Part shown: positions 1-64,000 of the stretch, piece by piece
Position numbering within the stretch: the first letter of the stretch is position 1
Layout of the letters: each line of letters starts with the position of its first letter
Source: Sediminibacterium sp.
GTDB taxonomy: Bacteria; Bacteroidota; Bacteroidia; Chitinophagales; Chitinophagaceae
NCBI GenBank assembly: GCA_030726065.1
Contig: JANREK010000038.1
Location: forward strand, 1-64,000
Length of the DNA: 64,000 nt
Direction of reading: 5' to 3'
The notes under the pieces: generated by a model
Databases searched by the model: none
What the model saw: the letters and a program-made list of their open reading frames with translations, nothing else
Told to the model about the DNA's origin: nothing
Program-made: the position numbers and the translations under genes

Positions 1-929
1 CCCACCACTTCATGACCATGAAAAGTCCACCCAAAGCCTTTCTCAAATTTTTTTGTTCTTGGTTTTGCGATATCATGCAATACAGCTGCCCATCTTAACC
101 AGATGTCATTTGAATTGGCCGCTACATTATCTAACACTTGTAGGGTATGAGAAAAATTATCTTTATGCCCAATCCCATCCAATGTTTCGGCGCCTTCCAA
201 TTGCAAAAATTGCGGAAAAATAAATTGCAATAATCCTGCTTCTTTTAATAAGTACCAACCCTTGGATGGCACTGGTGTGTTCATAATTTTTTGTAGCTCA
301 TCCGTAATTCTTTCTTGCGAAACTATCGTGATACGATCTGCCATTTTTTTAATTGCTGCAAATGTTTCCTCCGTGATCGTAAAATTTAATTGCGTAGCAA
401 ATCGAATCGCACGCATCATACGAAGCGGATCATCATCAAAAGTTTGTTCTGGTGCTAAAGGCGTTTTAATAATTTTTTGTGCGATATGTAACATACCCTC
501 AAATGGATCCACTAAGTTGCCAAAATTCGCATCACTGATATCAATAGCCAAAGCATTGATTGTAAAATCTCTTCTATTTTGATCATCTTCAATAGTGCCC
601 ACAGTCACACTTGGCTTGCGACTATCCCTGGAATAACTTTCCTTACGTGCACCTACAAATTCAACTTCCACCTCCGGAAATTTAATTTGTGCGGTACCAA
701 ATGTTTTAAAAAGTGCCACTGGAGGCTTTGGATTAAATTGTTTGGCAACTTCATTCGCCAATTGCATGCCATCACCCAAACAAACAATATCAATATCCTT
801 GGTGGGGCGATCTAAAATTTTATCACGCACAAATCCACCCACCGCAAATGCTTGCGTATTTAGGGTTGCTGCAGCTTTTGCAACCACCTTAAAAAGGGCT
901 ATTTCTTTATCAGTAAAATGGATGGCCAT
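1..929 (-). CDS. cca: CCA tRNA nucleotidyltransferase, partial (3' end beyond window)
   Basis: The minus strand reads MAIHFTDKEIALFKVVAKAA and continues open to the window edge, so it is missing from the ORF track. The nucleotidyltransferase head carries AVGGFVRDKIL and the metal-binding DIDIV pair, then RRDFTINALAIDI and DPLRMMRAIRFA, all typical of the class II CCA-adding/poly(A) polymerase family. Further on an HD-type domain is visible: HTLQVLDN, VLHDIAKP and FHGHE. The enzyme adds or repairs the 3' CCA of tRNAs. The start at 929 lies 13 bases after the stop of the upstream GT9 gene, so it is probably the last or a middle gene of the tsaC-GT9-cca operon. The C-terminus is not in the window. 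The fused HD domain is seen in many bacterial CCA enzymes. Confidence 0.93.
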   Translation of the reverse strand, partial: MAIHFTDKEIALFKVVAKAAATLNTQAFAVGGFVRDKILDRPTKDIDIVCLGDGMQLANEVAKQFNPKPPVALFKTFGTAQIKFPEVEVEFVGARKESYSRDSRKPSVTVGTIEDDQNRRDFTINALAIDISDANFGNLVDPFEGMLHIAQKIIKTPLAPEQTFDDDPLRMMRAIRFATQLNFTITEETFAAIKKMADRITIVSQERITDELQKIMNTPVPSKGWYLLKEAGLLQFIFPQFLQLEGAETLDGIGHKDNFSHTLQVLDNVAANSNDIWLRWAAVLHDIAKPRTKKFEKGFGWTFHGHEVV

Positions 930-942
930 CGATGCAAAAGTA

Positions 943-1947
943 CTAATGTTGTTCCATTTGTAACAAAGGAGCTATTAATTGGTCCATTTTTATTGTTTTG
1001 GCGCAATCAAAGTGTTTTAAGGGACATTGCTTTTTACCATGAATACCACAAGGACGGCAAGCAAGTGCCTCATTGGTTTGCACAATGAATGAATTGTGCG
1101 ACAAAGGTCCAAACCCAAAATTGGGTAAAGTAGAACAATAAACTGCTACTGCAGGTGCGTTCACCGCAGATGCAAAATGCATGGGTGCTGAATCGTTCAC
1201 ATAATTGAGTACCGCTTTTTTTTGCAAAGCTGCTGAAGCTAAAAAACTTAATCGTCCTGCTAAATTCACTACCGACTTGCGATTTATTTTTTGTAAAATT
1301 TGGTCACACAACAATTTATCACCTGGCCCACCGATTAAATAAATTGGGCCCTTAAACGGGAGTTCATTAATCAAGTCCACCCATTTTTCTATTGAAAATT
1401 GTTTTGTAAACCAAACCGATGCTGGCGCGATACATAAATAAGGAGCTTGTTGGTAATTTATCACCGCTAATTCATCCGAAGCGGTAGGATATAATTTAGG
1501 CATCGCCACTTTCGTCACGAACAAGGAAATTAATAACTGATGATTCCGATCAATTTCATGTTGCCCCTTTTCCGAAAACTGATGCACCACCGCATGTGTA
1601 AATAAAAAAGAAAATGGATTTTTATCAAAGCCTATTTTAATTTTTGCTTTTGAAAATGCTGTCCATGCCCCAGTGGCTGCGAATCTTTGCGCATTCAACA
1701 CCACATCGTATTGACTGGATCTAATTGTAAAAAGAAGCCCCACCCAATTTTGGTATTTGTTATTTTTCTTATCCCAAACAAGCACTTGATTTAAAAAGGG
1801 GTGGGATTCAAACAAGGATTCATTGCCTTTTCTAACCAAAATGTCAATCCTTACTTCCGGTAATTGTAGATGCAAGTTTTCTATCAACGATGTTGCTAAT
1901 ACAACATCACCAATAAAAGCAGTTTGAATCACCAATATTTTTTTCAT
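943..1947 (-). CDS. Glycosyltransferase family 9 protein (LPS heptosyltransferase-like)
   Basis: The protein has 334 residues, the usual length for ADP-heptose:LPS heptosyltransferases. The N-terminus MKKILVIQTAFIGDVVLATS matches the GT9 opening strand and glycine-rich loop. Near residue 250 the signature NDSAPMHFASAVNAPAVAVY is present; in this family it forms the sugar-nucleotide pocket. Four cysteines lie near the C-terminus (CRPCGIHGKKQCPLKHFDC), as in many Bacteroidota members. It should act at the inner face of the inner membrane, adding a heptose-type sugar to the LPS core; the exact donor and acceptor cannot be read from sequence. It is 39 bases downstream of tsaC and 13 bases upstream of cca on the same strand. 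Confidence 0.88.
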   Translation of the reverse strand: MKKILVIQTAFIGDVVLATSLIENLHLQLPEVRIDILVRKGNESLFESHPFLNQVLVWDKKNNKYQNWVGLLFTIRSSQYDVVLNAQRFAATGAWTAFSKAKIKIGFDKNPFSFLFTHAVVHQFSEKGQHEIDRNHQLLISLFVTKVAMPKLYPTASDELAVINYQQAPYLCIAPASVWFTKQFSIEKWVDLINELPFKGPIYLIGGPGDKLLCDQILQKINRKSVVNLAGRLSFLASAALQKKAVLNYVNDSAPMHFASAVNAPAVAVYCSTLPNFGFGPLSHNSFIVQTNEALACRPCGIHGKKQCPLKHFDCAKTIKMDQLIAPLLQMEQH

Positions 1948-1986
1948 GAAGTGAATTTAATTAAATAATCATATTCTAGCATACCA

Positions 1987-2559
1987 CTATGCACGAATAA
2001 TAACAAGATTACCTTCGATATCCCATTTTACAATCGCAGAGGGTTGTTTAATTTCATTGTCATCCTGCTTGTATTTCACTACATAATCAACCCCTTCAAT
2101 AATTTCTAATGAAATGTCATTAAAACACATGGGTGTTGGATAACCGGATATATTAGCGGAAGTACTTACAATGGGTTTTCCAAATTGTTTAATTAAAGTT
2201 TTACAAAAAGGATCCTTGCAAATACGAATCGCCACAGAACCATCCTCCCCTATTAAATTGGGTGCTAAATTTTTCGCCCTAGGATAAATCACGGTCGTTG
2301 GTTTGTGAATGCCTTTTATATAATCAAAAATTTGAAATGAATGATCTTCCACATAATTCAAAAGTTCCGCTTCATCTTCCAATAAAACAATCATTGCTTT
2401 ACTTTCAATCCGATTTTTTAAGGTAAAAATTTTACTAATTGCTGCTTCATTTGTGGCATCGCAACCAATCCCCCAAACCGTATCCGTTGGATATAATAGT
2501 ATGCCCCCATTTTCAAGGATGGACAAGCAAGCTTTAATATCAGCATGGTTTTGAAACAT
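1987..2559 (-). CDS. tsaC: L-threonylcarbamoyladenylate synthase (YrdC/Sua5 family)
   Basis: A 190-residue YrdC-domain protein. It makes threonylcarbamoyl-AMP from threonine, bicarbonate and ATP for the t6A37 modification of ANN-decoding tRNAs in the cytoplasm. Visible signatures are GGILLYPTDTVWGIGCDA near the N-terminus, KNRIESKAMIVLL, and the late STSANISGYPTP motif that lines the nucleotide pocket. The length fits the short TsaC form, without the extra Sua5 C-terminal domain. The ATG at 2559 is preceded by TAAATTG and exactly four bases, a likely promoter giving a leaderless transcript. It heads the tsaC-GT9-cca minus-strand operon. Confidence 0.93.
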   Translation of the reverse strand: MFQNHADIKACLSILENGGILLYPTDTVWGIGCDATNEAAISKIFTLKNRIESKAMIVLLEDEAELLNYVEDHSFQIFDYIKGIHKPTTVIYPRAKNLAPNLIGEDGSVAIRICKDPFCKTLIKQFGKPIVSTSANISGYPTPMCFNDISLEIIEGVDYVVKYKQDDNEIKQPSAIVKWDIEGNLVIIRA

Positions 2560-2563
2560 GCTG

Positions 2564-2570
2564 CAATTTA
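2564..2570 (-). promoter_or_regulatory. Putative -7 element of tsaC, four bases before ATG
   Basis: TAAATTG on the minus strand is followed by CAGC and then the tsaC ATG. It is one T short of the Bacteroidota -7 consensus TAnnTTTG, but the same heptamer and spacing recur before thyA. If used, transcription would start at or next to the start codon. Confidence 0.45.
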
Positions 2571-2640
2571 GACAATCTCAATAATAAATAGTTATTCTTT
2601 AATGTGTAAAACAAACTTATTAAAATAGATGACTAGCATG

Positions 2641-2648
2641 TATTTTTG
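2641..2648 (+). promoter_or_regulatory. -7 promoter element of dapD
   Basis: TATTTTTG matches the Bacteroidota -7 consensus TAnnTTTG exactly and sits 16 bases before the dapD ATG at 2665. It argues against the TTG start at 2656 in the ORF track, which would lie in or beside the transcription start. No clear -33 element was found. Confidence 0.55.
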
Positions 2649-2664
2649 TTAAAATTTGAAAATC

Positions 2665-3477
2665 ATGGAAATCAAAGACACCATTAATGAAGTTTGGAAT
2701 GATCGTAGTTTATTAAAACAAGAAGCATATAGTAATGCAATAAAATTAGTGATTGAAGAAGTGGATAAGGGCCGCTTAAGAGTAGCAGAGCCGCAAGGTG
2801 ATACATGGGTGGTGAATGAATGGGTAAAACAAGCAATTCTCATTTATTTCGCGATACAACCCATGCAAACTTGGGAAATTGCCCCATTCGAGTTTCATGA
2901 TAAAATGTTACTTAAATCAAATTATGCAGCATTAGGTGTTAGAGCTGTGCCACATGCAGTAGCAAGATATGGTGCCTATTTGGCTAAAAATGTTGTTTTA
3001 ATGCCTAGCTATGTGAATATTGGCGCCTTTGTAGATGAAGGAACCATGGTAGATACTTGGGCAACTGTTGGAAGTTGTGCGCAAATTGGTAAAGGCGTGC
3101 ATTTAAGTGGTGGTGTAGGTATTGGAGGGGTATTAGAGCCTTTGCAAGCAAGTCCTGTTATTATTGAAGATGGCTGTTTTATAGGTAGTAGATGTATCGT
3201 AGTTGAAGGCGTTCATTTAGAAAAAGAAGTAGTGTTGGGTGCGAATGTAGTATTAACCCAAAGCACTAAAATTATTGATGTTAGTGGGGCAAACCCCATT
3301 GAATATAAGGGTCGTGTTCCAGCAAGGAGCGTGGTCATTCCAGGATCCTATCGCAAAACATTCCCAGCAGGTGATTACCAAGTAAGCTGTGCCTTAATCA
3401 TTGGTCAAAGAAAGCCAAGTACGGATTTAAAAACAAGCTTGAATGACGCACTGCGTGATTTTAATGTAGCAGTTTAG
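2665..3477 (+). CDS. dapD: 2,3,4,5-tetrahydropyridine-2,6-dicarboxylate N-succinyltransferase
   Basis: About 270 residues. DapD uses succinyl-CoA to succinylate tetrahydrodipicolinate in the succinylase branch of diaminopimelate/lysine synthesis, feeding peptidoglycan. The N-terminal helical part carries GRLRVAEP. The middle is a left-handed beta-helix of hexapeptide repeats: VLMPSYVNIGAFVDEGTMVDTWATVGSCAQIGKGVHLSGG. The acyl-CoA-binding end follows. I chose the ATG at 2665 (MEIKDTINEVW) over the TTG at 2656 because it gives the family-typical N-terminus and sits at a sensible distance from a TAnnTTTG element. The gene stands alone and no clear terminator follows it. Confidence 0.95.
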   Translation: MEIKDTINEVWNDRSLLKQEAYSNAIKLVIEEVDKGRLRVAEPQGDTWVVNEWVKQAILIYFAIQPMQTWEIAPFEFHDKMLLKSNYAALGVRAVPHAVARYGAYLAKNVVLMPSYVNIGAFVDEGTMVDTWATVGSCAQIGKGVHLSGGVGIGGVLEPLQASPVIIEDGCFIGSRCIVVEGVHLEKEVVLGANVVLTQSTKIIDVSGANPIEYKGRVPARSVVIPGSYRKTFPAGDYQVSCALIIGQRKPSTDLKTSLNDALRDFNVAV

Positions 3478-3788
3478 GGGAGGCGGTTTTTTAAAAAAAA
3501 TTGGGGGCGACCAGAACGAATCCCGACCACCCCGATTATACTTCCCCCAAAGGATAAAAAACTTAAATATACAATATTTTATTAATATATAAATTAAGCT
3601 GATTAATTATAATTCAAATATGAATGATATAATTAAAAAATTGCTACTATTTATATAACTTAATGATGAAATTTTTATTATATTACTATATAATTATTCA
3701 TCAACATTATACAAATTAATAAAATATATAATTTATTAATTTTGATTAGAAATTAACTTATATAAGCATTTTTTATTATTTTCATCAG
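3478..3788. other. Intergenic gap with strongly AT-rich tract
   Basis: About 310 bases without a credible gene. The first 70 bases are GC-richer and can pair TTGGGGG with CCCCCAA across a 36-base loop, too weak to call a terminator. From about 3546 to 3788 the sequence is almost only A and T, with many overlapping ATTAAT/TATATAA-type words, and it leads directly into the membrane-anchored regulator candidate. It may hold that gene's promoter, but no single TAnnTTTG element stands out. Confidence 0.5.
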
Positions 3789-5243
3789 ATGAAATTTGCG
3801 ATGTTACTCCACCTTTTCTTACTCGTCTTTAGTGGGAATCTAGCCTTTGGTCAAAAGCTGACAACTAAAAGCAGTATAAATGAAACTGAAAGCGCGTTGT
3901 TAGACATCCTTTCTAAGGATACCGTTAACCCCCTTCAAATTAAATTAGATGGGGAGGTTTTCAAATTTGGTATCAACCCTTTCACAAATTCTACCATTTC
4001 ATTATTAAAAAACAAAAAGGAAATTTATATCCAACCCCTTGGCACAGGCAAGTTATATCAGGTTAAAAAGGAAGAAAAAGGGAAATATCACTTGGAAAGA
4101 ATCGATTCTACCTATTTTAATGGCGCCAACTTTAACGCGATCAATTTTTTTATGAACGATACCTTATTCCAATTTGGCGGTGACGGCTATTGGCATATTA
4201 GAGGCTATCTTACTTATTTTAGTTATAAAACACACGAATGGGAGTTATATAATGCCAACAGGTTAGTCATTGCTTTTGAAGATGTAAACAATAACCTTGT
4301 CTACAATATAAATCAAAATAAAAGGAACCTTTATCTCTCAAATTCCTTTTCGCAAGTTGATTTTCCCGCCTCTTTAAATGTGGAGAGCATTGATAGTGTT
4401 TACCAATATAATACACAAAGTCGTATATGGACAACGCTTGGTAAAACTAACCCGCTATTAAAAGAAATCATTGAAACTAAAGGTGCACTTCATTATCAAA
4501 TGAACGAATATAGTATTATTCAAAATAAATTGGAATTGATTTGGGCTAACTTTGAAAATAATACTTTTGGGAAATTCAAGGAACGGGCTAATAGTGAATT
4601 TAAAGAAAACTGGCTTAGTATTTATTTAAACAATACCAAATACAATAGCTTACAGTTCTTTTTAGGTAACACATTTTATCTTATAAAAATTAATGAAGAA
4701 AATAAATTAACCTATTCCTCCTTTATAATTTCAAAGGAGTCTTTTAATTTAAGTAATCAGCAGCCCATCTATATTCCTACAAATAAATTTGTACAATTAA
4801 TTTCACATCATATTATTGACATCACCTTATATATTATTTTAGGATCAATAAGCATTACCATTGTTATATTTTGGTTAAAAAGAAGAAGTACAAAAAAAGA
4901 ATTGAATAAAGAAGTATCTCATATTTTAAACAACCATTTTTTCGAATCTTTAACGGTAATTGAGAAAGAATTAATTGAAGCATTATACGAATATCAATTG
5001 AAAGGAGGATTTGTTTCAACCAAACTAATAAATAAAATTATTGGGGTTCAAAACAAGGATGTGATGACCCAAAATAAAAATAGAAGTGACTACTTCTTAA
5101 AAATAAATCAAAAATTCAAATTTGCCACCCATAAAGAATTGTCTTTAATCATCAAAACAAGGGATGGCTTAGACAAACGGCAATTTAATTATGGTTTACA
5201 GGAGGCTTATATTAGCGAATTGACTTTTTTGAAAAAGAAATAA
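3789..5243 (+). CDS. Uncharacterised membrane-anchored protein with cytoplasmic winged-helix-like tail
   Basis: 484 residues of unknown function. It opens with a signal peptide (MKFAMLLHLFLLVFSGNLAFGQ), followed by about 315 extracytoplasmic residues. These contain aromatic, strand-like segments such as FQFGGDGYWHIRGYLTYF and EWELYNANR, reminiscent of Kelch/beta-propeller blades. A single membrane helix lies near residues 345-360 (IIDITLYIILGSISITIVIFWL), followed by KRRSTKK, so the tail is cytoplasmic. The tail of about 120 residues (LTVIEKELIEALYEYQLKGG, RSDYFLKINQKF, DKRQFNYGL) resembles a C-terminal domain I recognise from other uncharacterised Bacteroidota membrane proteins and may be a winged-helix fold. 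Sensing and DNA binding are inference. Its only close neighbour is a convergent gene, so there is no operon clue. Confidence 0.6.
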   Translation: MKFAMLLHLFLLVFSGNLAFGQKLTTKSSINETESALLDILSKDTVNPLQIKLDGEVFKFGINPFTNSTISLLKNKKEIYIQPLGTGKLYQVKKEEKGKYHLERIDSTYFNGANFNAINFFMNDTLFQFGGDGYWHIRGYLTYFSYKTHEWELYNANRLVIAFEDVNNNLVYNINQNKRNLYLSNSFSQVDFPASLNVESIDSVYQYNTQSRIWTTLGKTNPLLKEIIETKGALHYQMNEYSIIQNKLELIWANFENNTFGKFKERANSEFKENWLSIYLNNTKYNSLQFFLGNTFYLIKINEENKLTYSSFIISKESFNLSNQQPIYIPTNKFVQLISHHIIDITLYIILGSISITIVIFWLKRRSTKKELNKEVSHILNNHFFESLTVIEKELIEALYEYQLKGGFVSTKLINKIIGVQNKDVMTQNKNRSDYFLKINQKFKFATHKELSLIIKTRDGLDKRQFNYGLQEAYISELTFLKKK

Positions 5244-5279
5244 GTATTGCTTTAAATATCTTGTCGTATTGAACTATAG

Positions 5280-6263
5280 CTATACCACCAATAAACTGCA
5301 ACCTCGGCGGTCACTGGCATCCACTCTTCCTAATACTTGAAAGCTACCGTCCTCATTGATCTCACCCAAATCCTGCGTAGCTATAAATGAGCAACTGTAT
5401 AAATTGGCTAAGTCAATAATATGTAATACTCCCCTTCCAATACTTTTTAACAATGTTGGATCATCTTCATCACTCACCAATACTTTCATCCAAGGAGGAC
5501 AAATAAAAATCCCATCTCCTTTAGAATAGGCTTGACTTAATAATTCAGTCATTCCGTATTCTGAATGTATTTTTTGCGTGCCTAATTGAGTCGCTAATAA
5601 AGTGTGTAGTTCCATTTTTGTCAGCTCTTGTTTTCGCCCTTTCATACCGCCAGTTTCAACAACGATCGTATTATTTAATTGCTGCGGGAAAACAGCGCTA
5701 AAATCAATCAATGCAAAACTGACACCTATCAACCAAACTTTTTGTTTTTGATTTTCTAATTTTTTTAAAACTTTGTCTAAGGAAGTAAAATCGTCCAAAT
5801 AAAAATCACTATCCGGATGATTCGATTTTTTAATTAGCTCATTCACCATGTATACCAAGGAGGAATGGTTACGTTCTAAGTAGGAAGGCAGCAAACCTAT
5901 TACACAATAGTCTGCGGGTGCTCCGTAAAATAATTGAAAACATTTCAAAAAACTTGCTTCATAAATAGCCGTATTATTTACCCAATGTTTACTGACCACA
6001 TCCTGTGTGGTGCCACTACTTTCAAATAAGGTGGTGGGTTGATCTCCTACAAAAACGTCATAGGTCTTAAAAAAGGAAATGGGTAAAAAAGGAATCTGGT
6101 TAACCTCATTCGTTAAATGTTCCTGATGTTTCATTAATTGAACCCACTTTTGATACACCGGATTGTGCTGCACCTGCCATTGAAATACTTTTTTACAGGT
6201 GGGTAAAAACTCTTCATTGGATAAGCTCCATAAGCTTTCAATATCAATAGGTGGCTGAATCAA
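5280..6263 (-). CDS. LuxE-like acyl-protein synthetase / acyltransferase (ANL superfamily)
   Basis: Roughly 328 residues. The motifs are those of adenylate-forming enzymes: FESSGTTQDV (phosphate-binding loop), EYGMTELLSQ (A5-like), and TQDLGEI with GRVDASDRRG near the C-terminus. The small C-terminal lid domain of full acyl-CoA ligases is missing, as in LuxE. LuxE proteins activate fatty acids and transfer them to a partner protein; no LuxC/LuxD partner is nearby, so the substrate here is unknown. The ORF track starts at 6377, but a perfect TAnnTTTG element at 6284-6291 lies inside that extension. I therefore prefer the TTG at 6263 (IQPPIDIESLWSL follows), although no ATG confirms it. Confidence 0.75.
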   Translation of the reverse strand: MIQPPIDIESLWSLSNEEFLPTCKKVFQWQVQHNPVYQKWVQLMKHQEHLTNEVNQIPFLPISFFKTYDVFVGDQPTTLFESSGTTQDVVSKHWVNNTAIYEASFLKCFQLFYGAPADYCVIGLLPSYLERNHSSLVYMVNELIKKSNHPDSDFYLDDFTSLDKVLKKLENQKQKVWLIGVSFALIDFSAVFPQQLNNTIVVETGGMKGRKQELTKMELHTLLATQLGTQKIHSEYGMTELLSQAYSKGDGIFICPPWMKVLVSDEDDPTLLKSIGRGVLHIIDLANLYSCSFIATQDLGEINEDGSFQVLGRVDASDRRGCSLLVV

Positions 6264-6283
6264 AATGATTAATTTGGTCGAGA

Positions 6284-6291
6284 CAAAAATA
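6284..6291 (-). promoter_or_regulatory. -7 promoter element of the LuxE-like gene
   Basis: TATTTTTG on the minus strand matches TAnnTTTG exactly. It lies within the 5' extension of the ORF-track call and supports a start downstream at about 6263. Confidence 0.45.
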
Positions 6292-6382
6292 GAATAATAA
6301 AGCCATAAAATTGCGCTTGACTGCCTGTGAAAGGATATCGTAATTAGTAGTATATTGCAAGGGTAAATTTTAAACATTTTTT

Positions 6383-7510
6383 ATGGCAAAAGCAACATCA
6401 AAAAAAGGTAATACCCCAGCTAAAAAGGAATTAATCAATGCAACCTCCTATGCCTTCTTAAAGACCTATATCAATAATGCCTCCCCTGTTGGTTTTGAAA
6501 CAAGTGGACAAAAGTTATGGTTGGATTATATTAAACAGTATGTTGACACAACATTTACAGATGCTTATGGCACAGCAGTGGGTGTCATTAATCCGGAAGC
6601 CCCTTTTAAAGTGGTGATAGAAGCCCATGCGGATGAAATAAGCTGGTTTGTCAACTATATCAACGATCAAGGTTTGATCCATTTAAAAAGAAACGGCGGC
6701 GTGGATCACCAAATTGCTCCTTCCATGCGTGTTTGGATTCATGGAAAAAAAGGTCCCGTAAAAGCTGTATTTGGATGGCCAGCTATACATACCAGATTAA
6801 GTAATCCTGAACAAAAGGAACCACAACCAAAAGTGGATAATTTAACACTGGATTGTGGTGCAAGATCTAAAAAAGAAGTTGAAGCGCTAGGCATACATAT
6901 TGGATCGGTGGTGACCTATGAAGAAGGCTTTGATGAGTTAGCAAACAACTTTATCATTGGACGTGCATTTGATAATCGCGTTGGTGGTTTTATGATTGCT
7001 GAAGTTGCACGTATTTTAAAAGAGAATAAAAAGAAACTTCCATTTGGTTTATACATAGTAAATGCTGTGCAAGAAGAAATTGGTTTACGTGGCGCTGAAA
7101 TGATAGCACGTCGTATCAAACCGAATATTGCCATTATTACCGATGTGACACACGATACGCATACACCTATGATTAATAAAGCCATTGAAGGTGATATTCA
7201 ATGTGGCAAAGGACCATCACTTGCTTACGCCCCTGCCATTCACAACAAATTATTAGCGATTGTTGAAAATATAGCCATTGCGAAAAAAATACCCGTGCAG
7301 TTTAGAACATTAAGTAGAAGCACCGGAACTGATACGGATAGCTTTGCATATGCAAATGATGGTTGTCCTTCTGTATTAATATCCTTACCATTAAGATATA
7401 TGCATACGACTGTTGAAATGATTCATAAGAAAGATATCGTGGATACAATTCAATTGATGTATGAAACATTATTAACATTGACCCCGAAGACAAACCTAAG
7501 TTACCTATAA
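6383..7510 (+). CDS. M42 family metallopeptidase (aminopeptidase)
   Basis: 375 residues, the usual M42 length. M42 enzymes are dinuclear metal aminopeptidases that form large self-compartmentalising shells in the cytosol. Expected ligand motifs are present: VVIEAHADEISWFV (first His/Asp), IGRAFDNRVGG (bridging Asp), VNAVQEEIGLRGAEM (catalytic Glu pair), IITDVTHDTH, and a late SLPLRYMHTTVEM segment. The N-terminus has a short lysine-rich extension (MAKATSKKGNTPAKK). The stop overlaps the ATG of the next gene (TAATG), so it is probably co-translated with the amidotransferase that follows. Substrate preference cannot be inferred. Confidence 0.9.
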   Translation: MAKATSKKGNTPAKKELINATSYAFLKTYINNASPVGFETSGQKLWLDYIKQYVDTTFTDAYGTAVGVINPEAPFKVVIEAHADEISWFVNYINDQGLIHLKRNGGVDHQIAPSMRVWIHGKKGPVKAVFGWPAIHTRLSNPEQKEPQPKVDNLTLDCGARSKKEVEALGIHIGSVVTYEEGFDELANNFIIGRAFDNRVGGFMIAEVARILKENKKKLPFGLYIVNAVQEEIGLRGAEMIARRIKPNIAIITDVTHDTHTPMINKAIEGDIQCGKGPSLAYAPAIHNKLLAIVENIAIAKKIPVQFRTLSRSTGTDTDSFAYANDGCPSVLISLPLRYMHTTVEMIHKKDIVDTIQLMYETLLTLTPKTNLSYL

Positions 7511-8295
7511 TGGCCAGCACCTCCATTAAAATTGCTATCATCGATATGTATGATGATACCAGTAATTTGGGGATGACTTGTATTATAGATATTTTAAACA
7601 ATTGGAGTAAACATAGGAGTATTCAAATGGAATACCAAATATTTTCACTCCGAGATAAAGGTGAAATTCCCGATCACAGTTTTGATATTTACCTATCCTC
7701 AGGTGGGCCTGGCTCCCCAATCGATTCCGCTGGAAGCACCTGGGACAATTTATATGTAAATTGGTTACAACACATGCTTTTAATTAAAAAGCCGGTACTA
7801 CTTATTTGTCATAGTTTTCAAATTGCTTGTCGTCATTTTAATTTTGGAAATGTCTGTTTACGAAAATCAACACAAATTGGCGTGTTGCCTGTACATCCAT
7901 TAGTGGACGATCCTATTTTTGCAAATTTGAATGACCCACTCTATACTTTAGAAAGTAGACTTTATCAAATCATTGAACCCAATGATGAAAATATAAATGC
8001 CTTAGGCGCAAAAATTATTGCGCTTGAAAAACACCGTCCATATGTCCCTTTGGAAAGGGCAATTATGGCAATAAAATTTAGTGATAAAATGTATGGTGTG
8101 CAATTTCATCCGGAAGGAGAACAAAATGTTTTGCTTGGTTTTTTTAATGAAGAAAAAATGAAAAGAAATATTATTGATAAATTTGGAGAACAAAAATGGG
8201 AGGTAATCATTAACAATTTGAACGATATTAAAAAATTACCAAAAACACATGCTCATTTTATTCCAAACTTTCTGAACCTCGCTGTTGGAAATTAA
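7510..8295 (+). CDS. Class I glutamine amidotransferase-like protein of unknown product
   Basis: 261 residues. The GATase-1 triad is readable: the nucleophile elbow LLICHSFQIACRHF (Cys100; compare ICYGMQ in GMP synthase, with Ser replacing the usual Gly), and GVQFHPEGE giving His200 and Glu202. The segment YLSSGGPGSPIDS resembles the GGPGS loop of GuaA-type glutaminases. The domain should release ammonia from glutamine for a partner synthetase. It starts inside the stop codon of the M42 gene and is followed 13 bases later by an ATP-grasp-like gene, the obvious acceptor partner. It is longer than a bare GATase and has its own C-terminal tail (IPNFLNLAVGN). I recognise the pair as conserved in other Bacteroidota but know of no characterised product. 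Confidence 0.82.
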   Translation: MASTSIKIAIIDMYDDTSNLGMTCIIDILNNWSKHRSIQMEYQIFSLRDKGEIPDHSFDIYLSSGGPGSPIDSAGSTWDNLYVNWLQHMLLIKKPVLLICHSFQIACRHFNFGNVCLRKSTQIGVLPVHPLVDDPIFANLNDPLYTLESRLYQIIEPNDENINALGAKIIALEKHRPYVPLERAIMAIKFSDKMYGVQFHPEGEQNVLLGFFNEEKMKRNIIDKFGEQKWEVIINNLNDIKKLPKTHAHFIPNFLNLAVGN

Positions 8296-8308
8296 TAAAA
8301 CTCAAAGC

Positions 8309-9502
8309 ATGATCCCATTATATAGAAAGCAATTTAATGCGGAATTTAACGAAACTAAATATCAAGCATACCTCAATTATTTCAATGAATTATTTCCAAA
8401 TTCAGTTGATTTCAGAATTGCAGAAACCCCACTATTCCTCACAGCAGCATTTAAAAATCAATTACTTGAAGTGGGCGAATATGTATGTTCTCAAATTTTA
8501 GCTGCTGATTTTATAGCAAAGACAGAAAAATCCTTAGAAAATACAAGATGTACCCCCAATGAACAAGGCCTTCCCGAATGTATCGTGATAGATTTTGCGA
8601 TTGCCCATAATGCGCAAAACGAAATTGCACCTGCTTTAATTGAACTTCAAGGATTCCCGTCCATATTTGCATTTGAAGTACTTCAAGACGAGGCATTAAG
8701 AAATAGTTATAGTATACCCGAAAATTTGTCTCCCTATTTAAACGGCTACACAAAGGATCAATATCTAAGCCATTTATCTAGAATTATAAAAGGGGAAATG
8801 GGCGAACATACTGTGTTATTGGAGCTATTTCCAAAAGAACAAAAAACAAGAATTGATTTTTATTGTACCAATCAATATTTAGATATCCCAACTGTTTGTA
8901 TTACTGAAATTATTAAAAAAGGGAAGGAACTATTTTATGAAAGGGATGGGGTTGCGATTAAAATAAATCGAATATATAACCGCGTAGTAACTGATGAACT
9001 AAAAAATAAATCGGAGGAAATAAAGGAAAAAGCAGAATTTTTATACGCGGAACTTGATGTCAGCTGGGTTACCCACCCCAACCATTTTTTTAGAATAAGC
9101 AAATACCTACTCCCTTATTTACATCATGATGGTGTACCTAAAACACAATTTGTCGACCAAATAAAAAGTATTCCAACTAATTTAGAAAAATATATACTCA
9201 AGCCCTTATTTTCTTTTGCAGGCCAAGGAGTTATTATTGATGTTCAATCCTCCGATTTTGATACAATTTTAGATCCTGCAAACTGGATAATGCAAGAAAA
9301 AGTAAATTATGCGCCATGCGTTGCAACACCAGATGGTTTTGCAAAAGCAGAAATAAGACTATTTTACTTTTGGGATAAGCCCACACAAAAATACATAGCC
9401 ACCTTAAATTTATGCAGATTAAGTAAAGGTAAAATGATTGGTGTTAATTATAACCAAACTGCCACCTGGGTAGGTGGCAGTTTGGCCTATTTCGAAAAAT
9501 AA
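8309..9502 (+). CDS. ATP-grasp-like ligase candidate, unknown product
   Basis: About 397 residues with no named function that I recognise. The C-terminal third carries ATP-grasp-like features: YILKPLFSFAGQGVIIDV near residue 300 (lysine strand plus glycine-rich loop), NWIMQEKVNYAP (hinge), and KAEIRLFYFW followed by LCRLSKGKMIGVNYNQ, which could supply the Mg-binding acidic and Asn residues. The N-terminal part contains PALIELQGFPSIFAF, EQKTRIDFYC and KINRIYNRVV. ATP-grasp enzymes activate a carboxylate as acyl-phosphate for attack by an amine, so ammonia from the adjacent GATase is a natural second substrate (inference). The ORF track uses a TTG at 8285 that overlaps the previous gene; I prefer the ATG at 8309 (MIPLYRKQFN). 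Confidence 0.7.
   Translation: MIPLYRKQFNAEFNETKYQAYLNYFNELFPNSVDFRIAETPLFLTAAFKNQLLEVGEYVCSQILAADFIAKTEKSLENTRCTPNEQGLPECIVIDFAIAHNAQNEIAPALIELQGFPSIFAFEVLQDEALRNSYSIPENLSPYLNGYTKDQYLSHLSRIIKGEMGEHTVLLELFPKEQKTRIDFYCTNQYLDIPTVCITEIIKKGKELFYERDGVAIKINRIYNRVVTDELKNKSEEIKEKAEFLYAELDVSWVTHPNHFFRISKYLLPYLHHDGVPKTQFVDQIKSIPTNLEKYILKPLFSFAGQGVIIDVQSSDFDTILDPANWIMQEKVNYAPCVATPDGFAKAEIRLFYFWDKPTQKYIATLNLCRLSKGKMIGVNYNQTATWVGGSLAYFEK
9454..9485. repeat. Perfect 13-bp inverted repeat inside the end of the ATP-grasp-like gene
   Basis: CCAAACTGCCACC and GGTGGCAGTTTGG are exact reverse complements separated by the six bases TGGGTA. The hairpin encodes residues close to the C-terminus and ends 17 bases before the end of the stop codon. 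No T-run follows on either strand. It lies between two convergent genes and may act as a shared terminator or a 3'-end stabiliser. Confidence 0.7.
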
Positions 9503-9525
9503 ATTTTAAATACAATATCAATTAG

Positions 9526-10686
9526 CTATTCCTCCGCACTATTCTTTAGTTTCATTAATAAGGTATAGGCGTTTTTCAGAACGATGTCCTGACCTTTTAA
9601 ATTCGTTTTAATTTCAGTAAACCCATTCGTAGAAACGCCTAATTCGACTGCAACTAATTTATAAGTTTGATCCGGTTGTTTCACAAATACAAATGGTTTA
9701 TTTTCCCATTTCACGATTGATTCTTCTGTTAATGCATCCACTTTTGCATTATTTAAAGCAATTTCAGCATTGACATAAGTGCCAGGATATAAACGAACAT
9801 TCTCATTGACTAAATGACAATGCACATCAGTGGTTCTTTCTTCATTGATATTAGGGGTAATGACTGCCACATGTGCCACATATTCTTTTGATATATCGTT
9901 ATTGGTTGTAAATACCACTTCATTTCCTATTTTTAAGTTGGGCACATCATTTTCGTAAATAATTAATCTTACATGTAAATCACTTGGATCTACAATTTCG
10001 AATAACACATCCGTGGGCGTAACATACTTTCCAATATTAACATTCACCTTAGTCACATAGCCACTAATAGGTGCATTAAAATTGATTGACCTTGAAATAG
10101 TTGTTTCATTTAATTGGGTGGGATCAATTCCGATTAGTTTTAATTTTTCCTCTAATGATTTGACTAAATATTTTTGACTCTCGAAGTCGCTTTTAGCCAA
10201 TTGATATATTTTATCACTGGTGGATTTGGTCACATTTAAATCTCGCTGTCTAACAAAATCAGCATCTAAGTAGGCTAACCTACTTTTGGCTGTTAAATAA
10301 TCCTGTTGGATTTGAATGTAAATGGGGTCTTCAATCACAGCAAGTAAAGCCCCTTTTTTAACAAACATACCTGGAATTAAGTTCGTTTTTTTCAAGTACC
10401 CTCCCAATGGGATACTGATGGAAACTATATTACTTGGTGGTACGTCTATTAAGCCATTCACTTTTAAAACTTGGTGCATTTCCTTATTTTGGACCTGCCC
10501 AATAGATAAATTGGCTGTTTTTAATTGCTCCGCAGTTAAACGTACCACATTCAAAATAGCACTGTCCGGCTTCACTGAACTTGCTACTGCTTTTTGCTCC
10601 TCTTTTTTATTTGCAGTACATGCCAACATTAAACTAATCCCTGCAATGGCGAAAATTTGATTTGATTTCATAAATATATTTTTCAT
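9526..10686 (-). CDS. czcB: RND efflux periplasmic adaptor lipoprotein (CzcB/CusB family)
   Basis: 386 residues. The N-terminus ends in a lipobox (GISLMLAC), so the protein should be lipid-anchored in the periplasm. Family features are the first lipoyl half (ISIPLGGYLKKTNLIPGMFVKKGALLAVIEDP), an alpha-helical hairpin with heptad-like sequence (about residues 120-170), the second lipoyl half (FNAPISGYVTKVNVNIGKYVTPTDVLFEIVD), and a beta-barrel domain ending in TYVNAEIAL. It links the inner-membrane pump to the outer-membrane channel. Its ATG overlaps the stop of the pump gene (TAATG). A later ATG at 10671 (MKSNQIF) is also possible. No histidine-rich metal-binding N-terminus is visible. Confidence 0.9.
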   Translation of the reverse strand: MKNIFMKSNQIFAIAGISLMLACTANKKEEQKAVASSVKPDSAILNVVRLTAEQLKTANLSIGQVQNKEMHQVLKVNGLIDVPPSNIVSISIPLGGYLKKTNLIPGMFVKKGALLAVIEDPIYIQIQQDYLTAKSRLAYLDADFVRQRDLNVTKSTSDKIYQLAKSDFESQKYLVKSLEEKLKLIGIDPTQLNETTISRSINFNAPISGYVTKVNVNIGKYVTPTDVLFEIVDPSDLHVRLIIYENDVPNLKIGNEVVFTTNNDISKEYVAHVAVITPNINEERTTDVHCHLVNENVRLYPGTYVNAEIALNNAKVDALTEESIVKWENKPFVFVKQPDQTYKLVAVELGVSTNGFTEIKTNLKGQDIVLKNAYTLLMKLKNSAEE

Positions 10687-13600
10687 TATTTTGTAGCAGT
10701 TAATTTTTCTAATTCAATCGCATTTTCATTTAATTGTTGAATATAAATTAAATATTCACTTTTTATTTGAATTGCCTGATTTATAATCATCACCCATTCT
10801 AAATAAGTAATCTCCCCCGCATTTATTTTTCGACCTGCAGTTTCAATAAGGAGTGTAGCATTGGGCAACATGTTTTTTTGATAGGCAATGACTAATTTCT
10901 TATTTTGTAGATACGCATTTAGTAAATTTTTAAAATTTGAGCTTAATTGCTGCTGTAGGGCCAAGCTTTCTAATTTATTTTGCTCAATTTGAACTTTACT
11001 CGCAGCAATTTTTGATTTTTGGGCAGTTGAAAATATAGGAAGCGATAGTCCTAGATTGATTGCGCCAAATCGATGATTGCTTCCAAAATAAGATTCACTT
11101 CCTTGAGTTGTAGGCTGCCAGCCAATAATGGTGGATGAGTTATAACCCACATTGAAAGAAGGTTGCAACTTACCTTTTTCCAGCTTTTGTTGATTTTCAG
11201 CTAATACCACTTTTTGTTCACCCAATTGAACTAAGGGCGTTTGCCCTATAGCATATACATCGGGTAGCTGCGTCAACGAAATTTCTAATTTATCTGAAGC
11301 AGGCGTATAGCTATTGGTCCCATTTAATAAATAGTTAAACTCATTCAGATTGCTTTCAAAAGATAGCGAAAGTGTTTGTAGTTGATTTGAAATTTGTGTC
11401 AACTGACTTTCGGCAGTTACTTTTTCTAAAACATCAGCACCTCCAGCATTATAACGCTGATTCGCTTTAGTTACAAAAGTGCTATAAATACTATCTGCCT
11501 GCATAAGTAGTTGCTTCTTATTTTGCAATACCAATAGCTGGTAGAATTTATTCTTGACTAATGATTTTAATTCAATTTCATTCGTCAATTTACTTAATTC
11601 ACTCATCAACAGGTTTGATTTATTGATATCCCCCTGACTTTTGTATACACTAGGGAATTGGATATTTTGAGATATCAAAACTCGATTATCATTTTGAAAG
11701 CTATTGATTTTTCCATAACCAAAATCGAATAAGGTTTTATCAATATCTACATTACTCTTCCTTAATGCTTTATAATAATCCACATTCATATTAGATGCGC
11801 GTAAGGAAGTGTTATTCTTTAGTGCAGTATCTATTGCAGCACTAAGACTTATTTTATTTTGCGCAAAACTTGCTTGTCCAAATAATAACAAAATTAAAAT
11901 AGGGATAGCTGTATTTTTATTCATTGTCAAATATTTTGTTCCTTTTTCAAAAAGTAAATACATTATCGGTAGCACAAATAAAGTTAACATGGTTGAAATA
12001 ATTAAACCACCTATAACGACTGTTGCCAAAGGCTTTTGAACCTCACCTCCAGCACCAGTACTAATGGCCATTGGAATAAAACCAAGCGCGGGTACAAGCG
12101 CAGTCATTAATACAGCTCTTAATTTGGATGTAGTCGCATGAATTACAATACGTGTTATATCATGCCAGCCTTCGGATTTGAGCCTATTAAACTCTGTCAC
12201 TAGTAATATCCCATTCAATACCGCAACGCCAAATAATGCAATAAAACCAACCCCTGCGGAAATACTAAACGGCATACTTCTTGCCCATAACGCAAATATT
12301 CCTCCCATTGCCGACAAAGGTATTGCTGTATAAATAAGTAATCCCTGCTTGACTGAACCAAAGGCGAAATATAGCAACAAAAAAATCAAGAATAAGGCAA
12401 TAGGAACCACAATACTTAATCTGTCTTTTGCAGCAGTCATATTCTCAAAAGAACCACCATACACAATGGTGTAGCCTTTTTGCAAGTTAAGTTGTTGGCC
12501 AATTTTCGTTTGAAGTTCTTTGACAATGGTTTGTACATCACGCCCATTAATATTAAACCCAACAATGATACGACGCTTTGTATTTTCTCTTTGGATTTGA
12601 TTCACCCCTTCAATTTCTTCAATGTCTGCTACATAGGATAATGGAATTTGCATACCATTGGCTGTAGAGATATTTAAGTTCTGTATATCTGATACGCTTT
12701 TTCTTGTTTCACCACCAAGGCGAACCACCATATCAAATCTTTTTTCTTCTTCATATACCTGACCTGCAATTTGTCCGGCAAATGCACTATTCACCACCCA
12801 ATTCACCTCTTCTATATTTAAACCATACTTCGCCATTCCATCTCGATTATATTTAATCACCACCTGTGGCATACCTGTCACTTTTTCTTCATAAATATTA
12901 ACCGCACCATCCACCGTTTGAATAATACCATTTAATCGCGCTGCATAATGGGTGAGTGTATCTAAGTTTTCGCCAAATATTTTACAGACCACATCCTGTC
13001 TTGCCCCAGTCATTAATTCATTAAACCGCATTTGAACAGGGTATTGAAACCCAACAGTAATACCCGGAACCTGCTCCAAAACTTTTGTCATTTTGATACT
13101 TAATTCACTAAAGGTTTTAGCAGAAGTCCACTCATTTTTATCTTTCAAGATGATCATCATATCACCTGCTTCAAAAGGCATTGGATCGGCTGGAATTTCG
13201 GCACTACCAATTTTCGTGACTATTTTTTCTACTTCTGGAAAATTTTGAAGCAATAATTTAGTTGCCTTTTGCGTCGACGCAACGGTATTGTTCAAATTAC
13301 TTCCTGTTAACACCCTAGTTTCAACTGCAAAATCGCCTTCCTCTAACTGTGGTATAAATTCACCTCCCATATTCATCAACAAACTAACAGAAACGAAAAA
13401 TAATAGGACGGTTATGCCAATAACTGTCTTTGGAAATTTTAAGACCGTTTTTAAAAATGGCTGATACGCTCGTTCTAACCAGATCATTAGCCTATCCGTA
13501 ATATTTTTTTTGTGATTTAGTTTTTTATTTAAAAATAAAGCGGCCATCATAGGCACATAAGTAATTGATAATATAAATGCGCCGAAAATAGCAAAGGCAA

Positions 13601-15050
13601 TAGTGAATGCCATTGGCTTAAACATCTTTCCCTCAATTCCTTCCAGTGATAAAATTGGGATATATACAATTAAGATGATGATTTGACTAAACACAGCCGA
13701 CTTAATCATGGACCCTGTTGACTTGCCAACTTCTTCATCCATTTGACCTTGATCAATTCTTACAAGTGTCCTAAAATGTTTTGAATGTGCAAATCGGTAT
13801 AAAATTGCTTCTACAACAATGACAGAACCATCAACAATTAATCCAAAATCAATGGCACCTAATGACATTAAGTTCCCACCAACACCAAACATATTCATCA
13901 ATATAATAGCAAATAGCATTGACAATGGAATTACCGAAGAAACAATTAAACCAGCCCTTAAATTTCCTAGAAAAAATACAAGTACGAAAATTACAATTAA
14001 TGCACCTTCCATTAAATTAGTTTTTACTGTACTAATCGCATTGTTGACCATTTTGGTTCTATCCAAGAATGGTTCAATGACCACACCCTCTGGTAACATT
14101 TTTTGAATTTCAGCAATCTTGTCTTTGACCCTCTTCACTACCAAGGATGAATTTTCACCCTTTAACATCATCACTACTGCACCAGCCACTTCCCCTTCAT
14201 CATTATAGGTCATGGCACCGTAACGAATCGCTGCTCCTAATTGTACTTTGGCAATGTCTCTTATCAATAGCGGATTCCCATTAGACATTTGCTTAACTAC
14301 AATTTTTTCAATGTCATCAATATTAACAGTCAAGCCTTCGCTTCTTATATATAATACAGTAGGTCCTTTTTCAATATAAGCACCACCCGTATTTTGATTG
14401 TTTTTTTCTAAGGCAGAAAAGATATCAGAAATGGAAAGTCCATAGGATTTTAATTGATCCTGACGAACTGATATTTCATACTGCTTTAACTTACCGCCAA
14501 AACTTGCTACTTCAGCAACGCCAGGTGTACCCATCAATTGTCTTCTAACAATCCAGTCTTGAATTGTTCTTAACTCCATGGCATCAAACTTTGATTCATA
14601 CCCTTTTAATGGCCTAACTACGTATTGAAATATTTCACCCAATCCTGTTGATACGGGCGCTAATTCGGGTGTGCCTGTGCCAGGTGGAATATCCTGCTGT
14701 ACTTTTTGCAACTTTTCACTTATTTGTTGCCTTGCCCAGTAAATATCAATTTTATCTTCAAACACAATCGTAATCAATGAAAGCCCAAACCTTGAGAAGC
14801 TTCTTATTTGCTTCGTGCCAGGAATACTACTACAAGCTTGCTCAATAGGAAAAGTGACCAACCTTTCAATATCGGTTGCGCCAAGTGATGGCGATACTGT
14901 AATGACTTGTACTTGATTATCCGTGATATCTGGAACCGCATCTATAGGCAATTGTGTTACCTGATAGGCGCCCCATCCAATAAGCGAAACCACAAACAAT
15001 CCAACGATTAACTTATTCTTTATAGAATAGGTTATTATTTTATTTAACAT
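10686..15050 (-). CDS. czcA: CzcA-type heavy-metal RND pump fused to a TolC-like outer-membrane channel
   Basis: 1454 residues in one frame. Residues 1-1040 are a complete heavy-metal RND pump: LPIDAVPDITDNQVQV near the start, and TM4 with AIDFGLIVDGSVIVVEA near residue 400, the divalent-cation (Zn/Co/Cd/Ni) type rather than the CusA (Cu/Ag) type. The second half repeats the fold with FALWARSMPFSISAGVGFIALFG. At residue 1043 a second signal-peptide-like segment begins (MNKNTAIPILILLLFGQASFAQ), followed by about 400 residues of TolC/CzcC-type helical repeats (SLSAAIDTALKNN, QRYNAGGADVLEKVTAESQL, AGEITYLEW). The fused arrangement is known in Bacteroidota. The pump is driven by the proton gradient. 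Upstream is a small conserved gene, downstream the adaptor. No metal regulator is seen. Confidence 0.93.
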   Translation of the reverse strand: MLNKIITYSIKNKLIVGLFVVSLIGWGAYQVTQLPIDAVPDITDNQVQVITVSPSLGATDIERLVTFPIEQACSSIPGTKQIRSFSRFGLSLITIVFEDKIDIYWARQQISEKLQKVQQDIPPGTGTPELAPVSTGLGEIFQYVVRPLKGYESKFDAMELRTIQDWIVRRQLMGTPGVAEVASFGGKLKQYEISVRQDQLKSYGLSISDIFSALEKNNQNTGGAYIEKGPTVLYIRSEGLTVNIDDIEKIVVKQMSNGNPLLIRDIAKVQLGAAIRYGAMTYNDEGEVAGAVVMMLKGENSSLVVKRVKDKIAEIQKMLPEGVVIEPFLDRTKMVNNAISTVKTNLMEGALIVIFVLVFFLGNLRAGLIVSSVIPLSMLFAIILMNMFGVGGNLMSLGAIDFGLIVDGSVIVVEAILYRFAHSKHFRTLVRIDQGQMDEEVGKSTGSMIKSAVFSQIIILIVYIPILSLEGIEGKMFKPMAFTIAFAIFGAFILSITYVPMMAALFLNKKLNHKKNITDRLMIWLERAYQPFLKTVLKFPKTVIGITVLLFFVSVSLLMNMGGEFIPQLEEGDFAVETRVLTGSNLNNTVASTQKATKLLLQNFPEVEKIVTKIGSAEIPADPMPFEAGDMMIILKDKNEWTSAKTFSELSIKMTKVLEQVPGITVGFQYPVQMRFNELMTGARQDVVCKIFGENLDTLTHYAARLNGIIQTVDGAVNIYEEKVTGMPQVVIKYNRDGMAKYGLNIEEVNWVVNSAFAGQIAGQVYEEEKRFDMVVRLGGETRKSVSDIQNLNISTANGMQIPLSYVADIEEIEGVNQIQRENTKRRIIVGFNINGRDVQTIVKELQTKIGQQLNLQKGYTIVYGGSFENMTAAKDRLSIVVPIALFLIFLLLYFAFGSVKQGLLIYTAIPLSAMGGIFALWARSMPFSISAGVGFIALFGVAVLNGILLVTEFNRLKSEGWHDITRIVIHATTSKLRAVLMTALVPALGFIPMAISTGAGGEVQKPLATVVIGGLIISTMLTLFVLPIMYLLFEKGTKYLTMNKNTAIPILILLLFGQASFAQNKISLSAAIDTALKNNTSLRASNMNVDYYKALRKSNVDIDKTLFDFGYGKINSFQNDNRVLISQNIQFPSVYKSQGDINKSNLLMSELSKLTNEIELKSLVKNKFYQLLVLQNKKQLLMQADSIYSTFVTKANQRYNAGGADVLEKVTAESQLTQISNQLQTLSLSFESNLNEFNYLLNGTNSYTPASDKLEISLTQLPDVYAIGQTPLVQLGEQKVVLAENQQKLEKGKLQPSFNVGYNSSTIIGWQPTTQGSESYFGSNHRFGAINLGLSLPIFSTAQKSKIAASKVQIEQNKLESLALQQQLSSNFKNLLNAYLQNKKLVIAYQKNMLPNATLLIETAGRKINAGEITYLEWVMIINQAIQIKSEYLIYIQQLNENAIELEKLTATK

Positions 15051-15122
15051 AAATATTTCTTATTCAAATAGTAAAAGATAGCATAAATAAATTATGCAAA
15101 AAAAGAAAGATGGAAATAAAAC

Positions 15123-15506
15123 CTAAGCGCGGGGTGGCTGAAAAATATTATCTAATTTATTAGATGCATAATCTCGATCATTATACAATGGGTGTTCTTT
15201 TTGAGATGTAAACAACACAATAGGTTCAATAAATAATTTTGCAATAAAGTAACTATCAAAATTCAATAAGGAAACAGTTCTGTTAGATGATTTAAAAGGC
15301 AATTGCATATCCTGTTGATAATCTGAATCGTAAGTAGCTGTTGTGAAATAATGAATATCGATAAACTTAGAAAAAGTTAATTGTTGATTAAACTTTTGGT
15401 GTGTTTTATAATGTTCAAATAAAAAAGGCAATTTAAGCAACTGATACGCCTCAGTAGCCCCTAAAATATAGAGCGTAGTTAAAAATATAGTCGATGCTTT
15501 CCTCAC
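15123..15506 (-). CDS. Small conserved protein associated with metal-efflux operons
   Basis: 127 residues, with a hydrophobic N-terminus (MRKASTIFLTTLYILGATEA) that may be a signal peptide or anchor. Recognisable family words are AYQLLKLPFLFEHYKTHQKFN, FSKFIDIHYF, DSDYQQDMQLPFKSSN and a C-terminal SQKEHPLYNDRD. I recognise this type of short protein from just upstream of RND metal-efflux genes in Bacteroidota; its function is unknown to me. The start is GTG, preceded by TAACTTTA and exactly four bases, which suggests a leaderless transcript beginning the efflux operon. The pump gene follows 72 bases downstream. Confidence 0.75.
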   Translation of the reverse strand: MRKASTIFLTTLYILGATEAYQLLKLPFLFEHYKTHQKFNQQLTFSKFIDIHYFTTATYDSDYQQDMQLPFKSSNRTVSLLNFDSYFIAKLFIEPIVLFTSQKEHPLYNDRDYASNKLDNIFQPPRA

Positions 15507-15510
15507 TTCC

Positions 15511-15518
15511 TAAAGTTA
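15511..15518 (-). promoter_or_regulatory. Putative -7 element of the metal-efflux operon
   Basis: TAACTTTA on the minus strand (one mismatch to TAnnTTTG) is followed by GGAA and the GTG start. The geometry is the same as at the fmt and ABC-F genes. Confidence 0.45.
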
Positions 15519-15634
15519 GCGAATTTTCCCAACTTTTAGACCCAAGTATTCTATAAATAACCAAATAGTATTGAGCTATTACCTATTGGTCAAAAGCAAT
15601 ACTATCATCGATTTATGTGCTGATGGGAACGAAA

Positions 15635-17650
15635 TTAATTGATGAAATTCCACCATATGCCCACCCTAAACCACAAACTATTGGTCGGGTAATTTTGAGC
15701 GGAGAAATTATAGGAAGGACCCAATTTTTCACTGGTGGGTATCAGTGTATTTAAGTTTTCCAATCGGATATACGCCTTTAATCTTTTGATCATGAAATGC
15801 AAAAAAGCATTAGCAATAGGGCGATTGGTTAACGTATAATTATTCTGTGTATAAAATTGTCCAGTAAAAGGCATATATCCATCTGCTTTATAAGATGTGT
15901 GATATATTAATTCTAATCCTGTAGATAAATTTAAATTTTTGTAGAAATTACCCTCGAACGCCAAGCGCTGCCTGGTTAATAATAATGGCACATGAATAGG
16001 GCTTGATTGATCAACCAATTGTACGTTTAATTGATTGTACCAGTTCCAATGTGATGATAACTTTAATTTTTGCTCGGCTTGAATCCGCAAATAACTGATG
16101 GCCCCTCCGTAAGTATTGGCTTGATAGCCATTGGAAAAGTAATTGTAATTATTGATCAACTGATAATTGACCTGAGCAAGCCATGCTGATTTATAATTAC
16201 CAATGACCCCCATTAAATCAATCGTATTTTCCTTTTTAATGCCTGTAAGTCCAATAATTGGGAATTGTGTACGACCCAATAAGTTAGCGGAGGGGGTTCG
16301 ATTGTAATTTTGAAAGGACAATTTCATATAATTCCCCTTTGTATTCAAAATTCTAGACAAATAAACTTTGGCTTCGTAATCACCAGAATGATAGCCATTG
16401 ATATATAACTTCCCTGAGGCCAACATATCCCAAAACTGATTTCTAGTTTTATTTTTATAAACCGCAAATGCATATAAATCATAATTACTCCATCCGGATT
16501 GATTAGGGAAGTTGGCAGTATAATTGATATAGCCAGTAGCTAGTTGTAAAAATTGATTACTATTGTTTTTTTGGGGATAGCTGATCAAACTAAATTCATC
16601 ATTCAACACTTTCCAATTATCTTGAAAAGTCATTTTCTTGCCAGCAGGAAGTGTAAAATTGAAATAGTCCTGATATCTTACCGAATCTGGATTTTGGTCG
16701 TTAAATAAGAATTGACTTGTCTTATACTTGATTTCATTTTGGAAACGTAATCTTGGATAAAACATATAAGTAGTAACCGTATCTTTTACAATGGAATCCT
16801 TTTGGCCCACATCATAGGTTTGCTTTAATAAAAATATATTGTCCTTGTAGGTAGTACCCGTTGAAATTGAAGTATTAAATGGGTTTTTAAAGGTCATGCC
16901 GCTCACACCCAATCTCGTATCTAATTCATAGGGATTGCCTAATGACAGACTATCTAATAAATCACTTTTGATCAATCCCCCATTTTCAGAAGAGGCCGCT
17001 TTGTTTGAAATCATGGTAAAGAAAGATTCATAGCGTTTTCTTTTGGATTGAAAATGCGCGGTCATGCGCATATTATTTACATTGGCACTTTGATTTTTTA
17101 CATTCCCGGGGGAATTACTAAATCGATAGTCAAAGGCAAAATTTAATTGCTGCTTTTTATTTTGCGTATGCTTAACTTCAATTAATTGTTCCCCCTTTCC
17201 GCCAATCAAATAACCTAACTCAGTAAAAGGCCTTGTGGTTTGATAAAAAGGAGTTTGTTCTAAAGTAAAATTATATACATCATATGCATGAAAGCCTAGG
17301 TCCAAACCCGCGTTTTGAATGTTATTAGTCAAATACGACTTGCTTGCTGCACCTAAATTTCCCAAATTATAATGTGTATAGGGCAATGGATAGTGTACAA
17401 AAAAATCATTGATACTGGTATCCATTTTTTTGATGTCATTGCTATTATACAACTTATAATAAATGGTAATTGAATCTGCATTTTTATCCCTTAACTGAAG
17501 TGAGTCATTCCCTTTTTTAGCAGCAGGTCTTCCCCCTGAAAATCCACCCATCATATCATTTGTGGCTTGTAAAACCTTTTGTGCTTTAACCTGAATCTGA
17601 AGGCTACAAAGGAGGATACTTAAAAAAATAATACGCTGCGTAAATGACAT
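15635..17650 (-). CDS. Putative outer-membrane porin (Bacteroidota putative porin family)
   Basis: 671 residues with a signal peptide (MSFTQRIIFLSILLCSLQIQVKAQ). After a low-complexity segment (GGFSGGRPAAKKGNDS) comes a long run of alternating aromatic/polar strands, ending in SLWFRVGIWWNFIN, whose aromatic residues suit outer-membrane insertion. Words such as PLPYTHYNLGNLGAASKSYL, QTPFYQTTRPFTELGYLIGGKGEQ and HTQNKKQQLNFAFDYRF match the Bacteroidota putative-porin family. Substrate unknown. It starts 13 bases after the stop of the purine nucleoside phosphorylase gene, so the two are probably co-transcribed; whether the porin imports nucleosides is speculation. Confidence 0.85.
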   Translation of the reverse strand: MSFTQRIIFLSILLCSLQIQVKAQKVLQATNDMMGGFSGGRPAAKKGNDSLQLRDKNADSITIYYKLYNSNDIKKMDTSINDFFVHYPLPYTHYNLGNLGAASKSYLTNNIQNAGLDLGFHAYDVYNFTLEQTPFYQTTRPFTELGYLIGGKGEQLIEVKHTQNKKQQLNFAFDYRFSNSPGNVKNQSANVNNMRMTAHFQSKRKRYESFFTMISNKAASSENGGLIKSDLLDSLSLGNPYELDTRLGVSGMTFKNPFNTSISTGTTYKDNIFLLKQTYDVGQKDSIVKDTVTTYMFYPRLRFQNEIKYKTSQFLFNDQNPDSVRYQDYFNFTLPAGKKMTFQDNWKVLNDEFSLISYPQKNNSNQFLQLATGYINYTANFPNQSGWSNYDLYAFAVYKNKTRNQFWDMLASGKLYINGYHSGDYEAKVYLSRILNTKGNYMKLSFQNYNRTPSANLLGRTQFPIIGLTGIKKENTIDLMGVIGNYKSAWLAQVNYQLINNYNYFSNGYQANTYGGAISYLRIQAEQKLKLSSHWNWYNQLNVQLVDQSSPIHVPLLLTRQRLAFEGNFYKNLNLSTGLELIYHTSYKADGYMPFTGQFYTQNNYTLTNRPIANAFLHFMIKRLKAYIRLENLNTLIPTSEKLGPSYNFSAQNYPTNSLWFRVGIWWNFIN

Positions 17651-17663
17651 GCGAAATATTGAA

Positions 17664-18488
17664 TTAGGAAATGTGTTTAACTAAATCACTAATAATAAGT
17701 GTCAACTTTGGCTCCGCGGCATTGGCTGCTTCTAATACTTCAGCATGTGTTATCACATTATTATCTTCACGAATTCCTAAATCAGTCACGACGCTTATCG
17801 CAAAAACTTTCATGCCACAATGAACTGCTGCAATATTTTCTTGCACTGTACTCATTCCAACCACATCGCCACCCACTGCTTTAATTAATTTATATTCGGC
17901 TCTTGTTTCAAAAGTAGGACCAGTCACGCCAACATATACCCCCTCATGTACTTTAATTTGATGCTTCGCGGCAATTGCTTTTGCTTGATCAATAAAACTT
18001 TGCGCGTAAGGCTCACTCATATCTGGGAATCGGGTACCTAAGTCTGATTCGTTTTTGCCAATCAGTGGATTAATGGAGAATAAACTGATGTGATCTTTAA
18101 TAATCATCAAATCGCCCACTTCATAATCAATATTAACCCCTCCTGCCGCATTGGATAAAATTAAATTTTCAACGCCTAATAATTTTAAGACACGCACTGG
18201 ATAAGCAACTTGTTCCGGAGAGTAGCCTTCATAAAAATGGAACCTACCTTCCATCACCCAAACCTTCACCCCATTTAAAGTGCCTAAAATTAATCGGCCT
18301 TTGTGACCTTCCACTGTACTCACTGGGAAATGAGGTATCTGGGTATATTGTATTTCAAATTCTACTTGAATTTGGGTTGCTAAATTTCCTAATCCACTTC
18401 CCAAGATAATCGCTGTATGAGCGCTATCTTTTATTTTTGATTGAATAAAGGACGAGGTTTCATTTAATTGGGTCATTAATGGCGTCAT
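17664..18488 (-). CDS. punA: Purine-nucleoside phosphorylase (class I, trimeric type)
   Basis: 274 residues. PNP splits purine nucleosides with phosphate to free base and ribose-1-phosphate in purine salvage. Signatures: AIILGSGLGNLA (phosphate loop), VEGHKGRL, MEGRFHFYEGYS, LILSNAAGGVN (base site region), GVTGPTFETRAEYK, and DVVGMSTVQENIAAVHCGMKVFAISVVTD. These are class I PNP rather than MTA phosphorylase features. The ATG at 18488 (MTPLMTQ) is preceded by AGGAAAAT and a TAnnTTTG element. A second in-frame ATG four codons on is also possible. The porin gene follows in the same transcript. Confidence 0.95.
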   Translation of the reverse strand: MTPLMTQLNETSSFIQSKIKDSAHTAIILGSGLGNLATQIQVEFEIQYTQIPHFPVSTVEGHKGRLILGTLNGVKVWVMEGRFHFYEGYSPEQVAYPVRVLKLLGVENLILSNAAGGVNIDYEVGDLMIIKDHISLFSINPLIGKNESDLGTRFPDMSEPYAQSFIDQAKAIAAKHQIKVHEGVYVGVTGPTFETRAEYKLIKAVGGDVVGMSTVQENIAAVHCGMKVFAISVVTDLGIREDNNVITHAEVLEAANAAEPKLTLIISDLVKHIS

Positions 18489-18509
18489 ATTTTCCTATTA
18501 TATTAGGCA

Positions 18510-18517
18510 CAAATATA
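18510..18517 (-). promoter_or_regulatory. -7 promoter element of punA
   Basis: TATATTTG on the minus strand is an exact TAnnTTTG match, 21 bases upstream of the start codon, with a purine-rich AGGAAAA between. Confidence 0.55.
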
Positions 18518-18545
18518 ACAAACACTCACTGATTATACCCCAATA

Positions 18546-19793
18546 TTATAGCTGCTTTGAGGTAGTCACATCGTGTTTTAACACCCAGTAAGCAATTAAT
18601 GCACTTAATCCCATTAATACAGCCCCGAATACAAAGGCGGCACCCGGAAAATAGATATGCGCTGGGTCGTTTTTAATAGAAAAATAAGAGGTCAACCCAA
18701 TCATCATAGATGGACCAAAAATAGTGGTCAAACTATTTAATCCTGTTAATGATCCTTGCAATTCTCCTTGTTCATTCTTAGGAACATGTGCCGAAATTAG
18801 CGCTTGTAAAGCGGGCCCTGAAATGCCCCCAAAACAATAAGGCACCAAAAACAAAAACATCATCCATCCTTGTGTTGCAAATGCAAACAATGTTAACCCA
18901 ATGGCATGTAATGCAAGTCCAATATAAACACTTTTTTCATTTCCTAATTTTGGATTTACTACTCTAATGAGTAAGCCTTGCACCAAACTAACTAATACCC
19001 CAACTACAGCCAATGATATGCCAATCATTTTAGGTGTCCATCCAAATTTATTGATGTTGGCAAAGCTCCAATTGCTTTGCACAGAATGCGCTGCTAAATA
19101 AATTAAAAGTAATGAGCAAATTAAACCAAGTACTGCTGGATATTTTTTTAGTTTTAATAAGGAGGCAATCGGGTTGGCTCTTTTAATATCAAATGAGCGA
19201 CGGTGTTCCATATCTAAGGATTCAGGTAATACAAAATAGCCATACAAAGCATTCAACAGTGCTAATCCAGCGGCTACCAAAAATGGAATCCTAGTTCCTA
19301 ATTCTCCCAATAAACCTCCCAACATAGGGCCGATGATAAAACCAAGACCAAAAGCAGCACCAATCATTCCAAAATTTTGTGCCCTATTTTTTTCATTACT
19401 TATATCAGCCATATATGCAGTAGCTGTAGTAATACTCGCACCCGTAATTCCTGCGATCATTCTTCCTACAAACAACCAACCAATCGTTGGCGCAAAAGCT
19501 AAAAAAATATAATCTAAACCAAAACCAAGTAAGGAAAAAAGTAAGACCGGTCTACGACCATATCGATCACTCAAGCTTCCCAAAATGGGTGCAAAGACAA
19601 ATTGCGTAAGACCATAGATCAAGGTTAAAAATATGGCAGGCTGTGATATCGCACTAATATTTGTCCGATCCGTTACGTGTAATAATTGTTGCAATAGTTG
19701 AGGTACCACTGGAATAATAATCCCAAAACCCATCACATCAATTAAAATGGTGATGAATATAAAACCAACTGCTGCTTTTTTGGGATTAGCCAT
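18546..19793 (-). CDS. MFS transporter, TCR/Tet-like drug:proton antiporter family
   Basis: 415 residues, 12 predicted membrane helices. The opening FIFITILIDVMGFGIIIPVVPQLLQQL, the motif A loop GSLSDRYGRRPVLLFSLLGFGLDY and the helix 5 motif C (GAAFGLGFIIGPMLGGLLG) are those of class A-C tetracycline-type antiporters. Bacteroidota chromosomes commonly encode such proteins without implying tetracycline resistance, so the substrate is left open. It stands between punA and clpB on the same strand but has its own exact TAnnTTTG element at 19814-19821. Confidence 0.87.
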   Translation of the reverse strand: MANPKKAAVGFIFITILIDVMGFGIIIPVVPQLLQQLLHVTDRTNISAISQPAIFLTLIYGLTQFVFAPILGSLSDRYGRRPVLLFSLLGFGLDYIFLAFAPTIGWLFVGRMIAGITGASITTATAYMADISNEKNRAQNFGMIGAAFGLGFIIGPMLGGLLGELGTRIPFLVAAGLALLNALYGYFVLPESLDMEHRRSFDIKRANPIASLLKLKKYPAVLGLICSLLLIYLAAHSVQSNWSFANINKFGWTPKMIGISLAVVGVLVSLVQGLLIRVVNPKLGNEKSVYIGLALHAIGLTLFAFATQGWMMFLFLVPYCFGGISGPALQALISAHVPKNEQGELQGSLTGLNSLTTIFGPSMMIGLTSYFSIKNDPAHIYFPGAAFVFGAVLMGLSALIAYWVLKHDVTTSKQL

Positions 19794-19813
19794 AGTACTT
19801 AAAATGAGTTTGT

Positions 19814-19821
19814 CAAATATA
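19814..19821 (-). promoter_or_regulatory. -7 promoter element of the Tet-like MFS gene
   Basis: TATATTTG on the minus strand matches TAnnTTTG exactly, 20 bases before the start codon. Confidence 0.5.
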
Positions 19822-19887
19822 CATGTACTAAGGTATATTTCAAAAAGCAGTTAACTAACAGCTAGTAATTCAAACGTCGCAATCCAG

Positions 19888-22491
19888 CTAGGCCTCATTT
19901 CTAAATACCACCACCCCGTCAAAAATATCAATCAAAATCTTTTTGGTTTTATCTATCTCCCCACTTAATATTTTTTTACTAAACTCATTCACCACCATTT
20001 TCTGAATCAATCTTTTTAATGGTCTTGCCCCCAATTGTAAATCAAATCCCTGTTCTGATAAATATTCCACTAAGTAATCCGAAAATTCAACCTGCATTCC
20101 GTTTTCAGCAACCAATGATCTTAAATTGTTTAATTGGATTTTTACAATCGCAGCCATTTGTTTTTGTAATAAAGGAGAAAACATGATTATTTCATCTACC
20201 CTATTTAAAAATTCAGGACGAATGGTTTGTTTTAACAAAGCCATGACTTCCAGTTTGGACTGCGCTATTTTTTCTTCCACATTGGTTTCATTGACATCTT
20301 CAAATGCATCTTGAATTAAATGACTTCCAATATTACTAGTCATAATAATAATGGTATTTTTAAAATTCACCATCCTTCCTTTATTATCCGTTAAATGGCC
20401 ATCATCCAATACTTGTAATAAAATATTCCAAACATCGGGATGCGCTTTTTCAATTTCATCTAATAGCACCACACTATAGGGTTTTCTTCGAACCGATTCG
20501 GTTAATTGACCACCTTCATCATAACCCACATAACCCGGAGGCGCCCCTACCAATCTTGAAACTGCATGCTTTTCCTGATACTCACTCATATCAATACGAG
20601 TCATCATTGCATCATCATCAAATAAATAATTAGCCAATGCTTTTGCCAGCTCTGTTTTACCAACACCAGTGGTTCCTAAAAATATAAACGAACCAATGGG
20701 TTTTTTAGGATCTTGTAAGCCCGCCCTGCTTCTTCTAATTGCATCAGATACCGCGCTTATCGCCTCCTCCTGACCTACAACTCTGTTATGCAACTCTTCC
20801 TCTAAATACAATAATTTTTCTCTATCTGACTGCATCATTTTACTCACTGGGATACCGGTGGCCTTAGCAACATTCTCAGCAATATCTTCCGCATCCACCT
20901 CCTCCTTCATTAAACGCTTGCCGTGTGCACCCATTTCATTCAATTGCTTGGAACATTCCAACAAATTCGTTTCTTGTTCTTTCACTTTTCCATATCTTAT
21001 TTCCGCCACCTTTCCATAATCACCATTTCGTTCAGCAACTTCAGCTTCTTGTTTTAATTTTTCGATATTTGACTTTGTCGCTTGTACTTTATCTACCAAC
21101 TCTTTTTCTTCCGACCACTTTGCTTTTAATGTATCTTGCTGTACCGTTAAATTACTTATTTCAATATTTAAGGCTTTTAGTTGCTCCGGATTATTTTCCC
21201 GTTTAATCGCTTCTCTTTCAATTTCAAGTTGGCGAATTTGACGAATTAAAGTGTCCAACTCCTCAGGCATTGAATTCATTTCCAATCTTAACTTTGCTGC
21301 ACTTTCATCAATTAAATCGATGGCCTTATCCGGTAAAAAACGATCCGTGATATAACGAGTCGATAATTCTACTGCGGCAATAATGGCTTCATCCTTAATT
21401 CGAACGTGATGATGTGTTTCATATCTTTCCTTCAAGCCTCTTAAAATAGAAATCGCATCTTCTTTACTTGGCTCATCAATCATTACTTTTTGAAAACGAC
21501 GCTCCAAAGCTTTGTCTTTTTCAAAAAACTTTTGGTACTCATTTAAAGTGGTCGCACCAATGGCTCTTAATTCCCCTCTTGCCAATGCTGGTTTCAAAAT
21601 ATTCGCGGCATCCATCGCGCCCTCACCACCTCCTGCATCTACCAAGGTATGAATCTCATCTATAAATAAAATAATCCCTCCATCACTATCCGCGACTTCC
21701 TTCACGACCCCTTTTAATCTCTCTTCAAATTCTCCCTTGTATTTAGCACCTGCAATTAATTGCCCCATATCTAAAGCAAAAATTATTTTACTTTTTAAAT
21801 TATCAGGCACGTCGCCATTAACAATACGCATGGCCAATCCTTCCGCAATGGCAGTTTTACCCACCCCAGGTTCACCCACTAAAATGGGATTATTTTTACT
21901 TCTTCTAGAAAGGATATGTAAGGTTCTTCTAATTTCTTCGTCACGACCAATCACTGGATCTAACTTGCCTTTATTTGCTAATTCGTTTAAGTTTTTCGCA
22001 TATTTTGATAAGGCTTGAAATTGTGTTTCCTGCGTTGCAGATTGTACTTTTTCCCCTTTCCTTAATTCTTTAATAGCAGCCACCAATCCTTTTTCTGTAA
22101 GTCCTGCATCTTTTAAAATTTTAGAGGCGGTATCACTCAATTGTAAAATTGCAATTAATAAATGTTCCACCGTGACAAACTCATCACCAAATGTTTTAAG
22201 TGCCCCATTGGCTTTTAATAATACACTATTCAAATCCCTACTTAAACTGGTCGCTGGTTCCCCACTGGCCTGCTTAGGCAAATTGGGCAATGCAGCATCC
22301 ACTTTTTGCATGATCAAGAATGGATTTAAATTATTCTTTTTTAACAAAAATTCTGTTGAGCTATCCTTGTCTAACAAAATAGCTTTTAACAAATGCAGCG
22401 TTTCTATAGCAGCATCCTTATTGTTATAAGCTAATTGCTGCGCCGACTGAATCGCCTCCTGCGCTTTAATGGTATATTGACTTAAATTCAT
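19888..22491 (-). CDS. clpB: ATP-dependent disaggregase ClpB
   Basis: 867 residues, the full ClpB length. Order: Clp-N domain (SQYTIKAQEAIQSAQQLA), AAA+ module 1 with Walker A GEPGVGKTAIAEGLA and Walker B IILFIDEIHTL, the coiled-coil middle domain (about residues 405-525, rich in E/K/L heptads) that separates ClpB from ClpA, and AAA+ module 2 with GTTGVGKTELAKALA and VVLLDEIEKAH. The pore-loop motif KYKGEFEERL is intact. It is a cytosolic hexamer that dissolves stress-aggregated protein with DnaK. No CIRCE-type inverted repeat is visible upstream. A TACTTTG word lies about 17 bases before the ATG and may be the -7 element. Confidence 0.97.
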   Translation of the reverse strand: MNLSQYTIKAQEAIQSAQQLAYNNKDAAIETLHLLKAILLDKDSSTEFLLKKNNLNPFLIMQKVDAALPNLPKQASGEPATSLSRDLNSVLLKANGALKTFGDEFVTVEHLLIAILQLSDTASKILKDAGLTEKGLVAAIKELRKGEKVQSATQETQFQALSKYAKNLNELANKGKLDPVIGRDEEIRRTLHILSRRSKNNPILVGEPGVGKTAIAEGLAMRIVNGDVPDNLKSKIIFALDMGQLIAGAKYKGEFEERLKGVVKEVADSDGGIILFIDEIHTLVDAGGGEGAMDAANILKPALARGELRAIGATTLNEYQKFFEKDKALERRFQKVMIDEPSKEDAISILRGLKERYETHHHVRIKDEAIIAAVELSTRYITDRFLPDKAIDLIDESAAKLRLEMNSMPEELDTLIRQIRQLEIEREAIKRENNPEQLKALNIEISNLTVQQDTLKAKWSEEKELVDKVQATKSNIEKLKQEAEVAERNGDYGKVAEIRYGKVKEQETNLLECSKQLNEMGAHGKRLMKEEVDAEDIAENVAKATGIPVSKMMQSDREKLLYLEEELHNRVVGQEEAISAVSDAIRRSRAGLQDPKKPIGSFIFLGTTGVGKTELAKALANYLFDDDAMMTRIDMSEYQEKHAVSRLVGAPPGYVGYDEGGQLTESVRRKPYSVVLLDEIEKAHPDVWNILLQVLDDGHLTDNKGRMVNFKNTIIIMTSNIGSHLIQDAFEDVNETNVEEKIAQSKLEVMALLKQTIRPEFLNRVDEIIMFSPLLQKQMAAIVKIQLNNLRSLVAENGMQVEFSDYLVEYLSEQGFDLQLGARPLKRLIQKMVVNEFSKKILSGEIDKTKKILIDIFDGVVVFRNEA

Positions 22492-22638
22492 AATTATATT
22501 TATTATAACAAAGTAGGTTCAAATGAGCAGCCAAACTATGATATAGGTTATAATGGCATAAATAAGTAGGTAAAACTGAACTAAAGTCAGTTACAACAAG
22601 GATTTTCTGCTAATTTTACATGAAATGAATTTAGAAGA

Positions 22639-23586
22639 TTGAGTCAAGTAGCAAATACAACATTGGTTAAATCATTAGCAAAACAATTTGGTTTTGATTA
22701 TTGTGGCATTGCCACAGCAAAAGAATTAACAGAAGATGCGCGTCGTTTAGAACAATGGTTATCTAATGGATATCATGGCGAGATGCAATACATGGAAAAT
22801 CATTTTGACTTGCGTGTAGATCCAAGAAAATTAGTACCCGGTGCAAAATCGGTCATTACATTTTTAATCAACTATTACCCAGCACAACAGGATCAAATAA
22901 TACAGATTGATTCAAATGCAAAAATTGCAAAATATGCATGGGGGGAAGATTATCATGAGGTAATTCGCGCCAAACTTCAAATGATGCTTGGTGAAATGCA
23001 AAAGGGAATGGGAAAAATCACCGGACGGGGATTTGTGGATTCAGCACCTGTGCTGGAAAGAAGTTGGGCACAGTTATCAGGCGCAGGATGGATTGGAAAA
23101 AATGGAAATTTAATTCGACCTCAAACAGGTTCCTTCTTTTTCCTCGCAACATTAATTGTTGATATTGAATTGGATTATGATACCCCTATCCCTAAAGATT
23201 ATTGTGGCACTTGCACCAAATGTATCGACGCCTGTCCTACGGAGGCTATCTTGCCCAATAAAACCATTCAAGCCAATCACTGTATAAGTTACTATACCAT
23301 TGAATTAAAGCAGTCGGAAATTAATGCCAATAAAAATTATACCGATTGGGCATTTGGCTGTGATATATGCCAAGATGTTTGTCCTTGGAATAGGTTTAGC
23401 AAATCACACAATGAAGCGCAATTCAAACCTTTACATGGCTTATTAAATATGAATCGGGATCAATGGCTTCAAATGGAAGAAACCACTTTTAAGGAGCGAT
23501 TTAAAAAGTCACCCTTACTTAGATCAAAACTAAAAGGACTTAAAAGGAATATTCAATTTTTGATGGATCAGAAAGAAAAAGAATAA
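22639..23586 (+). CDS. queG: Epoxyqueuosine reductase
   Basis: 315 residues. QueG is a cobalamin- and [4Fe-4S]-dependent enzyme that reduces epoxyqueuosine to queuosine in tRNA, the last step of Q synthesis. Both ferredoxin-type cluster motifs are present: CGTCTKCIDACPTEAI and CDICQDVCPWNRF. Upstream are KLVPGAKSVITFLINYYP, WGEDYHEVI and the active-site stretch GRGFVDSAPVLERSWAQLSGAGWIGKN. The start must be the TTG at 22639 or later: an in-frame stop lies at 22621-22623 and no ATG occurs before the conserved N-terminus. A purine-rich TTAGAAGA precedes it. Its stop abuts the stop of the convergent SRPBCC gene (TAATTA). Confidence 0.95.
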   Translation: MSQVANTTLVKSLAKQFGFDYCGIATAKELTEDARRLEQWLSNGYHGEMQYMENHFDLRVDPRKLVPGAKSVITFLINYYPAQQDQIIQIDSNAKIAKYAWGEDYHEVIRAKLQMMLGEMQKGMGKITGRGFVDSAPVLERSWAQLSGAGWIGKNGNLIRPQTGSFFFLATLIVDIELDYDTPIPKDYCGTCTKCIDACPTEAILPNKTIQANHCISYYTIELKQSEINANKNYTDWAFGCDICQDVCPWNRFSKSHNEAQFKPLHGLLNMNRDQWLQMEETTFKERFKKSPLLRSKLKGLKRNIQFLMDQKEKE

Positions 23587-24069
23587 TTAATTATTTATCA
23601 CCCCTTGCAGATTTTGCAATTCCATTTCCATCTTAGTCCCTAATAATTTCTCATTCAATAGGGTTTGAAACTTTTCCCAAGGATACCAACGCACATGTTG
23701 TTCAAATGTCCAATGAATCACATAATTACCTTTTTCTAAAGGGAACCATTCAATTTTAACAAAATATGGCGCTTGCCCTGTCGCTACCCATTGATAATTA
23801 ACAGAAGAATCTGTCTTACTTTCAAAATGAATTATTTGTGTACCAATAAATGCGGTATCATTTTGTAAACGAACTTGATTTTGCTTCCAGTCACTCATCC
23901 ATGCGTTCCATTGATTCAAGTCAGCGGTGTAAAAAGCTATTTTCTCAGACGTTACCTTCACTTCAATTGCCCTAGAAACAATCACTGTACTTGGAAATAG
24001 CAATGAAATTGCGGTCACTAAAACACTCAACAATAAAGCACTAATTACAGCCAATTTTATCAATTTCAT
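23587..24069 (-). CDS. SRPBCC (START-like) fold protein with N-terminal membrane anchor
   Basis: 160 residues. One hydrophobic N-terminal helix (IKLAVISALLLSVLVTAISLLFP) is followed by an SRPBCC-type pattern: SRAIEVKVTSEKIAFYTADLNQWNAWMSDW, then alternating strands (VRLQNDTAFIGTQIIHFES, YFVKIEWFPLEKGNYVIHWTFEQ) and a C-terminal helix (EMELQNLQGVI). These domains hold hydrophobic ligands in a cavity; the ligand is unknown. It starts directly after the stop of the ABC-2 permease gene with no gap, so it is part of the sppA operon. Anchoring suggests action at the periplasmic face, unlike the usual cytosolic members. Confidence 0.72.
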   Translation of the reverse strand: MKLIKLAVISALLLSVLVTAISLLFPSTVIVSRAIEVKVTSEKIAFYTADLNQWNAWMSDWKQNQVRLQNDTAFIGTQIIHFESKTDSSVNYQWVATGQAPYFVKIEWFPLEKGNYVIHWTFEQHVRWYPWEKFQTLLNEKLLGTKMEMELQNLQGVINN

Positions 24070-25173
24070 TTATTCCCATTTAAAAATTTTATACGCCAAT
24101 GCATAAACAATCACAATCCATATTAATAAAATGGAAATGTCGGTCCAACTATCCATTAAACTATTTCCCTCAAATGCAATATTTCTCATCGCATTATTAA
24201 AATGGGTTAGCGGAAGTATATTACAAAAAGGCTGTAACCAGGTTGGAAAATTATCGATTGAAAAAAAGGTACCGGATAATAAAAATTGAGGCAGTGTAAT
24301 TAAATTAGCAAATGGCGGAATGGTACTTTCCGTTTTTGCAACACCACTTACTATAAATCCAAAACCCATAAATAAAAGCAGTGCAATAAAACTAAGTCCC
24401 ATAATACTCGCAAAAGTCACCCATCCATGAACTAGTGTAAACTTAAATGCAAAGTGACCAATGCCGATGATAATAATTGCCGTGATTAATTGAAAAATGA
24501 CCCTACTCAATGCTTCCCCTAAAATAATATATAAGCGACGAATAGGTGTAGCATAAAATCGCTTCAACACCAACTGTTGCCTTAAATTAAAAAACAAAAA
24601 AGCAACACCAAAAACCCCTGCACTTAATAAAGAGAACCCTAATTGTCCGGGCAGTATAAAATCAATGGTACGATAAATACGTCCTGGAACTTTTTTTACA
24701 TTATTATTTACAACCGCAATACTTGGCGCATCCTTAAAGCGTTGCTCATTTATTTTAGAAATGACTGAATTTAAAATAGACTTTACCAATTGAATATTTT
24801 GCGGATTGGCTGCTTCCGAGCTAATTAAATCAATAGTATAAGGTAAATTGAGATTACCGGTAGCTCGAATATGAATCATTGTGGTAATATGTCCTTTGGC
24901 AAGCTCTCCTTGAATTTTAATACTATCCCCGGTTGCAAATTTAAACCCAGGTATACTTTTAATTGCAGTATAAATAGGATTAGCAGTATCACTCCCTTGC
25001 GTTATTGCAACATTTACATTGATATTTCCACCACTACTTAAAAAACCAAAAACAAGTATAAAGATTAACGGAAATGCAATGCTAAAAATAACGGCTGAGG
25101 GACTCCTAAATGTAGCACGTAAACTTGCTTTTGTTATCGCAAGCATTGCTTTAATTTGACTATAATCAGGCAT
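24070..25173 (-). CDS. ABC-2 type transporter permease subunit
   Basis: 367 residues. One N-terminal membrane helix (PSAVIFSIAFPLIFILVFGFLSSG) is followed by an extracytoplasmic domain of about 125 residues and five to six C-terminal helices (DFILPGQLGFSLLSAGVFGVAFLF, LITAIIIIGIGHFAF, LSFIALLLFMGFGFIVSG, LPLTHFNNAMRNIAFEG). This is the ABC2_membrane/YhhJ-like layout used for export of drugs, lipids or polysaccharides. No ATPase gene is adjacent, so the motor must be encoded elsewhere. It lies 3 bases after sppA and abuts the SRPBCC gene, pointing to one polycistron with an envelope role (inference). Confidence 0.87.
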   Translation of the reverse strand: MPDYSQIKAMLAITKASLRATFRSPSAVIFSIAFPLIFILVFGFLSSGGNINVNVAITQGSDTANPIYTAIKSIPGFKFATGDSIKIQGELAKGHITTMIHIRATGNLNLPYTIDLISSEAANPQNIQLVKSILNSVISKINEQRFKDAPSIAVVNNNVKKVPGRIYRTIDFILPGQLGFSLLSAGVFGVAFLFFNLRQQLVLKRFYATPIRRLYIILGEALSRVIFQLITAIIIIGIGHFAFKFTLVHGWVTFASIMGLSFIALLLFMGFGFIVSGVAKTESTIPPFANLITLPQFLLSGTFFSIDNFPTWLQPFCNILPLTHFNNAMRNIAFEGNSLMDSWTDISILLIWIVIVYALAYKIFKWE

Positions 25174-25176
25174 AAA

Positions 25177-26934
25177 TTAACGTTGAGTAAATTCAAAGAT
25201 AGGTAATCGCGCCTGCGGCTTGCCCATTAACTGTTTCATTGATTTTATTTGTTGCAATAACTCCCATTGTTCTAATCCAAGCTCTTGTTGAATTGCTTTG
25301 GTTTTTACTTCATTTTTGTAGCCTTCAAAAAATTCTTCAATAAAGGACCTACTTTCTGGATATTTTTTAACACTATACCCTTTTAATTTGGCCATTTTAG
25401 CAGCAGATGCCAATGCATCATTTAAAGTTCCAATCTTATCCACCAAACCCACTTTAATTGCATTTGCACCAGTCCAAACGCGCCCTTGCGCTATAGAATC
25501 AATATAATCAACACTTTTTTGCCTGCCAGCAGCTACCCTTGATTTAAATGTATGGTAAACACTATCCACGCCTGCTTGCAAAAACCTTTGTTCCGAAATC
25601 GTTAAGGCTCTTGTGGCAGAAGGCGCATCTGCATATTGCCCTGTTTTAACGCGATCAAAAGTGATACCAACTTTATTTTTTAAAAATTTCTCTGCATTGG
25701 GAATCACTGAAAATACACCAATGGAACCCGTGATGGTATTGGCATCAGCGAAAATAGAATCAGCACCACATGCAATATAATAACCTCCTGAAGCGGCCAC
25801 ATCCCCCATACTGACTACCACTGGTTTTTCTTTTTTAAGTAAATCAATCTCTCTCCAAATAATATCACTCGCTAATGCACTTCCACCTGGCGAATTAACC
25901 CTCAACACCACAGCATCAATGGATTTATCGTTTCTGATTTTTTGAATCAATGCCCTATAATCATCACTTGCAATAGCTTCATTTTGACCCTTCCCCATGA
26001 CCACATCCCCATCTGCATATATCACCGCAATTTTACCACTGCCCGTTCCTCTTAATGCAACTGATTCCGCGTAATTATTAATGGATACAAAAGATATTTT
26101 AGTTTCATCTACGACTTTTAATTTTTTACTAATGATTTTTTTTAATTGGTCATCATATATTAAACCATCCACCAATTTGTATTTTAATGCATCCTGTACA
26201 TTTTGCACTTTCCCTTCATTCGCAAATACTTTGATTGAATCTGCATTTAAATGGCGCATTTCAGCAGCACCTTGAATAAAACTATTATAAATTGAATTTA
26301 ACCAAATCCCAGTTTGTAATTTATTCGCTTCCGACATTTGCGCATATCTAAATGGTTCAGTTGCACTTTTAAACTTACCTGCATAAAATATTTGGGGCTC
26401 AATTTCAAGTTTGTCAATCAAACCTTTAAAAAATATTGTTTCATAATTAAACCCAACCCATTCCATGCCCCCTTGTGGATGTGTATATATTTGATCAGCA
26501 ACATTTGCCATCATATATCCTTTTTGCGAAATTGTTTCCGCATACGCCACAATAAATTTATTTGATTTTTTAAAATCAATCAGCGCTTTTCTAATTTCCT
26601 CCGTAGCTGCATAGCCATTTGGATTTTCTGCACACTTGATATAAATACCCTTAATACTGGAATCTTTTTTTGCATAATTCAACAACCCAATCAATTCTGA
26701 CAAACTTGGTTGCTTGCCATTTTTTTTATTCATCAATTCGCTAAAGGGGTCATTTTTCGATTGTTCTAAAAATGTTTCAGAAGCGTCAATCACTAAAACC
26801 GAGTTTTGCGCTACTGCTACTTTTTCATCTGTTGAAAATGCTGCTGCTATTCCAATCAAAATAAAAAAACCTAGTAAAGAAAAAATAATCAAAGCCAACA
26901 AGGCAGCGAAAAATGTTTTAAAAAAGCTTTTCAT
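25177..26934 (-). CDS. sppA: Signal peptide peptidase SppA, long (67K) form
   Basis: 585 residues, the two-domain SppA length. An N-terminal signal anchor (AALLALIIFSLLGFFILIGIAAAF) places it at the inner membrane facing the periplasm. The N-terminal half carries the general-base lysine region (IVAYAETISQKGYMMANVADQIY) and the C-terminal half the serine nucleophile region (VVSMGDVAASGGYYIACGADSIFADANTITGSIGV). Together they form the Ser/Lys dyad that degrades cleaved signal peptides. First gene of a tight minus-strand operon with an ABC-2 permease and an SRPBCC protein. Confidence 0.94.
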   Translation of the reverse strand: MKSFFKTFFAALLALIIFSLLGFFILIGIAAAFSTDEKVAVAQNSVLVIDASETFLEQSKNDPFSELMNKKNGKQPSLSELIGLLNYAKKDSSIKGIYIKCAENPNGYAATEEIRKALIDFKKSNKFIVAYAETISQKGYMMANVADQIYTHPQGGMEWVGFNYETIFFKGLIDKLEIEPQIFYAGKFKSATEPFRYAQMSEANKLQTGIWLNSIYNSFIQGAAEMRHLNADSIKVFANEGKVQNVQDALKYKLVDGLIYDDQLKKIISKKLKVVDETKISFVSINNYAESVALRGTGSGKIAVIYADGDVVMGKGQNEAIASDDYRALIQKIRNDKSIDAVVLRVNSPGGSALASDIIWREIDLLKKEKPVVVSMGDVAASGGYYIACGADSIFADANTITGSIGVFSVIPNAEKFLKNKVGITFDRVKTGQYADAPSATRALTISEQRFLQAGVDSVYHTFKSRVAAGRQKSVDYIDSIAQGRVWTGANAIKVGLVDKIGTLNDALASAAKMAKLKGYSVKKYPESRSFIEEFFEGYKNEVKTKAIQQELGLEQWELLQQIKSMKQLMGKPQARLPIFEFTQR

Positions 26935-27038
26935 GAAGTTGCATTATTAAATTAAACCAAAATACCCAAAATAGTCGGAGATAAAGTAGTTTAACGCTGT
27001 AAAATTATGGATATTTGGGCTACTTTTATAATCCTTCT

Positions 27039-27527
27039 ATGAACAATGCATACCTACTGATAGGCGGTAATTTAGGCGACCGATTGGGGAACCTAAAAAA
27101 TGCCACTAAAGAAATTGAATTGCATTGTGGAAAAATACTTTCCAGTTCGGCGATCTATGAAACAGCTGCTTGGGGATTTACCGAACAACTCCCCTTTTTC
27201 AATCAAGCATTACAGGTCGAAACCGCTTTATCCGCATCTGAATTAATGCAACAATTATTGACTATTGAATTATCATTAGGCCGAGAAAGGTTACTTCCCT
27301 TGGGACCAAGATCCATTGACATGGATATCATCTACTTCAACAGCGAAATAATACAATCCGAAATCGTCACCATTCCACACCCTAGGATGGAGCAACGCAA
27401 CTTTGTACTCATTCCTTTAAACGAAATTGCACCCAACTACATTCATCCTATATTAAATTTACCCACAAGCACCCTATTAAAGCAGTGCAAGGATGAATCG
27501 CATGTGTATAAAAAAACGATCGATTAA
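27039..27527 (+). CDS. folK: 2-amino-4-hydroxy-6-hydroxymethyldihydropteridine diphosphokinase
   Basis: About 162 residues from the ATG at 27039 (MNNAYLLIGGNLGDRLGNL). FolK transfers pyrophosphate from ATP to hydroxymethyl-dihydropterin in folate synthesis. Typical motifs: IGGNLGDR, ILSSSAIYETAAWGF, FFNQALQVET, and LGPRSIDMDIIYF followed by IPHPRMEQRNFVLIPLNEIAP. The ORF track begins at 27015 and adds MGYFYNPS, but a near-consensus -7 word (GATATTTG) lies right there, so the later ATG is preferred. The gene is 42 bases ahead of the deoxynucleoside kinase, which has its own promoter element. Confidence 0.94.
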   Translation: MNNAYLLIGGNLGDRLGNLKNATKEIELHCGKILSSSAIYETAAWGFTEQLPFFNQALQVETALSASELMQQLLTIELSLGRERLLPLGPRSIDMDIIYFNSEIIQSEIVTIPHPRMEQRNFVLIPLNEIAPNYIHPILNLPTSTLLKQCKDESHVYKKTID

Positions 27528-27540
27528 GCATTCTGCTTAC

Positions 27541-27548
27541 TATATTTG
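27541..27548 (+). promoter_or_regulatory. -7 promoter element of the deoxynucleoside kinase gene
   Basis: TATATTTG is an exact TAnnTTTG match 21 bases before the ATG at 27570, followed by AAGGAAAA near the start. The TTG used as start in the ORF track (27546) is part of this element. Confidence 0.5.
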
Positions 27549-27569
27549 AATCGAAGAATTAAGGAAAAT

Positions 27570-28202
27570 ATGAAGCATCATTTTATTGCAGTAGAAGGAA
27601 ATATTGGCGCAGGAAAAACAACATTATCACAATTGTTATCACAACATTATAATTCAAAATTAATGTTGGAAGAATTTGCGGAAAATCCATTTTTGACTAA
27701 ATTTTACGAAAATCCAAAACAATACGCTTTCCCACTTGAATTGTTTTTTTTAGCAGAACGTTTCAAACAACAACAGGACCTAATTAAAACCGCTGATATG
27801 TTTCAATCAGTGACTATTTCAGATTATTTATTTACAAAATGTTTGTTATTTGCAAAAGTAAATTTGCCAGAGGAGGAATACAGATTGTATCAAAAAATGT
27901 ATGATGTTTTCAGCCAACAACTTACGCAGCCAGATGTATTAATTTACTTACATGCTCCTGTAAATAAATTGCAATCCAATATAAAAAAGAGGAATCGCAA
28001 ATTTGAACAATCTATTCCGGATGAATACCTTTTTAAACTACAAGAAACTTATACCAGCTATATAAAACAACATAATATAAAAACGATATTTGTGGACGCA
28101 AGTAACGCTGATTTTTTATACAATGAAGCGCATTTCAAATTGATCACGGATGCACTTGAAAAGGATTTAGAAGAAGGGCAACATTTTATTAACCTACCCT
28201 AA
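27570..28202 (+). CDS. Deoxynucleoside kinase
   Basis: About 210 residues from ATG 27570 (MKHHFIAVEGNIGAGKTTL). The P-loop EGNIGAGKTTLSQLL, the specificity and catalytic segment LEEFAENPFLTKFYENPKQYAF, the DYLFTKCLLFAKVNL region (DRS-like position, here SDY) and a lid segment KKRNRKFEQSIPDEYL match the dNK/dGK/dCK family. It phosphorylates deoxynucleosides for salvage; dA versus dG versus dC preference cannot be told. The start was moved 24 bases downstream of the ORF-track TTG because AAGGAAAA precedes this ATG and the TTG lies in the -7 element. Its stop overlaps the ATG of the MFS gene. Confidence 0.9.
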   Translation: MKHHFIAVEGNIGAGKTTLSQLLSQHYNSKLMLEEFAENPFLTKFYENPKQYAFPLELFFLAERFKQQQDLIKTADMFQSVTISDYLFTKCLLFAKVNLPEEEYRLYQKMYDVFSQQLTQPDVLIYLHAPVNKLQSNIKKRNRKFEQSIPDEYLFKLQETYTSYIKQHNIKTIFVDASNADFLYNEAHFKLITDALEKDLEEGQHFINLP

Positions 28203-29461
28203 TGGAAAACATGCAAAGCCCAGTTAAACAGTTGAAAGATCCTTTGGGTGCTTTGCGCATTTCCGAGTTTAGAAACTTAATGATCGGGCGTTTTTTATTT
28301 ATCATGGGCTTAAGAATGATGGGCACGCTAGTCGGCTGGTGGATTTACGAATTAACCAATGCCCCTTTTGCTATTGGACTCATTGGATTAGCCGAAGTAA
28401 TTCCTGCCGTTTCACTAGCTTTATACGCTGGTCATGTCATTGACAAAAGTGAAAAAAGAAAACTTTTATTAAGGGGCGTTATTTTATATTGGTGCTGTGC
28501 ACTTATTTTACTTTTTTTATCCATGGATATTGGGGCATTAAAATTAACTTCCTTACAAATAGCGATTGGTATCTATTTCATTGTTTTTTGTACGGGCATT
28601 ATTCGCTCTTTTACAGGCCCTAGTTTTGGAACTATTGTTGGTGCGGTGGTACCCAAAAATTTATTACAAAATGCCACTACTTGGAGCCAGGGCATTTGGC
28701 TGAGCGCTTCCGTTTTAGGACACGCAATCGTAGGATTTATCATTGCAGGCTTTGGTCACACTGGTTCTTTAATCGTGGTCGTAAGCTTAGTGGGTATTGG
28801 ATATGGCTTTATTGCCATGATTAAACCAAAGCCGCCACACGCAGACGTAGTGGATCAAAAAACACTGGAAAGTGTGAAGGAAGGCTTACGTTTTGTATTT
28901 AATTCGAAAGAAGTATTTGGGGCTTTATCACTTGATCTATTTGCTGTTTTATTTGGCGGTGCTGTAGCCATGATCCCAGTTTTTGCTAAAGATATTTTAA
29001 AAGTGGGGCCCATTGGCTTTGGTTGGCTCAATGCAGCGTCAGATATAGGCGCAATTATTATCATTTTAATCATCACAATATTCCCTGCAAATCGCGGTCA
29101 AGGAAAAAAATTATTACTCGCCGTTGCAGGGTTTGGTGTATGTATTATTGTGTTTGCATTATCTAAAATATTCTGGCTGTCCTTTATCATGTTATTGTTA
29201 AGTGGCATTTTGGATGGATTCAGCATGATTGTTAGAGGCACTATTGTGCAACTTAAAACACCCGATCATATGCGTGGTAGGGTCATGAGCGTAAATTCCA
29301 TGTTTATTAATAGCAGTAATGAATTAGGGCAATTTGAAAGCGGTGTTGCAGCAAAAGCATTGGGCGTAATCCCTTCCGTGGTATTTGGAGGAGCTATGAC
29401 TTTATTAGTGGTTGGCGTAACCTGGTTTAAAGCGCCTGCTTTAAAGAAAATGGAATACTAA
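28202..29461 (+). CDS. MFS transporter (EntS/MFS_3-like)
   Basis: 419 residues with about 12 membrane helices. The opening LRISEFRNLMIGRFLFIMGLRMMGTLVGWWIYELTNAPFAIGLIGLAEVIPAV and the loop GHVIDKSEKRKLLL resemble the MFS_3/enterobactin-exporter group. The C-terminal half includes QLKTPDHMRGRVMSVNSMF, also typical of that group. The substrate is unknown. The ATG overlaps the kinase stop (TAATG), so the two are translated from one message; no functional link is obvious. Confidence 0.87.
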   Translation: MENMQSPVKQLKDPLGALRISEFRNLMIGRFLFIMGLRMMGTLVGWWIYELTNAPFAIGLIGLAEVIPAVSLALYAGHVIDKSEKRKLLLRGVILYWCCALILLFLSMDIGALKLTSLQIAIGIYFIVFCTGIIRSFTGPSFGTIVGAVVPKNLLQNATTWSQGIWLSASVLGHAIVGFIIAGFGHTGSLIVVVSLVGIGYGFIAMIKPKPPHADVVDQKTLESVKEGLRFVFNSKEVFGALSLDLFAVLFGGAVAMIPVFAKDILKVGPIGFGWLNAASDIGAIIIILIITIFPANRGQGKKLLLAVAGFGVCIIVFALSKIFWLSFIMLLLSGILDGFSMIVRGTIVQLKTPDHMRGRVMSVNSMFINSSNELGQFESGVAAKALGVIPSVVFGGAMTLLVVGVTWFKAPALKKMEY

Positions 29462-29548
29462 AAAAATAGGTAATTTATATTAGGCAATGGCTATTTGAAA
29501 AATGTAACGCTCAGCAGCAAAAATAATTACCCCAATTTATTTTCTTAC

Positions 29549-30028
29549 TTATTTACTCAACAAGTCCTTCATGACCGAGTGAACTGCAGGACAAAATTCA
29601 GCATTCTTCATGGTCACTGGTATACGCTTATAAAAAGTATCCTCATCGGTATATGGGAATCGTTGACAATCGGAGGGGCGATGTTCATAAATACTACAAG
29701 CATTGTCCTTTCCCAAAAATACGCATGGCTTTTGTTGCAAAACATAATCTCCTTCATTATCCATGGCCAAATAGGTATCAATAAAAGCTGTCTCCTTAAG
29801 ACCTAAATACTTACTGATTCTTTTAATATCCGGCATCTTGAATCGAGGGGAATAATTTTTACAGCATCTTGCACATTCCAAGCAATCAATCTTTTCAAAG
29901 GCGGCCTCATGCAAATCAGGCAATTGCTTCATTATTTTACGCTTGTCTTCCTTTTTTAAAAAATACTCGAGTTTTTTAAGCAATCCTAGCGCCGGCGCCT
30001 CAAAGAATTGTTCAGTAGATTTGTCCAT
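29549..30028 (-). CDS. YkgJ family cysteine-cluster protein
   Basis: About 159 residues. The conserved cysteines are CLECARCCKNYSP in the middle and CVFLGKDNACSIYEHRPSDCQRFPY, the pattern of the zinc/iron-chelating YkgJ (CxxCxxCC) family. These are thought to bind a metal cluster; the cellular role is unknown. The ORF track starts at 30058, but a -7-like TACTTTTA at 30038-30045 lies inside that extension, so the ATG at 30028 (MDKSTEQFFEAPALG) is preferred. It converges with the MFS gene across an 87-base gap and diverges from gcvP. Confidence 0.85.
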   Translation of the reverse strand: MDKSTEQFFEAPALGLLKKLEYFLKKEDKRKIMKQLPDLHEAAFEKIDCLECARCCKNYSPRFKMPDIKRISKYLGLKETAFIDTYLAMDNEGDYVLQQKPCVFLGKDNACSIYEHRPSDCQRFPYTDEDTFYKRIPVTMKNAEFCPAVHSVMKDLLSK

Positions 30029-30117
30029 ATTATAGGGTAAAAGTAAAACATTTCTCATTCATCCACAAGCTTTCCCCATCAATTGAATCCACACATCCCA
30101 GACCGCAGTTTATTTCG

Positions 30118-30125
30118 TATCTTTG
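30118..30125 (+). promoter_or_regulatory. -7 promoter element of gcvP
   Basis: TATCTTTG is an exact TAnnTTTG match, 27 bases before the ATG at 30153. It overlaps the upstream start offered by the ORF track (30123) and so rules against it. Confidence 0.55.
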
Positions 30126-30152
30126 AGGCAATTTTTTAAACTACCCTATTAT

Positions 30153-33011
30153 ATGTTTGAATTGAACTCCGACAACGCAGAATTTATCCAAAGACACATT
30201 GGCCCTAATCATGATGATACGCAAAAAATGCTACCCCTTATTGGTTTAAAATCAGTGGATGAATTAATTAGTAAAACAGTGCCTGATAATATTCGTTCAA
30301 AAAAAGCAATGGAAATCCCTGCGGGACTCACGGAGTTTGAAATTTTGCAATCTTTAAAAAAAATAGGTGAAAAAAATATTGTTGCCACCAATTTTATTGG
30401 ACAAGGTTATTATGGCACGATAACACCAAGCGTGATTCTTAGAAATATTTTTGAAAACCCAGGTTGGTACACCCAATACACACCCTACCAAGCTGAAATT
30501 GCCCAAGGTCGATTAGAAAGTTTATTGAACTTTCAAACCATGATCACCGACTTAACGGGCATGTCTATTTCAAATGCTTCTTTATTAGATGAAGCAACAG
30601 CCGCAGCAGAAGCAATGGCCATGATTTTTAATCATGTAAATAAAGCGGAAATAGCAACGCAACCAAAATTATTCGTTGACGCATCTATTTTTACACAAAC
30701 AAAAGATGTTTTAGCAACAAGAGCAAATCCAATTGGTATAGAAATAGTGGAAGGCAATTATAAGGATGCAGAAATTAACAATCAATTTTTTGGTGCCATA
30801 TTGCAATACCCCAATAGCAAAGGTACTATTGCCGATTACCAACAATTTATTGATCGTGTGCATGAAGCAGGCGGTTTGGTGATTTTAGTGGCTGATATTT
30901 TAGCATTAACCTTATTAAAAAGCCCGGGTGAATTAAACGCAGATGTTGCCGTAGGTAATACACAACGCTTTGGTGTTCCGATGGGATTTGGTGGACCACA
31001 TGCAGCTTATTTTGCTACAAAAGATGAATTCAAACGTGGTATGCCCGGCAGATTAATTGGGGTAAGCGTGGATGCACAAGGCAACAGGGCGCTCCGCATG
31101 GCTTTACAAACGCGCGAGCAACATATTAAAAGAGAAAAAGCAACTTCAAATATTTGTACCGCCCAGGCATTACTTGCCAACATGGCGGTGATGTATGCCG
31201 TTTATCATGGCCCACAAGGTTTGAAAAAAATAGCAACAAAAATTCATGCTTTAGCACAAAACCTGGAGCAACAACTAGCCTCTTTAGTTATACAACAAGC
31301 CAATGAATTTTATTTTGACACTTTGCATCTTCATGGATTTGATAGTAGTGCATTGAAAAAATTAGCCAACGAAAAAAATATCAATTTCAACTATTTTAAA
31401 GACGGGACTGTTAGCATTACTATTGACGAAACAATTTCCAATGCGCATGTACAAGAAGTAGTTGCCTTGTTTGAAAAATTAACTGGGAAAAAATCAACTG
31501 CGACCAATGCAGGGGTAAAAAATGAAAAAGTACCATCGCAATTAGTACGCAGTTCAAGTTATTTACAACATCCAGTGTTTAATATTCACCATAGTGAAAC
31601 GCAGATGATGCGTTATATCAAACAATTAGAAAATAAAGATTTGTCCTTAAATACAAGCATGATTAGTTTGGGTAGTTGTACGATGAAATTAAATGCGGCT
31701 ACTGAAATGATTCCAGTAAGCTGGCCAGCATTCAGTACCATGCACCCATTTGCACCTAGTCATCAAACAATCGGTTACCAAGAGATGGCGAATGAATTAA
31801 GTGCCTACTTGTGCCAAACTACAGGCTTCACTGCATGTAGTTTACAACCCAACAGTGGTGCACAAGGAGAATATGCTGGTTTATTAACTATTCGCAGCTA
31901 TCACCAACATCACCAACAAGCACATCGCAATATTGTATTAATTCCAATCAGTGCACATGGCACCAACCCTGCTAGTGCGGTGATGGCCGGATTTAAAGTA
32001 GTGGTGGTTAATTGTGATGCCGCTGGAGATATTGACATGAATGATTTAAAGGAGAAAGCCCAATTACATAAAGATGCATTAGGCGCTTTAATGGTGACTT
32101 ATCCATCTACGCATGGTGTATTTGAAGAAACCATTATTGACATTTGTAATTTAATACATGAACTAGGTGGATTGGTATATATGGATGGTGCAAATATGAA
32201 TGCACAAGTTGGATTGACAAGCCCAGAAAATATTGGTACAGATGTTTGTCATTTAAACTTACATAAAACATTCGCTATTCCACATGGTGGTGGTGGACCT
32301 GGCATGGGCCCTATTTGTGTGAACGATAAATTAGCGCCGTTTTTACCAGGACACACACAATATGGTAATGGCGCGAACGCAGTGAGCGCAGCACCATTAG
32401 GCTCGGCAAGTATTTTATTAATTAGTTACGCATATATTAAAATGTTAGGTGCCGAAGGATTAGCACTATCCACTGCCTATGCCATTTTAAATGCGAATTA
32501 TATGAAGGCAAGATTAGAAAAAAATTATACCATCTTATATGCCGGCAAAAATGGTACTTGTGCCCATGAATTCATTATTGACTTACGTCCATTTAAAGCA
32601 AGTACTGGTATTGAAGCGGAAGATGTGGCAAAACGTTTAATAGATTATGGTTTTCATGCACCAACAATGAGTTTCCCAGTAGCTGGTACTATTATGATTG
32701 AACCTACAGAAAGTGAAGACAAAGCAGAATTGGATCGTTTCTGTGATGCACTTATTGCCATTCATGAAGAAATTAAAGCGATTGAAAATGGCGAACTAGA
32801 TAAAGTTGATAATCCATTAAAAAATGCACCGCATACACAAAAAGTAATTTGTGCTGATGAATGGAATCATAAATATACCCGTCAGCAGGCAGCCTTCCCA
32901 TTATATTATGTGCAACATAATAAGTTTTGGCCAACCGTAGCAAGGGTAAACAATACCCATGGGGACAGAAATTTAGTTTGCACTTGCGAACCCGTTGCAT
33001 CCTATGCCTAG
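30153..33011 (+). CDS. gcvP: Glycine dehydrogenase (decarboxylating), P protein
   Basis: About 952 residues from [19 protein letters not shown], the long single-chain (fused alpha/beta) P protein. It decarboxylates glycine with PLP and loads the aminomethyl group on lipoyl-GcvH. The PLP lysine sits in [21 protein letters not shown]. Other family landmarks are [40 protein letters not shown], the first-half [22 protein letters not shown], and [14 protein letters not shown]. The gene is alone; gcvT and gcvH are not in the window. An 18-bp hairpin terminator follows. The start was chosen over 30123 because of the -7 element. Confidence 0.97.
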
Positions 33012-33040
33012 TAAGTAAATAAGATGCACTAACTGCATAC

Positions 33041-33086
33041 AATAATAAAGCCTTCCTCAAGTTTTTACGAGGAAGGCTTTATTATT
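33041..33086. terminator. Bidirectional terminator, 18-bp perfect stem
   Basis: AATAATAAAGCCTTCCTC pairs perfectly with GAGGAAGGCTTTATTATT around a ten-base loop. The A/T-rich ends give a T-run on both strands, so it can end gcvP transcripts and those of the convergent HTH gene, whose stop codon touches the hairpin. Confidence 0.85.
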
Positions 33087-33508
33087 TAACCATTATTTGT
33101 AGCGGTATCAGTAATAGTTGTAGAAAGTGTATTATTATTTAACATAAACTCAAATAGGGAAATAATTTTTTCTTTGTCTTTTAACACGAATTGCATTTTT
33201 TCAAGGTCTTCTTCTAATATTTTTAGCTTTCCATTCTCCATCATATAATTGGAGCTAAATTGACCTGCTTGTCTTTGATCTCCCACCCAGTCTTCACAAA
33301 TCATTTGGCCCTCGCCTATCAATACCCATAATATATTCAAGTCGGGATAGTGCTCATGTACTTTAATTAATATATCTGAATCTGCCGAACCTAGATGCCT
33401 AAGTTGTTTTGAAAAATAGCCATTGGATAATTTGATTTTCTTTTCAAACGAATACGGATTAATGTTTCTAAATTTTAGATACATGGCAATGCGTTCAATA
33501 GGTTTCAT
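33086..33508 (-). CDS. Small HTH (XRE/phage-repressor-like) protein
   Basis: 140 residues. The first 75 fit the short Bacteroidota XRE-like domain: ERIAMYLKFRNINPYSFEKKIKLSNGYFSKQLRHLGSADSDILIKVHEHYPDLNILWVLIGEGQM. In such proteins NGYFSKQ covers the recognition helix and the LNILWVLIGEG ending closes the domain. The rest has a predicted coiled coil (LKILEEDLEKMQFVLKDKEKIISLFEFML), likely for dimerisation. It is probably a DNA-binding regulator; its target is unknown. No phage genes are nearby. An 11-bp inverted repeat lies about 95 bases upstream and is a candidate binding site. Confidence 0.75.
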   Translation of the reverse strand: MKPIERIAMYLKFRNINPYSFEKKIKLSNGYFSKQLRHLGSADSDILIKVHEHYPDLNILWVLIGEGQMICEDWVGDQRQAGQFSSNYMMENGKLKILEEDLEKMQFVLKDKEKIISLFEFMLNNNTLSTTITDTATNNG

Positions 33509-33603
33509 AAGCTTTTAGTTTAATGATGAAATGCCTGATAAAATATTTATCGACTTCTTTCTTAAACCAAAGTAGTATTATAAAATATTGACATATGAAT
33601 TCT

Positions 33604-33642
33604 TATGCCTCAAAAAATGTAGGCAAGAAAATTTGAGGCATA
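33604..33642. repeat. 11-bp inverted repeat upstream of the HTH gene
   Basis: TATGCCTCAAA and TTTGAGGCATA are exact reverse complements with a 17-base spacer, in the 164-base gap between the ABC-F gene and the HTH gene. It may be the ABC-F terminator, although no T-run follows on the minus strand, or an operator for the HTH protein. Confidence 0.6.
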
Positions 33643-33672
33643 CGCCTTTTAGAAATAAAATTGAATAATTGC

Positions 33673-35598
33673 TTACGCCTGTTGCTTTTCAGATAGTTCA
33701 AGCCACCTTAATTCAGCGGCCTCTAATTCATTATTTAACGCCCCCAATTGCTCACTTAACTTGATAATTTCATTGTAATCAAGATTTGCCTCGTTTAATT
33801 GATTAGTAAGTACCTGCTTTTTACTTTCCAACTCAGGCATCGTTTTGTTGAGTGTATCCAGTTCATGCTTTTCCTTAAAAGTCATTTTCTCTGTTGCTTT
33901 TTTATTGACAACCGTTGCCGTAGGTATTCCATTTTCGGGCGCAACTTTCTTAGTATCAAATTCCTTAGAGGATGTGATATCTGAACTCAGAGATGCTAAG
34001 CTTTGATTTGACTTTTCAAGGATACGGTATTGTGTATAATTACCAGGATAATCCCTAATCACGCCGTCTCCTTCAAATATAAATAAATGGTCCACTAATT
34101 TATCCATAAAATAACGATCATGCGACACGAGTAATACACAACCCGCAAAATCAATCAAAAATTGCTCTAAAACAGCTAGTGTTGGCAAATCTAAATCATT
34201 GGTAGGCTCATCTAAAATTAAAAAGTTAGGATTCTTAAAAAGTATGGTCAATAATTGTAATCGCTTCTTTTCACCGCCGCTTAAAGCACTTAAATAAATA
34301 TATTGTTTGTCCGGAGTAAATAAAAATAGTTCTAAGAATTGAGCAGCATTTAAGGAGCCTCCACTTGCTAGTGGGAATTGCTCTGCGAATGTTTTTAAGT
34401 ACTCAATCACACGCATATCTTTTTTATATACCAAGCCTTCTTGTGAAAAGTGACCAAAAACAATGGTATCACCCACATTGATTTTACCGCTATCTGGCTC
34501 TGTAATTCCTTGCAATATTTGTAAAAAGGTGGATTTACCAACGCCATTCTTACCAACTATACCAATACGCTCGCCTTTACTAAACGTATAATCAAAGCCT
34601 TTCAATACGATTAATTCACCATAAGATTTGTACACTTTCTTTGCTTCAATAATCTTACCGCCCAAACGCGTCATCTTCATGTCTAACTGCAAATTAGAGT
34701 CGTCAATTTTTTGTTTGGCCCTCGCCTCTACTTCATAAAAATTATCCTGCCTACTTTTACTCTTCGTCGTTCTAGCCTTGGGCTGTTTACGCATCCACTC
34801 TAATTCCTTCCTGAAAGTATTTTTTGCTTTATCAATACTGGCTAATTCAGATTCAATTCGTGCCGCTTTCTTTTCTAAATAATTTTCGTAATCCCCTTTG
34901 TAACGATATAAATTTTCACGTTCCAATTCCCAAATCTCATCTGTAACCGACTCTAAAAAATAACGATCATGCGAAACCAATAATAAAGTCACTTTTTCCT
35001 GCGCTAAATAATTCTCCAACCACTCAATCATATTTAAATCCAAATGATTCGTTGGCTCATCCATTAATAATAATACATGCTTAGGCTCAAAACCAATTTG
35101 AATTAATGTTTTTGCCAATGAAACGCGCTTTCGCTGTCCACCACTTAATTTTGATACTGGTTGCTCTAAATGGTGAATATTTAATTGCGTTAAAATAGTT
35201 TTTACTTTGGATTCAAAATCCCATGCATTATTTTCCTCCATCTCCATAATCGCATTGGTAATTAAATCCTCATCCTCCGTTTCCATAGCCATCTCATAAT
35301 TACTTATGGCTTTCATGGTTGGATGTTTCTGATTAAATAAGTTTTGTGTAACAGTAGCTGATTCGATAAACTGTGGGTCCTGTTCAAATAAAACCAAATG
35401 CACGTCCTTATGAATTTTAGCTGTGCCAGAATCAGGCACTTCTTTTCCAGATAAAATGCGCAAAAGCGTACTTTTTCCTACACCATTCCGAGCAATAAGC
35501 GCAATGCGGTCACCTTCGTTTATATTAAAATTTATCCTTTTAAATAGGGGCTGGATACCATAGCTTTTTGTCAAATTTTCAACGGAAACATAATTCAT
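33673..35598 (-). CDS. uup: ABC-F family ATPase (Uup-like)
   Basis: 641 residues with two ABC domains and no membrane segment. Domain 1 has ARNGVGKSTLLRIL, signature KLSGGQRKRVSLAKTL and Walker B LLLMDEPTNHLD. The linker is charged (RKELEWMRKQPKARTTKSKSRQDNF). Domain 2 has GKNGVGKSTFLQIL, ALSGGEKKRLQLL and FLILDEPTNDLD. A C-terminal coiled coil (about 570-641) completes the Uup pattern. ABC-F proteins act on ribosomes or, for Uup, on DNA/ribosome quality control rather than in transport. The ATG is exactly four bases after TATCTTTG, so the message is probably leaderless. Confidence 0.92.
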   Translation of the reverse strand: MNYVSVENLTKSYGIQPLFKRINFNINEGDRIALIARNGVGKSTLLRILSGKEVPDSGTAKIHKDVHLVLFEQDPQFIESATVTQNLFNQKHPTMKAISNYEMAMETEDEDLITNAIMEMEENNAWDFESKVKTILTQLNIHHLEQPVSKLSGGQRKRVSLAKTLIQIGFEPKHVLLLMDEPTNHLDLNMIEWLENYLAQEKVTLLLVSHDRYFLESVTDEIWELERENLYRYKGDYENYLEKKAARIESELASIDKAKNTFRKELEWMRKQPKARTTKSKSRQDNFYEVEARAKQKIDDSNLQLDMKMTRLGGKIIEAKKVYKSYGELIVLKGFDYTFSKGERIGIVGKNGVGKSTFLQILQGITEPDSGKINVGDTIVFGHFSQEGLVYKKDMRVIEYLKTFAEQFPLASGGSLNAAQFLELFLFTPDKQYIYLSALSGGEKKRLQLLTILFKNPNFLILDEPTNDLDLPTLAVLEQFLIDFAGCVLLVSHDRYFMDKLVDHLFIFEGDGVIRDYPGNYTQYRILEKSNQSLASLSSDITSSKEFDTKKVAPENGIPTATVVNKKATEKMTFKEKHELDTLNKTMPELESKKQVLTNQLNEANLDYNEIIKLSEQLGALNNELEAAELRWLELSEKQQA

Positions 35599-35602
35599 GG
35601 CG

Positions 35603-35610
35603 CAAAGATA
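35603..35610 (-). promoter_or_regulatory. -7 element of the ABC-F gene, four bases before ATG
   Basis: TATCTTTG (exact TAnnTTTG) then CGCC then ATG on the minus strand. It is one of the cleanest cases of the leaderless arrangement in this window. Confidence 0.6.
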
Positions 35611-35683
35611 AGCGGGGAAAAGGAGTATGTCACTTTTTAGATAGGCTTTAGCTAATAAATAGGGTAAAAAGAGGGGAACAATG

Positions 35684-35691
35684 TACTTTTG
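35684..35691 (+). promoter_or_regulatory. -7 promoter element of ispH
   Basis: TACTTTTG is an exact TAnnTTTG match 27 bases before the ispH ATG, on the opposite strand to the divergent ABC-F promoter. Confidence 0.5.
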
Positions 35692-35718
35692 TCATTGTTA
35701 TAGAATAAAAGTAATAAA

Positions 35719-36942
35719 ATGAAGCATTTTGAGGTCCCATTAGGTTATCGCAGCTCCCTAATTTCTGCAATTAAGGAAAAAAGAAAGGAGGACGATAAAC
35801 TAAAAAAAGACACGCAACCTACCTTACTTGATTTAGGTAATTTGAAGATCTATTTAGCGCGTCACTTTGGTTTTTGTTATGGTGTTGAAAATGCGATTGA
35901 AATTGCTTGCCGAACCATCGAATCCAATCAAGGCAAAAGAATATTTTTATTAAGTGAGATGATTCACAACCCACAAGTAAATGCTGATTTACTTCAAAAA
36001 GGGGTGCAATTTTTACAAGATACCAATGGCAAGGAATTAATTCCATTGTCATCATTAACAAAGGAAGATATAGTAATTATTCCTGCATTCGGAACGACCA
36101 TTGACATGGAAAAAAAATTAAATGCCATAGGTATTGAAGTGCAACAATATAATACCACTTGTCCGTTTGTTGAAAAAGTTTGGAACAGAAGTGCTCAAAT
36201 TTCAAAAAAAGGATATTCGATAATTATTCATGGAAAGCCTAAGCATGAAGAAACAAGGGCCACTTTTTCTCATGCGGCTGCGAATAGCCCAACATTGATT
36301 GTGAATGATATGGAAGATGCCATTGAATTAGGAAAAATTATTTCGGGCGAATTACCTGTATCCCATTTTTATTCTTATTTCAACGGAAAATATTCTGAAA
36401 ATTTTAACCCCGATACTGACTTAGAAAAAATTGGAGTGGTAAATCAAACCACGCAATTAGCTACAGATACCCAAGCCATTTCGGACTATTTAAAAACTGT
36501 CATAGTTACAAAATTCGGTGAATCTGAATTGTCCACTCATTTTGCAGATACCCGTGATACTTTATGTTATGCTACCAATGATAATCAAACTGCAGTCAAT
36601 AGCTTATTAGAAATTCCTGCAGATATCGCAATTGTCATGGGCGGAAAAAATAGTAGCAACAGTTCCCATTTGGTGGAGCTTTGCGAAAATAAATTAACCA
36701 CTTACTTTATTGATGGTCCCGAAAAGCTCATTGATCCTACCTCCCTAATTAATACCAATTGGAGAAACAAAGAACAAACCATTATTAATAATTATTTGCC
36801 AACACAACAACCCACTACCATCTTAATGACCAGTGGCGCTAGCTGTCCCGATACGGTGGTGGAAGCAGTTATTCGACAAATAGCCGACTATTACCATGTT
36901 TCAGATGCATTAAAAGCATTAGAAGCAAAATGGATCAAATAA
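35719..36942 (+). CDS. ispH: 4-hydroxy-3-methylbut-2-enyl diphosphate reductase
   Basis: 407 residues, the longer LytB form. IspH is a [4Fe-4S] enzyme that makes IPP and DMAPP in the last MEP-pathway step. The three cluster cysteines are in ARHFGFCYGVENAIEIA, NTTCPFVEKVW and TSGASCPDTVVEAVI. Active-site landmarks are LLSEMIHNPQVNADL, IIHGKPKHEETRATFSHA and MGGKNSSNSSHLVELC. An N-terminal extension of about 45 residues rich in lysine precedes the conserved core. Monocistronic, divergent from the ABC-F gene; it converges on cmk seven bases from its stop. Confidence 0.95.
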   Translation: MKHFEVPLGYRSSLISAIKEKRKEDDKLKKDTQPTLLDLGNLKIYLARHFGFCYGVENAIEIACRTIESNQGKRIFLLSEMIHNPQVNADLLQKGVQFLQDTNGKELIPLSSLTKEDIVIIPAFGTTIDMEKKLNAIGIEVQQYNTTCPFVEKVWNRSAQISKKGYSIIIHGKPKHEETRATFSHAAANSPTLIVNDMEDAIELGKIISGELPVSHFYSYFNGKYSENFNPDTDLEKIGVVNQTTQLATDTQAISDYLKTVIVTKFGESELSTHFADTRDTLCYATNDNQTAVNSLLEIPADIAIVMGGKNSSNSSHLVELCENKLTTYFIDGPEKLIDPTSLINTNWRNKEQTIINNYLPTQQPTTILMTSGASCPDTVVEAVIRQIADYYHVSDALKALEAKWIK

Positions 36943-36949
36943 AATATAC

Positions 36950-37648
36950 TTATTGATTATTGGCTTGGCTAATGCGCGCTTGCGCCCATTGCAATGCAAT
37001 GTCAAGTTGCGCTTCTCTACTCATATTTGAGTTGTCCAAAACTAAAGCATCATTCGCTTGTTTCAAAGGACTATGTTCACGCGTAGTATCAATCAAATCG
37101 CGGTGTTGTAAATTTTCTGCAATTTCTTCAACCGTAATTGCAGGACTTTTTGCACTTAATTCCAAAAATCTTCTTTGCACTCTAATATCAGGACTGGCAG
37201 TAATAAATATTTTTAATTCCGCTTTCGGAAAAACAACCGTTCCAATATCACGCCCATCCATGACAATTCCTTTTGATTCACCCATGGCTTGTTGTTGCGC
37301 GACAGCAAAATCTCGAACTAGGGCAAGTGCAGCTACTTCACTTACTTTCTGACTTACCCGCATTTCCCGAATTTCTTGTTCTACATTCTCCTCATTTAAA
37401 TACATATCACTTTGCAAAGTGGTCGAATTATATTTGAATTGAAGGGTTATTTTATTTAAGGCAGCTGCAATGTCCGAAGTGTTGCCAAAATCAATTCCTG
37501 CTCTTAAAAAAAATAGAGCAACTGCACGATACATGGCCCCGGTATCTATAAAAACATATTCCAAATTTTTTGCCATGGCTTTTGCCAACGTGCTTTTACC
37601 ACAGGAGGAAAAACCATCAATCGCAATAATTATTTTTTGATTAGCCAT
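36950..37648 (-). CDS. cmk: Cytidylate kinase
   Basis: 232 residues. CMK phosphorylates CMP and dCMP with ATP. The P-loop is IAIDGFSSCGKSTLAKAMA, followed by YVFIDTGAMYRAVALFFL and the signature GIVMDGRDIGTVVFPKAELKIFITAS. The lid region HRDLIDTTREHSPLKQANDALVLDNS is also family-typical. The start codon overlaps the stop of the mrp gene by one base, so cmk is the second gene of an mrp-cmk operon. Confidence 0.96.
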   Translation of the reverse strand: MANQKIIIAIDGFSSCGKSTLAKAMAKNLEYVFIDTGAMYRAVALFFLRAGIDFGNTSDIAAALNKITLQFKYNSTTLQSDMYLNEENVEQEIREMRVSQKVSEVAALALVRDFAVAQQQAMGESKGIVMDGRDIGTVVFPKAELKIFITASPDIRVQRRFLELSAKSPAITVEEIAENLQHRDLIDTTREHSPLKQANDALVLDNSNMSREAQLDIALQWAQARISQANNQ

Positions 37649-38739
37649 TATTCAACATTAATGGTTTGTGTTTTAGGAAGATTCGCATTTCGAATGGCAA
37701 TTTGTCGCACCGCTTGTGAAACTACGGTCCGCAGCGCATTTTTAGAAATTTCATCTGTCCCAACCATCGCAGGAACGCCTTCATCTCCGCCTTCTCTTAT
37801 AGATTGCACCAATGGTATTTGACCAAGGAATGGCAAATCATATTCTTCCGCTAAGTTGCGACCACCTTCTTTTCCAAATAAATAATATTTATTATTCGGT
37901 AATTCTTCAGGGGTAAAATAAGCCATATTTTCAACCAACCCAATGATCGGCACTTTAATATTTGCTTGGCCAAACATAGCGATTGCTTTTTTAGCATCTG
38001 CGAGTGCCACTGTTTGTGGTGTAGTCACAATCACTACTCCTGTAACAGGCACCGTTTGCATAATTGTTAAATGTATATCACCTGTCCCAGGTGGCATATC
38101 AATGACTAAGTAATCTAATTCACCCCAATCCACATCAGTTATAAATTGACGAATTGCGCTACTTGCCATTGGACCTCTCCAAACAACGGCATCTTTTTCA
38201 TCTACTAATAAACCGATACTCATTAAACGAATACCAAATTTTTCTAAAGGCAAAATAATTCCTTTCCCATTATCATCTTTCATCAACGGGCGTTGTCCAC
38301 GAACACCAAACATAATAGGTACGCTTGGCCCATAAATATCCGCATCCATTAGTCCAACTTTTGCACCACCTTCTGCTAATGCCAATGCTAAATTTGCAGA
38401 TACCGTACTTTTACCAACACCCCCCTTACCACTAACTACCGCGATAATATTTTTCACTTGCGCTAAAACCGATTTTTCATCCTGTCTTCTACTGGTAGTA
38501 TTTGAAGTAAAGTTCACGGTAACAATCGCCTGCTTGTTGACCAATAATTTAATCGCATTTTCACAAGCATTTTTCATCAAATCCTTCATTGGACATGCTG
38601 GTGTAGTTAATACAATGGTAAAACTTACATGATCACCATCCACTACTAAATCGGTAATCATATTCAAAGTAACCAAGTCCTTACCCAAATCCGGCTCCTG
38701 CACATTACTTAATGCCTTTAGTATCAAATCTACTGTCAT
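37648..38739 (-). CDS. apbC: Mrp/NBP35 family Fe-S cluster carrier ATPase
   Basis: About 363 residues from MTVDLILKALSNVQEPDLG. The N-terminal MIP18/DUF59 domain ends near residue 90. The ATPase core begins at IIAVVSGKGGVGKSTVSANLALALA (deviant Walker A with two lysines), then GLMDADIYGPSVPIMFG and YLVIDMPPGTGDIHLTIMQ. It should carry and transfer Fe-S clusters to client proteins. The usual CxxC pair after the VENMAYF strand is not present; TPEELPNNKYYLFG stands in that place. The ORF track starts at 38775, within a TAACTTTG element, so the ATG at 38739 is preferred. Confidence 0.93.
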   Translation of the reverse strand: MTVDLILKALSNVQEPDLGKDLVTLNMITDLVVDGDHVSFTIVLTTPACPMKDLMKNACENAIKLLVNKQAIVTVNFTSNTTSRRQDEKSVLAQVKNIIAVVSGKGGVGKSTVSANLALALAEGGAKVGLMDADIYGPSVPIMFGVRGQRPLMKDDNGKGIILPLEKFGIRLMSIGLLVDEKDAVVWRGPMASSAIRQFITDVDWGELDYLVIDMPPGTGDIHLTIMQTVPVTGVVIVTTPQTVALADAKKAIAMFGQANIKVPIIGLVENMAYFTPEELPNNKYYLFGKEGGRNLAEEYDLPFLGQIPLVQSIREGGDEGVPAMVGTDEISKNALRTVVSQAVRQIAIRNANLPKTQTINVE

Positions 38740-38772
38740 TTTGAAAGTTTTTGTTAAAAAAATAGCGACGAG

Positions 38773-38780
38773 CAAAGTTA
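38773..38780 (-). promoter_or_regulatory. -7 promoter element of the mrp-cmk operon
   Basis: TAACTTTG on the minus strand is an exact TAnnTTTG match, 33 bases before the preferred ATG at 38739. It overlaps the start used in the ORF track. Confidence 0.5.
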
Positions 38781-38889
38781 AGTCTCAATGGGCTTATTTT
38801 GCAGTTTTAATTGGAGGATTATCCATTTTAAATAAAAAACAGCCCGTTTTGATCCTAAAAAATGCTGCGGTTTTTTAAGGATTGCACCT

Positions 38890-38897
38890 TAATTTTG
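38890..38897 (+). promoter_or_regulatory. -7 element six bases before the CarboxypepD_reg-like gene
   Basis: TAATTTTG (exact TAnnTTTG) is followed by CACCAC and ATG. The 5' leader would be a few bases at most. Confidence 0.5.
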
Positions 38898-38903
38898 CAC
38901 CAC

Positions 38904-39560
38904 ATGCGACAAGGACACCTATTTATACTTTTAATCGTTTTTGCATTAACGCCATTCACCAATTTTGCGCAAACTGCCGCGCCAGATATTTACCGTGATT
39001 CGGTCGTACAATTGTATGGGGTGGTGATGACTGCAGATAGTTTAAAAGCCATTCCATTCGCAAGTGTGGTCGTAAATAAAAAAGGGCGAGGCACCATCAC
39101 CAATAACGATGGGGTATTTTCGATTGCAGTTAATAAAGGAGAAAATATTACCTTCTCCTGTATTGGATTTAAAAACAGAACTATTTTAATTCCCGAAAAT
39201 TTAGAAGGCAATCAATATAGTGTGATTCAATTAATGATCAATGATACTAATTTTTTACCTGCCACTATTTTAAAATCGCGCCCTACAAGAGCACAATTTG
39301 AACGTGATTTTGTGAATGCAAAAATTGATGAAGACCTATACGAAACAGCAAGAAAAAATACAAGCGCAAGTCAAAAAAGAATCATCTTATCTAGTTTACC
39401 TTTTGACGGCAAGGAAGCCGTTGGCGCATCGCTCAAACAACAGGCATCAAAATATTATTATTCAGGTCAATTACCGCCAATGAATATTTTAAACCCTGTG
39501 GCTTGGGAAAGTTTTATCAACTCATGGAAAAGGGGTGATTATAAATCAAGAAAAAAATAA
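38904..39560 (+). CDS. Exported protein with CarboxypepD_reg-like beta-sandwich domain
   Basis: About 218 residues from MRQGHLFILLIVFALTPFTNFAQ, a clean signal peptide. Residues 40-120 form a carboxypeptidase-regulatory-like domain: LYGVVMTADSLKAIPFASVVVNKKGRGTITNNDGVFSIAVNKGENITFSCIGFKNRTILIP, the pattern seen at the N-terminus of many Bacteroidota TonB-dependent receptors but here free-standing. The C-terminal part (TRAQFERDFVNAKIDEDLYE, PMNILNPVAWESFINSWKRGDYKSRKK) is conserved-looking but unassigned. Probably periplasmic. The ORF-track start at 38862 precedes the promoter element and is rejected. It sits 3 bases ahead of the hydroxyacyl-CoA dehydrogenase gene. Confidence 0.78.
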   Translation: MRQGHLFILLIVFALTPFTNFAQTAAPDIYRDSVVQLYGVVMTADSLKAIPFASVVVNKKGRGTITNNDGVFSIAVNKGENITFSCIGFKNRTILIPENLEGNQYSVIQLMINDTNFLPATILKSRPTRAQFERDFVNAKIDEDLYETARKNTSASQKRIILSSLPFDGKEAVGASLKQQASKYYYSGQLPPMNILNPVAWESFINSWKRGDYKSRKK

Positions 39561-39563
39561 TAC

Positions 39564-40409
39564 ATGAAAATGATTGCAGTCATTGGCGCAGGAACCATGG
39601 GAAATGGTATTGCACATGTATTTGCACAACATCATTTTTTAGTACATTTAATTGACACCGATCAGTCAGCTTTGGACAAAGCCATCAGCACCATCGAAAA
39701 AAATGCAGATCGACAAATTGCAAAAAGAATCCTTACCGCTACTAGCAAAGAAACCCTTCTTTCCAATATAACCACTTATACTGATTTGAATACAGGTATT
39801 GGAGATGCTGATTTAATTATTGAAGCCGCGACTGAAAATAGTATTATTAAAAAAAAGATATTCGCAGCCATGGATACATATGCAAAACCTAATTGCATAT
39901 TAGCTACAAATACTTCCAGTATTTCCATAAGCGAACTAGCCACAGCTACACAAAGACCTACCCAAGTTATAGGAATGCATTTTATGAACCCCGTACCCGT
40001 GATGAAATTAGTGGAAGTAATCAATAGCAAGGAAACGGATCCTTCGGTCACTAAAATAATTGTATCCTTAACGGAACAATTAGGTAAAATACCTTGCGTT
40101 GTAAACGATTTTCCTGGTTTTATCGCAAATCGAATTTTAATGCCCATGATTAACGAAGCAATTATTGCTTTATCAGAGGGCGTGAGCGACGCCAGCACCA
40201 TTGATCAAATTATGAAATTAGGTATGGCCCACCCTATGGGACCCTTGCAATTAGCCGATTACATTGGGCTAGATGTTTGTAAAAATATTTTAGAGATCAT
40301 GGAAAAAGGATTGAACAATTCAAAATATGCGCCTGCAGGTTTATTAGTACAAAAAGTTGCCGAGGGAAAATTAGGCGTCAAAACAGGAGAAGGATTTTAT
40401 AAATATTAA
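39564..40409 (+). CDS. hbd: 3-hydroxybutyryl-CoA / 3-hydroxyacyl-CoA dehydrogenase
   Basis: 281 residues, the stand-alone HBD length. The NAD-binding Rossmann motif VIGAGTMGNGIAHVFAQ is followed by the acidic strand end LIDTDQSALDKA. The catalytic region ATNTSSISISELA and the family signature IGMHFMNPVPVMKLVEVI give the His/Glu dyad with the HPMGPLQLADYIGLDV segment. It oxidises or reduces 3-hydroxyacyl-CoA in beta-oxidation or butyrate-type pathways. No thiolase or crotonase gene is in the window. Co-directional and 3 bases after the CarboxypepD_reg-like gene, although a functional link is unlikely. Confidence 0.92.
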   Translation: MKMIAVIGAGTMGNGIAHVFAQHHFLVHLIDTDQSALDKAISTIEKNADRQIAKRILTATSKETLLSNITTYTDLNTGIGDADLIIEAATENSIIKKKIFAAMDTYAKPNCILATNTSSISISELATATQRPTQVIGMHFMNPVPVMKLVEVINSKETDPSVTKIIVSLTEQLGKIPCVVNDFPGFIANRILMPMINEAIIALSEGVSDASTIDQIMKLGMAHPMGPLQLADYIGLDVCKNILEIMEKGLNNSKYAPAGLLVQKVAEGKLGVKTGEGFYKY

Positions 40410-40416
40410 TTAGTCA

Positions 40417-41028
40417 TTAAATAACTAAGCTGGTGGAATAACTTACCCCTTTTAGATCATTTAACTTGTTCATGACTTCATCCAATCTTAATGTAGGAAT
40501 ACCCACTTTTAAAGAAACAAATAATTGCGCTGATTGTGAAACCACAGAACAATTGTATTGTTTTAAAACCATCATCACTTCATTCATTTGATGGTAATCA
40601 AAATTAATTTCATAGTTCAACTCCACAGCTTTTTGAATTTGTGGGGTTAACTGCAATGCCAATGAAGTGGACGTTTTATACGCATGAATCAAACCAGGCA
40701 CGCCTAATAAACTACCGCCAAAATAACGGACCACCACCACTAGTACATTGGTTAATTCCTTGCTATCCATTTGACCCAAAATAGGACGCCCAGCTGTTCC
40801 AGACGGCTCGCCATCATCACTCACCCTAAAGGTAACGCCATCAACACCTAGGCAATAAGCAAAGCAATGATGTACCGCTTTGGGGTGTTCCTTTTTTAAT
40901 TGTGCGACTAATTTTTTACACTGATCAATAGTTTGTGCTGGATAAGCATAAGCAATAAATCTGCTGCCCCGATCCTTAAATTCAGCCATGGCCGTTTGCT
41001 CGATGGTATTATAATGAAAGGGGCTCAT
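40417..41028 (-). CDS. yigZ: YigZ/IMPACT family protein
   Basis: 203 residues. The N-terminal UPF0029 (IMPACT) domain shows AEFKDRGSRFIAYAYP, KAVHHCFAYCLG, RVSDDGEPSGTAGRPIL and VVVVRYFGGSLLGVPGLIHAY, the family's strongest signatures. The C-terminal part is the small ferredoxin-like domain with YHQMNEVMMVLKQYN. The biochemical role is not established; eukaryotic IMPACT touches translation control. It converges on the dehydrogenase gene with a seven-base gap and diverges from prmC. Confidence 0.92.
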   Translation of the reverse strand: MSPFHYNTIEQTAMAEFKDRGSRFIAYAYPAQTIDQCKKLVAQLKKEHPKAVHHCFAYCLGVDGVTFRVSDDGEPSGTAGRPILGQMDSKELTNVLVVVVRYFGGSLLGVPGLIHAYKTSTSLALQLTPQIQKAVELNYEINFDYHQMNEVMMVLKQYNCSVVSQSAQLFVSLKVGIPTLRLDEVMNKLNDLKGVSYSTSLVI

Positions 41029-41092
41029 GCAGTAAATAAATAATATTTATTATTAATTGATGTAAAGCTAGTTCATAATGCGTAATCATTAG

Positions 41093-41100
41093 TAACATTG
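41093..41100 (+). promoter_or_regulatory. Putative -7 element of prmC, four bases before ATG
   Basis: TAACATTG (one mismatch to TAnnTTTG) is followed by CAGT and the prmC ATG at 41105. Confidence 0.45.
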
Positions 41101-41104
41101 CAGT

Positions 41105-41968
41105 ATGACTTTACTAGAAAGCAAACAAGCATTAAAAGCGCAACTAGCGGATCAATTTGACGCCATTGAACTGAACAGCTTATTGTCCATGTTATTTGAA
41201 CATGTTACTGGAAACAACCAACTACAACAAGTCATTCATAAAAACGATCAGTTAAGCGAAGTGCAAGTAAATGAGCTGAAGAAATATGCTGAAGAATTAG
41301 CCAAAGGAAAACCCATACAATATATTTTAGGAAAGGCTTGGTTTATGGGTAAAGAATATATAGTTAACGATCAAGTATTAATACCACGCCCTGAAACTGA
41401 AGAGTTAGTAGAATGGGTCCTTGAATATGCAGAAATTATTAATAAGCCTTTACATATCATTGATATTGGAACTGGCTCCGGCTGCATCCCCATTGCATTA
41501 AAAACAGCCTTGCCCAATTGCACCATTACTGGATTAGATATTAGCGAAGGCGCATTAGAAGTTGCCAAATTAAATGCAACACAATTAAATACAAATATTG
41601 AATGGATACAACAGGATATTTTAATGTCTGCTTCCATGCCAAGCAATTATGATATTATAGTGAGCAACCCACCCTATATTCCATTTAATGAAAAAGTGAA
41701 TATGCAAGTGCAAGTAAAAAATTACGAACCCGCACTCGCGTTGTTTGTCACCAATGAGGATCCTTTAATTTTTTATAGAATTATCGCAAGATTGGGTAAA
41801 CAATGCCTAAACCCCAATGGGCAATTATTTTTTGAAATGCATTATGACCAAGGTAAAGCCATCCAAACCTTATTTGACGAAATGGGCTATCATGCAGAAT
41901 TAAGAAAAGATATGTTTGGAAAAGATCGAATGATTCGCGCAAGCTTAAAACCAAAACAAGGGGCATAA
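41105..41968 (+). CDS. prmC: Peptide chain release factor N5-glutamine methyltransferase
   Basis: 287 residues. PrmC methylates the GGQ glutamine of RF1 and RF2. The N-terminal helical bundle ends near residue 85. The SAM-binding core shows LIPRPETEELVEWVL, IIDIGTGSGCIPIALK and TGLDISEGALEVAKLNA, and the substrate motif IIVSNPPYIPFNEK (NPPY). Its stop codon abuts the stop of exbD on the other strand with no gap. The start follows a -7-like element by exactly four bases. Confidence 0.95.
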   Translation: MTLLESKQALKAQLADQFDAIELNSLLSMLFEHVTGNNQLQQVIHKNDQLSEVQVNELKKYAEELAKGKPIQYILGKAWFMGKEYIVNDQVLIPRPETEELVEWVLEYAEIINKPLHIIDIGTGSGCIPIALKTALPNCTITGLDISEGALEVAKLNATQLNTNIEWIQQDILMSASMPSNYDIIVSNPPYIPFNEKVNMQVQVKNYEPALALFVTNEDPLIFYRIIARLGKQCLNPNGQLFFEMHYDQGKAIQTLFDEMGYHAELRKDMFGKDRMIRASLKPKQGA

Positions 41969-42367
41969 TTAACGAGAAGGATCAACGGCGATTACAGGCG
42001 TTGCCCCTAATTGCTTTATAATTTGCATGACTCTAATAGTAGTGCCTAAACTTGCAACACTATCCCCATTGATGACCACCGAGGGCTTGTCCGTTTCCTT
42101 TGCTAAAAATATTTTTAATTGGCTTGCTAATGAATCTATGGTTACAGGCGCAGCGCCAATAAATAATTTTTGATCCTTATCAATGGTCACGACCACAGTT
42201 TGTTTGGCCTTGGTATCTGTGGATGACTTAGGATTCGATACTTTAATGACATTTGGATTTGCTAAAGTAGATACAATCAAAAAAAACAATAATAAAATAA
42301 ATAAAATATCATTCAGTGCGCCAGTATGCACTTCAGGGGAATGTCTCAATCTAGATTTTAAATTCAT
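41969..42367 (-). CDS. exbD: ExbD/TolR-type biopolymer transport protein
   Basis: 132 residues. A single N-terminal membrane helix (GALNDILFILLLFFLIVSTLA) contains the conserved aspartate that takes part in proton flow (LNDILF). The periplasmic domain (TVVVTIDKDQKLFIGAAPVTIDSLASQL, SVVINGDSVASLGTTIRVMQIIKQLG) is typical. It partners ExbB, whose gene is 10 bases upstream. No TonB or Pal gene is adjacent, so whether this is an Exb, Tol or Agl-type motor cannot be settled. Confidence 0.92.
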   Translation of the reverse strand: MNLKSRLRHSPEVHTGALNDILFILLLFFLIVSTLANPNVIKVSNPKSSTDTKAKQTVVVTIDKDQKLFIGAAPVTIDSLASQLKIFLAKETDKPSVVINGDSVASLGTTIRVMQIIKQLGATPVIAVDPSR

Positions 42368-42377
42368 AAATAATAGA

Positions 42378-43037
42378 TTAAGAATGAGTAGGCTCTTGTA
42401 AAATATCTAAAAAATCAGCACTCGCAGTTTCCATTTTGTTCGCTGTTTTATCAATTTGAGTTGTTAAATAGTTATGACCAACATAAGCAATCAAACCAAT
42501 GATTAAACCAGTAGCTGAAGTGATCATTTTGGTATAAATTCCGCCTGCAATGGTATTTAAAGTATACTCACCAGTGGAAGCAATACCATAAAATAATTGT
42601 ACCATACCTATTATCGTTCCTAAGAATCCAAACATGGGTGCAATTCCTGCCACCAATGATAAAATATTTAAATTTCGCTCCATGGAATACATTTCAAGCT
42701 TACCTACATTTTCCATACTCTTTTCTATAGCATCTAATGGCTTACCAATACGCATGACTCCTTTTTCAATCATCTTCGCTACAGGATTATCTGTATTTTT
42801 TGCCAATGTTTTAGCAGCACCCAAATTACCAGAAATAATATTATCACGGATAATAAGCATGAACTTAGGATCAATGGTTCCTGCTTTTTTAATAGCAATC
42901 ATTCGCTCAAAAAAAACATAGATCGCAATCACTAATAAAAGATATAATGGGTACATGATGTACCCCCCTTTTTGCAATAAGCTGAATAAGGATATTTTAT
43001 TTTCGGCAACTTGTAACAAGAATAACATGGCATTCAA
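42378..43037 (-). CDS. exbB: MotA/TolQ/ExbB proton-channel protein
   Basis: 219 residues, three membrane helices: MYPLYLLLVIAIYVFFERMIA, the central NILSLVAGIAPMFGFLGTIIGMVQLFYGIA with the family's glycine-rich GFLGTIIGM, and SATGLIIGLIAYVGHNYL. The long cytoplasmic stretch between helices 1 and 2 is present. It forms the pentameric proton channel around ExbD in the inner membrane and powers outer-membrane events. First gene of an exbB-exbD pair. The start could be M1 at 43037 or the MLFLLQ methionine at 43028. Confidence 0.93.
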   Translation of the reverse strand: MNAMLFLLQVAENKISLFSLLQKGGYIMYPLYLLLVIAIYVFFERMIAIKKAGTIDPKFMLIIRDNIISGNLGAAKTLAKNTDNPVAKMIEKGVMRIGKPLDAIEKSMENVGKLEMYSMERNLNILSLVAGIAPMFGFLGTIIGMVQLFYGIASTGEYTLNTIAGGIYTKMITSATGLIIGLIAYVGHNYLTTQIDKTANKMETASADFLDILQEPTHS

Positions 43038-43100
43038 TTTATTTTTTAAAGTTAAAAGGTTTTATTTGAAAATGGGTGCATGTGAATAACTATCAATTTG

Positions 43101-44342
43101 TTAAAATATTTCCACCAAATTAACAAGCACTTCCACCGACTTTTGCATATCAGATACACCTATCCACTCATGCTTGCTATGTATTGCCTGCATACCCGTA
43201 AAAATATTGGGCGCAGGAAGGCCTAAAAAACTTAACCTGCTACCATCAGTACCCCCTCGAATGGGATCAACAATGGGCAAAACACCTGCTTTTTTATAAG
43301 CAGCTAATGCATTTTCCACTAAAATGGGATGAAGATCAATAACCTCTCGCATATTTCTATATTGCTCCTTAATCGTATAAGTAATATACGCTTTCGAAAA
43401 ATCAGGATTTTGCAATAAGACATGATCAGCAATCAATTTTAATTTATTGACGTGTTCTTTTAGTTTATGCGTGTCATGATCACGAATTAAAAACTCTAAC
43501 CTTGCTTTTTCTGCCCCGCCTGAAATATGATTTGGGTGTACAAAGCCTTCCCTTTGTTCCGTATGCTCTGGACATAACTCCTGCTTAGGCAATGCGGCAA
43601 TAATTTCACCTGCTATTTTAATGGCATTTTGCATCACCCCTTTGGCTGCACCCGGATGCGCAATAACGCCATGAATATCCATCGTTAGATAATCAGCACT
43701 AAAAGTTTCCATTTCAAAACATCCTAATTCACCCCCATCTAAAGTATATGCATAATCGGCACCTAATTTTTTTAAGTCTAAAAAATCAGTGCCTGTTCCT
43801 ACTTCTTCATCGGGTGTAAATAATAATTTAATAGTCCCATGTAAAATTTCGGGATATTGCATTAGGTATTCCGCAAAGGACATAATGATCGCAACACCTG
43901 CCTTGTCATCTGCACCTAACAAAGTATTCCCAGAGGCAGTTATTATATCCTTACCAATAAAATTTTTCAAATAAGGATAGGCATCCGTTGAAATTACTTG
44001 CGAATGATCATCGGGCAACACCAGTGGCTGTCCATTATAATTTTCATGTAAAATGGGTTTCACATCGGTGCCACTGCAATCAGGAGCGGTATCCATGTGT
44101 GCACAAAAACACAACACTGGTTTTTGCGCAGCTGTATTGGAAGGAATTGTTGCCATTACATAGCCGTGTGCATCCAACGCTACTTGCAAGATGCCCATAA
44201 CTTTCAATTCTTCCACCAATAGTTTGGCTAAATTAATTTGCTTGTCCGTTGAAGGGAAACTAGTGCTATCGGGATCACTCTGCGTATCAATTTGAACATA
44301 ACGCATAAATCGTTCCGCAATAGGTAACTGATCAATTAACAT
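43101..44342 (-). CDS. pepT: Peptidase T (tripeptide aminopeptidase)
   Basis: 413 residues. A dizinc M20B peptidase releasing the N-terminal residue of tripeptides in the cytosol. Metal and catalytic motifs: CFCAHMDTAPDCSG (first His and catalytic Asp), LGADDKAGVAII (bridging Asp), TPDEEVGTGTDFL (catalytic Glu and Glu ligand), AYTLDGGELG and a late FTGMQAIHSKHEWIGV (last His). The N-terminus RFMRYVQIDTQSDPDS is typical. It stands alone between exbB and the FKBP gene, all on the minus strand. Confidence 0.95.
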   Translation of the reverse strand: MLIDQLPIAERFMRYVQIDTQSDPDSTSFPSTDKQINLAKLLVEELKVMGILQVALDAHGYVMATIPSNTAAQKPVLCFCAHMDTAPDCSGTDVKPILHENYNGQPLVLPDDHSQVISTDAYPYLKNFIGKDIITASGNTLLGADDKAGVAIIMSFAEYLMQYPEILHGTIKLLFTPDEEVGTGTDFLDLKKLGADYAYTLDGGELGCFEMETFSADYLTMDIHGVIAHPGAAKGVMQNAIKIAGEIIAALPKQELCPEHTEQREGFVHPNHISGGAEKARLEFLIRDHDTHKLKEHVNKLKLIADHVLLQNPDFSKAYITYTIKEQYRNMREVIDLHPILVENALAAYKKAGVLPIVDPIRGGTDGSRLSFLGLPAPNIFTGMQAIHSKHEWIGVSDMQKSVEVLVNLVEIF

Positions 44343-44406
44343 AACTAATTTTTTAAACTATTTTATTTACTAAAATGAAGCTTGAAGATAATTTGAATTA
44401 AGCAAT

Positions 44407-44455
44407 AAAAAAAGGCTTTATGTTCGCATCCATGAATGAAAACAAGAAAGCCTTT
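44407..44455 (-). terminator. Probable terminator after the FKBP gene
   Basis: On the minus strand AAAGGCTTT pairs with AAAGCCTTT across a 27-base loop, and the 3' arm runs into seven Ts. The long loop weakens the call. Confidence 0.5.
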
Positions 44456-44474
44456 CAAGAAATATCTTAAGGAA

Positions 44475-44927
44475 TTAAGGCATAATTATTTTAGAAGGCG
44501 TATCAATACTTACTAATTCTAAAGCAAAGGTTAAATCCTGTCCTGCTAAAGAATGATTCGCATCTAATACGACTACTTCCTCTTTTACTTCAACCACTGT
44601 TACTTGGAATTGTTGTCCTTGACCATTATTCATTGTCAAAGCCATCCCAATGGTTGGATTTAAATCAGCAGGAAACTGCGATTTAGGGAATTCAACAATC
44701 ATTTCAGGTTGTTTTGGACCATACGCCTCCGCAAATGGGATTTGTATCGTCTTTTTCTCGCCTACTGTCATTCCAAGCACACCACTGTCAAATCCTGGAA
44801 TTACCATACCTGTGCCTACTTCAAATTCTAAGGGAGCTCTACCTGTTGAGGAATCAAATGTTTCACCACTAGTCAATGTACCGTGATAATGCACTTGAAT
44901 GGTATCCCCATTTTTTACTTGTTGCAT
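44475..44927 (-). CDS. FKBP-type peptidyl-prolyl isomerase, SlyD-like
   Basis: 150 residues with no signal peptide, so cytosolic. The FKBP domain is interrupted by an insert as in SlyD: VHYHGTLTSGETFDSSTGRAPLEFEVGTGMVIPGFDSGVLGMTVGEKKTIQIPFAEAYGPK, then the IF insert (EFPKSQFPADLNPTIGMALTM), then VLDANHSLAGQDLTFALELVSI closing the fold. The metal-binding His/Cys-rich tail of E. coli SlyD is absent. It has folding-catalyst and chaperone activity. A TACTTTTG element lies about 40 bases upstream, back to back with the fmt promoter. Confidence 0.92.
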   Translation of the reverse strand: MQQVKNGDTIQVHYHGTLTSGETFDSSTGRAPLEFEVGTGMVIPGFDSGVLGMTVGEKKTIQIPFAEAYGPKQPEMIVEFPKSQFPADLNPTIGMALTMNNGQGQQFQVTVVEVKEEVVVLDANHSLAGQDLTFALELVSIDTPSKIIMP

Positions 44928-44966
44928 ATTATTTTATTTTTAATAAAGCACCTAGGGTGCAAAGCG

Positions 44967-44974
44967 CAAAAGTA
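44967..44974 (-). promoter_or_regulatory. -7 promoter element of the FKBP gene
   Basis: TACTTTTG on the minus strand matches TAnnTTTG exactly, about 40 bases before the ATG. A small GCACC/GGTGC hairpin sits in the leader. Confidence 0.5.
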
Positions 44975-44994
44975 CATAATTATGACAGATAAAC

Positions 44995-45002
44995 TAACTT
45001 TG
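44995..45002 (+). promoter_or_regulatory. -7 element of fmt, four bases before ATG
   Basis: TAACTTTG (exact TAnnTTTG) then CCCC then the fmt ATG at 45007. It predicts a leaderless fmt message. Confidence 0.6.
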
Positions 45003-45006
45003 CCCC

Positions 45007-45942
45007 ATGGACAATAAACCAAGGATTGTTTTTATGGGTACCCCGGCATTCGCGGTTGCTTCTTTAAGCGCATTATTGCAAGCAAAAATGAATGTGGTGG
45101 GTGTGGTTACTGCGCCGGATAAGCCAGCAGGCAGAGGCATGCAGCTACAAAAAAGTGCAGTAAAAAAATTTGCCCTAGCCCATGACTTACCTATTTTACA
45201 ACCTGAAAAATTAAAATCTCCCGAGTTTTTTGAAGCATTAAAACAATGGCAACCGGACCTGCAAGTGGTGGTTGCATTCAGAATGTTGCCGGAGCAAATT
45301 TGGTCATTTCCCCCGATGGGCACCTTAAATGTCCACGGTTCATTATTGCCACAATACCGTGGCGCAGCACCCATCAATTGGGCCATTATTAATGGTGAAA
45401 AAGAAACGGGTGTCACCACATTTCAATTACAACATGCCATTGACACGGGCGCCATTTTATTACAGGATCTTATCCCTATTGCGCCTAATAATACCGCAGG
45501 TGAAATTCATGACACCATGATGGAAGTGGGCGCGCAATTATTAGTAAAAACATTGCATGGATTATTTGACAATAGCATTAAAGCAGTTCCGCAGGAACAA
45601 GTAATTGGCAATCTTGCACTACAACATGCACCAAAAATTTTTACCAAGGATTGTGAAATAGATTGGGAAAAACCATGTGCATCCATACATAATCTAATAA
45701 GAGGTTTAGCGCCTTTTCCTGGTGCTATTACAAAGATTGATGGGAAGATTGTAAAACTTTTTTTAACACAGATGATTGAAGGAATGCCAAAAGAAGCGCC
45801 AGGCAGTTTTATTACAGATGGGAAAACATTTGCAAAAATTGCATGTAAGGATGGATATATTGGACTATCGGATATTCAATGGGAAGGTAAAAAGCGCATG
45901 CCAATTATTGATTTTTTAAGGGGCTATAGAAAACCTACTTAA
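45007..45942 (+). CDS. fmt: Methionyl-tRNA formyltransferase
   Basis: 311 residues. Fmt formylates initiator Met-tRNA with 10-formyl-THF. Signatures: RIVFMGTPAFAVASLSALL, the anchoring loop TAPDKPAGRGMQLQKSAVKKFA, the catalytic core VVVAFRMLPEQIWSFPPMGTLNVHGSLLPQYRGAAPINWAIINGEKETGVTTFQL with the Asn-His pair, and the C-terminal OB-like domain ending in GKKRMPIIDFLRGYR. Leaderless expression of this gene would be notable, because leaderless mRNAs depend on formyl-Met initiation (inference). Confidence 0.97.
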   Translation: MDNKPRIVFMGTPAFAVASLSALLQAKMNVVGVVTAPDKPAGRGMQLQKSAVKKFALAHDLPILQPEKLKSPEFFEALKQWQPDLQVVVAFRMLPEQIWSFPPMGTLNVHGSLLPQYRGAAPINWAIINGEKETGVTTFQLQHAIDTGAILLQDLIPIAPNNTAGEIHDTMMEVGAQLLVKTLHGLFDNSIKAVPQEQVIGNLALQHAPKIFTKDCEIDWEKPCASIHNLIRGLAPFPGAITKIDGKIVKLFLTQMIEGMPKEAPGSFITDGKTFAKIACKDGYIGLSDIQWEGKKRMPIIDFLRGYRKPT

Positions 45943-45996
45943 CAAGAAAATAATAAAGTGCTAAACCTGCCTTAGCGACAGGTATTGTAAGTCAAT

Positions 45997-46728
45997 TTAT
46001 TTCAAAGCATTATTAAAATCCTCCAATGTTACAATACCTTGATGTCTCCAAGTTTCTTTGCCATTTTTAAAAATGATAAAAGTGGGAAGACCTTCAGAAT
46101 TCAATGCTTTCATCACATCAATATCATTGCCACCATCCACTGCTAAAAAATAAAAGGGGTTAGCGGGTTGTTTTTTTAATTCCGCTAAAACTGGCAACAT
46201 TTTTCGACATGGTGGACACCAATCAGCGCCAATATCCACCAAAACAATTTTGTTAGTTGCAATTACTTTTTCGAAATCCGTGGTGCGCATTTGTGGCACA
46301 TTACCTGCTCCATCCACAGGCAATCCATTCATTTTCCAATTGCTCATACCCCCTTCTAAATTAATTACTTTAAACCCTTTTTCAATAAGGTAAGTTTGGG
46401 CAGAAGCACTACGACCACCCGCTTGACAATAAATATAAATAGGCTGGTTTTTATCCAAATGTTGTGTACGATCTGTAAATTCAGTTTTGTCTATCCAATT
46501 CGCTTGCAAAGCGTGGGAAATATGACCGCCATTAAATTCATTGGCAGTGCGCACATCTAATACTTGAACGCCTGGCATAGCAATAGCTTGTTTAAAAGCA
46601 GCTGCCGTGATGGTTTCGCCGCTATTTGAACTTGCCGAGACTGTCTGATCCCCATTTGAGTTCGACTGTCCACAACTTACTAAAACAAGTCCCATACACA
46701 TAAGGGATACAAATAATTTACATTTCAT
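45997..46728 (-). CDS. Lipoprotein with fused rhodanese and thioredoxin domains
   Basis: 243 residues. A lipobox (LVLVSCGQ) is followed by a low-complexity linker. The rhodanese domain spans about residues 40-130: VQVLDVRTANEFNGGHI and the persulfide loop YIYCQAGGRSASA with Cys101. The thioredoxin domain spans about 145-243 with GADWCPPCRKMLPVLAEL (Cys171/Cys174) and the cis-Pro strand GLPTFIIFKNG. Both active sites look intact. Placement in the periplasm suggests a sulfur-handling or disulfide-reducing role; the electron donor and target are unknown. It starts nine bases after the RlpA-like gene's stop. Confidence 0.88.
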   Translation of the reverse strand: MKCKLFVSLMCMGLVLVSCGQSNSNGDQTVSASSNSGETITAAAFKQAIAMPGVQVLDVRTANEFNGGHISHALQANWIDKTEFTDRTQHLDKNQPIYIYCQAGGRSASAQTYLIEKGFKVINLEGGMSNWKMNGLPVDGAGNVPQMRTTDFEKVIATNKIVLVDIGADWCPPCRKMLPVLAELKKQPANPFYFLAVDGGNDIDVMKALNSEGLPTFIIFKNGKETWRHQGIVTLEDFNNALK

Positions 46729-46737
46729 AATATAGAA

Positions 46738-47527
46738 TTAATAAGTAACGGTAATTTGAAAAGTTTTGTTGGTGATTCCTAAAATTGCAACGGCAGCATC
46801 ACTCAACCTGTATTGAATTGAATTGCTTACATCCGGAAGCGCGTTAATCACTTTAGCGCAAATGGTTTTAAAATCAGCGGTGGTAATTTTTACAATTGTT
46901 CCAATGGGTATTTCATTAGTCAATATATAAAACTTTTTATCCTGCCATCCACTGATGCTTTTAAATACGGAAGCAGTTCCATCTAAGGTTTGAAATGAGG
47001 CAGATTTTTTTTGATCTGAAAATAATGTCGCAAAATAACCTTCATCTACTTTTGTTGTATTGACCCCTTCCCCTTGACGACTGATTAGTGCATTATGAAA
47101 ACTATCGTTGATTCTTGCTTTTTCTTTATTGGAAGAAATTACCTGCAATGTATTTTGACGCACTGTATCCACTTTTTTAACCGCCATATACTTGGATCGG
47201 TAATTAGATTTTCGTTTTACACTTCCTTTTTTTTGGGCAGGTCTTTTTCGAATTGATTTTTTTGGACTTATTTTATTTTTTGCGGTGGCCGTTTTTACAG
47301 TACTCCCCCTTTTTCGCAATTGTGGTCGCTGGCTTTTTTGCAACAGTGTTCGATCCCTTTTTTGGGGTTACTTTTTTGCTTGCGGTGGTATTTTTTTTAC
47401 TTGTTGTGGTCGTTTTTTTCTGGGGCCCCTGTTTTTTGGCTGATTTTACTTGCAAAGGGGCAATACTATACCAAGGCGCAAAAGCGCTTACTATTAACAA
47501 GAACAATAAAAGGCCATATTTAAACAT
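46738..47527 (-). CDS. RlpA-like secreted protein with an apparent +1 frameshift
   Basis: Two overlapping frames together make one sensible protein. The first (start 47527, MFKYGLLLFLLIVSAFAPWYSIA) gives a signal peptide and a K/T-rich linker. The second (ORF track 46738-47343) continues with KKSIRKRPAQKKGS and ends in a domain like the C-terminal double-psi barrel of Bacteroidota LysM/RlpA-type proteins (GTASVFKSISGWQDKKFYILTNEIPIGTIVKIT). Removing one G from the GGGGG run near 47310 joins them as IAKKGSTVKTATAKNK. It is either a sequencing error at a homopolymer or a real disruption. The start follows TACCTTTG by four bases. Next in line is the rhodanese-thioredoxin lipoprotein. Confidence 0.65.
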
Positions 47528-47531
47528 ACCG

Positions 47532-47539
47532 CAAAGGTA
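47532..47539 (-). promoter_or_regulatory. -7 element of the RlpA-like gene, four bases before ATG
   Basis: TACCTTTG (exact TAnnTTTG), CGGT, then ATG at 47527 on the minus strand. The TTG start of the ORF track at 47542 lies upstream of the element. Confidence 0.55.
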
Positions 47540-47602
47540 CAAAAATCAAGTGCAAAGAAAAGGCTAAAAATTAGTATGTTAACTAAATAGTATATGTAAA
47601 TA

Positions 47603-48964
47603 CTAGTAATTCAATATTCTCCATTCATTTGGGTAGTGATTATTCACTCTGTTGGGTAATAATTTAGCCCATCCAAGTGGAATTCCTTGATGCTTGATCA
47701 AATGCCATCCCACATTTCCGTCTAATTTTACATCCGCGCGTCTTAAGTAATTGAGCGCTGTTTGCGTATCCACTTCAAGGGTTGCAAAAGGTAAATTGGA
47801 CCAATAGCTCATTGCCAAAGCATGAGATGGAATAAAGTCCTTCCCTTTCACTGCACCCAAGTCCAATCCCAATTTTTTTACATATAAATGACTCAAAATG
47901 GACAAAATAGATGCTTCAAATAAACACGGAATTGCAATCATACTATTTTGATGTGTTAAGTATTGATGCGTAGCGGGTAATTCAAAATATGATTTTGCGA
48001 CCACTAATTCATTCTTTGATAAGGGGGTAAATTTAAATGAATCAGCAGCAGTAGTATTGTTATCGCTGGTTGCTTCTTTTTTAAATACAGAAATAAAAAA
48101 ACCTTCCCCTTTTATTTTGTCAGGATAAAATCTGAATCCTTGACATTGATGTTCGGGACTTTCACATGAGATAATATTCCAGGAAGCCGGCACTGGAATA
48201 TTAACATTCACCATTCCTGGTAAATTTGCAATTTGATCCATTATTTTTTCATCTTCTTCAAAGGAATAAGAACAAGTGGAATAAATCAAATAGCCACCTT
48301 CTTTTAAGGTATCCAACGACTCTTCAATGATTCTCTGTTGTCTTAAACTACAATGTTGCACATGATCCAAACTCCATTCTGAAATGGCAGAAATATCTTT
48401 ACGAAATAAACCGCTACCACTACAAGGTGCGTCAATCATCACTAAATCAAAAAAAGCAGGCAAGGCTTTAAAGTGTCCTGGATCATTCTGCGTGACAATC
48501 ATATTATCAGCGCCCCATTTGGTAATATTTTCCACCAAGATCGCATTTCGCCCTTTGATAGTTTCATTGGCAACGACCAATCCATCCTTAAACCAGTTTG
48601 CTAATAAAGTACTTTTTCCACCGGGTGCAGCACACAAATCAAGAACGATGGATGTGGTATCCATATTTAAGTGATGCAATATATGTTGTATAAACATACT
48701 ACTAGCCTCTTGCACATAATAAGCACCCGCATGCCATAAGGGATCTAACACAAATAGTGGCCGCTCATTTAAATAAAGCCCCTGGTCACACCATGACATA
48801 GGTTCAGCAGTATTTAAAAAAGAATGGGCTGCTTGATTAAATGGCTTATACTTATTTAACCTAACCGATGTGATTTGTTCCCCTTGGGCATGCACCTGTT
48901 CAAAAGCGATTTTATCAAACCCAGGCAAGCCTGCTAGTGAATCTAAAAATGGTGTAGGTAACAA
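47603..48964 (-). CDS. rsmF: rRNA (cytosine-C5) methyltransferase, RsmF/NOL1-NOP2-Sun family
   Basis: 453 residues. The SAM core shows the two family cysteines: VMIDAPCSGSGLFRKD (motif IV) and LIYSTCSYSFEEDE (motif VI), plus QEASSMFIQHIL and LDLCAAPGGKSTLLANW. The C-terminal extension (LNYLRRADVKLDGNVGWHLIKHQGIPLGWAKLLPNRVNNHYP) matches RsmF-type enzymes with a PUA-like tail. It should methylate a 16S rRNA cytosine; the exact position is not readable. The start is a TTG at 48964, forced by an in-frame TAA directly before it. Last gene of thyA-folA-methyltransferase-rsmF. Confidence 0.9.
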   Translation of the reverse strand: MLPTPFLDSLAGLPGFDKIAFEQVHAQGEQITSVRLNKYKPFNQAAHSFLNTAEPMSWCDQGLYLNERPLFVLDPLWHAGAYYVQEASSMFIQHILHHLNMDTTSIVLDLCAAPGGKSTLLANWFKDGLVVANETIKGRNAILVENITKWGADNMIVTQNDPGHFKALPAFFDLVMIDAPCSGSGLFRKDISAISEWSLDHVQHCSLRQQRIIEESLDTLKEGGYLIYSTCSYSFEEDEKIMDQIANLPGMVNVNIPVPASWNIISCESPEHQCQGFRFYPDKIKGEGFFISVFKKEATSDNNTTAADSFKFTPLSKNELVVAKSYFELPATHQYLTHQNSMIAIPCLFEASILSILSHLYVKKLGLDLGAVKGKDFIPSHALAMSYWSNLPFATLEVDTQTALNYLRRADVKLDGNVGWHLIKHQGIPLGWAKLLPNRVNNHYPNEWRILNY

Positions 48965-48979
48965 TTATTTATATTTAAA

Positions 48980-49777
48980 TTAATATCTAATGGTAAAATG
49001 TTGCTTTTGTTTATTTTCTTTTCTAAAAAACACAATCCCTATATAAAATAAATCTATGGTTAAAGTTACTTCCTCCTGCTTTTTAATTTCGGTCCAAGCT
49101 TTTTCCATTTCACTACTCCAATAAATATCATCAAAAATTAAAATAGACTGTTCGTTTACTTTACTTAATAAAAGTTTAAAATATTCCATCGTAGGTGCGT
49201 AGCGATGATTGCCATCAATATACACCATACCAATATGCGGGATTGAATTTAAATATTTTGGAAGGCTTGTCGCAAAATCGCCTTCGACAATATGTATATT
49301 TTTCAAATCTAATGAATCAAAAGTAGTTTGGGCTTCTTTCGCTATTGCAGGTGCTCCTTCCATGGTGACCAAGGTTTGGTTCGGTAGGGACATGGCTAAA
49401 TAACTCGATGTTATACCAAAGCAAGTACCCATTTCTAAAATATTATCGGGATTGAAATAAACACCCATCCGATATAATAATTGGCTTATTTTTTTTTGTT
49501 TCAGTGCCGACTTCGCAATGCTGTTGATTGATCTTTTTTTTAATTCAGATGTTCTTGAACCCGCACCTCGATCTAAAACTTCAATTACGCTTGTATTCGA
49601 TTCCAACAATTTTCTTTGCGACTCTATCTCTAACGCATTTTCAGGTGTGTTGTTTTTATTTAAAACATTTCTAATAAAATCGTAAACAAAAGGAGAATGA
49701 ATACCATGACCCTTGCCGTTGGAAGCGGTTAAATAATATTTAATAAATTTTATAGCGAGCTGGACGTTAGAATGCAT
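48980..49777 (-). CDS. Class I SAM-dependent methyltransferase (O-methyltransferase-like)
   Basis: 265 residues. The SAM-binding motif is NILEMGTCFGITSSYLAMSLPNQTLVTMEGAPAIAKEAQ, then NIHIVEGDFATSLPKYL and the motif MVYIDGNHRYAPTMEYFKLLL with ILIFDDIYWSSEMEKAW. This is the Methyltransf_24/caffeoyl-CoA-OMT-like layout. The N-terminus FIKYYLTASNGKGHGIHSPFVYDFIRNVL is characteristic of a conserved Bacteroidota group of unknown substrate. It lies three bases after folA and 15 bases before rsmF, so it is translated as part of the thyA operon. Confidence 0.82.
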   Translation of the reverse strand: MHSNVQLAIKFIKYYLTASNGKGHGIHSPFVYDFIRNVLNKNNTPENALEIESQRKLLESNTSVIEVLDRGAGSRTSELKKRSINSIAKSALKQKKISQLLYRMGVYFNPDNILEMGTCFGITSSYLAMSLPNQTLVTMEGAPAIAKEAQTTFDSLDLKNIHIVEGDFATSLPKYLNSIPHIGMVYIDGNHRYAPTMEYFKLLLSKVNEQSILIFDDIYWSSEMEKAWTEIKKQEEVTLTIDLFYIGIVFFRKENKQKQHFTIRY

Positions 49778-49780
49778 ATT

Positions 49781-50272
49781 TTATTTTCTTTGCCAACATT
49801 CAATATCGAATGAATAAGAATGCTTTTCATCACTATTGTAAAAAGTGGATTCCTTCTTTACCCAATCCTCATTTAGTGCTGGGAAAAAAGCATCTCCTTC
49901 AATGGTGGTATGCACCCTAGTCAGCATGATGGTGTGTGCTGAAGGCAAAGCAAGTTCATAAATTTGACCACCCCCAATAACCATTAACTGTTTGTAATCC
50001 TGTTTCGTTGCTAAATTCACAGCATCCTGCAAAGAATGAACCAATGTAGCTCCATTGGTTTTAATATTTTTTTGATTCGATAAAATTAAATTTAAGCGTC
50101 CAGGCAACACCTTATTCCCCAAGGATTCAAAAGTTTTTCTTCCCATAAGTATCGGTAAACCCCAGGTGGTATTTTTAAAAAAACGCATATCCTTAGGCAA
50201 GTGCCATAGTAATTGATTATCCTTCCCAATCACATTATTATCAGAAGCAGCAACGACTAAGGTAATATTCAT
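49781..50272 (-). CDS. folA: Dihydrofolate reductase
   Basis: 163 residues. DHFR regenerates tetrahydrofolate with NADPH. Landmarks: VVAASDNNVIGKDNQLLWHLPKDMRFFKNTT, with an acidic active-site Asp in the PKDMR helix, GLPILMGRKTFESLGNKVLPGRLNLILS, and LMVIGGGQIYELALPSAHTIMLTRVHT. It is directly downstream of thyA (11-base gap), the usual pairing because thymidylate synthase oxidises the folate that DHFR reduces. Confidence 0.96.
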   Translation of the reverse strand: MNITLVVAASDNNVIGKDNQLLWHLPKDMRFFKNTTWGLPILMGRKTFESLGNKVLPGRLNLILSNQKNIKTNGATLVHSLQDAVNLATKQDYKQLMVIGGGQIYELALPSAHTIMLTRVHTTIEGDAFFPALNEDWVKKESTFYNSDEKHSYSFDIECWQRK

Positions 50273-50283
50273 AATACTAATTT

Positions 50284-51078
50284 TTATACTGCTACAGGTG
50301 CTTTTATAGATGGATGTGATTGGTAATCTTCCAGAGTAAAATCGCTAAATTCAAAACTGAAAATATCTTTCACTGCTGGATTTATTTTCATGCTAGGTAA
50401 AGGGAAAGTGGTTCTGGACAATTGCAATTGCGCTTGCTCCTCATGATTATTATACAAATGAACATCGCCAAAACTGTGCACAAAATCACCATATTGTAAA
50501 TCGCACACCTGTGCAACCATCATTGTTAATAATGCATAGGAAGCAATATTAAAAGGCACACCTAAAAAAACATCAGCGCTTCGTTGGTATAATTGACAAC
50601 TCAACTTTCCATCTGCAACATAAAACTGAAACATATTATGACAAGGCATCAATGCCATCTTTGATAAATCACCCACATTCCATGCACTTACAATTAATCG
50701 TCTACTATCGGGTGTAGTTTTAATTTGATGAATTAAAACTTTAATTTGATCAACAACAACACCATTCGCCCCTTCCCAACTGCGCCATTGTTTTCCATAT
50801 ACCGGACCCAAGTCCCCATTTTCATTCGCCCATTCGTCCCATATACGAACTCCGTTATCTTTTAAATATTTAATATTGGTATCCCCTTTTAAAAACCATA
50901 ACAATTCGTAGATGATACTTTTAAGATGTAATTTTTTTGTCGTGACCAAAGGAAAGCCTTTGGAAAGATCAAATCGCATTTGATATCCAAAACAACTTTT
51001 GGTTCCTGTACCTGTTCGATCGGTTTTCGGAGTCCCTTCGTCAATAATATGTTGTAATAAATTCAGGTATTGTTGCAT
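50284..51078 (-). CDS. thyA: Thymidylate synthase
   Basis: 264 residues from [15 protein letters not shown], the same length as E. coli ThyA, so the ORF-track start at 51096 is too long. The catalytic cysteine is in [42 protein letters not shown]. Substrate-binding [35 protein letters not shown] and the late [21 protein letters not shown] are intact. It makes dTMP from dUMP with methylene-THF. The ATG follows TAAATTG by exactly four bases, as at tsaC. First gene of a four-gene operon. Confidence 0.97.
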
Positions 51079-51082
51079 AGTG

Positions 51083-51089
51083 CAATTTA
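51083..51089 (-). promoter_or_regulatory. Putative -7 element of thyA, four bases before ATG
   Basis: TAAATTG, CACT, ATG on the minus strand; same heptamer and spacing as tsaC. It supports the 264-residue start. Confidence 0.45.
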
Positions 51090-51113
51090 CAACCAATACC
51101 CATTATGTAGAAA

Positions 51114-52316
51114 TCATTTTTTTGACTTTCTTCTAGCCAATTCCTTTCGGATTAACAATAATTCAAGGCTAGTTTGACCATTTACGCTTGAATTTTCCTG
51201 CGCACGACGCATCAAGTAAGGAATCACATCCTGTATAGGTCCAAAGGGCAAATACTTACTAACATTGTAATTTTCCAAAGCCATATTAAAGCTGATGTGG
51301 TCACTCATTCCAAACAATTGTGAAAAGTGCACTTTAGGGTCATTATTTGACATGCTTAATTCTTGCATTTTGGTCGCAATAATTAAATTACTCTGTTCAT
51401 TATGTGAAGCTAAAATCAAGGAAATGTTTGCTTTGTTTTGAATACAATATAATGCTGCAGCATCAAAATCGATGTCTGTGGCATTTTTGTCATCATGAAT
51501 AGGCGAAGGATAATTCATCGCCAAAGCACGTTCTCTTTCTTTTTCCATATAAGCCCCACGCACTAATTTCACACCTAATAAAAAATTGCCTTCCACTGCT
51601 AGCTGATGAGAAATTTTTAAAAAATGTAAACGATCGTGTCGATATAATTGATAGGTATTATAAACCACTACTTTTTCTTTATTATACACACCCATCAATT
51701 CTATGGCCAATCGATCAATCGGATCCTGAATCCAAGTTTCTTCCGCATCTATTAAAATGCCAATTCCTTTTTCATTGGCAACATCACAAATTGCATACAT
51801 TCTTTCTCTAACTCTATCCCACTCGGCAGTTTGGCTTTCGCTATCATGGATACCACTTCGTAATCGAGGGGCTTCGTTCAAAGTTTCTAATAAATTCATA
51901 CTGGCCAACCCTGTTAATTTTACACTAACAAAGGGCACATTTTTTTCAGTGGCAGCAAATTCAACTGCTTCAATAATTTTTTCAGTTACTGCATCAAAAT
52001 TTTCTTCACCTTCTTTTGCTTCCACCCCATAATCCAAAATAACTTGCACCCCATAAGATCCCAATTGCTTAGTCACCCTTGCCGAATCCTCTAAGGTTTC
52101 TCCGCCAACGAATTGTTTGAAAATGGTACTACGAATTAACCCATTAATAGGCAATCCCGACTTCATTAAAAATGGTGTCACATTGGTTGCAATAGATACA
52201 ATTAATGGGCTTTGAATTACAGTAAATAAAAAATTGGCTTTAAGTAAATCGGCATTTGACTTATAGGCAAATGCATTCTGTGTATTATCTAAAGATAGGT
52301 TCATGCTAACGTTCAT
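51114..52316 (-). CDS. Proline dehydrogenase (monofunctional PRODH)
   Basis: 400 residues. FAD-dependent oxidation of proline to pyrroline-5-carboxylate at the membrane. The (beta/alpha)8 barrel landmarks are VILDYGVEAKEGEENFD, VSVKLTGLAS, ILIDAEETWIQDPID, VVVYNTYQLYRHDRLHFL, LGVKLVRGAYMEKERERA, ILASHNEQSN and the substrate motif YLPFGPIQDVIPYLMRRAQENSS. No P5C dehydrogenase domain is fused and no such gene is adjacent. It lies upstream of thyA on the same strand with a 35-base gap that contains the thyA promoter element. Confidence 0.93.
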   Translation of the reverse strand: MNVSMNLSLDNTQNAFAYKSNADLLKANFLFTVIQSPLIVSIATNVTPFLMKSGLPINGLIRSTIFKQFVGGETLEDSARVTKQLGSYGVQVILDYGVEAKEGEENFDAVTEKIIEAVEFAATEKNVPFVSVKLTGLASMNLLETLNEAPRLRSGIHDSESQTAEWDRVRERMYAICDVANEKGIGILIDAEETWIQDPIDRLAIELMGVYNKEKVVVYNTYQLYRHDRLHFLKISHQLAVEGNFLLGVKLVRGAYMEKERERALAMNYPSPIHDDKNATDIDFDAAALYCIQNKANISLILASHNEQSNLIIATKMQELSMSNNDPKVHFSQLFGMSDHISFNMALENYNVSKYLPFGPIQDVIPYLMRRAQENSSVNGQTSLELLLIRKELARRKSKK

Positions 52317-52367
52317 TCGTACTGCAAATATCGGTTGTTCTGCTTATACGACAAAAGAATAAATAAG

Positions 52368-53087
52368 CTAAATTGCTTGATGATTAAAGGGTTGTAAAAC
52401 CATTTCACTCACCACGCCAGAACTAGGCTGTTGACACAAAAACCAAATGGATTTTGCAGCTTCCTCTGCTTGTATCATTTTTTCTCTTTGTACTCTTAAA
52501 TCAATATTATCCCAGAAAGGTGAATCTACCCCGCCAAGATACACTTGTGTAATTCTTATTTCAGTTCGTTTCAATTCCTCCCTGATAGATTGCATCATTC
52601 CAACCAACGCATATTTACTTGCGCAATAAGCTGCAGCCCCCGACATAGGTATTTTGCCTAAAATTCCAGGAATATTGATAATAAGTCCCTTTTTAACCTC
52701 TACCATTTTGGGCAAAATCGCCTTTACTATTTCAAAAGTGCTCAATACATTCACTTGGTAGGATAATTGCATATCTGATACCTGCAATTGATTCAAAGGT
52801 TTAATAATACCAATCCCCGCAGCATTAATGTATATATCAAATGCCTCATTTTCAATTTTTTTTACAAAGCTTTGAACTGAATCAGAATTGGACAAATCCA
52901 CTTCTAATATTTGCGATGCCGGCAATTGATTAGTTTCTGCAATTAAATTTAATTTAGCTAACTGACGCCCAGCAATCCACACTTGTGCACCACTGTTATA
53001 TATTAACTTAACTAAATGGGCTCCAATACCACCTGTAGCACCTACAATGAGTGCTTTTTTATTTTTTAAACTATCCATATGATTCAT
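52368..53087 (-). CDS. Short-chain dehydrogenase/reductase
   Basis: 239 residues, classical SDR. Cofactor loop KALIVGATGGIGAHLVKLI, NAG-type motif YINAAGIGIIKPL, and the catalytic region GAAAYCASKYALVGMMQ (Tyr-x3-Lys), with a preceding GILGKIPMSG. The basic residue after the second strand (WIAGRQLAKLN) suggests NADPH use. The substrate is unknown. It could start at M1 or at MDSLKN three codons later. The 51-base gap to the PRODH gene may allow co-transcription; it is divergent from the dipeptide epimerase. Confidence 0.88.
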   Translation of the reverse strand: MNHMDSLKNKKALIVGATGGIGAHLVKLIYNSGAQVWIAGRQLAKLNLIAETNQLPASQILEVDLSNSDSVQSFVKKIENEAFDIYINAAGIGIIKPLNQLQVSDMQLSYQVNVLSTFEIVKAILPKMVEVKKGLIINIPGILGKIPMSGAAAYCASKYALVGMMQSIREELKRTEIRITQVYLGGVDSPFWDNIDLRVQREKMIQAEEAAKSIWFLCQQPSSGVVSEMVLQPFNHQAI

Positions 53088-53168
53088 TCAATTTCTATAA
53101 TAACAAAGCAGCAGTCAAATTGTTTAAATAAACAATGTAAATTTACCTGTAACTTAAAAAATAGTTAA

Positions 53169-54266
53169 TTGAAGATTGTAGCCACACATATTTACCAATT
53201 CAAAATTCCAATGGTCCCTTTTACCATTGCTACAGGGACCATGCATTACGCACAAAATATACTCATCAAAGTAGTGACTGATCAGGGGATTATTGGTTAT
53301 GGCGAGTGCTCGGCTTTTCCTATGATTGTGGGTGAAACACAACAAAGCTGTTATCTGTTAGCGAGGGATTTTGCTGCCTTTTGGAAAGGTAAAAATCCAT
53401 TAGCAATTACAGAACGACTCAGCGAACTTGATTTGATAATAGCTGGGAATTATACCGCCAAAAGCGCATTTGATATGGCCTTGTACGATATTGCAGCAAA
53501 ACATGCCAACCAAACATTGTATGCTTTTTTAGGCGGGCAACAAAAATCCATCGAATCTGATTTAACCATTGGCATTAATACCCCTCAAAAAATGGCAGGA
53601 CAAGCCATTGATTTTGTCGCCAAAGGCGTGCGCATTATTAAAGTAAAGCTTGGTAAACATCCAACAGAGGATGTGGAAAGAATTAAAGCAATAAGAACTG
53701 CCATTGGAGATGAAATTATTTTACGTATTGATGCAAATCAAGGCTGGTCATCCGATGATGCATTAGGCGTATTAAGGAATCTGTCAAAATATAATATTGA
53801 ATTTTGCGAACAACCGATGCATAAGTACGAGGACGACTTTTTACCTGCGCTATGCAAGGCTTCCCCTATAAAAATAATGGCTGATGAATCGGTATTTACA
53901 CACCATGATGCACGTAAACTGATTGCACAAAAAGCATGCGATTCCATTAATATCAAATTTTCAAAAAGTGGCGGCATTCAAGAAGCCATAAAAATTCATG
54001 ACCTTGCCAAACAACACAACATTCCATGCATGATGGGTGGTATGCTCGAAAGCAGATTGGCGTTGAGTGCAAAAATGCACTTTGCAATGGCACATGACAA
54101 TATCAAATATTACGATATGGATACTTGTCTGTTAGGTCATTTGGCTGACCCGGTTATTGGTGGTGTTCAATTTACCGGTATGCATTTAAACATCAATAAC
54201 GCTCATGGAATTGGCGCAGAAGTAGATCCCGCGTATTTAGCAAATTTAGAAAACTGCATTGTTTAA
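53169..54266 (+). CDS. Dipeptide (L-Ala-D/L-Glu) epimerase
   Basis: 365 residues of the muconate-lactonizing subgroup of the enolase superfamily. The catalytic lysines are in RIIKVKLGKH (KxK) and KFSKSGGIQEA; metal ligands are in RIDANQGW, FCEQPM and ADESVF. The C-terminal MMGGMLESRLALSA and YYDMDTCLLGHL residues match dipeptide epimerases that recycle murein L-Ala-D-Glu. The N-terminal capping loop YGECSAFPMIVGET is typical. The start must be the TTG at 53169 because a TAA precedes it in frame. Substrate assignment is by family only. Confidence 0.87.
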   Translation: MKIVATHIYQFKIPMVPFTIATGTMHYAQNILIKVVTDQGIIGYGECSAFPMIVGETQQSCYLLARDFAAFWKGKNPLAITERLSELDLIIAGNYTAKSAFDMALYDIAAKHANQTLYAFLGGQQKSIESDLTIGINTPQKMAGQAIDFVAKGVRIIKVKLGKHPTEDVERIKAIRTAIGDEIILRIDANQGWSSDDALGVLRNLSKYNIEFCEQPMHKYEDDFLPALCKASPIKIMADESVFTHHDARKLIAQKACDSINIKFSKSGGIQEAIKIHDLAKQHNIPCMMGGMLESRLALSAKMHFAMAHDNIKYYDMDTCLLGHLADPVIGGVQFTGMHLNINNAHGIGAEVDPAYLANLENCIV

Positions 54267-54347
54267 AGAGATACAGCTTTAATATCGTTTTTCAATTCAT
54301 CTTATTGTCACACAAGTTTGTATCTTTACTTTACAAAGCACAACACT

Positions 54348-54863
54348 ATGGAAGCGCGTAAAGCAATCGATTCTTTCACCACGATGAATGAATTAGTATT
54401 ACCCAATGACACGAACACTTTTGGTGATTTAATGGGTGGAAAACTGATGTATTGGATGGATATTGCCGCCTATTTATCTGCAGCCAAGCATTGTAATTCA
54501 GCATGTATGACTGCATCGGTAGATAACTTAAGTTTTAAAACACCCATTAAATTAGGTAATGTTATTTGCATTGAAGCGATTGTCACTAGGGCCTTTACTA
54601 CTTCCATGGAAATCCATTTAAAAGTATGGAATCAAAATATGATCAGTCAGTCAAAGGAGCTAAGCAATGAAGCCTTTTTCACTTTTGTTGCTTTAGATGA
54701 AAACAAGCAACCCAAAGAAGTACCAGCAATCATTGCGGAAACAGCAGAACAAATAAAATATTATGATGGCGCATTACGTCGTCGTCAATTACGTTTAATT
54801 TTAGGCGGTAAGATGAAACCAGATGATGCTACTGAATTAAAAGCCTTATTTGTAAAGGACTAG
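54348..54863 (+). CDS. Acyl-CoA thioesterase (hotdog fold, YciA-like)
   Basis: About 171 residues from MEARKAIDSFTTMNELVLPNDTNTFGDLMGGKLMYWMDIAAYLSAAKHC, the hotdog thioesterase opening with the catalytic-region N-x-FGxLMGGxL-x4-D. Then MTASVDNLSFKTPIKLGNVICIEAIVTRAFTTSMEIHL is the second part of the fold. It hydrolyses acyl-CoA; chain-length preference unknown. The ORF-track start at 54318 lies across a TATCTTTA element, so the ATG at 54348 is preferred. It converges on plsC. Confidence 0.9.
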   Translation: MEARKAIDSFTTMNELVLPNDTNTFGDLMGGKLMYWMDIAAYLSAAKHCNSACMTASVDNLSFKTPIKLGNVICIEAIVTRAFTTSMEIHLKVWNQNMISQSKELSNEAFFTFVALDENKQPKEVPAIIAETAEQIKYYDGALRRRQLRLILGGKMKPDDATELKALFVKD

Positions 54864-54887
54864 GATAAATTGCAATTATAAATTAAT

Positions 54888-55655
54888 TTATTTGCTAACC
54901 ACTTGAGCCAAATGATGCTTACCCTTGAACATGTATTCTTTACTTTGCTCAATGCCATCCATGATTTGTTCTAAGATATGTTCCACCGATTGCGTGTAAT
55001 CAATCAGCAAGGGTTCTTTAAAACGAATACTCAACGGTGTTCCCACTTTTTTAAATTTCAACCCCTTCTTATTAAATGCGCGCCAAAAACCATTGATCAC
55101 TACAGGCACCACGATGGGCTGGTTGTTTTTAATAATGTGTGCAGTTCCTTTGCGACCGGGCGCAAAAGGCTTGGTGGTACCTTGCGGAAAAGTGATCACC
55201 CAACTATTAGATAATGCTTTATCAATTTTTTGTGTATCCACTTCATCCCGATTACGTGAAACATCTTGTCCTTCGGCGCGCCAAGTTCGTTTAATAGTTA
55301 ACGCACCGCCCAACTTAAATAATTTGGTCAACCAATTACTATTCATGGTTTCCTCTGCAGCAACAAAAAATAAATTGGTGAACGGATTTAATAAATAATA
55401 AGGCAAGCCGAGCTTGTTAAACTTACGCCATTTCACCGCACAAAAAATATGAACAAACGCAATAACATCTGCAAAATAAGTTTGATGATTACTTACGAAT
55501 AAAACATTTTTATTGGGGAGATTTTCCAAATGCTCAGTACCCTCAATTTTCAACTTATTAAATAATACCAACCCTGGGTAAGTAAATATCCCAACAAGCC
55601 CATATATAAAGGAGCGAAATAAGCGAATATGTTTTAATCTATCCAATAAAGTCAT
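54888..55655 (-). CDS. plsC: 1-acyl-sn-glycerol-3-phosphate acyltransferase-like (PlsC)
   Basis: 255 residues. The acyltransferase motif I is VLFVSNHQTYFADVIAFVH. Motif III-like FPQGTTKPFAPGRKGTAHII and motif IV PVVINGFWRAF complete the site. A membrane-associated N-terminus (FIYGLVGIFTYPGLVLFNKL) is present. Motif I reads HQTYFAD, that is H-x5-D rather than the textbook H-x4-D, a variant I associate with Bacteroidota. It acylates lysophosphatidate or a related lyso-lipid. Confidence 0.85.
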   Translation of the reverse strand: MTLLDRLKHIRLFRSFIYGLVGIFTYPGLVLFNKLKIEGTEHLENLPNKNVLFVSNHQTYFADVIAFVHIFCAVKWRKFNKLGLPYYLLNPFTNLFFVAAEETMNSNWLTKLFKLGGALTIKRTWRAEGQDVSRNRDEVDTQKIDKALSNSWVITFPQGTTKPFAPGRKGTAHIIKNNQPIVVPVVINGFWRAFNKKGLKFKKVGTPLSIRFKEPLLIDYTQSVEHILEQIMDGIEQSKEYMFKGKHHLAQVVSK

Positions 55656-55732
55656 GATCCAACCAATTTTGATATTAACGCAATATACTAATTAATATTT
55701 TATTCGCATATCCGTGTTTAGCCAACAAATTG

Positions 55733-55740
55733 TATCTTTA
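55733..55740 (+). promoter_or_regulatory. -7 element of the HAD phosphatase gene, four bases before ATG
   Basis: TATCTTTA (one mismatch to TAnnTTTG) then AGCA then ATG at 55745. Confidence 0.45.
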
Positions 55741-55744
55741 AGCA

Positions 55745-56410
55745 ATGAAAAAATCAGCAGTAATTTTTGACATTGATGGTTTATTAATCAATAGCGAGCC
55801 ATTATGGAATAAAGCGGCAAGTGAAATTTTTAGGCAATATGGTATATTATTGACTGAACAACAATATGCATTAACTACTGGATTAAGATCAAAGGAATTT
55901 GTTGCACATTGGTTATACGAGCATAAAATTCCTTCCACTGAATATGATCGTGCTGAGCAACGTATTATTGATTTAGCATTAACGATGATTGACAAGGAGG
56001 CGAATGTGATGCCAGGCGTTGAACATATTTTTCAATTTTTTTTACAAAAAGAATTTAAAATTGGATTAGCCACCTCCTCTCCTGTTGCTTTAATTGAACT
56101 CATCAAAGACAAATTAGGTATTAGACACATTATACAAGCAAGTTGCTCCGCACAACTTTTACCATTAGCAAAACCACATCCCCAAGTTTATTTGGATTGT
56201 GCCGCTGCACTGCATACATCCCCCTTAGCCTGCATCTGCTTCGAGGATTCAGTTTATGGGATGATTGCTGCTAAAGCTGCAAGAATGACCTGCGTGGTGG
56301 TGCCAAGCGCAGACCATATAAAATTGGCCCATTGGGGCGCCGCTGATTTAAAGCTATCTTCCCTCCAAAATTTTGGCGCCTTACACTTCAATATGCTTGA
56401 TCCTGAATAA
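55745..56410 (+). CDS. hxpB: HAD-superfamily sugar phosphatase (hexitol phosphatase HxpB-like)
   Basis: 221 residues. Motif I AVIFDIDGLLINSEPLW carries the nucleophile Asp and general acid Asp, motif II is GLATSSP, the lysine sits in AKPHPQVYLDCA, and motif IV is ICFEDSVYGMIAAKAARM. A helical cap is inserted between motifs I and II (about residues 15-90). This is the beta-phosphoglucomutase/2-deoxyglucose-6-phosphatase-like group; the substrate is probably a small sugar phosphate. Monocistronic, with a predicted leaderless start. Confidence 0.86.
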   Translation: MKKSAVIFDIDGLLINSEPLWNKAASEIFRQYGILLTEQQYALTTGLRSKEFVAHWLYEHKIPSTEYDRAEQRIIDLALTMIDKEANVMPGVEHIFQFFLQKEFKIGLATSSPVALIELIKDKLGIRHIIQASCSAQLLPLAKPHPQVYLDCAAALHTSPLACICFEDSVYGMIAAKAARMTCVVVPSADHIKLAHWGAADLKLSSLQNFGALHFNMLDPE

Positions 56411-56484
56411 GGAAAGGCAGGATCTCAAGGAAATTAAAAAAATTACGTATTCCTGGTTAAAATCAAATTAAATTGCAGTCCAGT

Positions 56485-57447
56485 ATGGAATTAGCCAAAA
56501 AAGTGATTGGAGCCGAACTCGAGTTATTCGAAAAACATTTTAAAGATGCGGTAAAAAGTAGGGTATCCCTGCTGGACCGTATAATGCAATACATTGTCAA
56601 GCGCAAAGGAAAACAAATGCGTCCGATGTTTGTATTGTTATCCGCAAAATTACATGGGGAAATTAATGACAGCTCCTACCGCGCTGCCTCCCTAGTTGAA
56701 TTATTACATACCGCTACTTTGGTGCATGATGACGTCGTAGATGAGGCCTTTGAAAGAAGGGGATTTTTCTCGATCAATGCTTTATGGAAAAATAAGATCG
56801 CTGTTTTAGTAGGTGATTATTTATTATCAAAGGGATTGTTATTGTCATTAGAAAATAAAGACTTTACCATCTTAACCATTTTATCCAATGCAGTAAAAAA
56901 TATGAGCGAAGGCGAATTATTGCAAATGGAGAAAACAAGAAATTTAAATTTTGATGAATCTGTTTACTACGAAATCATCAATGGAAAAACGGCAAGTTTA
57001 CTCGCATCCAGTTGCGCCGCGGGTGCCTCCTCTGTTTCAAGTGACCCAGCAGTGATTGAACAAATGCGCGCATTTGGAGAAAATGTAGGTATGGCTTTTC
57101 AAATAAAAGATGATTTATTTGATTATGGTGAAGCAAAAGTGGGTAAGCCAACAGGCAACGATATCAAAGAAAAAAAATTGAAGCTCCCTTTAATTCATAT
57201 TTTACAAAAAGTAACGCCCGCTTTAAAAAAGCAAATCATCTATATTGTTAAAAACAATAATAACGATAAAGCCAAAGTGAAATTTGTGATTGACAATGTA
57301 GTATCAAATGGGGGTATAGAATATGCTACTGAAAAAATGATTGAATACCGTGATAAGGCATTAATAATACTCCACTCATTTCCAAAATCAAGTTGCAGAG
57401 ATGCGCTTGAAGAATTGGTCCGCTATACAACCGACCGAAAATTTTAA
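56485..57447 (+). CDS. Polyprenyl diphosphate synthase
   Basis: About 320 residues from MELAKKVIGAELELFEKHF. Trans-prenyltransferase landmarks: GKQMRPMFVLLSAKL, the first Asp-rich motif LVHDDVVDEAFERRG, GDYLLSKGL, INGKTASLLASSC and the second Asp-rich motif FQIKDDLFDYGEAKVGKPTGNDIKEKKLKLPLI. It extends isoprenyl diphosphates, likely for the menaquinone side chain; product length cannot be read safely. The ORF-track TTG at 56473 is upstream and less likely. The stop overlaps the recJ ATG (TAATG), coupling the two. Confidence 0.93.
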   Translation: MELAKKVIGAELELFEKHFKDAVKSRVSLLDRIMQYIVKRKGKQMRPMFVLLSAKLHGEINDSSYRAASLVELLHTATLVHDDVVDEAFERRGFFSINALWKNKIAVLVGDYLLSKGLLLSLENKDFTILTILSNAVKNMSEGELLQMEKTRNLNFDESVYYEIINGKTASLLASSCAAGASSVSSDPAVIEQMRAFGENVGMAFQIKDDLFDYGEAKVGKPTGNDIKEKKLKLPLIHILQKVTPALKKQIIYIVKNNNNDKAKVKFVIDNVVSNGGIEYATEKMIEYRDKALIILHSFPKSSCRDALEELVRYTTDRKF

Positions 57448-59144
57448 TGGAAAAAAGATGGAACATACTACAGGCAGATGTACTAAAAGTACAAGCGTTA
57501 CAAAGCGTACTTAAAATACATCCCATACTTTGTGAACTCCTTGTTCAAAGAGGCATTGATACCTTTGAAGCAGCGAAACATTATTTCAGACCCAGCATTG
57601 ACCACTTACATGACCCTTGGTTAATGAAGGATATGCGCATAGCCGTAACGCGGATTCAGGAAGCTGTTAATAAGCAACAAAAAATATTAGTATTTGGCGA
57701 CTATGATGTTGACGGAACTACATCGGTGGCTACTTTGTACCAGTTTTTAAAAACATTGTCTCCGCATATAGATTATTATATCCCACATAGATATCGAGAG
57801 GGCTATGGTATTTCTAAAATAGGAATTGACTTTGCTAAAGAAAATAATATTAATTTAATCATTTCAGTGGATTGCGGTATTAAATCCATTGAGCTCATTA
57901 CCTATGCAAAAAACTTAGGCATTGATTTTATTATTTGCGACCACCATTTACCTGATACCATTTTACCGCCTGCGGTTGCCATACTCAATCCAAAACAAGT
58001 GGATTGCAATTATCCCTACCAAGAACTTTGTGGTTGCGGTGTCGTATTTAAATTAATATCGGCCCTTGCAGATACGTATAATTTACCCCCTGAATCCTAT
58101 TTGCAATTTTTGGATTTGGTCGCCACTGCGATTGCTGCTGACATTGTACCATTAACAGATGAAAATAGAACTTTGGCTTTTTTTGGTTTACAAAAAGTAA
58201 ATCAATCCCCCAGCTTTGGCATTTTAGCGCTCCTGGAATTAGCCAAACAAACTACCCCATTAAAAATTAGCAACTTAGTTTTTGCAGTAGTGCCGCGTAT
58301 TAATGCTGCAGGCAGAATGGATGACGCAAAAAAAGCAGTCCAATTATTTATTGAAAAAGATTATTCCAGCGCCCTAGCAATTGCCTCATTATTACAACAG
58401 GATAATTTAGACAGAAGAGAAGCGGATACCAGTATCTCAGAAGAAGCATTACAGCAAATCGAAATGGACCCTACGCATATAACAAAAAAATCCTCGGTGG
58501 TATTTCAAGCACATTGGCATAAAGGCGTTGTGGGTATTGTGGCAAGTAGATTAATTGAAAAACATTATAAGCCAACCATTGTGCTCACACAAAGCGGGGA
58601 TGTAATTGCTGGCAGTGCACGCAGTGTATTGGGATTTAATTTATACGAAGCACTTCATGCATGTCGCGAACACTTAATTGGCTATGGCGGCCACTTCGCA
58701 GCTGCAGGTATGACCATGGCAGTTGATCAACTCGAACCATTTAAAATTGCTTTTGAAAAAGCAGTCGCTGATCGAATCACCATTGAACAATTGACTCCTG
58801 AAATTGCCGTCAACTCGGTTTTGGCATTGGATGATATCAACATGAATTTCTTTCAAATTATCAGTCAAATGGAACCTTATGGACCAGATAATGTTCGGCC
58901 GATATTTTTAGCGAAGGGAGTTAGAGACGCAGGCTATAGCAAATTAGTCAAAGAAGCGCATATTAGTTTTCATGTAATTCAAGGACAAAATACCGTAAAA
59001 GGTATTGGCTATAACATGCCCCAACATATTGACCTCATTAAATCCGGCAAACCCTTTGACCTTGTGTTTCAATTGCAATTAAACGAATGGCAGGGAACTC
59101 AAACTGTCCAAATGCAGGTCATCGATATTAAAGCTTCCGCTTAA
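57447..59144 (+). CDS. recJ: Single-stranded-DNA-specific exonuclease RecJ
   Basis: 565 residues. DHH-family 5'-3' ssDNA exonuclease used in recombination and mismatch repair. Motifs: ILVFGDYDVDGTTSVATLYQFL, ISVDCGIKS, DFIICDHHLPDTILPPAVAILNPKQ (DHH), LDLVATAIAADIVPL, and the DHHA1 part with VVGIVASRLIEKHYKPTIVLT and GSARSVLGFNLYEAL followed by GYGGHFAAAGMTM. A C-terminal OB-like domain follows. Translationally coupled to the polyprenyl synthase gene. A hairpin terminator lies 21 bases after the stop. Confidence 0.96.
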   Translation: MEKRWNILQADVLKVQALQSVLKIHPILCELLVQRGIDTFEAAKHYFRPSIDHLHDPWLMKDMRIAVTRIQEAVNKQQKILVFGDYDVDGTTSVATLYQFLKTLSPHIDYYIPHRYREGYGISKIGIDFAKENNINLIISVDCGIKSIELITYAKNLGIDFIICDHHLPDTILPPAVAILNPKQVDCNYPYQELCGCGVVFKLISALADTYNLPPESYLQFLDLVATAIAADIVPLTDENRTLAFFGLQKVNQSPSFGILALLELAKQTTPLKISNLVFAVVPRINAAGRMDDAKKAVQLFIEKDYSSALAIASLLQQDNLDRREADTSISEEALQQIEMDPTHITKKSSVVFQAHWHKGVVGIVASRLIEKHYKPTIVLTQSGDVIAGSARSVLGFNLYEALHACREHLIGYGGHFAAAGMTMAVDQLEPFKIAFEKAVADRITIEQLTPEIAVNSVLALDDINMNFFQIISQMEPYGPDNVRPIFLAKGVRDAGYSKLVKEAHISFHVIQGQNTVKGIGYNMPQHIDLIKSGKPFDLVFQLQLNEWQGTQTVQMQVIDIKASA

Positions 59145-59165
59145 CTACCCCACTTATTTAAACAA

Positions 59166-59199
59166 TAAAGCGAAGTAGTATTTACACCACTTCGCTTTA
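59166..59199. terminator. Bidirectional terminator between recJ and htpG
   Basis: TAAAGCGAAGT pairs perfectly with ACTTCGCTTTA (11 bp) around a 12-base loop, between the convergent ends of recJ and htpG. T-rich sequence follows on the plus strand only weakly. Confidence 0.7.
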
Positions 59200-59235
59200 C
59201 GCTATTTCTTAATTTCTACTATTGTATCAAAAAGA

Positions 59236-61110
59236 CTACTTTAACAAGTCAACACTTCTATTGATAAAGTTGGTTAACTCCGCTCCTTTTAATAAGCCTT
59301 GTGAAAGCAATGCCAAGTCCGCTAAATTACGTGCTTGCTTTTGTTGCTTATCTACATCTGGCTCCTTTAATAAGGTTTGATAAATGGGGTGATTGCCATT
59401 TACAGTTAAATGAACTTCATCAGGCATCTGCGCATAAAATGCGGTCATTCCGCCACCGCCCATGCCTGACATATCTTTCATTCGACGCATAAACTCAGGA
59501 CGTGTTGCAACAATTGGTGCCGCATCCTGGCTTAATCCTTTCACCTCCACTGTTAAAGTAATTTCAGGTATTTGGAATTCAAATAATTTTTTAGCTTGTT
59601 CTACTTCCTCTTTTGATAAAATTGAATCCACATTTTCTTGCTTATCAATTAAATTGTCAACTACATCTGCATCCACACGAACAAACTGAACACCTTCCCA
59701 TTTCATCTCTACATTATTAATGAAAGCAGCATCAACCATGGTTTCCAACTTAACCACTTTATATCCTTTTGCAACTGCAGCTTGAATAAAAGCATCTTGT
59801 TGTACTGGATTGGTGGTGTATAATAATACTTGCTTGCCGTCCTTATTTTTTTGCGTCGCTGCTGTAGCTGTTTTATATTCATCCAAAGTATAAAAAGTAC
59901 CTGCATTTGCAGCATCTTCCATGATTAAAAACTTATTCGCTTTATCTAAAAACTTATCGTCTGTAATCATACCATACTTCACAAACAAACCTAAGCTTTC
60001 CCACTTTTCTTCAAAGGACTTACGATCGCTATTAAATATCTCCTCTAATTTATCTGCTACTTTTTTGGTAATGTGTGCATTAATTTTTTTCACATTCGGA
60101 TCCCCTTGCAAATAGCTACGACTTACATTTAATGGAATGTCTGGACTATCAATAACACCATGTAATAACATTAAAAATTCTGGAACAATGTCCTTTACCT
60201 CATCAGTTACAAAAACTTGGTTACAATACAATTGAATTTTATCCTTTTGAATTTCAAAACTTTTTTTGATTTTAGGGAAATACAAAACACCTGTTAAATT
60301 AAAAGGGTAATCCACATTTAAATGAATCCAAAACAAAGGTGTTTCTCCAAATGGATATAACTCCTTATAAAACTTCTCATAATCTTCCTTGGTTAAATCA
60401 GCAGGTTTACGCACCCAAATTGGATTGGTATTATTGATTGATTTTTCGATTTCCAATTCTTCTGCTATATCTTCTTCCTTGGTCGCTTCTTTTTTCTCGG
60501 CATTGGCATTCCTGAAATAAATGGCTACTGGCAAAAATTTACAAAATCTTTCTAAAATTGATTTCACACGATGCGAATCCAAAAATTCAGCACTTTCCTC
60601 ATTAATATGCAAAACAATTTTTGTACCTCTTGCACTATAATCTACTTCATACAATTCATATTCGGTACTGCCATCGCAACTCCAAAACACACCAGGCGTA
60701 TCCGTATGACTTTTACTATAAATTTCTACTTTATCACTCACCATAAAGGAGCTATAAAAACCCAAACCAAAATGACCAATGATACTGGTGTCTTTGTATT
60801 TATTAACAAACTCCTCAGCGCCACTAAATGCCACTTGGTTAATATACTTGTCCACTTCGGCACTTGACATACCAATACCATTATCAATAATGGATAAAGT
60901 TTTTTCCTTGGCATCTAAAACAACATCTACTCTTAAATCCCCAATGGCCCCTTTCACTTCCCCTTTGCCACTTAAGGTTTTTAATTTTTGAGAAGCATCC
61001 ACAGCGTTACTCACTAACTCTCTTAAAAATATCTCGTGATCGCTATAAAGAAACTTCTTAATGATTGGGAAGATGTTCTCTGTCTGAACCCTTATTTGAC
61101 CTTTTTGCAT
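59236..61110 (-). CDS. htpG: Molecular chaperone HtpG (Hsp90)
   Basis: 624 residues. The GHKL ATP-binding domain shows LRELVSNAVDASQKLK, LSIIDNGIGMSSAEVDKYI and IGHFGLGFYSSFMVSDKVEIYSKS. The charged linker is short (KKEATKEEDIAEELEIEK), as in bacterial Hsp90. The middle domain has YPFNLTGVLYFPKIKK, RSYLQGDPNVKKI and the catalytic-arginine region. The C-terminal dimerisation domain is complete (PIYQTLLKEPDVDKQQKQARNLADLALLSQGLL). Cytosolic stress chaperone. It converges on recJ. Confidence 0.97.
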   Translation of the reverse strand: MQKGQIRVQTENIFPIIKKFLYSDHEIFLRELVSNAVDASQKLKTLSGKGEVKGAIGDLRVDVVLDAKEKTLSIIDNGIGMSSAEVDKYINQVAFSGAEEFVNKYKDTSIIGHFGLGFYSSFMVSDKVEIYSKSHTDTPGVFWSCDGSTEYELYEVDYSARGTKIVLHINEESAEFLDSHRVKSILERFCKFLPVAIYFRNANAEKKEATKEEDIAEELEIEKSINNTNPIWVRKPADLTKEDYEKFYKELYPFGETPLFWIHLNVDYPFNLTGVLYFPKIKKSFEIQKDKIQLYCNQVFVTDEVKDIVPEFLMLLHGVIDSPDIPLNVSRSYLQGDPNVKKINAHITKKVADKLEEIFNSDRKSFEEKWESLGLFVKYGMITDDKFLDKANKFLIMEDAANAGTFYTLDEYKTATAATQKNKDGKQVLLYTTNPVQQDAFIQAAVAKGYKVVKLETMVDAAFINNVEMKWEGVQFVRVDADVVDNLIDKQENVDSILSKEEVEQAKKLFEFQIPEITLTVEVKGLSQDAAPIVATRPEFMRRMKDMSGMGGGGMTAFYAQMPDEVHLTVNGNHPIYQTLLKEPDVDKQQKQARNLADLALLSQGLLKGAELTNFINRSVDLLK

Positions 61111-61355
61111 AATTATTACATTTAGTAACTAAATAGCAAACAGGATACCAAAGCTAAAATACTGCCAAGCTGTCAAGTCACATGCCTAAATAAATAACAA
61201 GTACCCTACTAATTTACAACCTAGCTCAGATGCCCGGATTGACCTAATCTATTGTAAATCAATAATATACAGAAGCTCTACCTTAACCGAGCAGAACGGA
61301 AAATACCAGGGCTACCCCAAAAGAACCTGGAATGGGGATCAATTTAACTTAGGTT

Positions 61356-61369
61356 ATAGTGATCACTAT
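61356..61369. repeat. 14-bp perfect palindrome upstream of the rpsF promoter
   Basis: ATAGTGATCACTAT reads the same on both strands; a partial copy (CAGTGATACT) follows 3-4 bases later. It is a possible operator about 55 bases ahead of the -7 element. Confidence 0.55.
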
Positions 61370-61422
61370 CCAGCAGTGATACTTTTTAAGGAAAAAAATG
61401 ACGAAAAACCTTTAAAATAGCC

Positions 61423-61430
61423 TACCTTCG
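61423..61430 (+). promoter_or_regulatory. Putative -7 element of the rpsF-rpsR-rplI operon
   Basis: TACCTTCG has one mismatch to TAnnTTTG and would give a leader of about 83 bases. Confidence 0.4.
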
Positions 61431-61438
61431 CCCACCCA

Positions 61439-61474
61439 AATCTGTTTTGGCAGATTCGTTCCGAGCAATCGGAA
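61439..61474 (+). promoter_or_regulatory. Tandem hairpins in the rpsF leader
   Basis: AATCTG-TTTTGG-CAGATT (6-bp stem) is followed two bases later by TTCCGA-GCAA-TCGGAA, a 6-bp stem with a GNRA tetraloop. They sit in the leader of the S6/S18/L9 operon. In other phyla the S6:S18 complex binds its own leader, so an autoregulatory role is plausible but unproven. Confidence 0.45.
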
Positions 61475-61518
61475 TGTCCACTGGGAAAAACCAATTATTT
61501 AATCAATAAATTCAAGTA

Positions 61519-61872
61519 ATGAACAATTACGAATTAATGGTGATTTTTACACCGGTTTTATCTGAAGATGATTTTAAATCAGCTCAGAAAAAATACCAAG
61601 ACTTCATCCAAGAAAATGGTGGGTCTGCAGTAGCCTCAAATCCTTGGGGTTTAAAATCACTTGCTTATCCAATCGATAAGAAAACTACTGGTATCTACTG
61701 GATACTAGAATTTACTGCTCCTTCGACAGTAAATGAAAAATTGAAAATTCAATTTTTACGTGACGAGCAAATCATGCGTCACATGATTACCAAACTTGAC
61801 AAGAACGCAGTTGAGTATAACCACATTAAGAGAAACGGCGGTTTCCCTGTTCACAATGCAGTTGAGGCTTAA
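61519..61872 (+). CDS. rpsF: 30S ribosomal protein S6
   Basis: 117 residues. The opening MNNYELMVIFTPVLSEDD and the ferredoxin-like fold segments NPWGLKSLAYPIDKKTTGIYWILEFTA and FLRDEQIMRHMITKLDK are S6. It dimerises with S18 on the 30S platform. First gene of the rpsF-rpsR-rplI operon; the 5' leader carries two hairpins. No Shine-Dalgarno sequence precedes the ATG (AATTCAAGTA), normal for this phylum. Confidence 0.97.
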   Translation: MNNYELMVIFTPVLSEDDFKSAQKKYQDFIQENGGSAVASNPWGLKSLAYPIDKKTTGIYWILEFTAPSTVNEKLKIQFLRDEQIMRHMITKLDKNAVEYNHIKRNGGFPVHNAVEA

Positions 61873-61888
61873 TTAAATTTTTACCAAC

Positions 61889-62152
61889 ATGGCAAAGAAT
61901 GAAATAAAATACCTTACAGCGATTAAGCAGGAAAAACCAAAGAAGAAATTCTGTCGTTTTAAAAAGTATGGTATCAAGTATGTCGATTACAAAGACATCG
62001 ATTTTTTAAAGAAATTTTTAAATGAGCAAGGTAAAATGTTACCTCGTCGTTTAAGCGGTAATTCATTAAAGTACCAACGCAAGGTGGCTGACGCTATTAA
62101 GAAGTCACGCCAAATGGCATTGTTACCTTATGTAACCGATTTATTCAAATAA
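61889..62152 (+). CDS. rpsR: 30S ribosomal protein S18
   Basis: 87 residues. [65 protein letters not shown] is a complete S18 core. The single cysteine in FCRF is retained, so this is not a cluster-ligand (C+) four-Cys paralogue. In Flavobacterium ribosomes S18, S6 and S21 help hide the anti-Shine-Dalgarno sequence, which fits the start-site pattern in this window. It starts 16 bases after rpsF. Confidence 0.97.
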
Positions 62153-62248
62153 ACCACTAATTAGTAAACCATCCCTAATCTCGTATATTAAAAATATATT
62201 GGCGAGTGACAGCAAAATTGCTGGGCTCTTGGGAACTAAAAAAAATAT

Positions 62249-62698
62249 ATGCAAATTATATTAATCAAAGACGTAGATAATTTAGGAGGCAAGGACGAAT
62301 TAGTAACTGTTAAAAACGGTTATGCGCGTAACTTCTTATTCCCTACCAAACAAGCTGTTGAAGCAAGCACTTCTAATTTGAAACAATTGGAAGAGCGTTT
62401 AAAAGCAAAAGCGAAGAAAGAAGCTGCAATGTTAGCTGAGATTACAAAAGTAATTTTAGTATTAACTTCATCTCCGATCAAGTTGACTGCTAAAACAGGA
62501 ACCTCAAATAAAATATTTGGTACCATCACCTCATTTCAAGTTACGCGTGCAATTCGTGAACAAAAAGGTTACGAAATTGATAGAAGACGTATTAGCTTAC
62601 CAGAGGAAATCAAAGAATTAGGAAGCTACAAAGCAACTATTGACTTTGGAAATGGACAAAATACTGAAGTAGATATTGAGGTTGGTGCTGAGGCTTAA
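62249..62698 (+). CDS. rplI: 50S ribosomal protein L9
   Basis: 149 residues. The N-terminal globular domain IILIKDVDNLGGKDELVTVKNGYARNFLFPTKQAVEA has the L9 signature, then the long connecting helix (NLKQLEERLKAKAKKEAAML) and the C-terminal domain ending in YKATIDFGNGQNTEVDIEV. It binds 23S rRNA near the L1 stalk. Separated from rpsR by 96 bases containing a small AGCAA/TTGCT hairpin but no clear terminator. A strong terminator follows. Confidence 0.97.
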   Translation: MQIILIKDVDNLGGKDELVTVKNGYARNFLFPTKQAVEASTSNLKQLEERLKAKAKKEAAMLAEITKVILVLTSSPIKLTAKTGTSNKIFGTITSFQVTRAIREQKGYEIDRRRISLPEEIKELGSYKATIDFGNGQNTEVDIEVGAEA

Positions 62699-62750
62699 TT
62701 GCCCCCAACCCCAATTTCCAGCCTAAAATGAACTTCATTTAAGGCCAAAA

Positions 62751-62783
62751 AAGCCTTCCCATACCCTTGGGAAGGTTTTTTTT
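62751..62783 (+). terminator. Rho-independent terminator of the ribosomal-protein operon
   Basis: CCTTCCCA pairs with TGGGAAGG (8 bp, extendable through a G-T and two A-T pairs) around TACCCT, followed directly by eight Ts. Confidence 0.9.
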
Positions 62784-62857
62784 GGGTTATTTATGCCCAA
62801 CCGGTGATAAAAATTTTTAAAAAAAGCCCTAAAAGTGATATTTGTATTAAATAGTCC

Positions 62858-62865
62858 TATCTTTG
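62858..62865 (+). promoter_or_regulatory. -7 promoter element of the RRM protein gene
   Basis: TATCTTTG is an exact TAnnTTTG match, giving a leader of about 55-60 bases before the ATG at 62927, long for this window. No perfect -33 element is placed at the usual distance. Confidence 0.55.
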
Positions 62866-62926
62866 GGGTCTCCCACTCTAGAAGTATTTTTTAGCGTTGG
62901 TATTAGATCACTTAATTTAAAAGAAC

Positions 62927-63319
62927 ATGAACATTTATGTTGGAAATCTTAGCTGGAATATGACTAGCGAAGATCTTGAGAACTTGTTTACTCCGTTTGG
63001 AGCAGTAGCAAGTGCAAAAATTGTAACAGACAAATTTAACAACAACAGAAGCAAAGGCTTCGGTTTTGTTGAAATGGCTAATGATGATGAAGCTCGCGCA
63101 GCTATCAGTCAACTTCACGACACAGAAATGTTGGGTCGTAACATAGTAGTTAACGAGTCAACTCCACGTCCTGAAGGCGAAAGAACCTTCAAGAAGAAGC
63201 CTTATGGCGCAGGTGGCGGTGGTGGATTCAATCGCGGTGGATCCGGTGGATCTGGCGGCGGTGGAGGATACAACCGTGATCGCGATGGTAATGGCGGTGG
63301 TGAATACAACAGATATTAA
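62927..63319 (+). CDS. Glycine-rich RRM RNA-binding protein
   Basis: 130 residues. One RRM covers residues 1-80 with RNP2 MNIYVGNL and RNP1 RSKGFGFVEM. A basic bridge (FKKKPYG) leads to a glycine/Asn/Arg-rich tail (AGGGGGFNRGGSGGSGGGGGYNRDR). Such proteins are common in Bacteroidota and Cyanobacteria, where some are cold-induced; they may replace cold-shock or Hfq-type RNA chaperones. The tail may drive condensation or RNA binding (inference). Monocistronic with its own promoter and strong terminator. Confidence 0.93.
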   Translation: MNIYVGNLSWNMTSEDLENLFTPFGAVASAKIVTDKFNNNRSKGFGFVEMANDDEARAAISQLHDTEMLGRNIVVNESTPRPEGERTFKKKPYGAGGGGGFNRGGSGGSGGGGGYNRDRDGNGGGEYNRY

Positions 63320-63337
63320 TCAACCTCGTTGCAATAC

Positions 63338-63372
63338 AATCCCGTTCCGAATTTCGGAACGGGATTTTTTTT
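63338..63372 (+). terminator. Rho-independent terminator of the RRM gene
   Basis: AATCCCGTTCCGA and TCGGAACGGGATT form a 13-bp perfect stem around ATT, followed by a run of Ts. Confidence 0.92.
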
Positions 63373-63396
63373 GTCCTGTACTTTTTAATAATTAGC

Positions 63397-63404
63397 TAAT
63401 TTTA
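63397..63404 (+). promoter_or_regulatory. Putative -7 element, four bases before the last gene
   Basis: TAATTTTA (one mismatch to TAnnTTTG), ATAC, then ATG at 63409. Confidence 0.4.
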
Positions 63405-63408
63405 ATAC

Positions 63409-64000
63409 ATGGAAAAGAAATACTGGGAAAAGATAGCCCCCAACTATGAGACAGAAATTTTTGACGTGCTACATAATGACAAGTCTGGCAAAATTGTAAA
63501 GGCAATTCACCAGTTTGCCAATAAAAAAAAATCGGTGATTGATATAGGCTGTGCAGTAGGCAAATGGATTCCAGTGCTAGCGCCCATCTTTAAAACCGTT
63601 AGGGCTATTGATATATCAGCAAAAAATTTAGCCATCGCTGAAAAAAAATATATGAAGTACGATAATATAAGCTACGAATGCGTTGACATGTCCGCAGCAA
63701 AATTAAAGCCGCAAAAATACGATAGCGCTATTTGTATAAATGCGATATTGACGGAGTCCTTAAAAAAGAGAGATCTGTTTTTTAAACATATGTCCAGCTT
63801 TATCAAAAAAGGCGGAGACTTAGTGTTAGTCGTGCCTTCCCTGGAATCAAAATTATTTAGTCATATCATTGCGAATAAGTGGAATGTAGATGATGCAAAA
63901 AAAGATATCGCACCAACTGGCAAGAAAGCGATAAGTCAAATACGATTTATCAAGGATGGTGTAACCGATATTGATGATATACCCACCAAACATTTTTTAA
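63409..64000 (+). CDS. Class I SAM-dependent methyltransferase, partial (3' end beyond window)
   Basis: It has no stop before the window end, so it is absent from the ORF track. The protein opens MEKKYWEKIAPNYETEIFDV, typical of small-molecule methyltransferases. The SAM motif is SVIDIGCAVGKWIPVLAPIF, followed by VRAIDISAKNLAIAEKKY (acidic strand end), YECVDMSA, YDSAICINAILTESLKKRDLFF and KKGGDLVLVVPSLESKL. The substrate is unknown; the sequence looks like the UbiE/Methyltransf_11-25 group. About 197 residues are visible. The ATG follows a -7-like element by four bases and lies 36 bases after the RRM terminator. Confidence 0.85.
   Translation, partial: MEKKYWEKIAPNYETEIFDVLHNDKSGKIVKAIHQFANKKKSVIDIGCAVGKWIPVLAPIFKTVRAIDISAKNLAIAEKKYMKYDNISYECVDMSAAKLKPQKYDSAICINAILTESLKKRDLFFKHMSSFIKKGGDLVLVVPSLESKLFSHIIANKWNVDDAKKDIAPTGKKAISQIRFIKDGVTDIDDIPTKHFL

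Follow-up and report, generated by a model that had tools for sequence, protein, structure and literature searches.

What do a peptidase, a glutamine amidotransferase-like protein and a ligase make together when their genes follow one another almost without a gap on a Sediminibacterium contig, and do all three belong to one system? The question is raised by a 64,000-nucleotide stretch of contig JANREK010000038.1 (assembly GCA_030726065.1; hereafter, the window), whose closest relatives are Chitinophagaceae MAGs. Working from the sequence, an original prediction had proposed that the amidotransferase and the ligase amidate a carboxylate or build a small amide or peptide, and that the peptidase processes or recycles the product. 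Here, we describe the analysis of these three genes by profile searches, structure models, and a survey of their distribution in genomes of Bacteroidota.

Layout of the locus

The locus comprises three genes on the forward strand, referred to below as M42, GAT and LIG, with the following features:

6383..7510, + strand: M42-family aminopeptidase, 375 amino acids (Pfam PF05343, E = 5.8e-74)
7510..8295, + strand: GAT, class-I glutamine amidotransferase-like protein, 261 amino acids (PF00117, E = 4.1e-9)
7804..7821, + strand: nucleophile elbow ICHSFQ of GAT (I99-Q104), from sequence and alignment
8309..9502, + strand: LIG, predicted circularly permuted ATP-grasp protein of the glutathione-synthetase/GspS fold (AF2, Foldseek, Pfam matches of orthologues)
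9101..9103, + strand: Lys265 of LIG, counterpart of YgiC Lys267 (SKYLLPYL / NKALLPLL), from hhalign and conservation
9200..9229, + strand: KPLFSFAGQG of LIG (K298-G307), ATP-binding lysine strand and glycine-rich loop, from hhalign and conservation

When the sequence was re-read, the three open reading frames, their coordinates and their spacing proved to be as first described: the TAA stop codon of the M42 gene (7508-7510) and the ATG of GAT at 7510 have one base in common, and 13 bases lie between the end of the GAT stop codon at 8295 and the LIG ATG at 8309. From this ATG, LIG is 397 amino acids long, or 405 amino acids if TTG at 8285 is taken as the start. In nearly all loci of the genus that were examined, the genes are intact and the order M42-GAT-LIG is kept; together with the position of GAT upstream of LIG on the same strand in 18 of 40 loci across the phylum, this excludes a chance arrangement. 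A scan of the locus for promoters and terminators yielded signals no better than those in shuffled sequences. The neighbours of the trio are a LuxE-like gene, which is divergent, and an efflux gene, which is convergent.

The ligase

The LIG sequence carries YILKPLFSFAGQG, and the ATP-grasp-like lysine and glycine-rich strands that had been pointed out in it are strongly conserved, with Lys265, K298, P299, G305 and G307 all invariant among 57 orthologues. The LIG of the window itself gave no meaningful match in Pfam or NCBIfam and remained below all curated cut-offs, GSP_synth included; among the 57 orthologues, 27 matched GSP_synth (best e-value, 2.4e-5) and 14 matched CP_ATPgrasp_2. A search of the PDB with the LIG profile ranked Escherichia coli YgiC first, as a weak match (E = 0.014). 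The AF2 model (pLDDT 94.4) has the ATP-grasp fold, and the structures retrieved with it by Foldseek, headed by 3n6x (2.2e-14), 1m0w (1.3e-13) and 7uk8 (9.5e-13), agree with the GSP_synth matches of the orthologues in substantiating the original view of LIG as an ATP-grasp enzyme. Nearly all of the 26 Foldseek matches with E < 0.001 are glutathione, homoglutathione or glutathionylspermidine synthetases or their close relatives; for the glutathione-synthetase/GSP_synth ligases, E ranges from 2.2e-14 to 1.1e-7, with a probability of 1.00 and TM-scores of 0.46-0.63 by query, at a structural identity of only 10-14%.

The alignment of LIG with YgiC obtained by hhalign (E = 5e-6) spans the lysine and the glycine-rich loop, pairing K265, K298 and G305 of LIG with K267, K302 and G309 of YgiC, and the segment KPLFSFAGQG with KPIFSREGAN; the corresponding comparison with Gss alone was not significant. 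Three further residues, D95, E112 and Q114, are invariant in the 57 orthologues and can be matched by eye to D102, E115 and N117 of YgiC, which form the Mg site of the family, with Asn replaced by Gln; nothing in LIG corresponds to R100, two residues ahead of D102 in YgiC. Both YgiC and YjfC are annotated in RefSeq, and cited in PMC12568646, as peptide-spermidine ligases.

Judging from the Foldseek fold, the GSP_synth matches of the orthologues and the alignment of the lysine and glycine-rich loop with YgiC, LIG is a predicted circularly permuted ATP-grasp carboxylate-amine (amide) ligase that has diverged far from the characterized members. It has the fold, the ATP-binding lysines and the glycine-rich loop of the amide-forming eukaryotic-type glutathione synthetase, GspS, YgiC and YjfC but, unlike GspS, lacks an amidase domain and belongs to an operon with GAT and two other ligase genes, c2 and c3. 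No match for LIG was found on plasmids, and spread of the gene by this route was rejected on that ground.

The amidotransferase

Profile matches of GAT in Pfam and NCBIfam are restricted to class-I models, with a score of 36.8 bits against PF00117 (gathering score, 22.8). The complete triad and the unusual elbow that had been recognized in GAT both hold across the family: C100, H200 and E202 are invariant in 36/36 aligned orthologues, and the elbow, ICHSFQ in the window, conforms to C-[HY]-S-[FY]-Q, with Ser102 and Gln104 invariant and His101 and Phe103 nearly so. The CxGxQ elbow is usual, but not universal, in class-I GATases; in GAT, it is missing, its Gly being replaced by the invariant Ser102.

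The AF2 model of GAT (pLDDT 93.5) retrieved class-I GATases, Arabidopsis gamma-glutamyl peptidase 1 (GGP1) and homoserine succinyltransferases about equally well in Foldseek, so that the fold alone cannot separate a glutaminase from a gamma-glutamyl hydrolase. GAT has its fold and its Cys-His-Glu triad in common with GGP1 and other class-I GATase-like hydrolases but differs from the GGP1-type enzymes in being genetically tied to ATP-grasp ligases.

Gene neighbourhood and co-occurrence in Bacteroidota

Among 396 sampled genomes of Bacteroidota, 115 encode LIG and 139 encode c2, a RimK-like ATP-grasp protein (TIGR00768, 3.9e-5, below the cut-off of that model), so that about one in every three to four sampled genomes carries the set; within the genus of the window, LIG is present in 56 of 61 genomes. 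The fullest operon in the survey has the order c4 > c2 > c3 > GAT > LIG, where c4 is an esterase-like gene and c3 encodes a GCS2/YbdK-type ligase that scores above the NF010039 (carboxylate-amine ligase) cut-off. What the original prediction had missed is that GAT and LIG make up half of a larger set, to which c2 and c3 also belong. In the 40 loci, c2, c3 and c4 are found near LIG on its strand in 18, 18 and 13 cases, respectively, and in many operons the spacing between GAT and LIG is -4 to about +40 bases. GAT is located elsewhere in the genome in one clade of families, and in four families without GAT, its slot is taken by an M29-like peptidase.

Other arrangements were encountered as well. 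An SSF symporter is joined to LIG at one place in three loci, within a single ORF at L084 and with the frame split at the other two, and in two families LIG directly follows an amidohydrolase gene, with overlapping ends. Searches with the PADLOC profiles produced no match for GAT, LIG, M42, c2, c3 or c4, and a defence system was ruled out on this basis.

For the co-occurrence analysis, one 24-residue fragment was left out, leaving 114 genomes with LIG. LIG is accompanied by c2 in 109/114 genomes (odds ratio 234, p = 2e-66) and by GAT in 69/114 (odds ratio 24, p = 2e-30), Fisher values in both cases that ignore shared ancestry; the phylogenetic coupling of LIG and c2 is near-perfect, GAT is found together with c2 in 83 of 86 genomes, and the pattern extends over many families. 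The survey bears out the expectation that GAT and LIG co-occur, and are frequently adjacent, across Bacteroidota. The dependence is not symmetrical. LIG is present without GAT in 45 of the 114 genomes. The reverse, GAT without LIG, is seen in 17 genomes, and in all seven of the loci read around adjacent c2 and GAT in such genomes, GAT is adjoined by e4, another circularly permuted ATP-grasp protein (CP_ATPgrasp_2, 2.1e-9); at L169 and L171, GAT is alone within the stretch read. GAT mostly accompanies a circularly permuted ATP-grasp ligase, and LIG can do without GAT.

Proposed pathway

From what was observed, namely the folds of the two proteins, their invariant catalytic residues, the structure of the operons and the co-occurrence of the genes, we tentatively propose that GAT and LIG act in an uncharacterized, Bacteroidota-wide amide or peptide pathway in which GAT donates ammonia to LIG, with a probability of about 0.45. 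In most genomes, c2, often together with c3, a member of the gamma-glutamyl ligase family, would build the substrate. LIG would then use ATP to convert a carboxylate to an acyl phosphate and couple it to an amine, in the manner of glutathione and glutathionylspermidine synthetases, and GAT would hydrolyse glutamine at its Cys-His-Glu triad and pass the ammonia to the neighbouring ATP-grasp ligase. The product would be a small non-ribosomal amide or peptide, in which one bond would be a primary amide, given GAT-derived ammonia as the nucleophile of LIG. We infer this order of steps, the use of ammonia, and that the pathway ends in a small metabolite and not in the modification of a protein.

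Ammonia donation is favoured because GAT is mostly found beside a ligase, and not the reverse, and because MurT/GatD, as described in PMC3267633, provides a precedent for a GATase and an ATP-dependent ligase forming an amide. In the MurT/GatD peptidoglycan amidation complex, the class-I GATase gene adjoins the ligase gene, as GAT adjoins LIG, but MurT is a Mur ligase, whereas the partner of GAT is a circularly permuted ATP-grasp protein. The fold of LIG suggests synthesis of peptides or amides of the glutathione-synthetase type, for which the known enzymes use an amino acid or polyamine nucleophile, so that simple amidation with GAT-derived ammonia is plausible at most. Further points that count against ammonia donation are the 45/114 LIG genomes that lack GAT, the location of GAT elsewhere in one clade of families, the change from Gly to Ser in the elbow, and the presence of a gamma-glutamyl peptidase among the fold neighbours.

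Some of the same observations bear on the main alternative, which we consider unlikely though deserving of attention, namely, that the pathway is unchanged and GAT acts as a hydrolase of gamma-glutamyl or similar acyl groups. In this case, c3 would add a gamma-glutamyl group that shields or activates an intermediate, LIG and c2 would extend the molecule, and GAT would remove the group, much as PuuA and PuuD add and remove gamma-glutamate; LIG would use an amino acid or an amine as its nucleophile, and the pathway would yield a small peptide. The M29-like peptidase in the GAT slot of four GAT-less families suggests a hydrolytic rather than an ammonia-donating role, and the similarity to GGP1, the coupling of amino acids or polyamines by the fold relatives of LIG, and the retention of c3, a GCS2-family gene, in the genome of the window all speak for it. 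A free hydrolase, however, would not need the ATP-grasp ligase that nearly always accompanies GAT, and GAT is present without c3 at L072 and L106 and beside e4 in seven lineages.

Returning to the products that the proposed pathway might yield, it is possible, with somewhat less confidence than we attach to the pathway itself, that c2, c3, GAT and LIG, along with the esterase-like c4, make an unrecognized glutathione-like molecule, that is, a di- or tripeptide that carries a gamma-glutamyl group or a C-terminal amide and serves as a thiol, osmolyte or signal, which would be shortened or altered in the clade of the window after the loss of c2. Whatever the hidden metabolite may be, the gene set, the fold and the active-site residues are defined.

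The clade of the window

The window belongs to a clade that we take to be freshwater, partly from general knowledge of the genus. Across the genus, c2 is confined to about 20 genomes, most of them larger, in which it lies with c3 at a second locus; it is absent from the genome of the window, where c3 is alone on another contig (G000:C7:11414-12487), and from all sampled members of the clade. The clade has lost c2, and its GAT-LIG pair may act on a different substrate. In the LIG tree, the branch leading to it measures 0.47 changes per site with support of 100/100, and the alignment of GAT contains indels.

This long, fully supported branch, the indels, and the absence of c2 from this clade, against its presence in the larger-genome clade of the genus, would fit a scenario in which the pair was freed for another substrate, or the pathway is decaying, such that the product differs from that in the rest of the phylum. 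We regard this scenario as improbable: the catalytic residues of both GAT and LIG, the reading frames and c3 are all kept, which makes decay unlikely, and streamlined genomes may simply evolve faster. Given the preserved catalytic residues, the pair is probably functional in this clade. The clade without c2 amounts to a natural experiment for ordering the steps of the pathway.

Relation to known systems

The curated families and the literature that were searched name no characterized pathway for this combination of genes, in keeping with the statement that accompanied the first reading of the locus, and no paper on the GAT-LIG operon was found; the literature searched did not extend to a 2009 survey by Iyer, Abhiman, Burroughs and Aravind (Mol BioSyst), so that a prior mention is possible. 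That survey reportedly describes operons of GCS2/YbdK-like ligases, ATP-grasp ligases and peptidases, akin to the present set, and predicts non-ribosomal peptide pathways from them. The kinds of enzymes are already known; their combination appears to be a new variation on them.

For the trio as a whole, the original prediction knew of no characterized pathway. One with such a trio does exist, in that the N-acetylglutaminylglutamine amide (NAGGN) osmoprotectant cluster brings together an M42 peptidase, an amidotransferase and an ATP-grasp ligase, as in the window, although the enzyme families there are different. The NAGGN amidotransferase is a class-II, asparagine-synthase-like enzyme, whereas GAT belongs to class I. 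The NAGGN peptidase has its own subfamily in NCBIfam (TIGR03106, "osmoprotectant NAGGN system"), and the M42 protein of the window, at 42.2 bits against a cut-off of 397.75, falls outside it. Membership in the NAGGN system was ruled out by this score and by the class-I assignment of GAT.

The M42 peptidase

The peptidase is a clear member of its family (249.2 bits against PF05343; gathering score, 23.2), but the proposal that it acts on the product did not withstand the survey. Among 40 chosen genomes, five of which belong to the genus but are incomplete and were not counted, M42 is present in 15/20 genomes with LIG and in 12/15 without it, a phyletic pattern that rules it out as an essential member of the system. 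Outside the genus of the window, including in other classes, M42 is unlinked from GAT-LIG, the one exception being genus G224, with M42 ~1.4 kb upstream of GAT. Its association with the pair arose mainly in the genus of the window.

Despite its overlap with GAT in the window, its adjacency in nearly all examined loci of the genus, the arrangement in G224 and the example of the NAGGN clusters, it is thus very unlikely that M42 forms a three-gene cassette with GAT and LIG in which it processes or recycles an amide or peptide product. M42 is probably a housekeeping aminopeptidase and a genus-level bystander outside the system, which corrects the obvious local reading of the overlapping gene as a pathway member. 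Its conservation, 83-99%, is far above that of GAT or LIG, as expected for a housekeeping gene.

Gene content around the ligase

In one of the Bacteroidota loci compared (L084:6137-8737), a sodium:solute symporter (SSF) is fused within a single ORF to the N-terminus of LIG, the circularly permuted ATP-grasp amide ligase, and the same pair is present, in split frames, in loci from related genomes (L098, L099), which suggests that a substrate of LIG is imported. Directly upstream of LIG in L082 and L083 lies an Amidohydro_3 amidohydrolase, the ends overlapping. Four families lacking the glutamine amidotransferase GAT (L087, L088, L093, L094) carry in its place, between the GCS2-type ligase c3 and LIG, an M29-like peptidase of 339-342 aa (PF02073, 4.7e-15).

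A second operon type, from which LIG is absent, was found in L159-L165, with the RimK-like ATP-grasp c2 followed by e4, a CP_ATPgrasp_2 ligase of about 450-470 aa, and then GAT; esterases sometimes flank this operon, before c2 and after GAT. Within the genus clade of the LIG tree that includes the window, the branch leading to the freshwater group is long and coincides with loss of c2.

Other features of the window

5280-6377, minus strand, LuxE-like acyl-protein synthetase gene (PF04443, 2.8e-10)
9458-9481, within the LIG 3' end, perfect 10-bp inverted repeat, ACTGCCACCT-GGGT-AGGTGGCAGT
10686-15050, minus strand, CusA/CzcA-like RND pump, 1454-aa ORF

The LuxE-like gene divergently adjoins the M42 peptidase gene, and this neighbour is conserved in the closest genomes. 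The inverted repeat, intact in four close relatives (L031-L034) and disrupted in L035 and L036, is probably codon-driven. Read by eye, the RND ORF appears to fuse a TolC-like outer-membrane factor to the pump.

Follow-up and report, generated by a model that had tools for sequence, protein, structure and literature searches.

The leader of rpsO, the gene for ribosomal protein S15, carries a pseudoknot near the start of the ribosomal protein gene and mediates feedback by the encoded protein. bL9 is a non-essential fidelity protein, and we know of no L9 leader family. The canonical S6:S18 leader motif was reportedly described by Matelska (2013) and Fu (2014). Control of rpsO is treated in PMC8470358. 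In E. coli, the canonical S6:S18 leader conceals the Shine-Dalgarno sequence; the C's of its bulge are the counterparts of C719 and C720 of 16S rRNA, which contact S18, and regulation through the leader is abolished when these C's are changed (PMC4647458). All known S6:S18 leaders precede rpsF (PMC4647458, PMC7247131), and no proteins other than S6 and S18, acting together, are known to work through a leader at this place or have been proposed to do so (PMC4647458, PMC7247131, PMC10931766). In Bacteroidota, translation proceeds without Shine-Dalgarno pairing, and the anti-Shine-Dalgarno is kept in a pocket of bS21, bS18, and bS6, the proteins that hold the 3' tail of 16S rRNA in Bacteroidia (PMC9976891). 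In Pseudomonas, L9 represses exsA mRNA; the N-terminal domain of L9 has been mapped just 5' of position 2231 of 23S rRNA (PMC8730436).

Here, we analyze the rpsF-rpsR-rplI operon of a Sediminibacterium sp. in a 64,000-nucleotide stretch of DNA (contig JANREK010000038.1, assembly GCA_030726065.1), referred to below as the window. This work establishes how the rpsF leader folds, that the fold is conserved, and that the leader occupies a constant position before rpsF. The best explanation of the data, and one that we consider likely, is that a conserved, pseudoknotted rpsF leader serves S6:S18 feedback, with rplI being set separately by a second RNA.

Results

The operon and its genome

The first-pass annotation had called the genes as rpsF, rpsR, and rplI, and all three calls were borne out by Pfam. 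On the forward strand, rpsF (bS6; 61519-61872; PF01250) is followed by rpsR (bS18; 61889-62152; PF01084) and rplI (bL9; 62249-62698; PF01281 and PF03948), with an intrinsic terminator 3' of rplI (62747-62782). No Shine-Dalgarno sequence is present at the rpsF start. The source assembly is 2.0 Mb in size, 95% complete, and lacks 16S rRNA; the closest relatives of the genome are freshwater Chitinophagaceae near Sediminibacterium.

Structure of the rpsF leader

The leader RNA (61435-61494, forward strand) is a three-way junction of helices P1, P2, and P3, with a 3' bulge and a pseudoknot. The closing stem, P1, pairs CCCA (61435-61438), located at the predicted mRNA 5' end, with UGGG (61482-61485); both strands were obtained in the minimum free energy fold and in the covariation alignments. 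P2 is the hairpin AAUCUG-UUUUGG-CAGAUU (61439-61456), with both-side changes in four of its six pairs, and P3 is the hairpin CGUUCCGA-GCAA-UCGGAAUG (61457-61476), with both-side changes in all eight. The bulge UCCAC (61477-61481), whose CC is the proposed bS18 contact, lies between P3 and P1. The pseudoknot is formed by UUGG in the P2 loop (61447-61450) and CCAA in the tail after P1 (61491-61494), two strands that covary with one another. Minimum free energy folding of 61435-61521 yielded the junction unguided (-21.2 kcal/mol, z = -3.3 versus shuffles). Two short hairpins, one with a GCAA loop, had been reported for the leader in the first-pass annotation. Both are real, corresponding to P2 and P3, but they are only parts of a larger fold; the annotated interval, 61356-61474, ends short of the 3' half of P1 and of the pseudoknot strand. 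The reading as two independent hairpins was given up in favor of a single, pseudoknotted junction closed by a stem.

The leader is devoid of an intrinsic terminator, the only strong one being that after rplI. Transcription attenuation, a mode known for some ribosomal protein leaders (PMC4538822), was rejected on the grounds of this missing terminator, and we consider it highly improbable at this locus.

Compensatory changes were observed in every helix across ca. 150 distinct leaders, though in P1 only slightly. In an alignment of 17 ungapped leaders (A1), both-side changes affected 8 of 18 pairs, and the covariation score was 0.244, compared to 0.132 in shuffled alignments. Two larger alignments were made by fitting to a covariance model, which biases them towards the model and from which A1 is free. 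They contained 15 pairs with both-side changes among 90 leaders (A3; 96% of cells paired, score 0.349 versus 0.115 shuffled) and 13 such pairs among 99 leaders (A4; 94% of cells paired, score 0.494 versus 0.141 shuffled). Covariance of related rpsF leaders had been proposed as a check in the first-pass annotation, and the structure passed it clearly: whichever alignment was used, the observed score was reached by 0 of 500 shuffles. Sliding the partner by a single column decreased pairing from 94-98% to ca. 36-51%. P2 was paired in 100% of cells. P1 was paired in 97-99% and showed a compensatory AU to UA change in one leader (L104), but it is short and nearly invariant, and its own covariation support is therefore slight. 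All helices were also kept in a very divergent leader (L232) located before an rpsF start, in which P1 and P2 differ, P3 and UCCA are kept, and the knot consists of five pairs (AUUGG:CCAAU).

Loop and tail of the pseudoknot were found to vary jointly, the variants being UUGG:CCAA (or CCAU or CAA on the tail side), UUCG:CGAA, AUCG:CGAU, UCGG:CCGA, and AGG:CCU. Among 80 distinct loop-tail combinations, the match was missing in only two, both with a rebuilt P2 loop, and a few had three pairs. When the changes were mapped by eye onto a small protein-based S6+S18+L9 tree (FastTree, branch support unshown), the switch from UUGG:CCAA to UUCG:CGAA appeared once, basal to a large clade; AUCG:CGAU had arisen twice, at separate points of the tree, and UCGG:CCGA at a further one. 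In a permutation of whole loops and tails, four or more pairs were present in 90% of the observed combinations versus 59% of the shuffled ones, a difference blurred by runs of U facing runs of A, so the motif table together with the tree is the better evidence for the pseudoknot.

The promoter and the 5' end of the mRNA

A -7 promoter box of the Bacteroidota TAnnTTTG type, TACCTTCG, is located at 61423-61430 on the forward strand, and in 140 of 147 distinct leaders the box ends exactly 4 nt before CCCA. In Flavobacterium psychrophilum, the TAnnTTTG box occupies positions -12 to -5 (PMC9723704); by this spacing, P1 starts at +1 (ca. 61435) or no more than two bases away from it. The rpsF mRNA is predicted, from this start site, to begin with closing stem P1.

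The CC of the 3' bulge is present in every one of the 147 distinct leaders; its 3' neighbor is A in 135 of them and G in 12, and the fourth position is free. This bears on a reading in which the leader is a protective or standby structure that acts at the 5' terminus without a ligand, either shielding the mRNA end from decay or offering an A/U-rich tail to the 30S subunit. Such a role fits the start of P1, which coincides with the predicted +1 in almost every leader, and the short hairpins at the same place in other Bacteroidia (L309, L310, L317). A simple hairpin would be enough for it, however, and neither the invariant bulge CC nor a knot maintained through several double changes would be explained. 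We therefore regard a ligand-free structure as an unlikely account of the leader.

Upstream of the promoter, ca. 55 bp 5' of the box, lies a perfect 14-bp palindrome, ATAGTGATCACTAT (61356-61369), which the first-pass annotation had grouped with the leader hairpins. From its perfection and position, it could be an operator at which a DNA-binding protein regulates the operon. Perfect 14-mer palindromes occur in the window at chance level, however (11 observed versus 8.2 expected from dinucleotide shuffles), and this one was kept in 0 of 67 relatives carrying the same codons. It is contained in the 3' remnant of a 5'-truncated Exo_endo_phos_3 gene (61190-61420, forward strand; PF19580, profile positions 262-309 of 311), which comprises 76 codons (61190-61417) and a stop, lies outside the leader, and has the palindrome in its last codons (..GYSDHYP..). 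At the same place in close relatives, the nuclease gene is mostly intact, with a product of 340-400 aa ending in ..GYSDHFPVALIFK... The remnant adjoins htpG, which is on the other strand. The operator reading was rejected because of the comparison with relatives, the chance frequency, and the nuclease coding origin, and we give it next to no credence. Judging from these sequences, we conclude that the palindrome is a chance product of the SDHYP codons; present and perfect as it is, it forms no part of the leader.

Distribution and classification of the rpsF leader

A covariance model, R1, was built from the 17 ungapped leaders, with E-values from a short calibration. Each of 80 relatives gave a single R1 match, located just 5' of rpsF, and the 308 kb searched contained no further ones. 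Matches were found in 105 of 399 Chitinophagaceae genomes (ca. 101 of them above 42 bits), representing ca. 30 of 104 genera, and strong matches (at least 60 bits) were confined to Chitinophagaceae among 395 genomes across class Bacteroidia. Of the weak matches (ca. 25-32 bits), those without an rpsF start (L231, L233-L235) were read as chance, and L232 as genuine. In other Chitinophagales and Bacteroidia, the rpsF leaders sampled were short and lacked the motif. The leader is thus missing from most Chitinophagaceae and from the other Bacteroidia sampled, which indicates that any control it exerts is dispensable.

Three Chitinophagaceae leaders (L114, L130, L131), inspected by eye, lack P2 but have the closing stem, one hairpin, and, in the 3' bulge, either UCCA or ACCA. 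This suggests that P2 and the knot were added later onto a simpler core leader. In four loci from other Bacteroidia (L309, L310, L317, L322), the predicted rpsF transcription start coincides with a very short GC hairpin. In Chitinophagaceae without the leader (L115, L120, L122, L124), either CAGGGTAATG or CAGGGATCATG is common to the rpsF starts.

The Rfam model RF02893 (RpsF_leader, threshold 37 bits) had no match in the window (E<=5), in 8 relatives (E<=1), or in 20 short loci (E<=10); a positive control, the E. coli leader L082, scored 110 bits. Among 14 control genomes, the model found E. coli only and missed B. subtilis, and so it tests the gammaproteobacterial form and says nothing on the wider class. 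By its architecture, the leader is a putative variant of the S6:S18 leader type, not a proven member.

E. coli bS18 contacts RNA through K60, R61, and R63; the bS18 encoded in the window has K, K, and R at these positions. In the 16S rRNA of 23 genomes, the CC is fixed and the next base (721) is C, A, T, or G; in these 23 genomes, no correlation was observed between base 721 and the third base (CCR) of the leader bulge. The likeness to 16S rRNA is thus restricted to the essential CC, and the mimicry is weak.

S6:S18 feedback is the best reading of the leader in view of its place upstream of rpsF-rpsR, the retained bS18 contact residues, and the CC that never varies in the 3' bulge; S6 and S18 probably shut off their own production through the leader. 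S6:S18 autoregulation had been raised in the first-pass annotation and holds as this best reading, with the palindrome left out of it. A different ligand, such as bS21, bL9, free 30S subunits, a small RNA, or a metabolite, might be sensed instead: the assignment to S6:S18 comes from operon position and the CC bulge only, and in Bacteroidia bS21 sits beside bS6 and bS18 on the platform (PMC9976891). The known leaders before rpsF, however, bind or are assigned to S6:S18 (PMC4647458, PMC7247131), and strong matches, where checked, occur once per genome and before rpsF only. We consider another ligand to be rather improbable, even slightly more so than a ligand-free structure.

A second structured RNA between rpsR and rplI

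RNAalifold and covariation revealed a second structured RNA, a candidate L9 leader, at 62161-62239 on the forward strand. It has outer stems UUAGU/ACUAA and UCCC/GGGA, a variable hairpin (62180-62207), and a hairpin GACAGC..GCUGGG (62208-62225). In sets of 32 and 55 distinct sequences, 96-97% of cells were paired and covariation was strong; the set of 32 had been chosen by a pattern fixing UUAGU and ACUAA, the set of 55 had not. On its own, the window sequence folded mildly better than shuffles (z = -1.8). The corresponding model, R3, matched 76 of 229 Chitinophagaceae genomes (39 of 104 genera) with one match each, and wherever positions were compared, the match occupied the rpsR-rplI gap, and this was so also in genomes that lack the rpsF leader. 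There was no other R3 match in 227 genomes of the class and no Rfam match for 62161-62239.

When the element before rplI is absent, the gap between rpsR and rplI is short and often contains an AGGAGG-like sequence (L288, L300, L318, L330, L338). Shine-Dalgarno sequences are rarely used in Bacteroidota, and such gap sequences are thus unusual for the phylum.

The second RNA in part resembles 23S rRNA at the L9 site. In a genome of the same genus, 23S rRNA reads CCUAAUCCCUAACGGGAGACAGU..ACUGGGG, and the leaders before rplI read CCUAAUCCCGA..UCGGGAGACAGU..ACUGGGC. The arrangement CUAA-hairpin-GACAGU..ACUGGG was found in the 23S rRNA of two relatives (G172, G186), within E. coli positions 2202-2252; in two others (G194, G268), GACAGU is one base off, so the copy is inexact in two of four relatives. 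The strict 23S motif occurred in 3 of 4000 shuffled 23S sequences, a frequency that is not an unbiased p-value, the motif having been picked after the likeness was seen. A gapped local alignment of the second RNA with 23S rRNA showed no significance, the variable loops being responsible. In the simplest reading of this likeness, the second RNA would be a leader that mimics rRNA and serves feedback by L9, and we propose it as a candidate. No earlier report of an RNA before rplI was found in the literature searched. If the reading is true, this RNA is the first feedback element proposed for bL9, as far as the literature search reached.

Discussion

S6:S18 feedback at this locus could operate as follows. 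Free bS6:bS18, when in excess of 16S rRNA sites, would bind as a dimer to the bulge and the P3 and P1 stems, as at C719-C720. The bound dimer would lock the pseudoknotted fold, with the knot holding the tail. Since the knot ends 24 nt before the AUG and no Shine-Dalgarno sequence is present, repression would be by blocked 30S loading, not by Shine-Dalgarno hiding: the 3' end of the locked fold would lie at the edge of the 30S footprint. rpsR would be repressed along with rpsF through coupling, and the level of rplI would be set apart by the second RNA (62161-62239), probably via bL9. The Chitinophagaceae leader, being unable to hide a Shine-Dalgarno sequence, provides a test case for ribosomal protein feedback without one.

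We put at about even the chances of a broader claim, namely, that two feedback RNAs of separate evolutionary origin are present in this operon: an S6:S18 leader with a pseudoknot, specific to part of Chitinophagaceae, and the first bL9 leader, which copies the L9 site of 23S rRNA. If this is true, rplI, the last gene, can be set independently of rpsF and rpsR. Control of bS6 and bS18 levels bears on start-site choice in Bacteroidota because both proteins line the anti-Shine-Dalgarno pocket. A link to start-site choice had been drawn in the first-pass annotation; it is a fair remark for the phylum (PMC9976891) and is not tied here to the rpsF leader.

The rpsF leader shares with the widespread S6:S18 leader (S6S18CBM) its position before rpsF in an operon with rpsR. 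Like the known leader (PMC10931766; compare E. coli L082 1537-1621), it has a closing stem, a hairpin, and a CC-bearing 3' bulge between them. It differs from S6S18CBM in having P2, a conserved additional hairpin located 5' in the junction, and a pseudoknot that joins the P2 loop to the tail, and in a bulge that reads mostly CCA instead of CCG. Its P1, moreover, is a 4-bp stem at the mRNA 5' end that does not pair a Shine-Dalgarno sequence, and the leader has no Rfam match. The S6:S18 leader of Chlorobi (Eckert and Weinberg 2020; PMC7247131) is likewise lineage-restricted, located before rpsF, and assigned to S6:S18 by operon position, without a clear likeness to 16S rRNA; it belongs to another phylum, and the main text of that report does not mention a pseudoknot. 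With the rpsO leader, the rpsF leader has in common a pseudoknot near a ribosomal protein start, but the gene and the protein are different, and here the knot ends 24 nt before the AUG and there is no use of a Shine-Dalgarno sequence. As for the second RNA, the candidate action of L9 on an mRNA leader recalls the exsA case in Pseudomonas (PMC8730436). Unlike the exsA target, which bears no likeness to 23S rRNA, the second RNA is 23S-like in part and precedes rplI itself.
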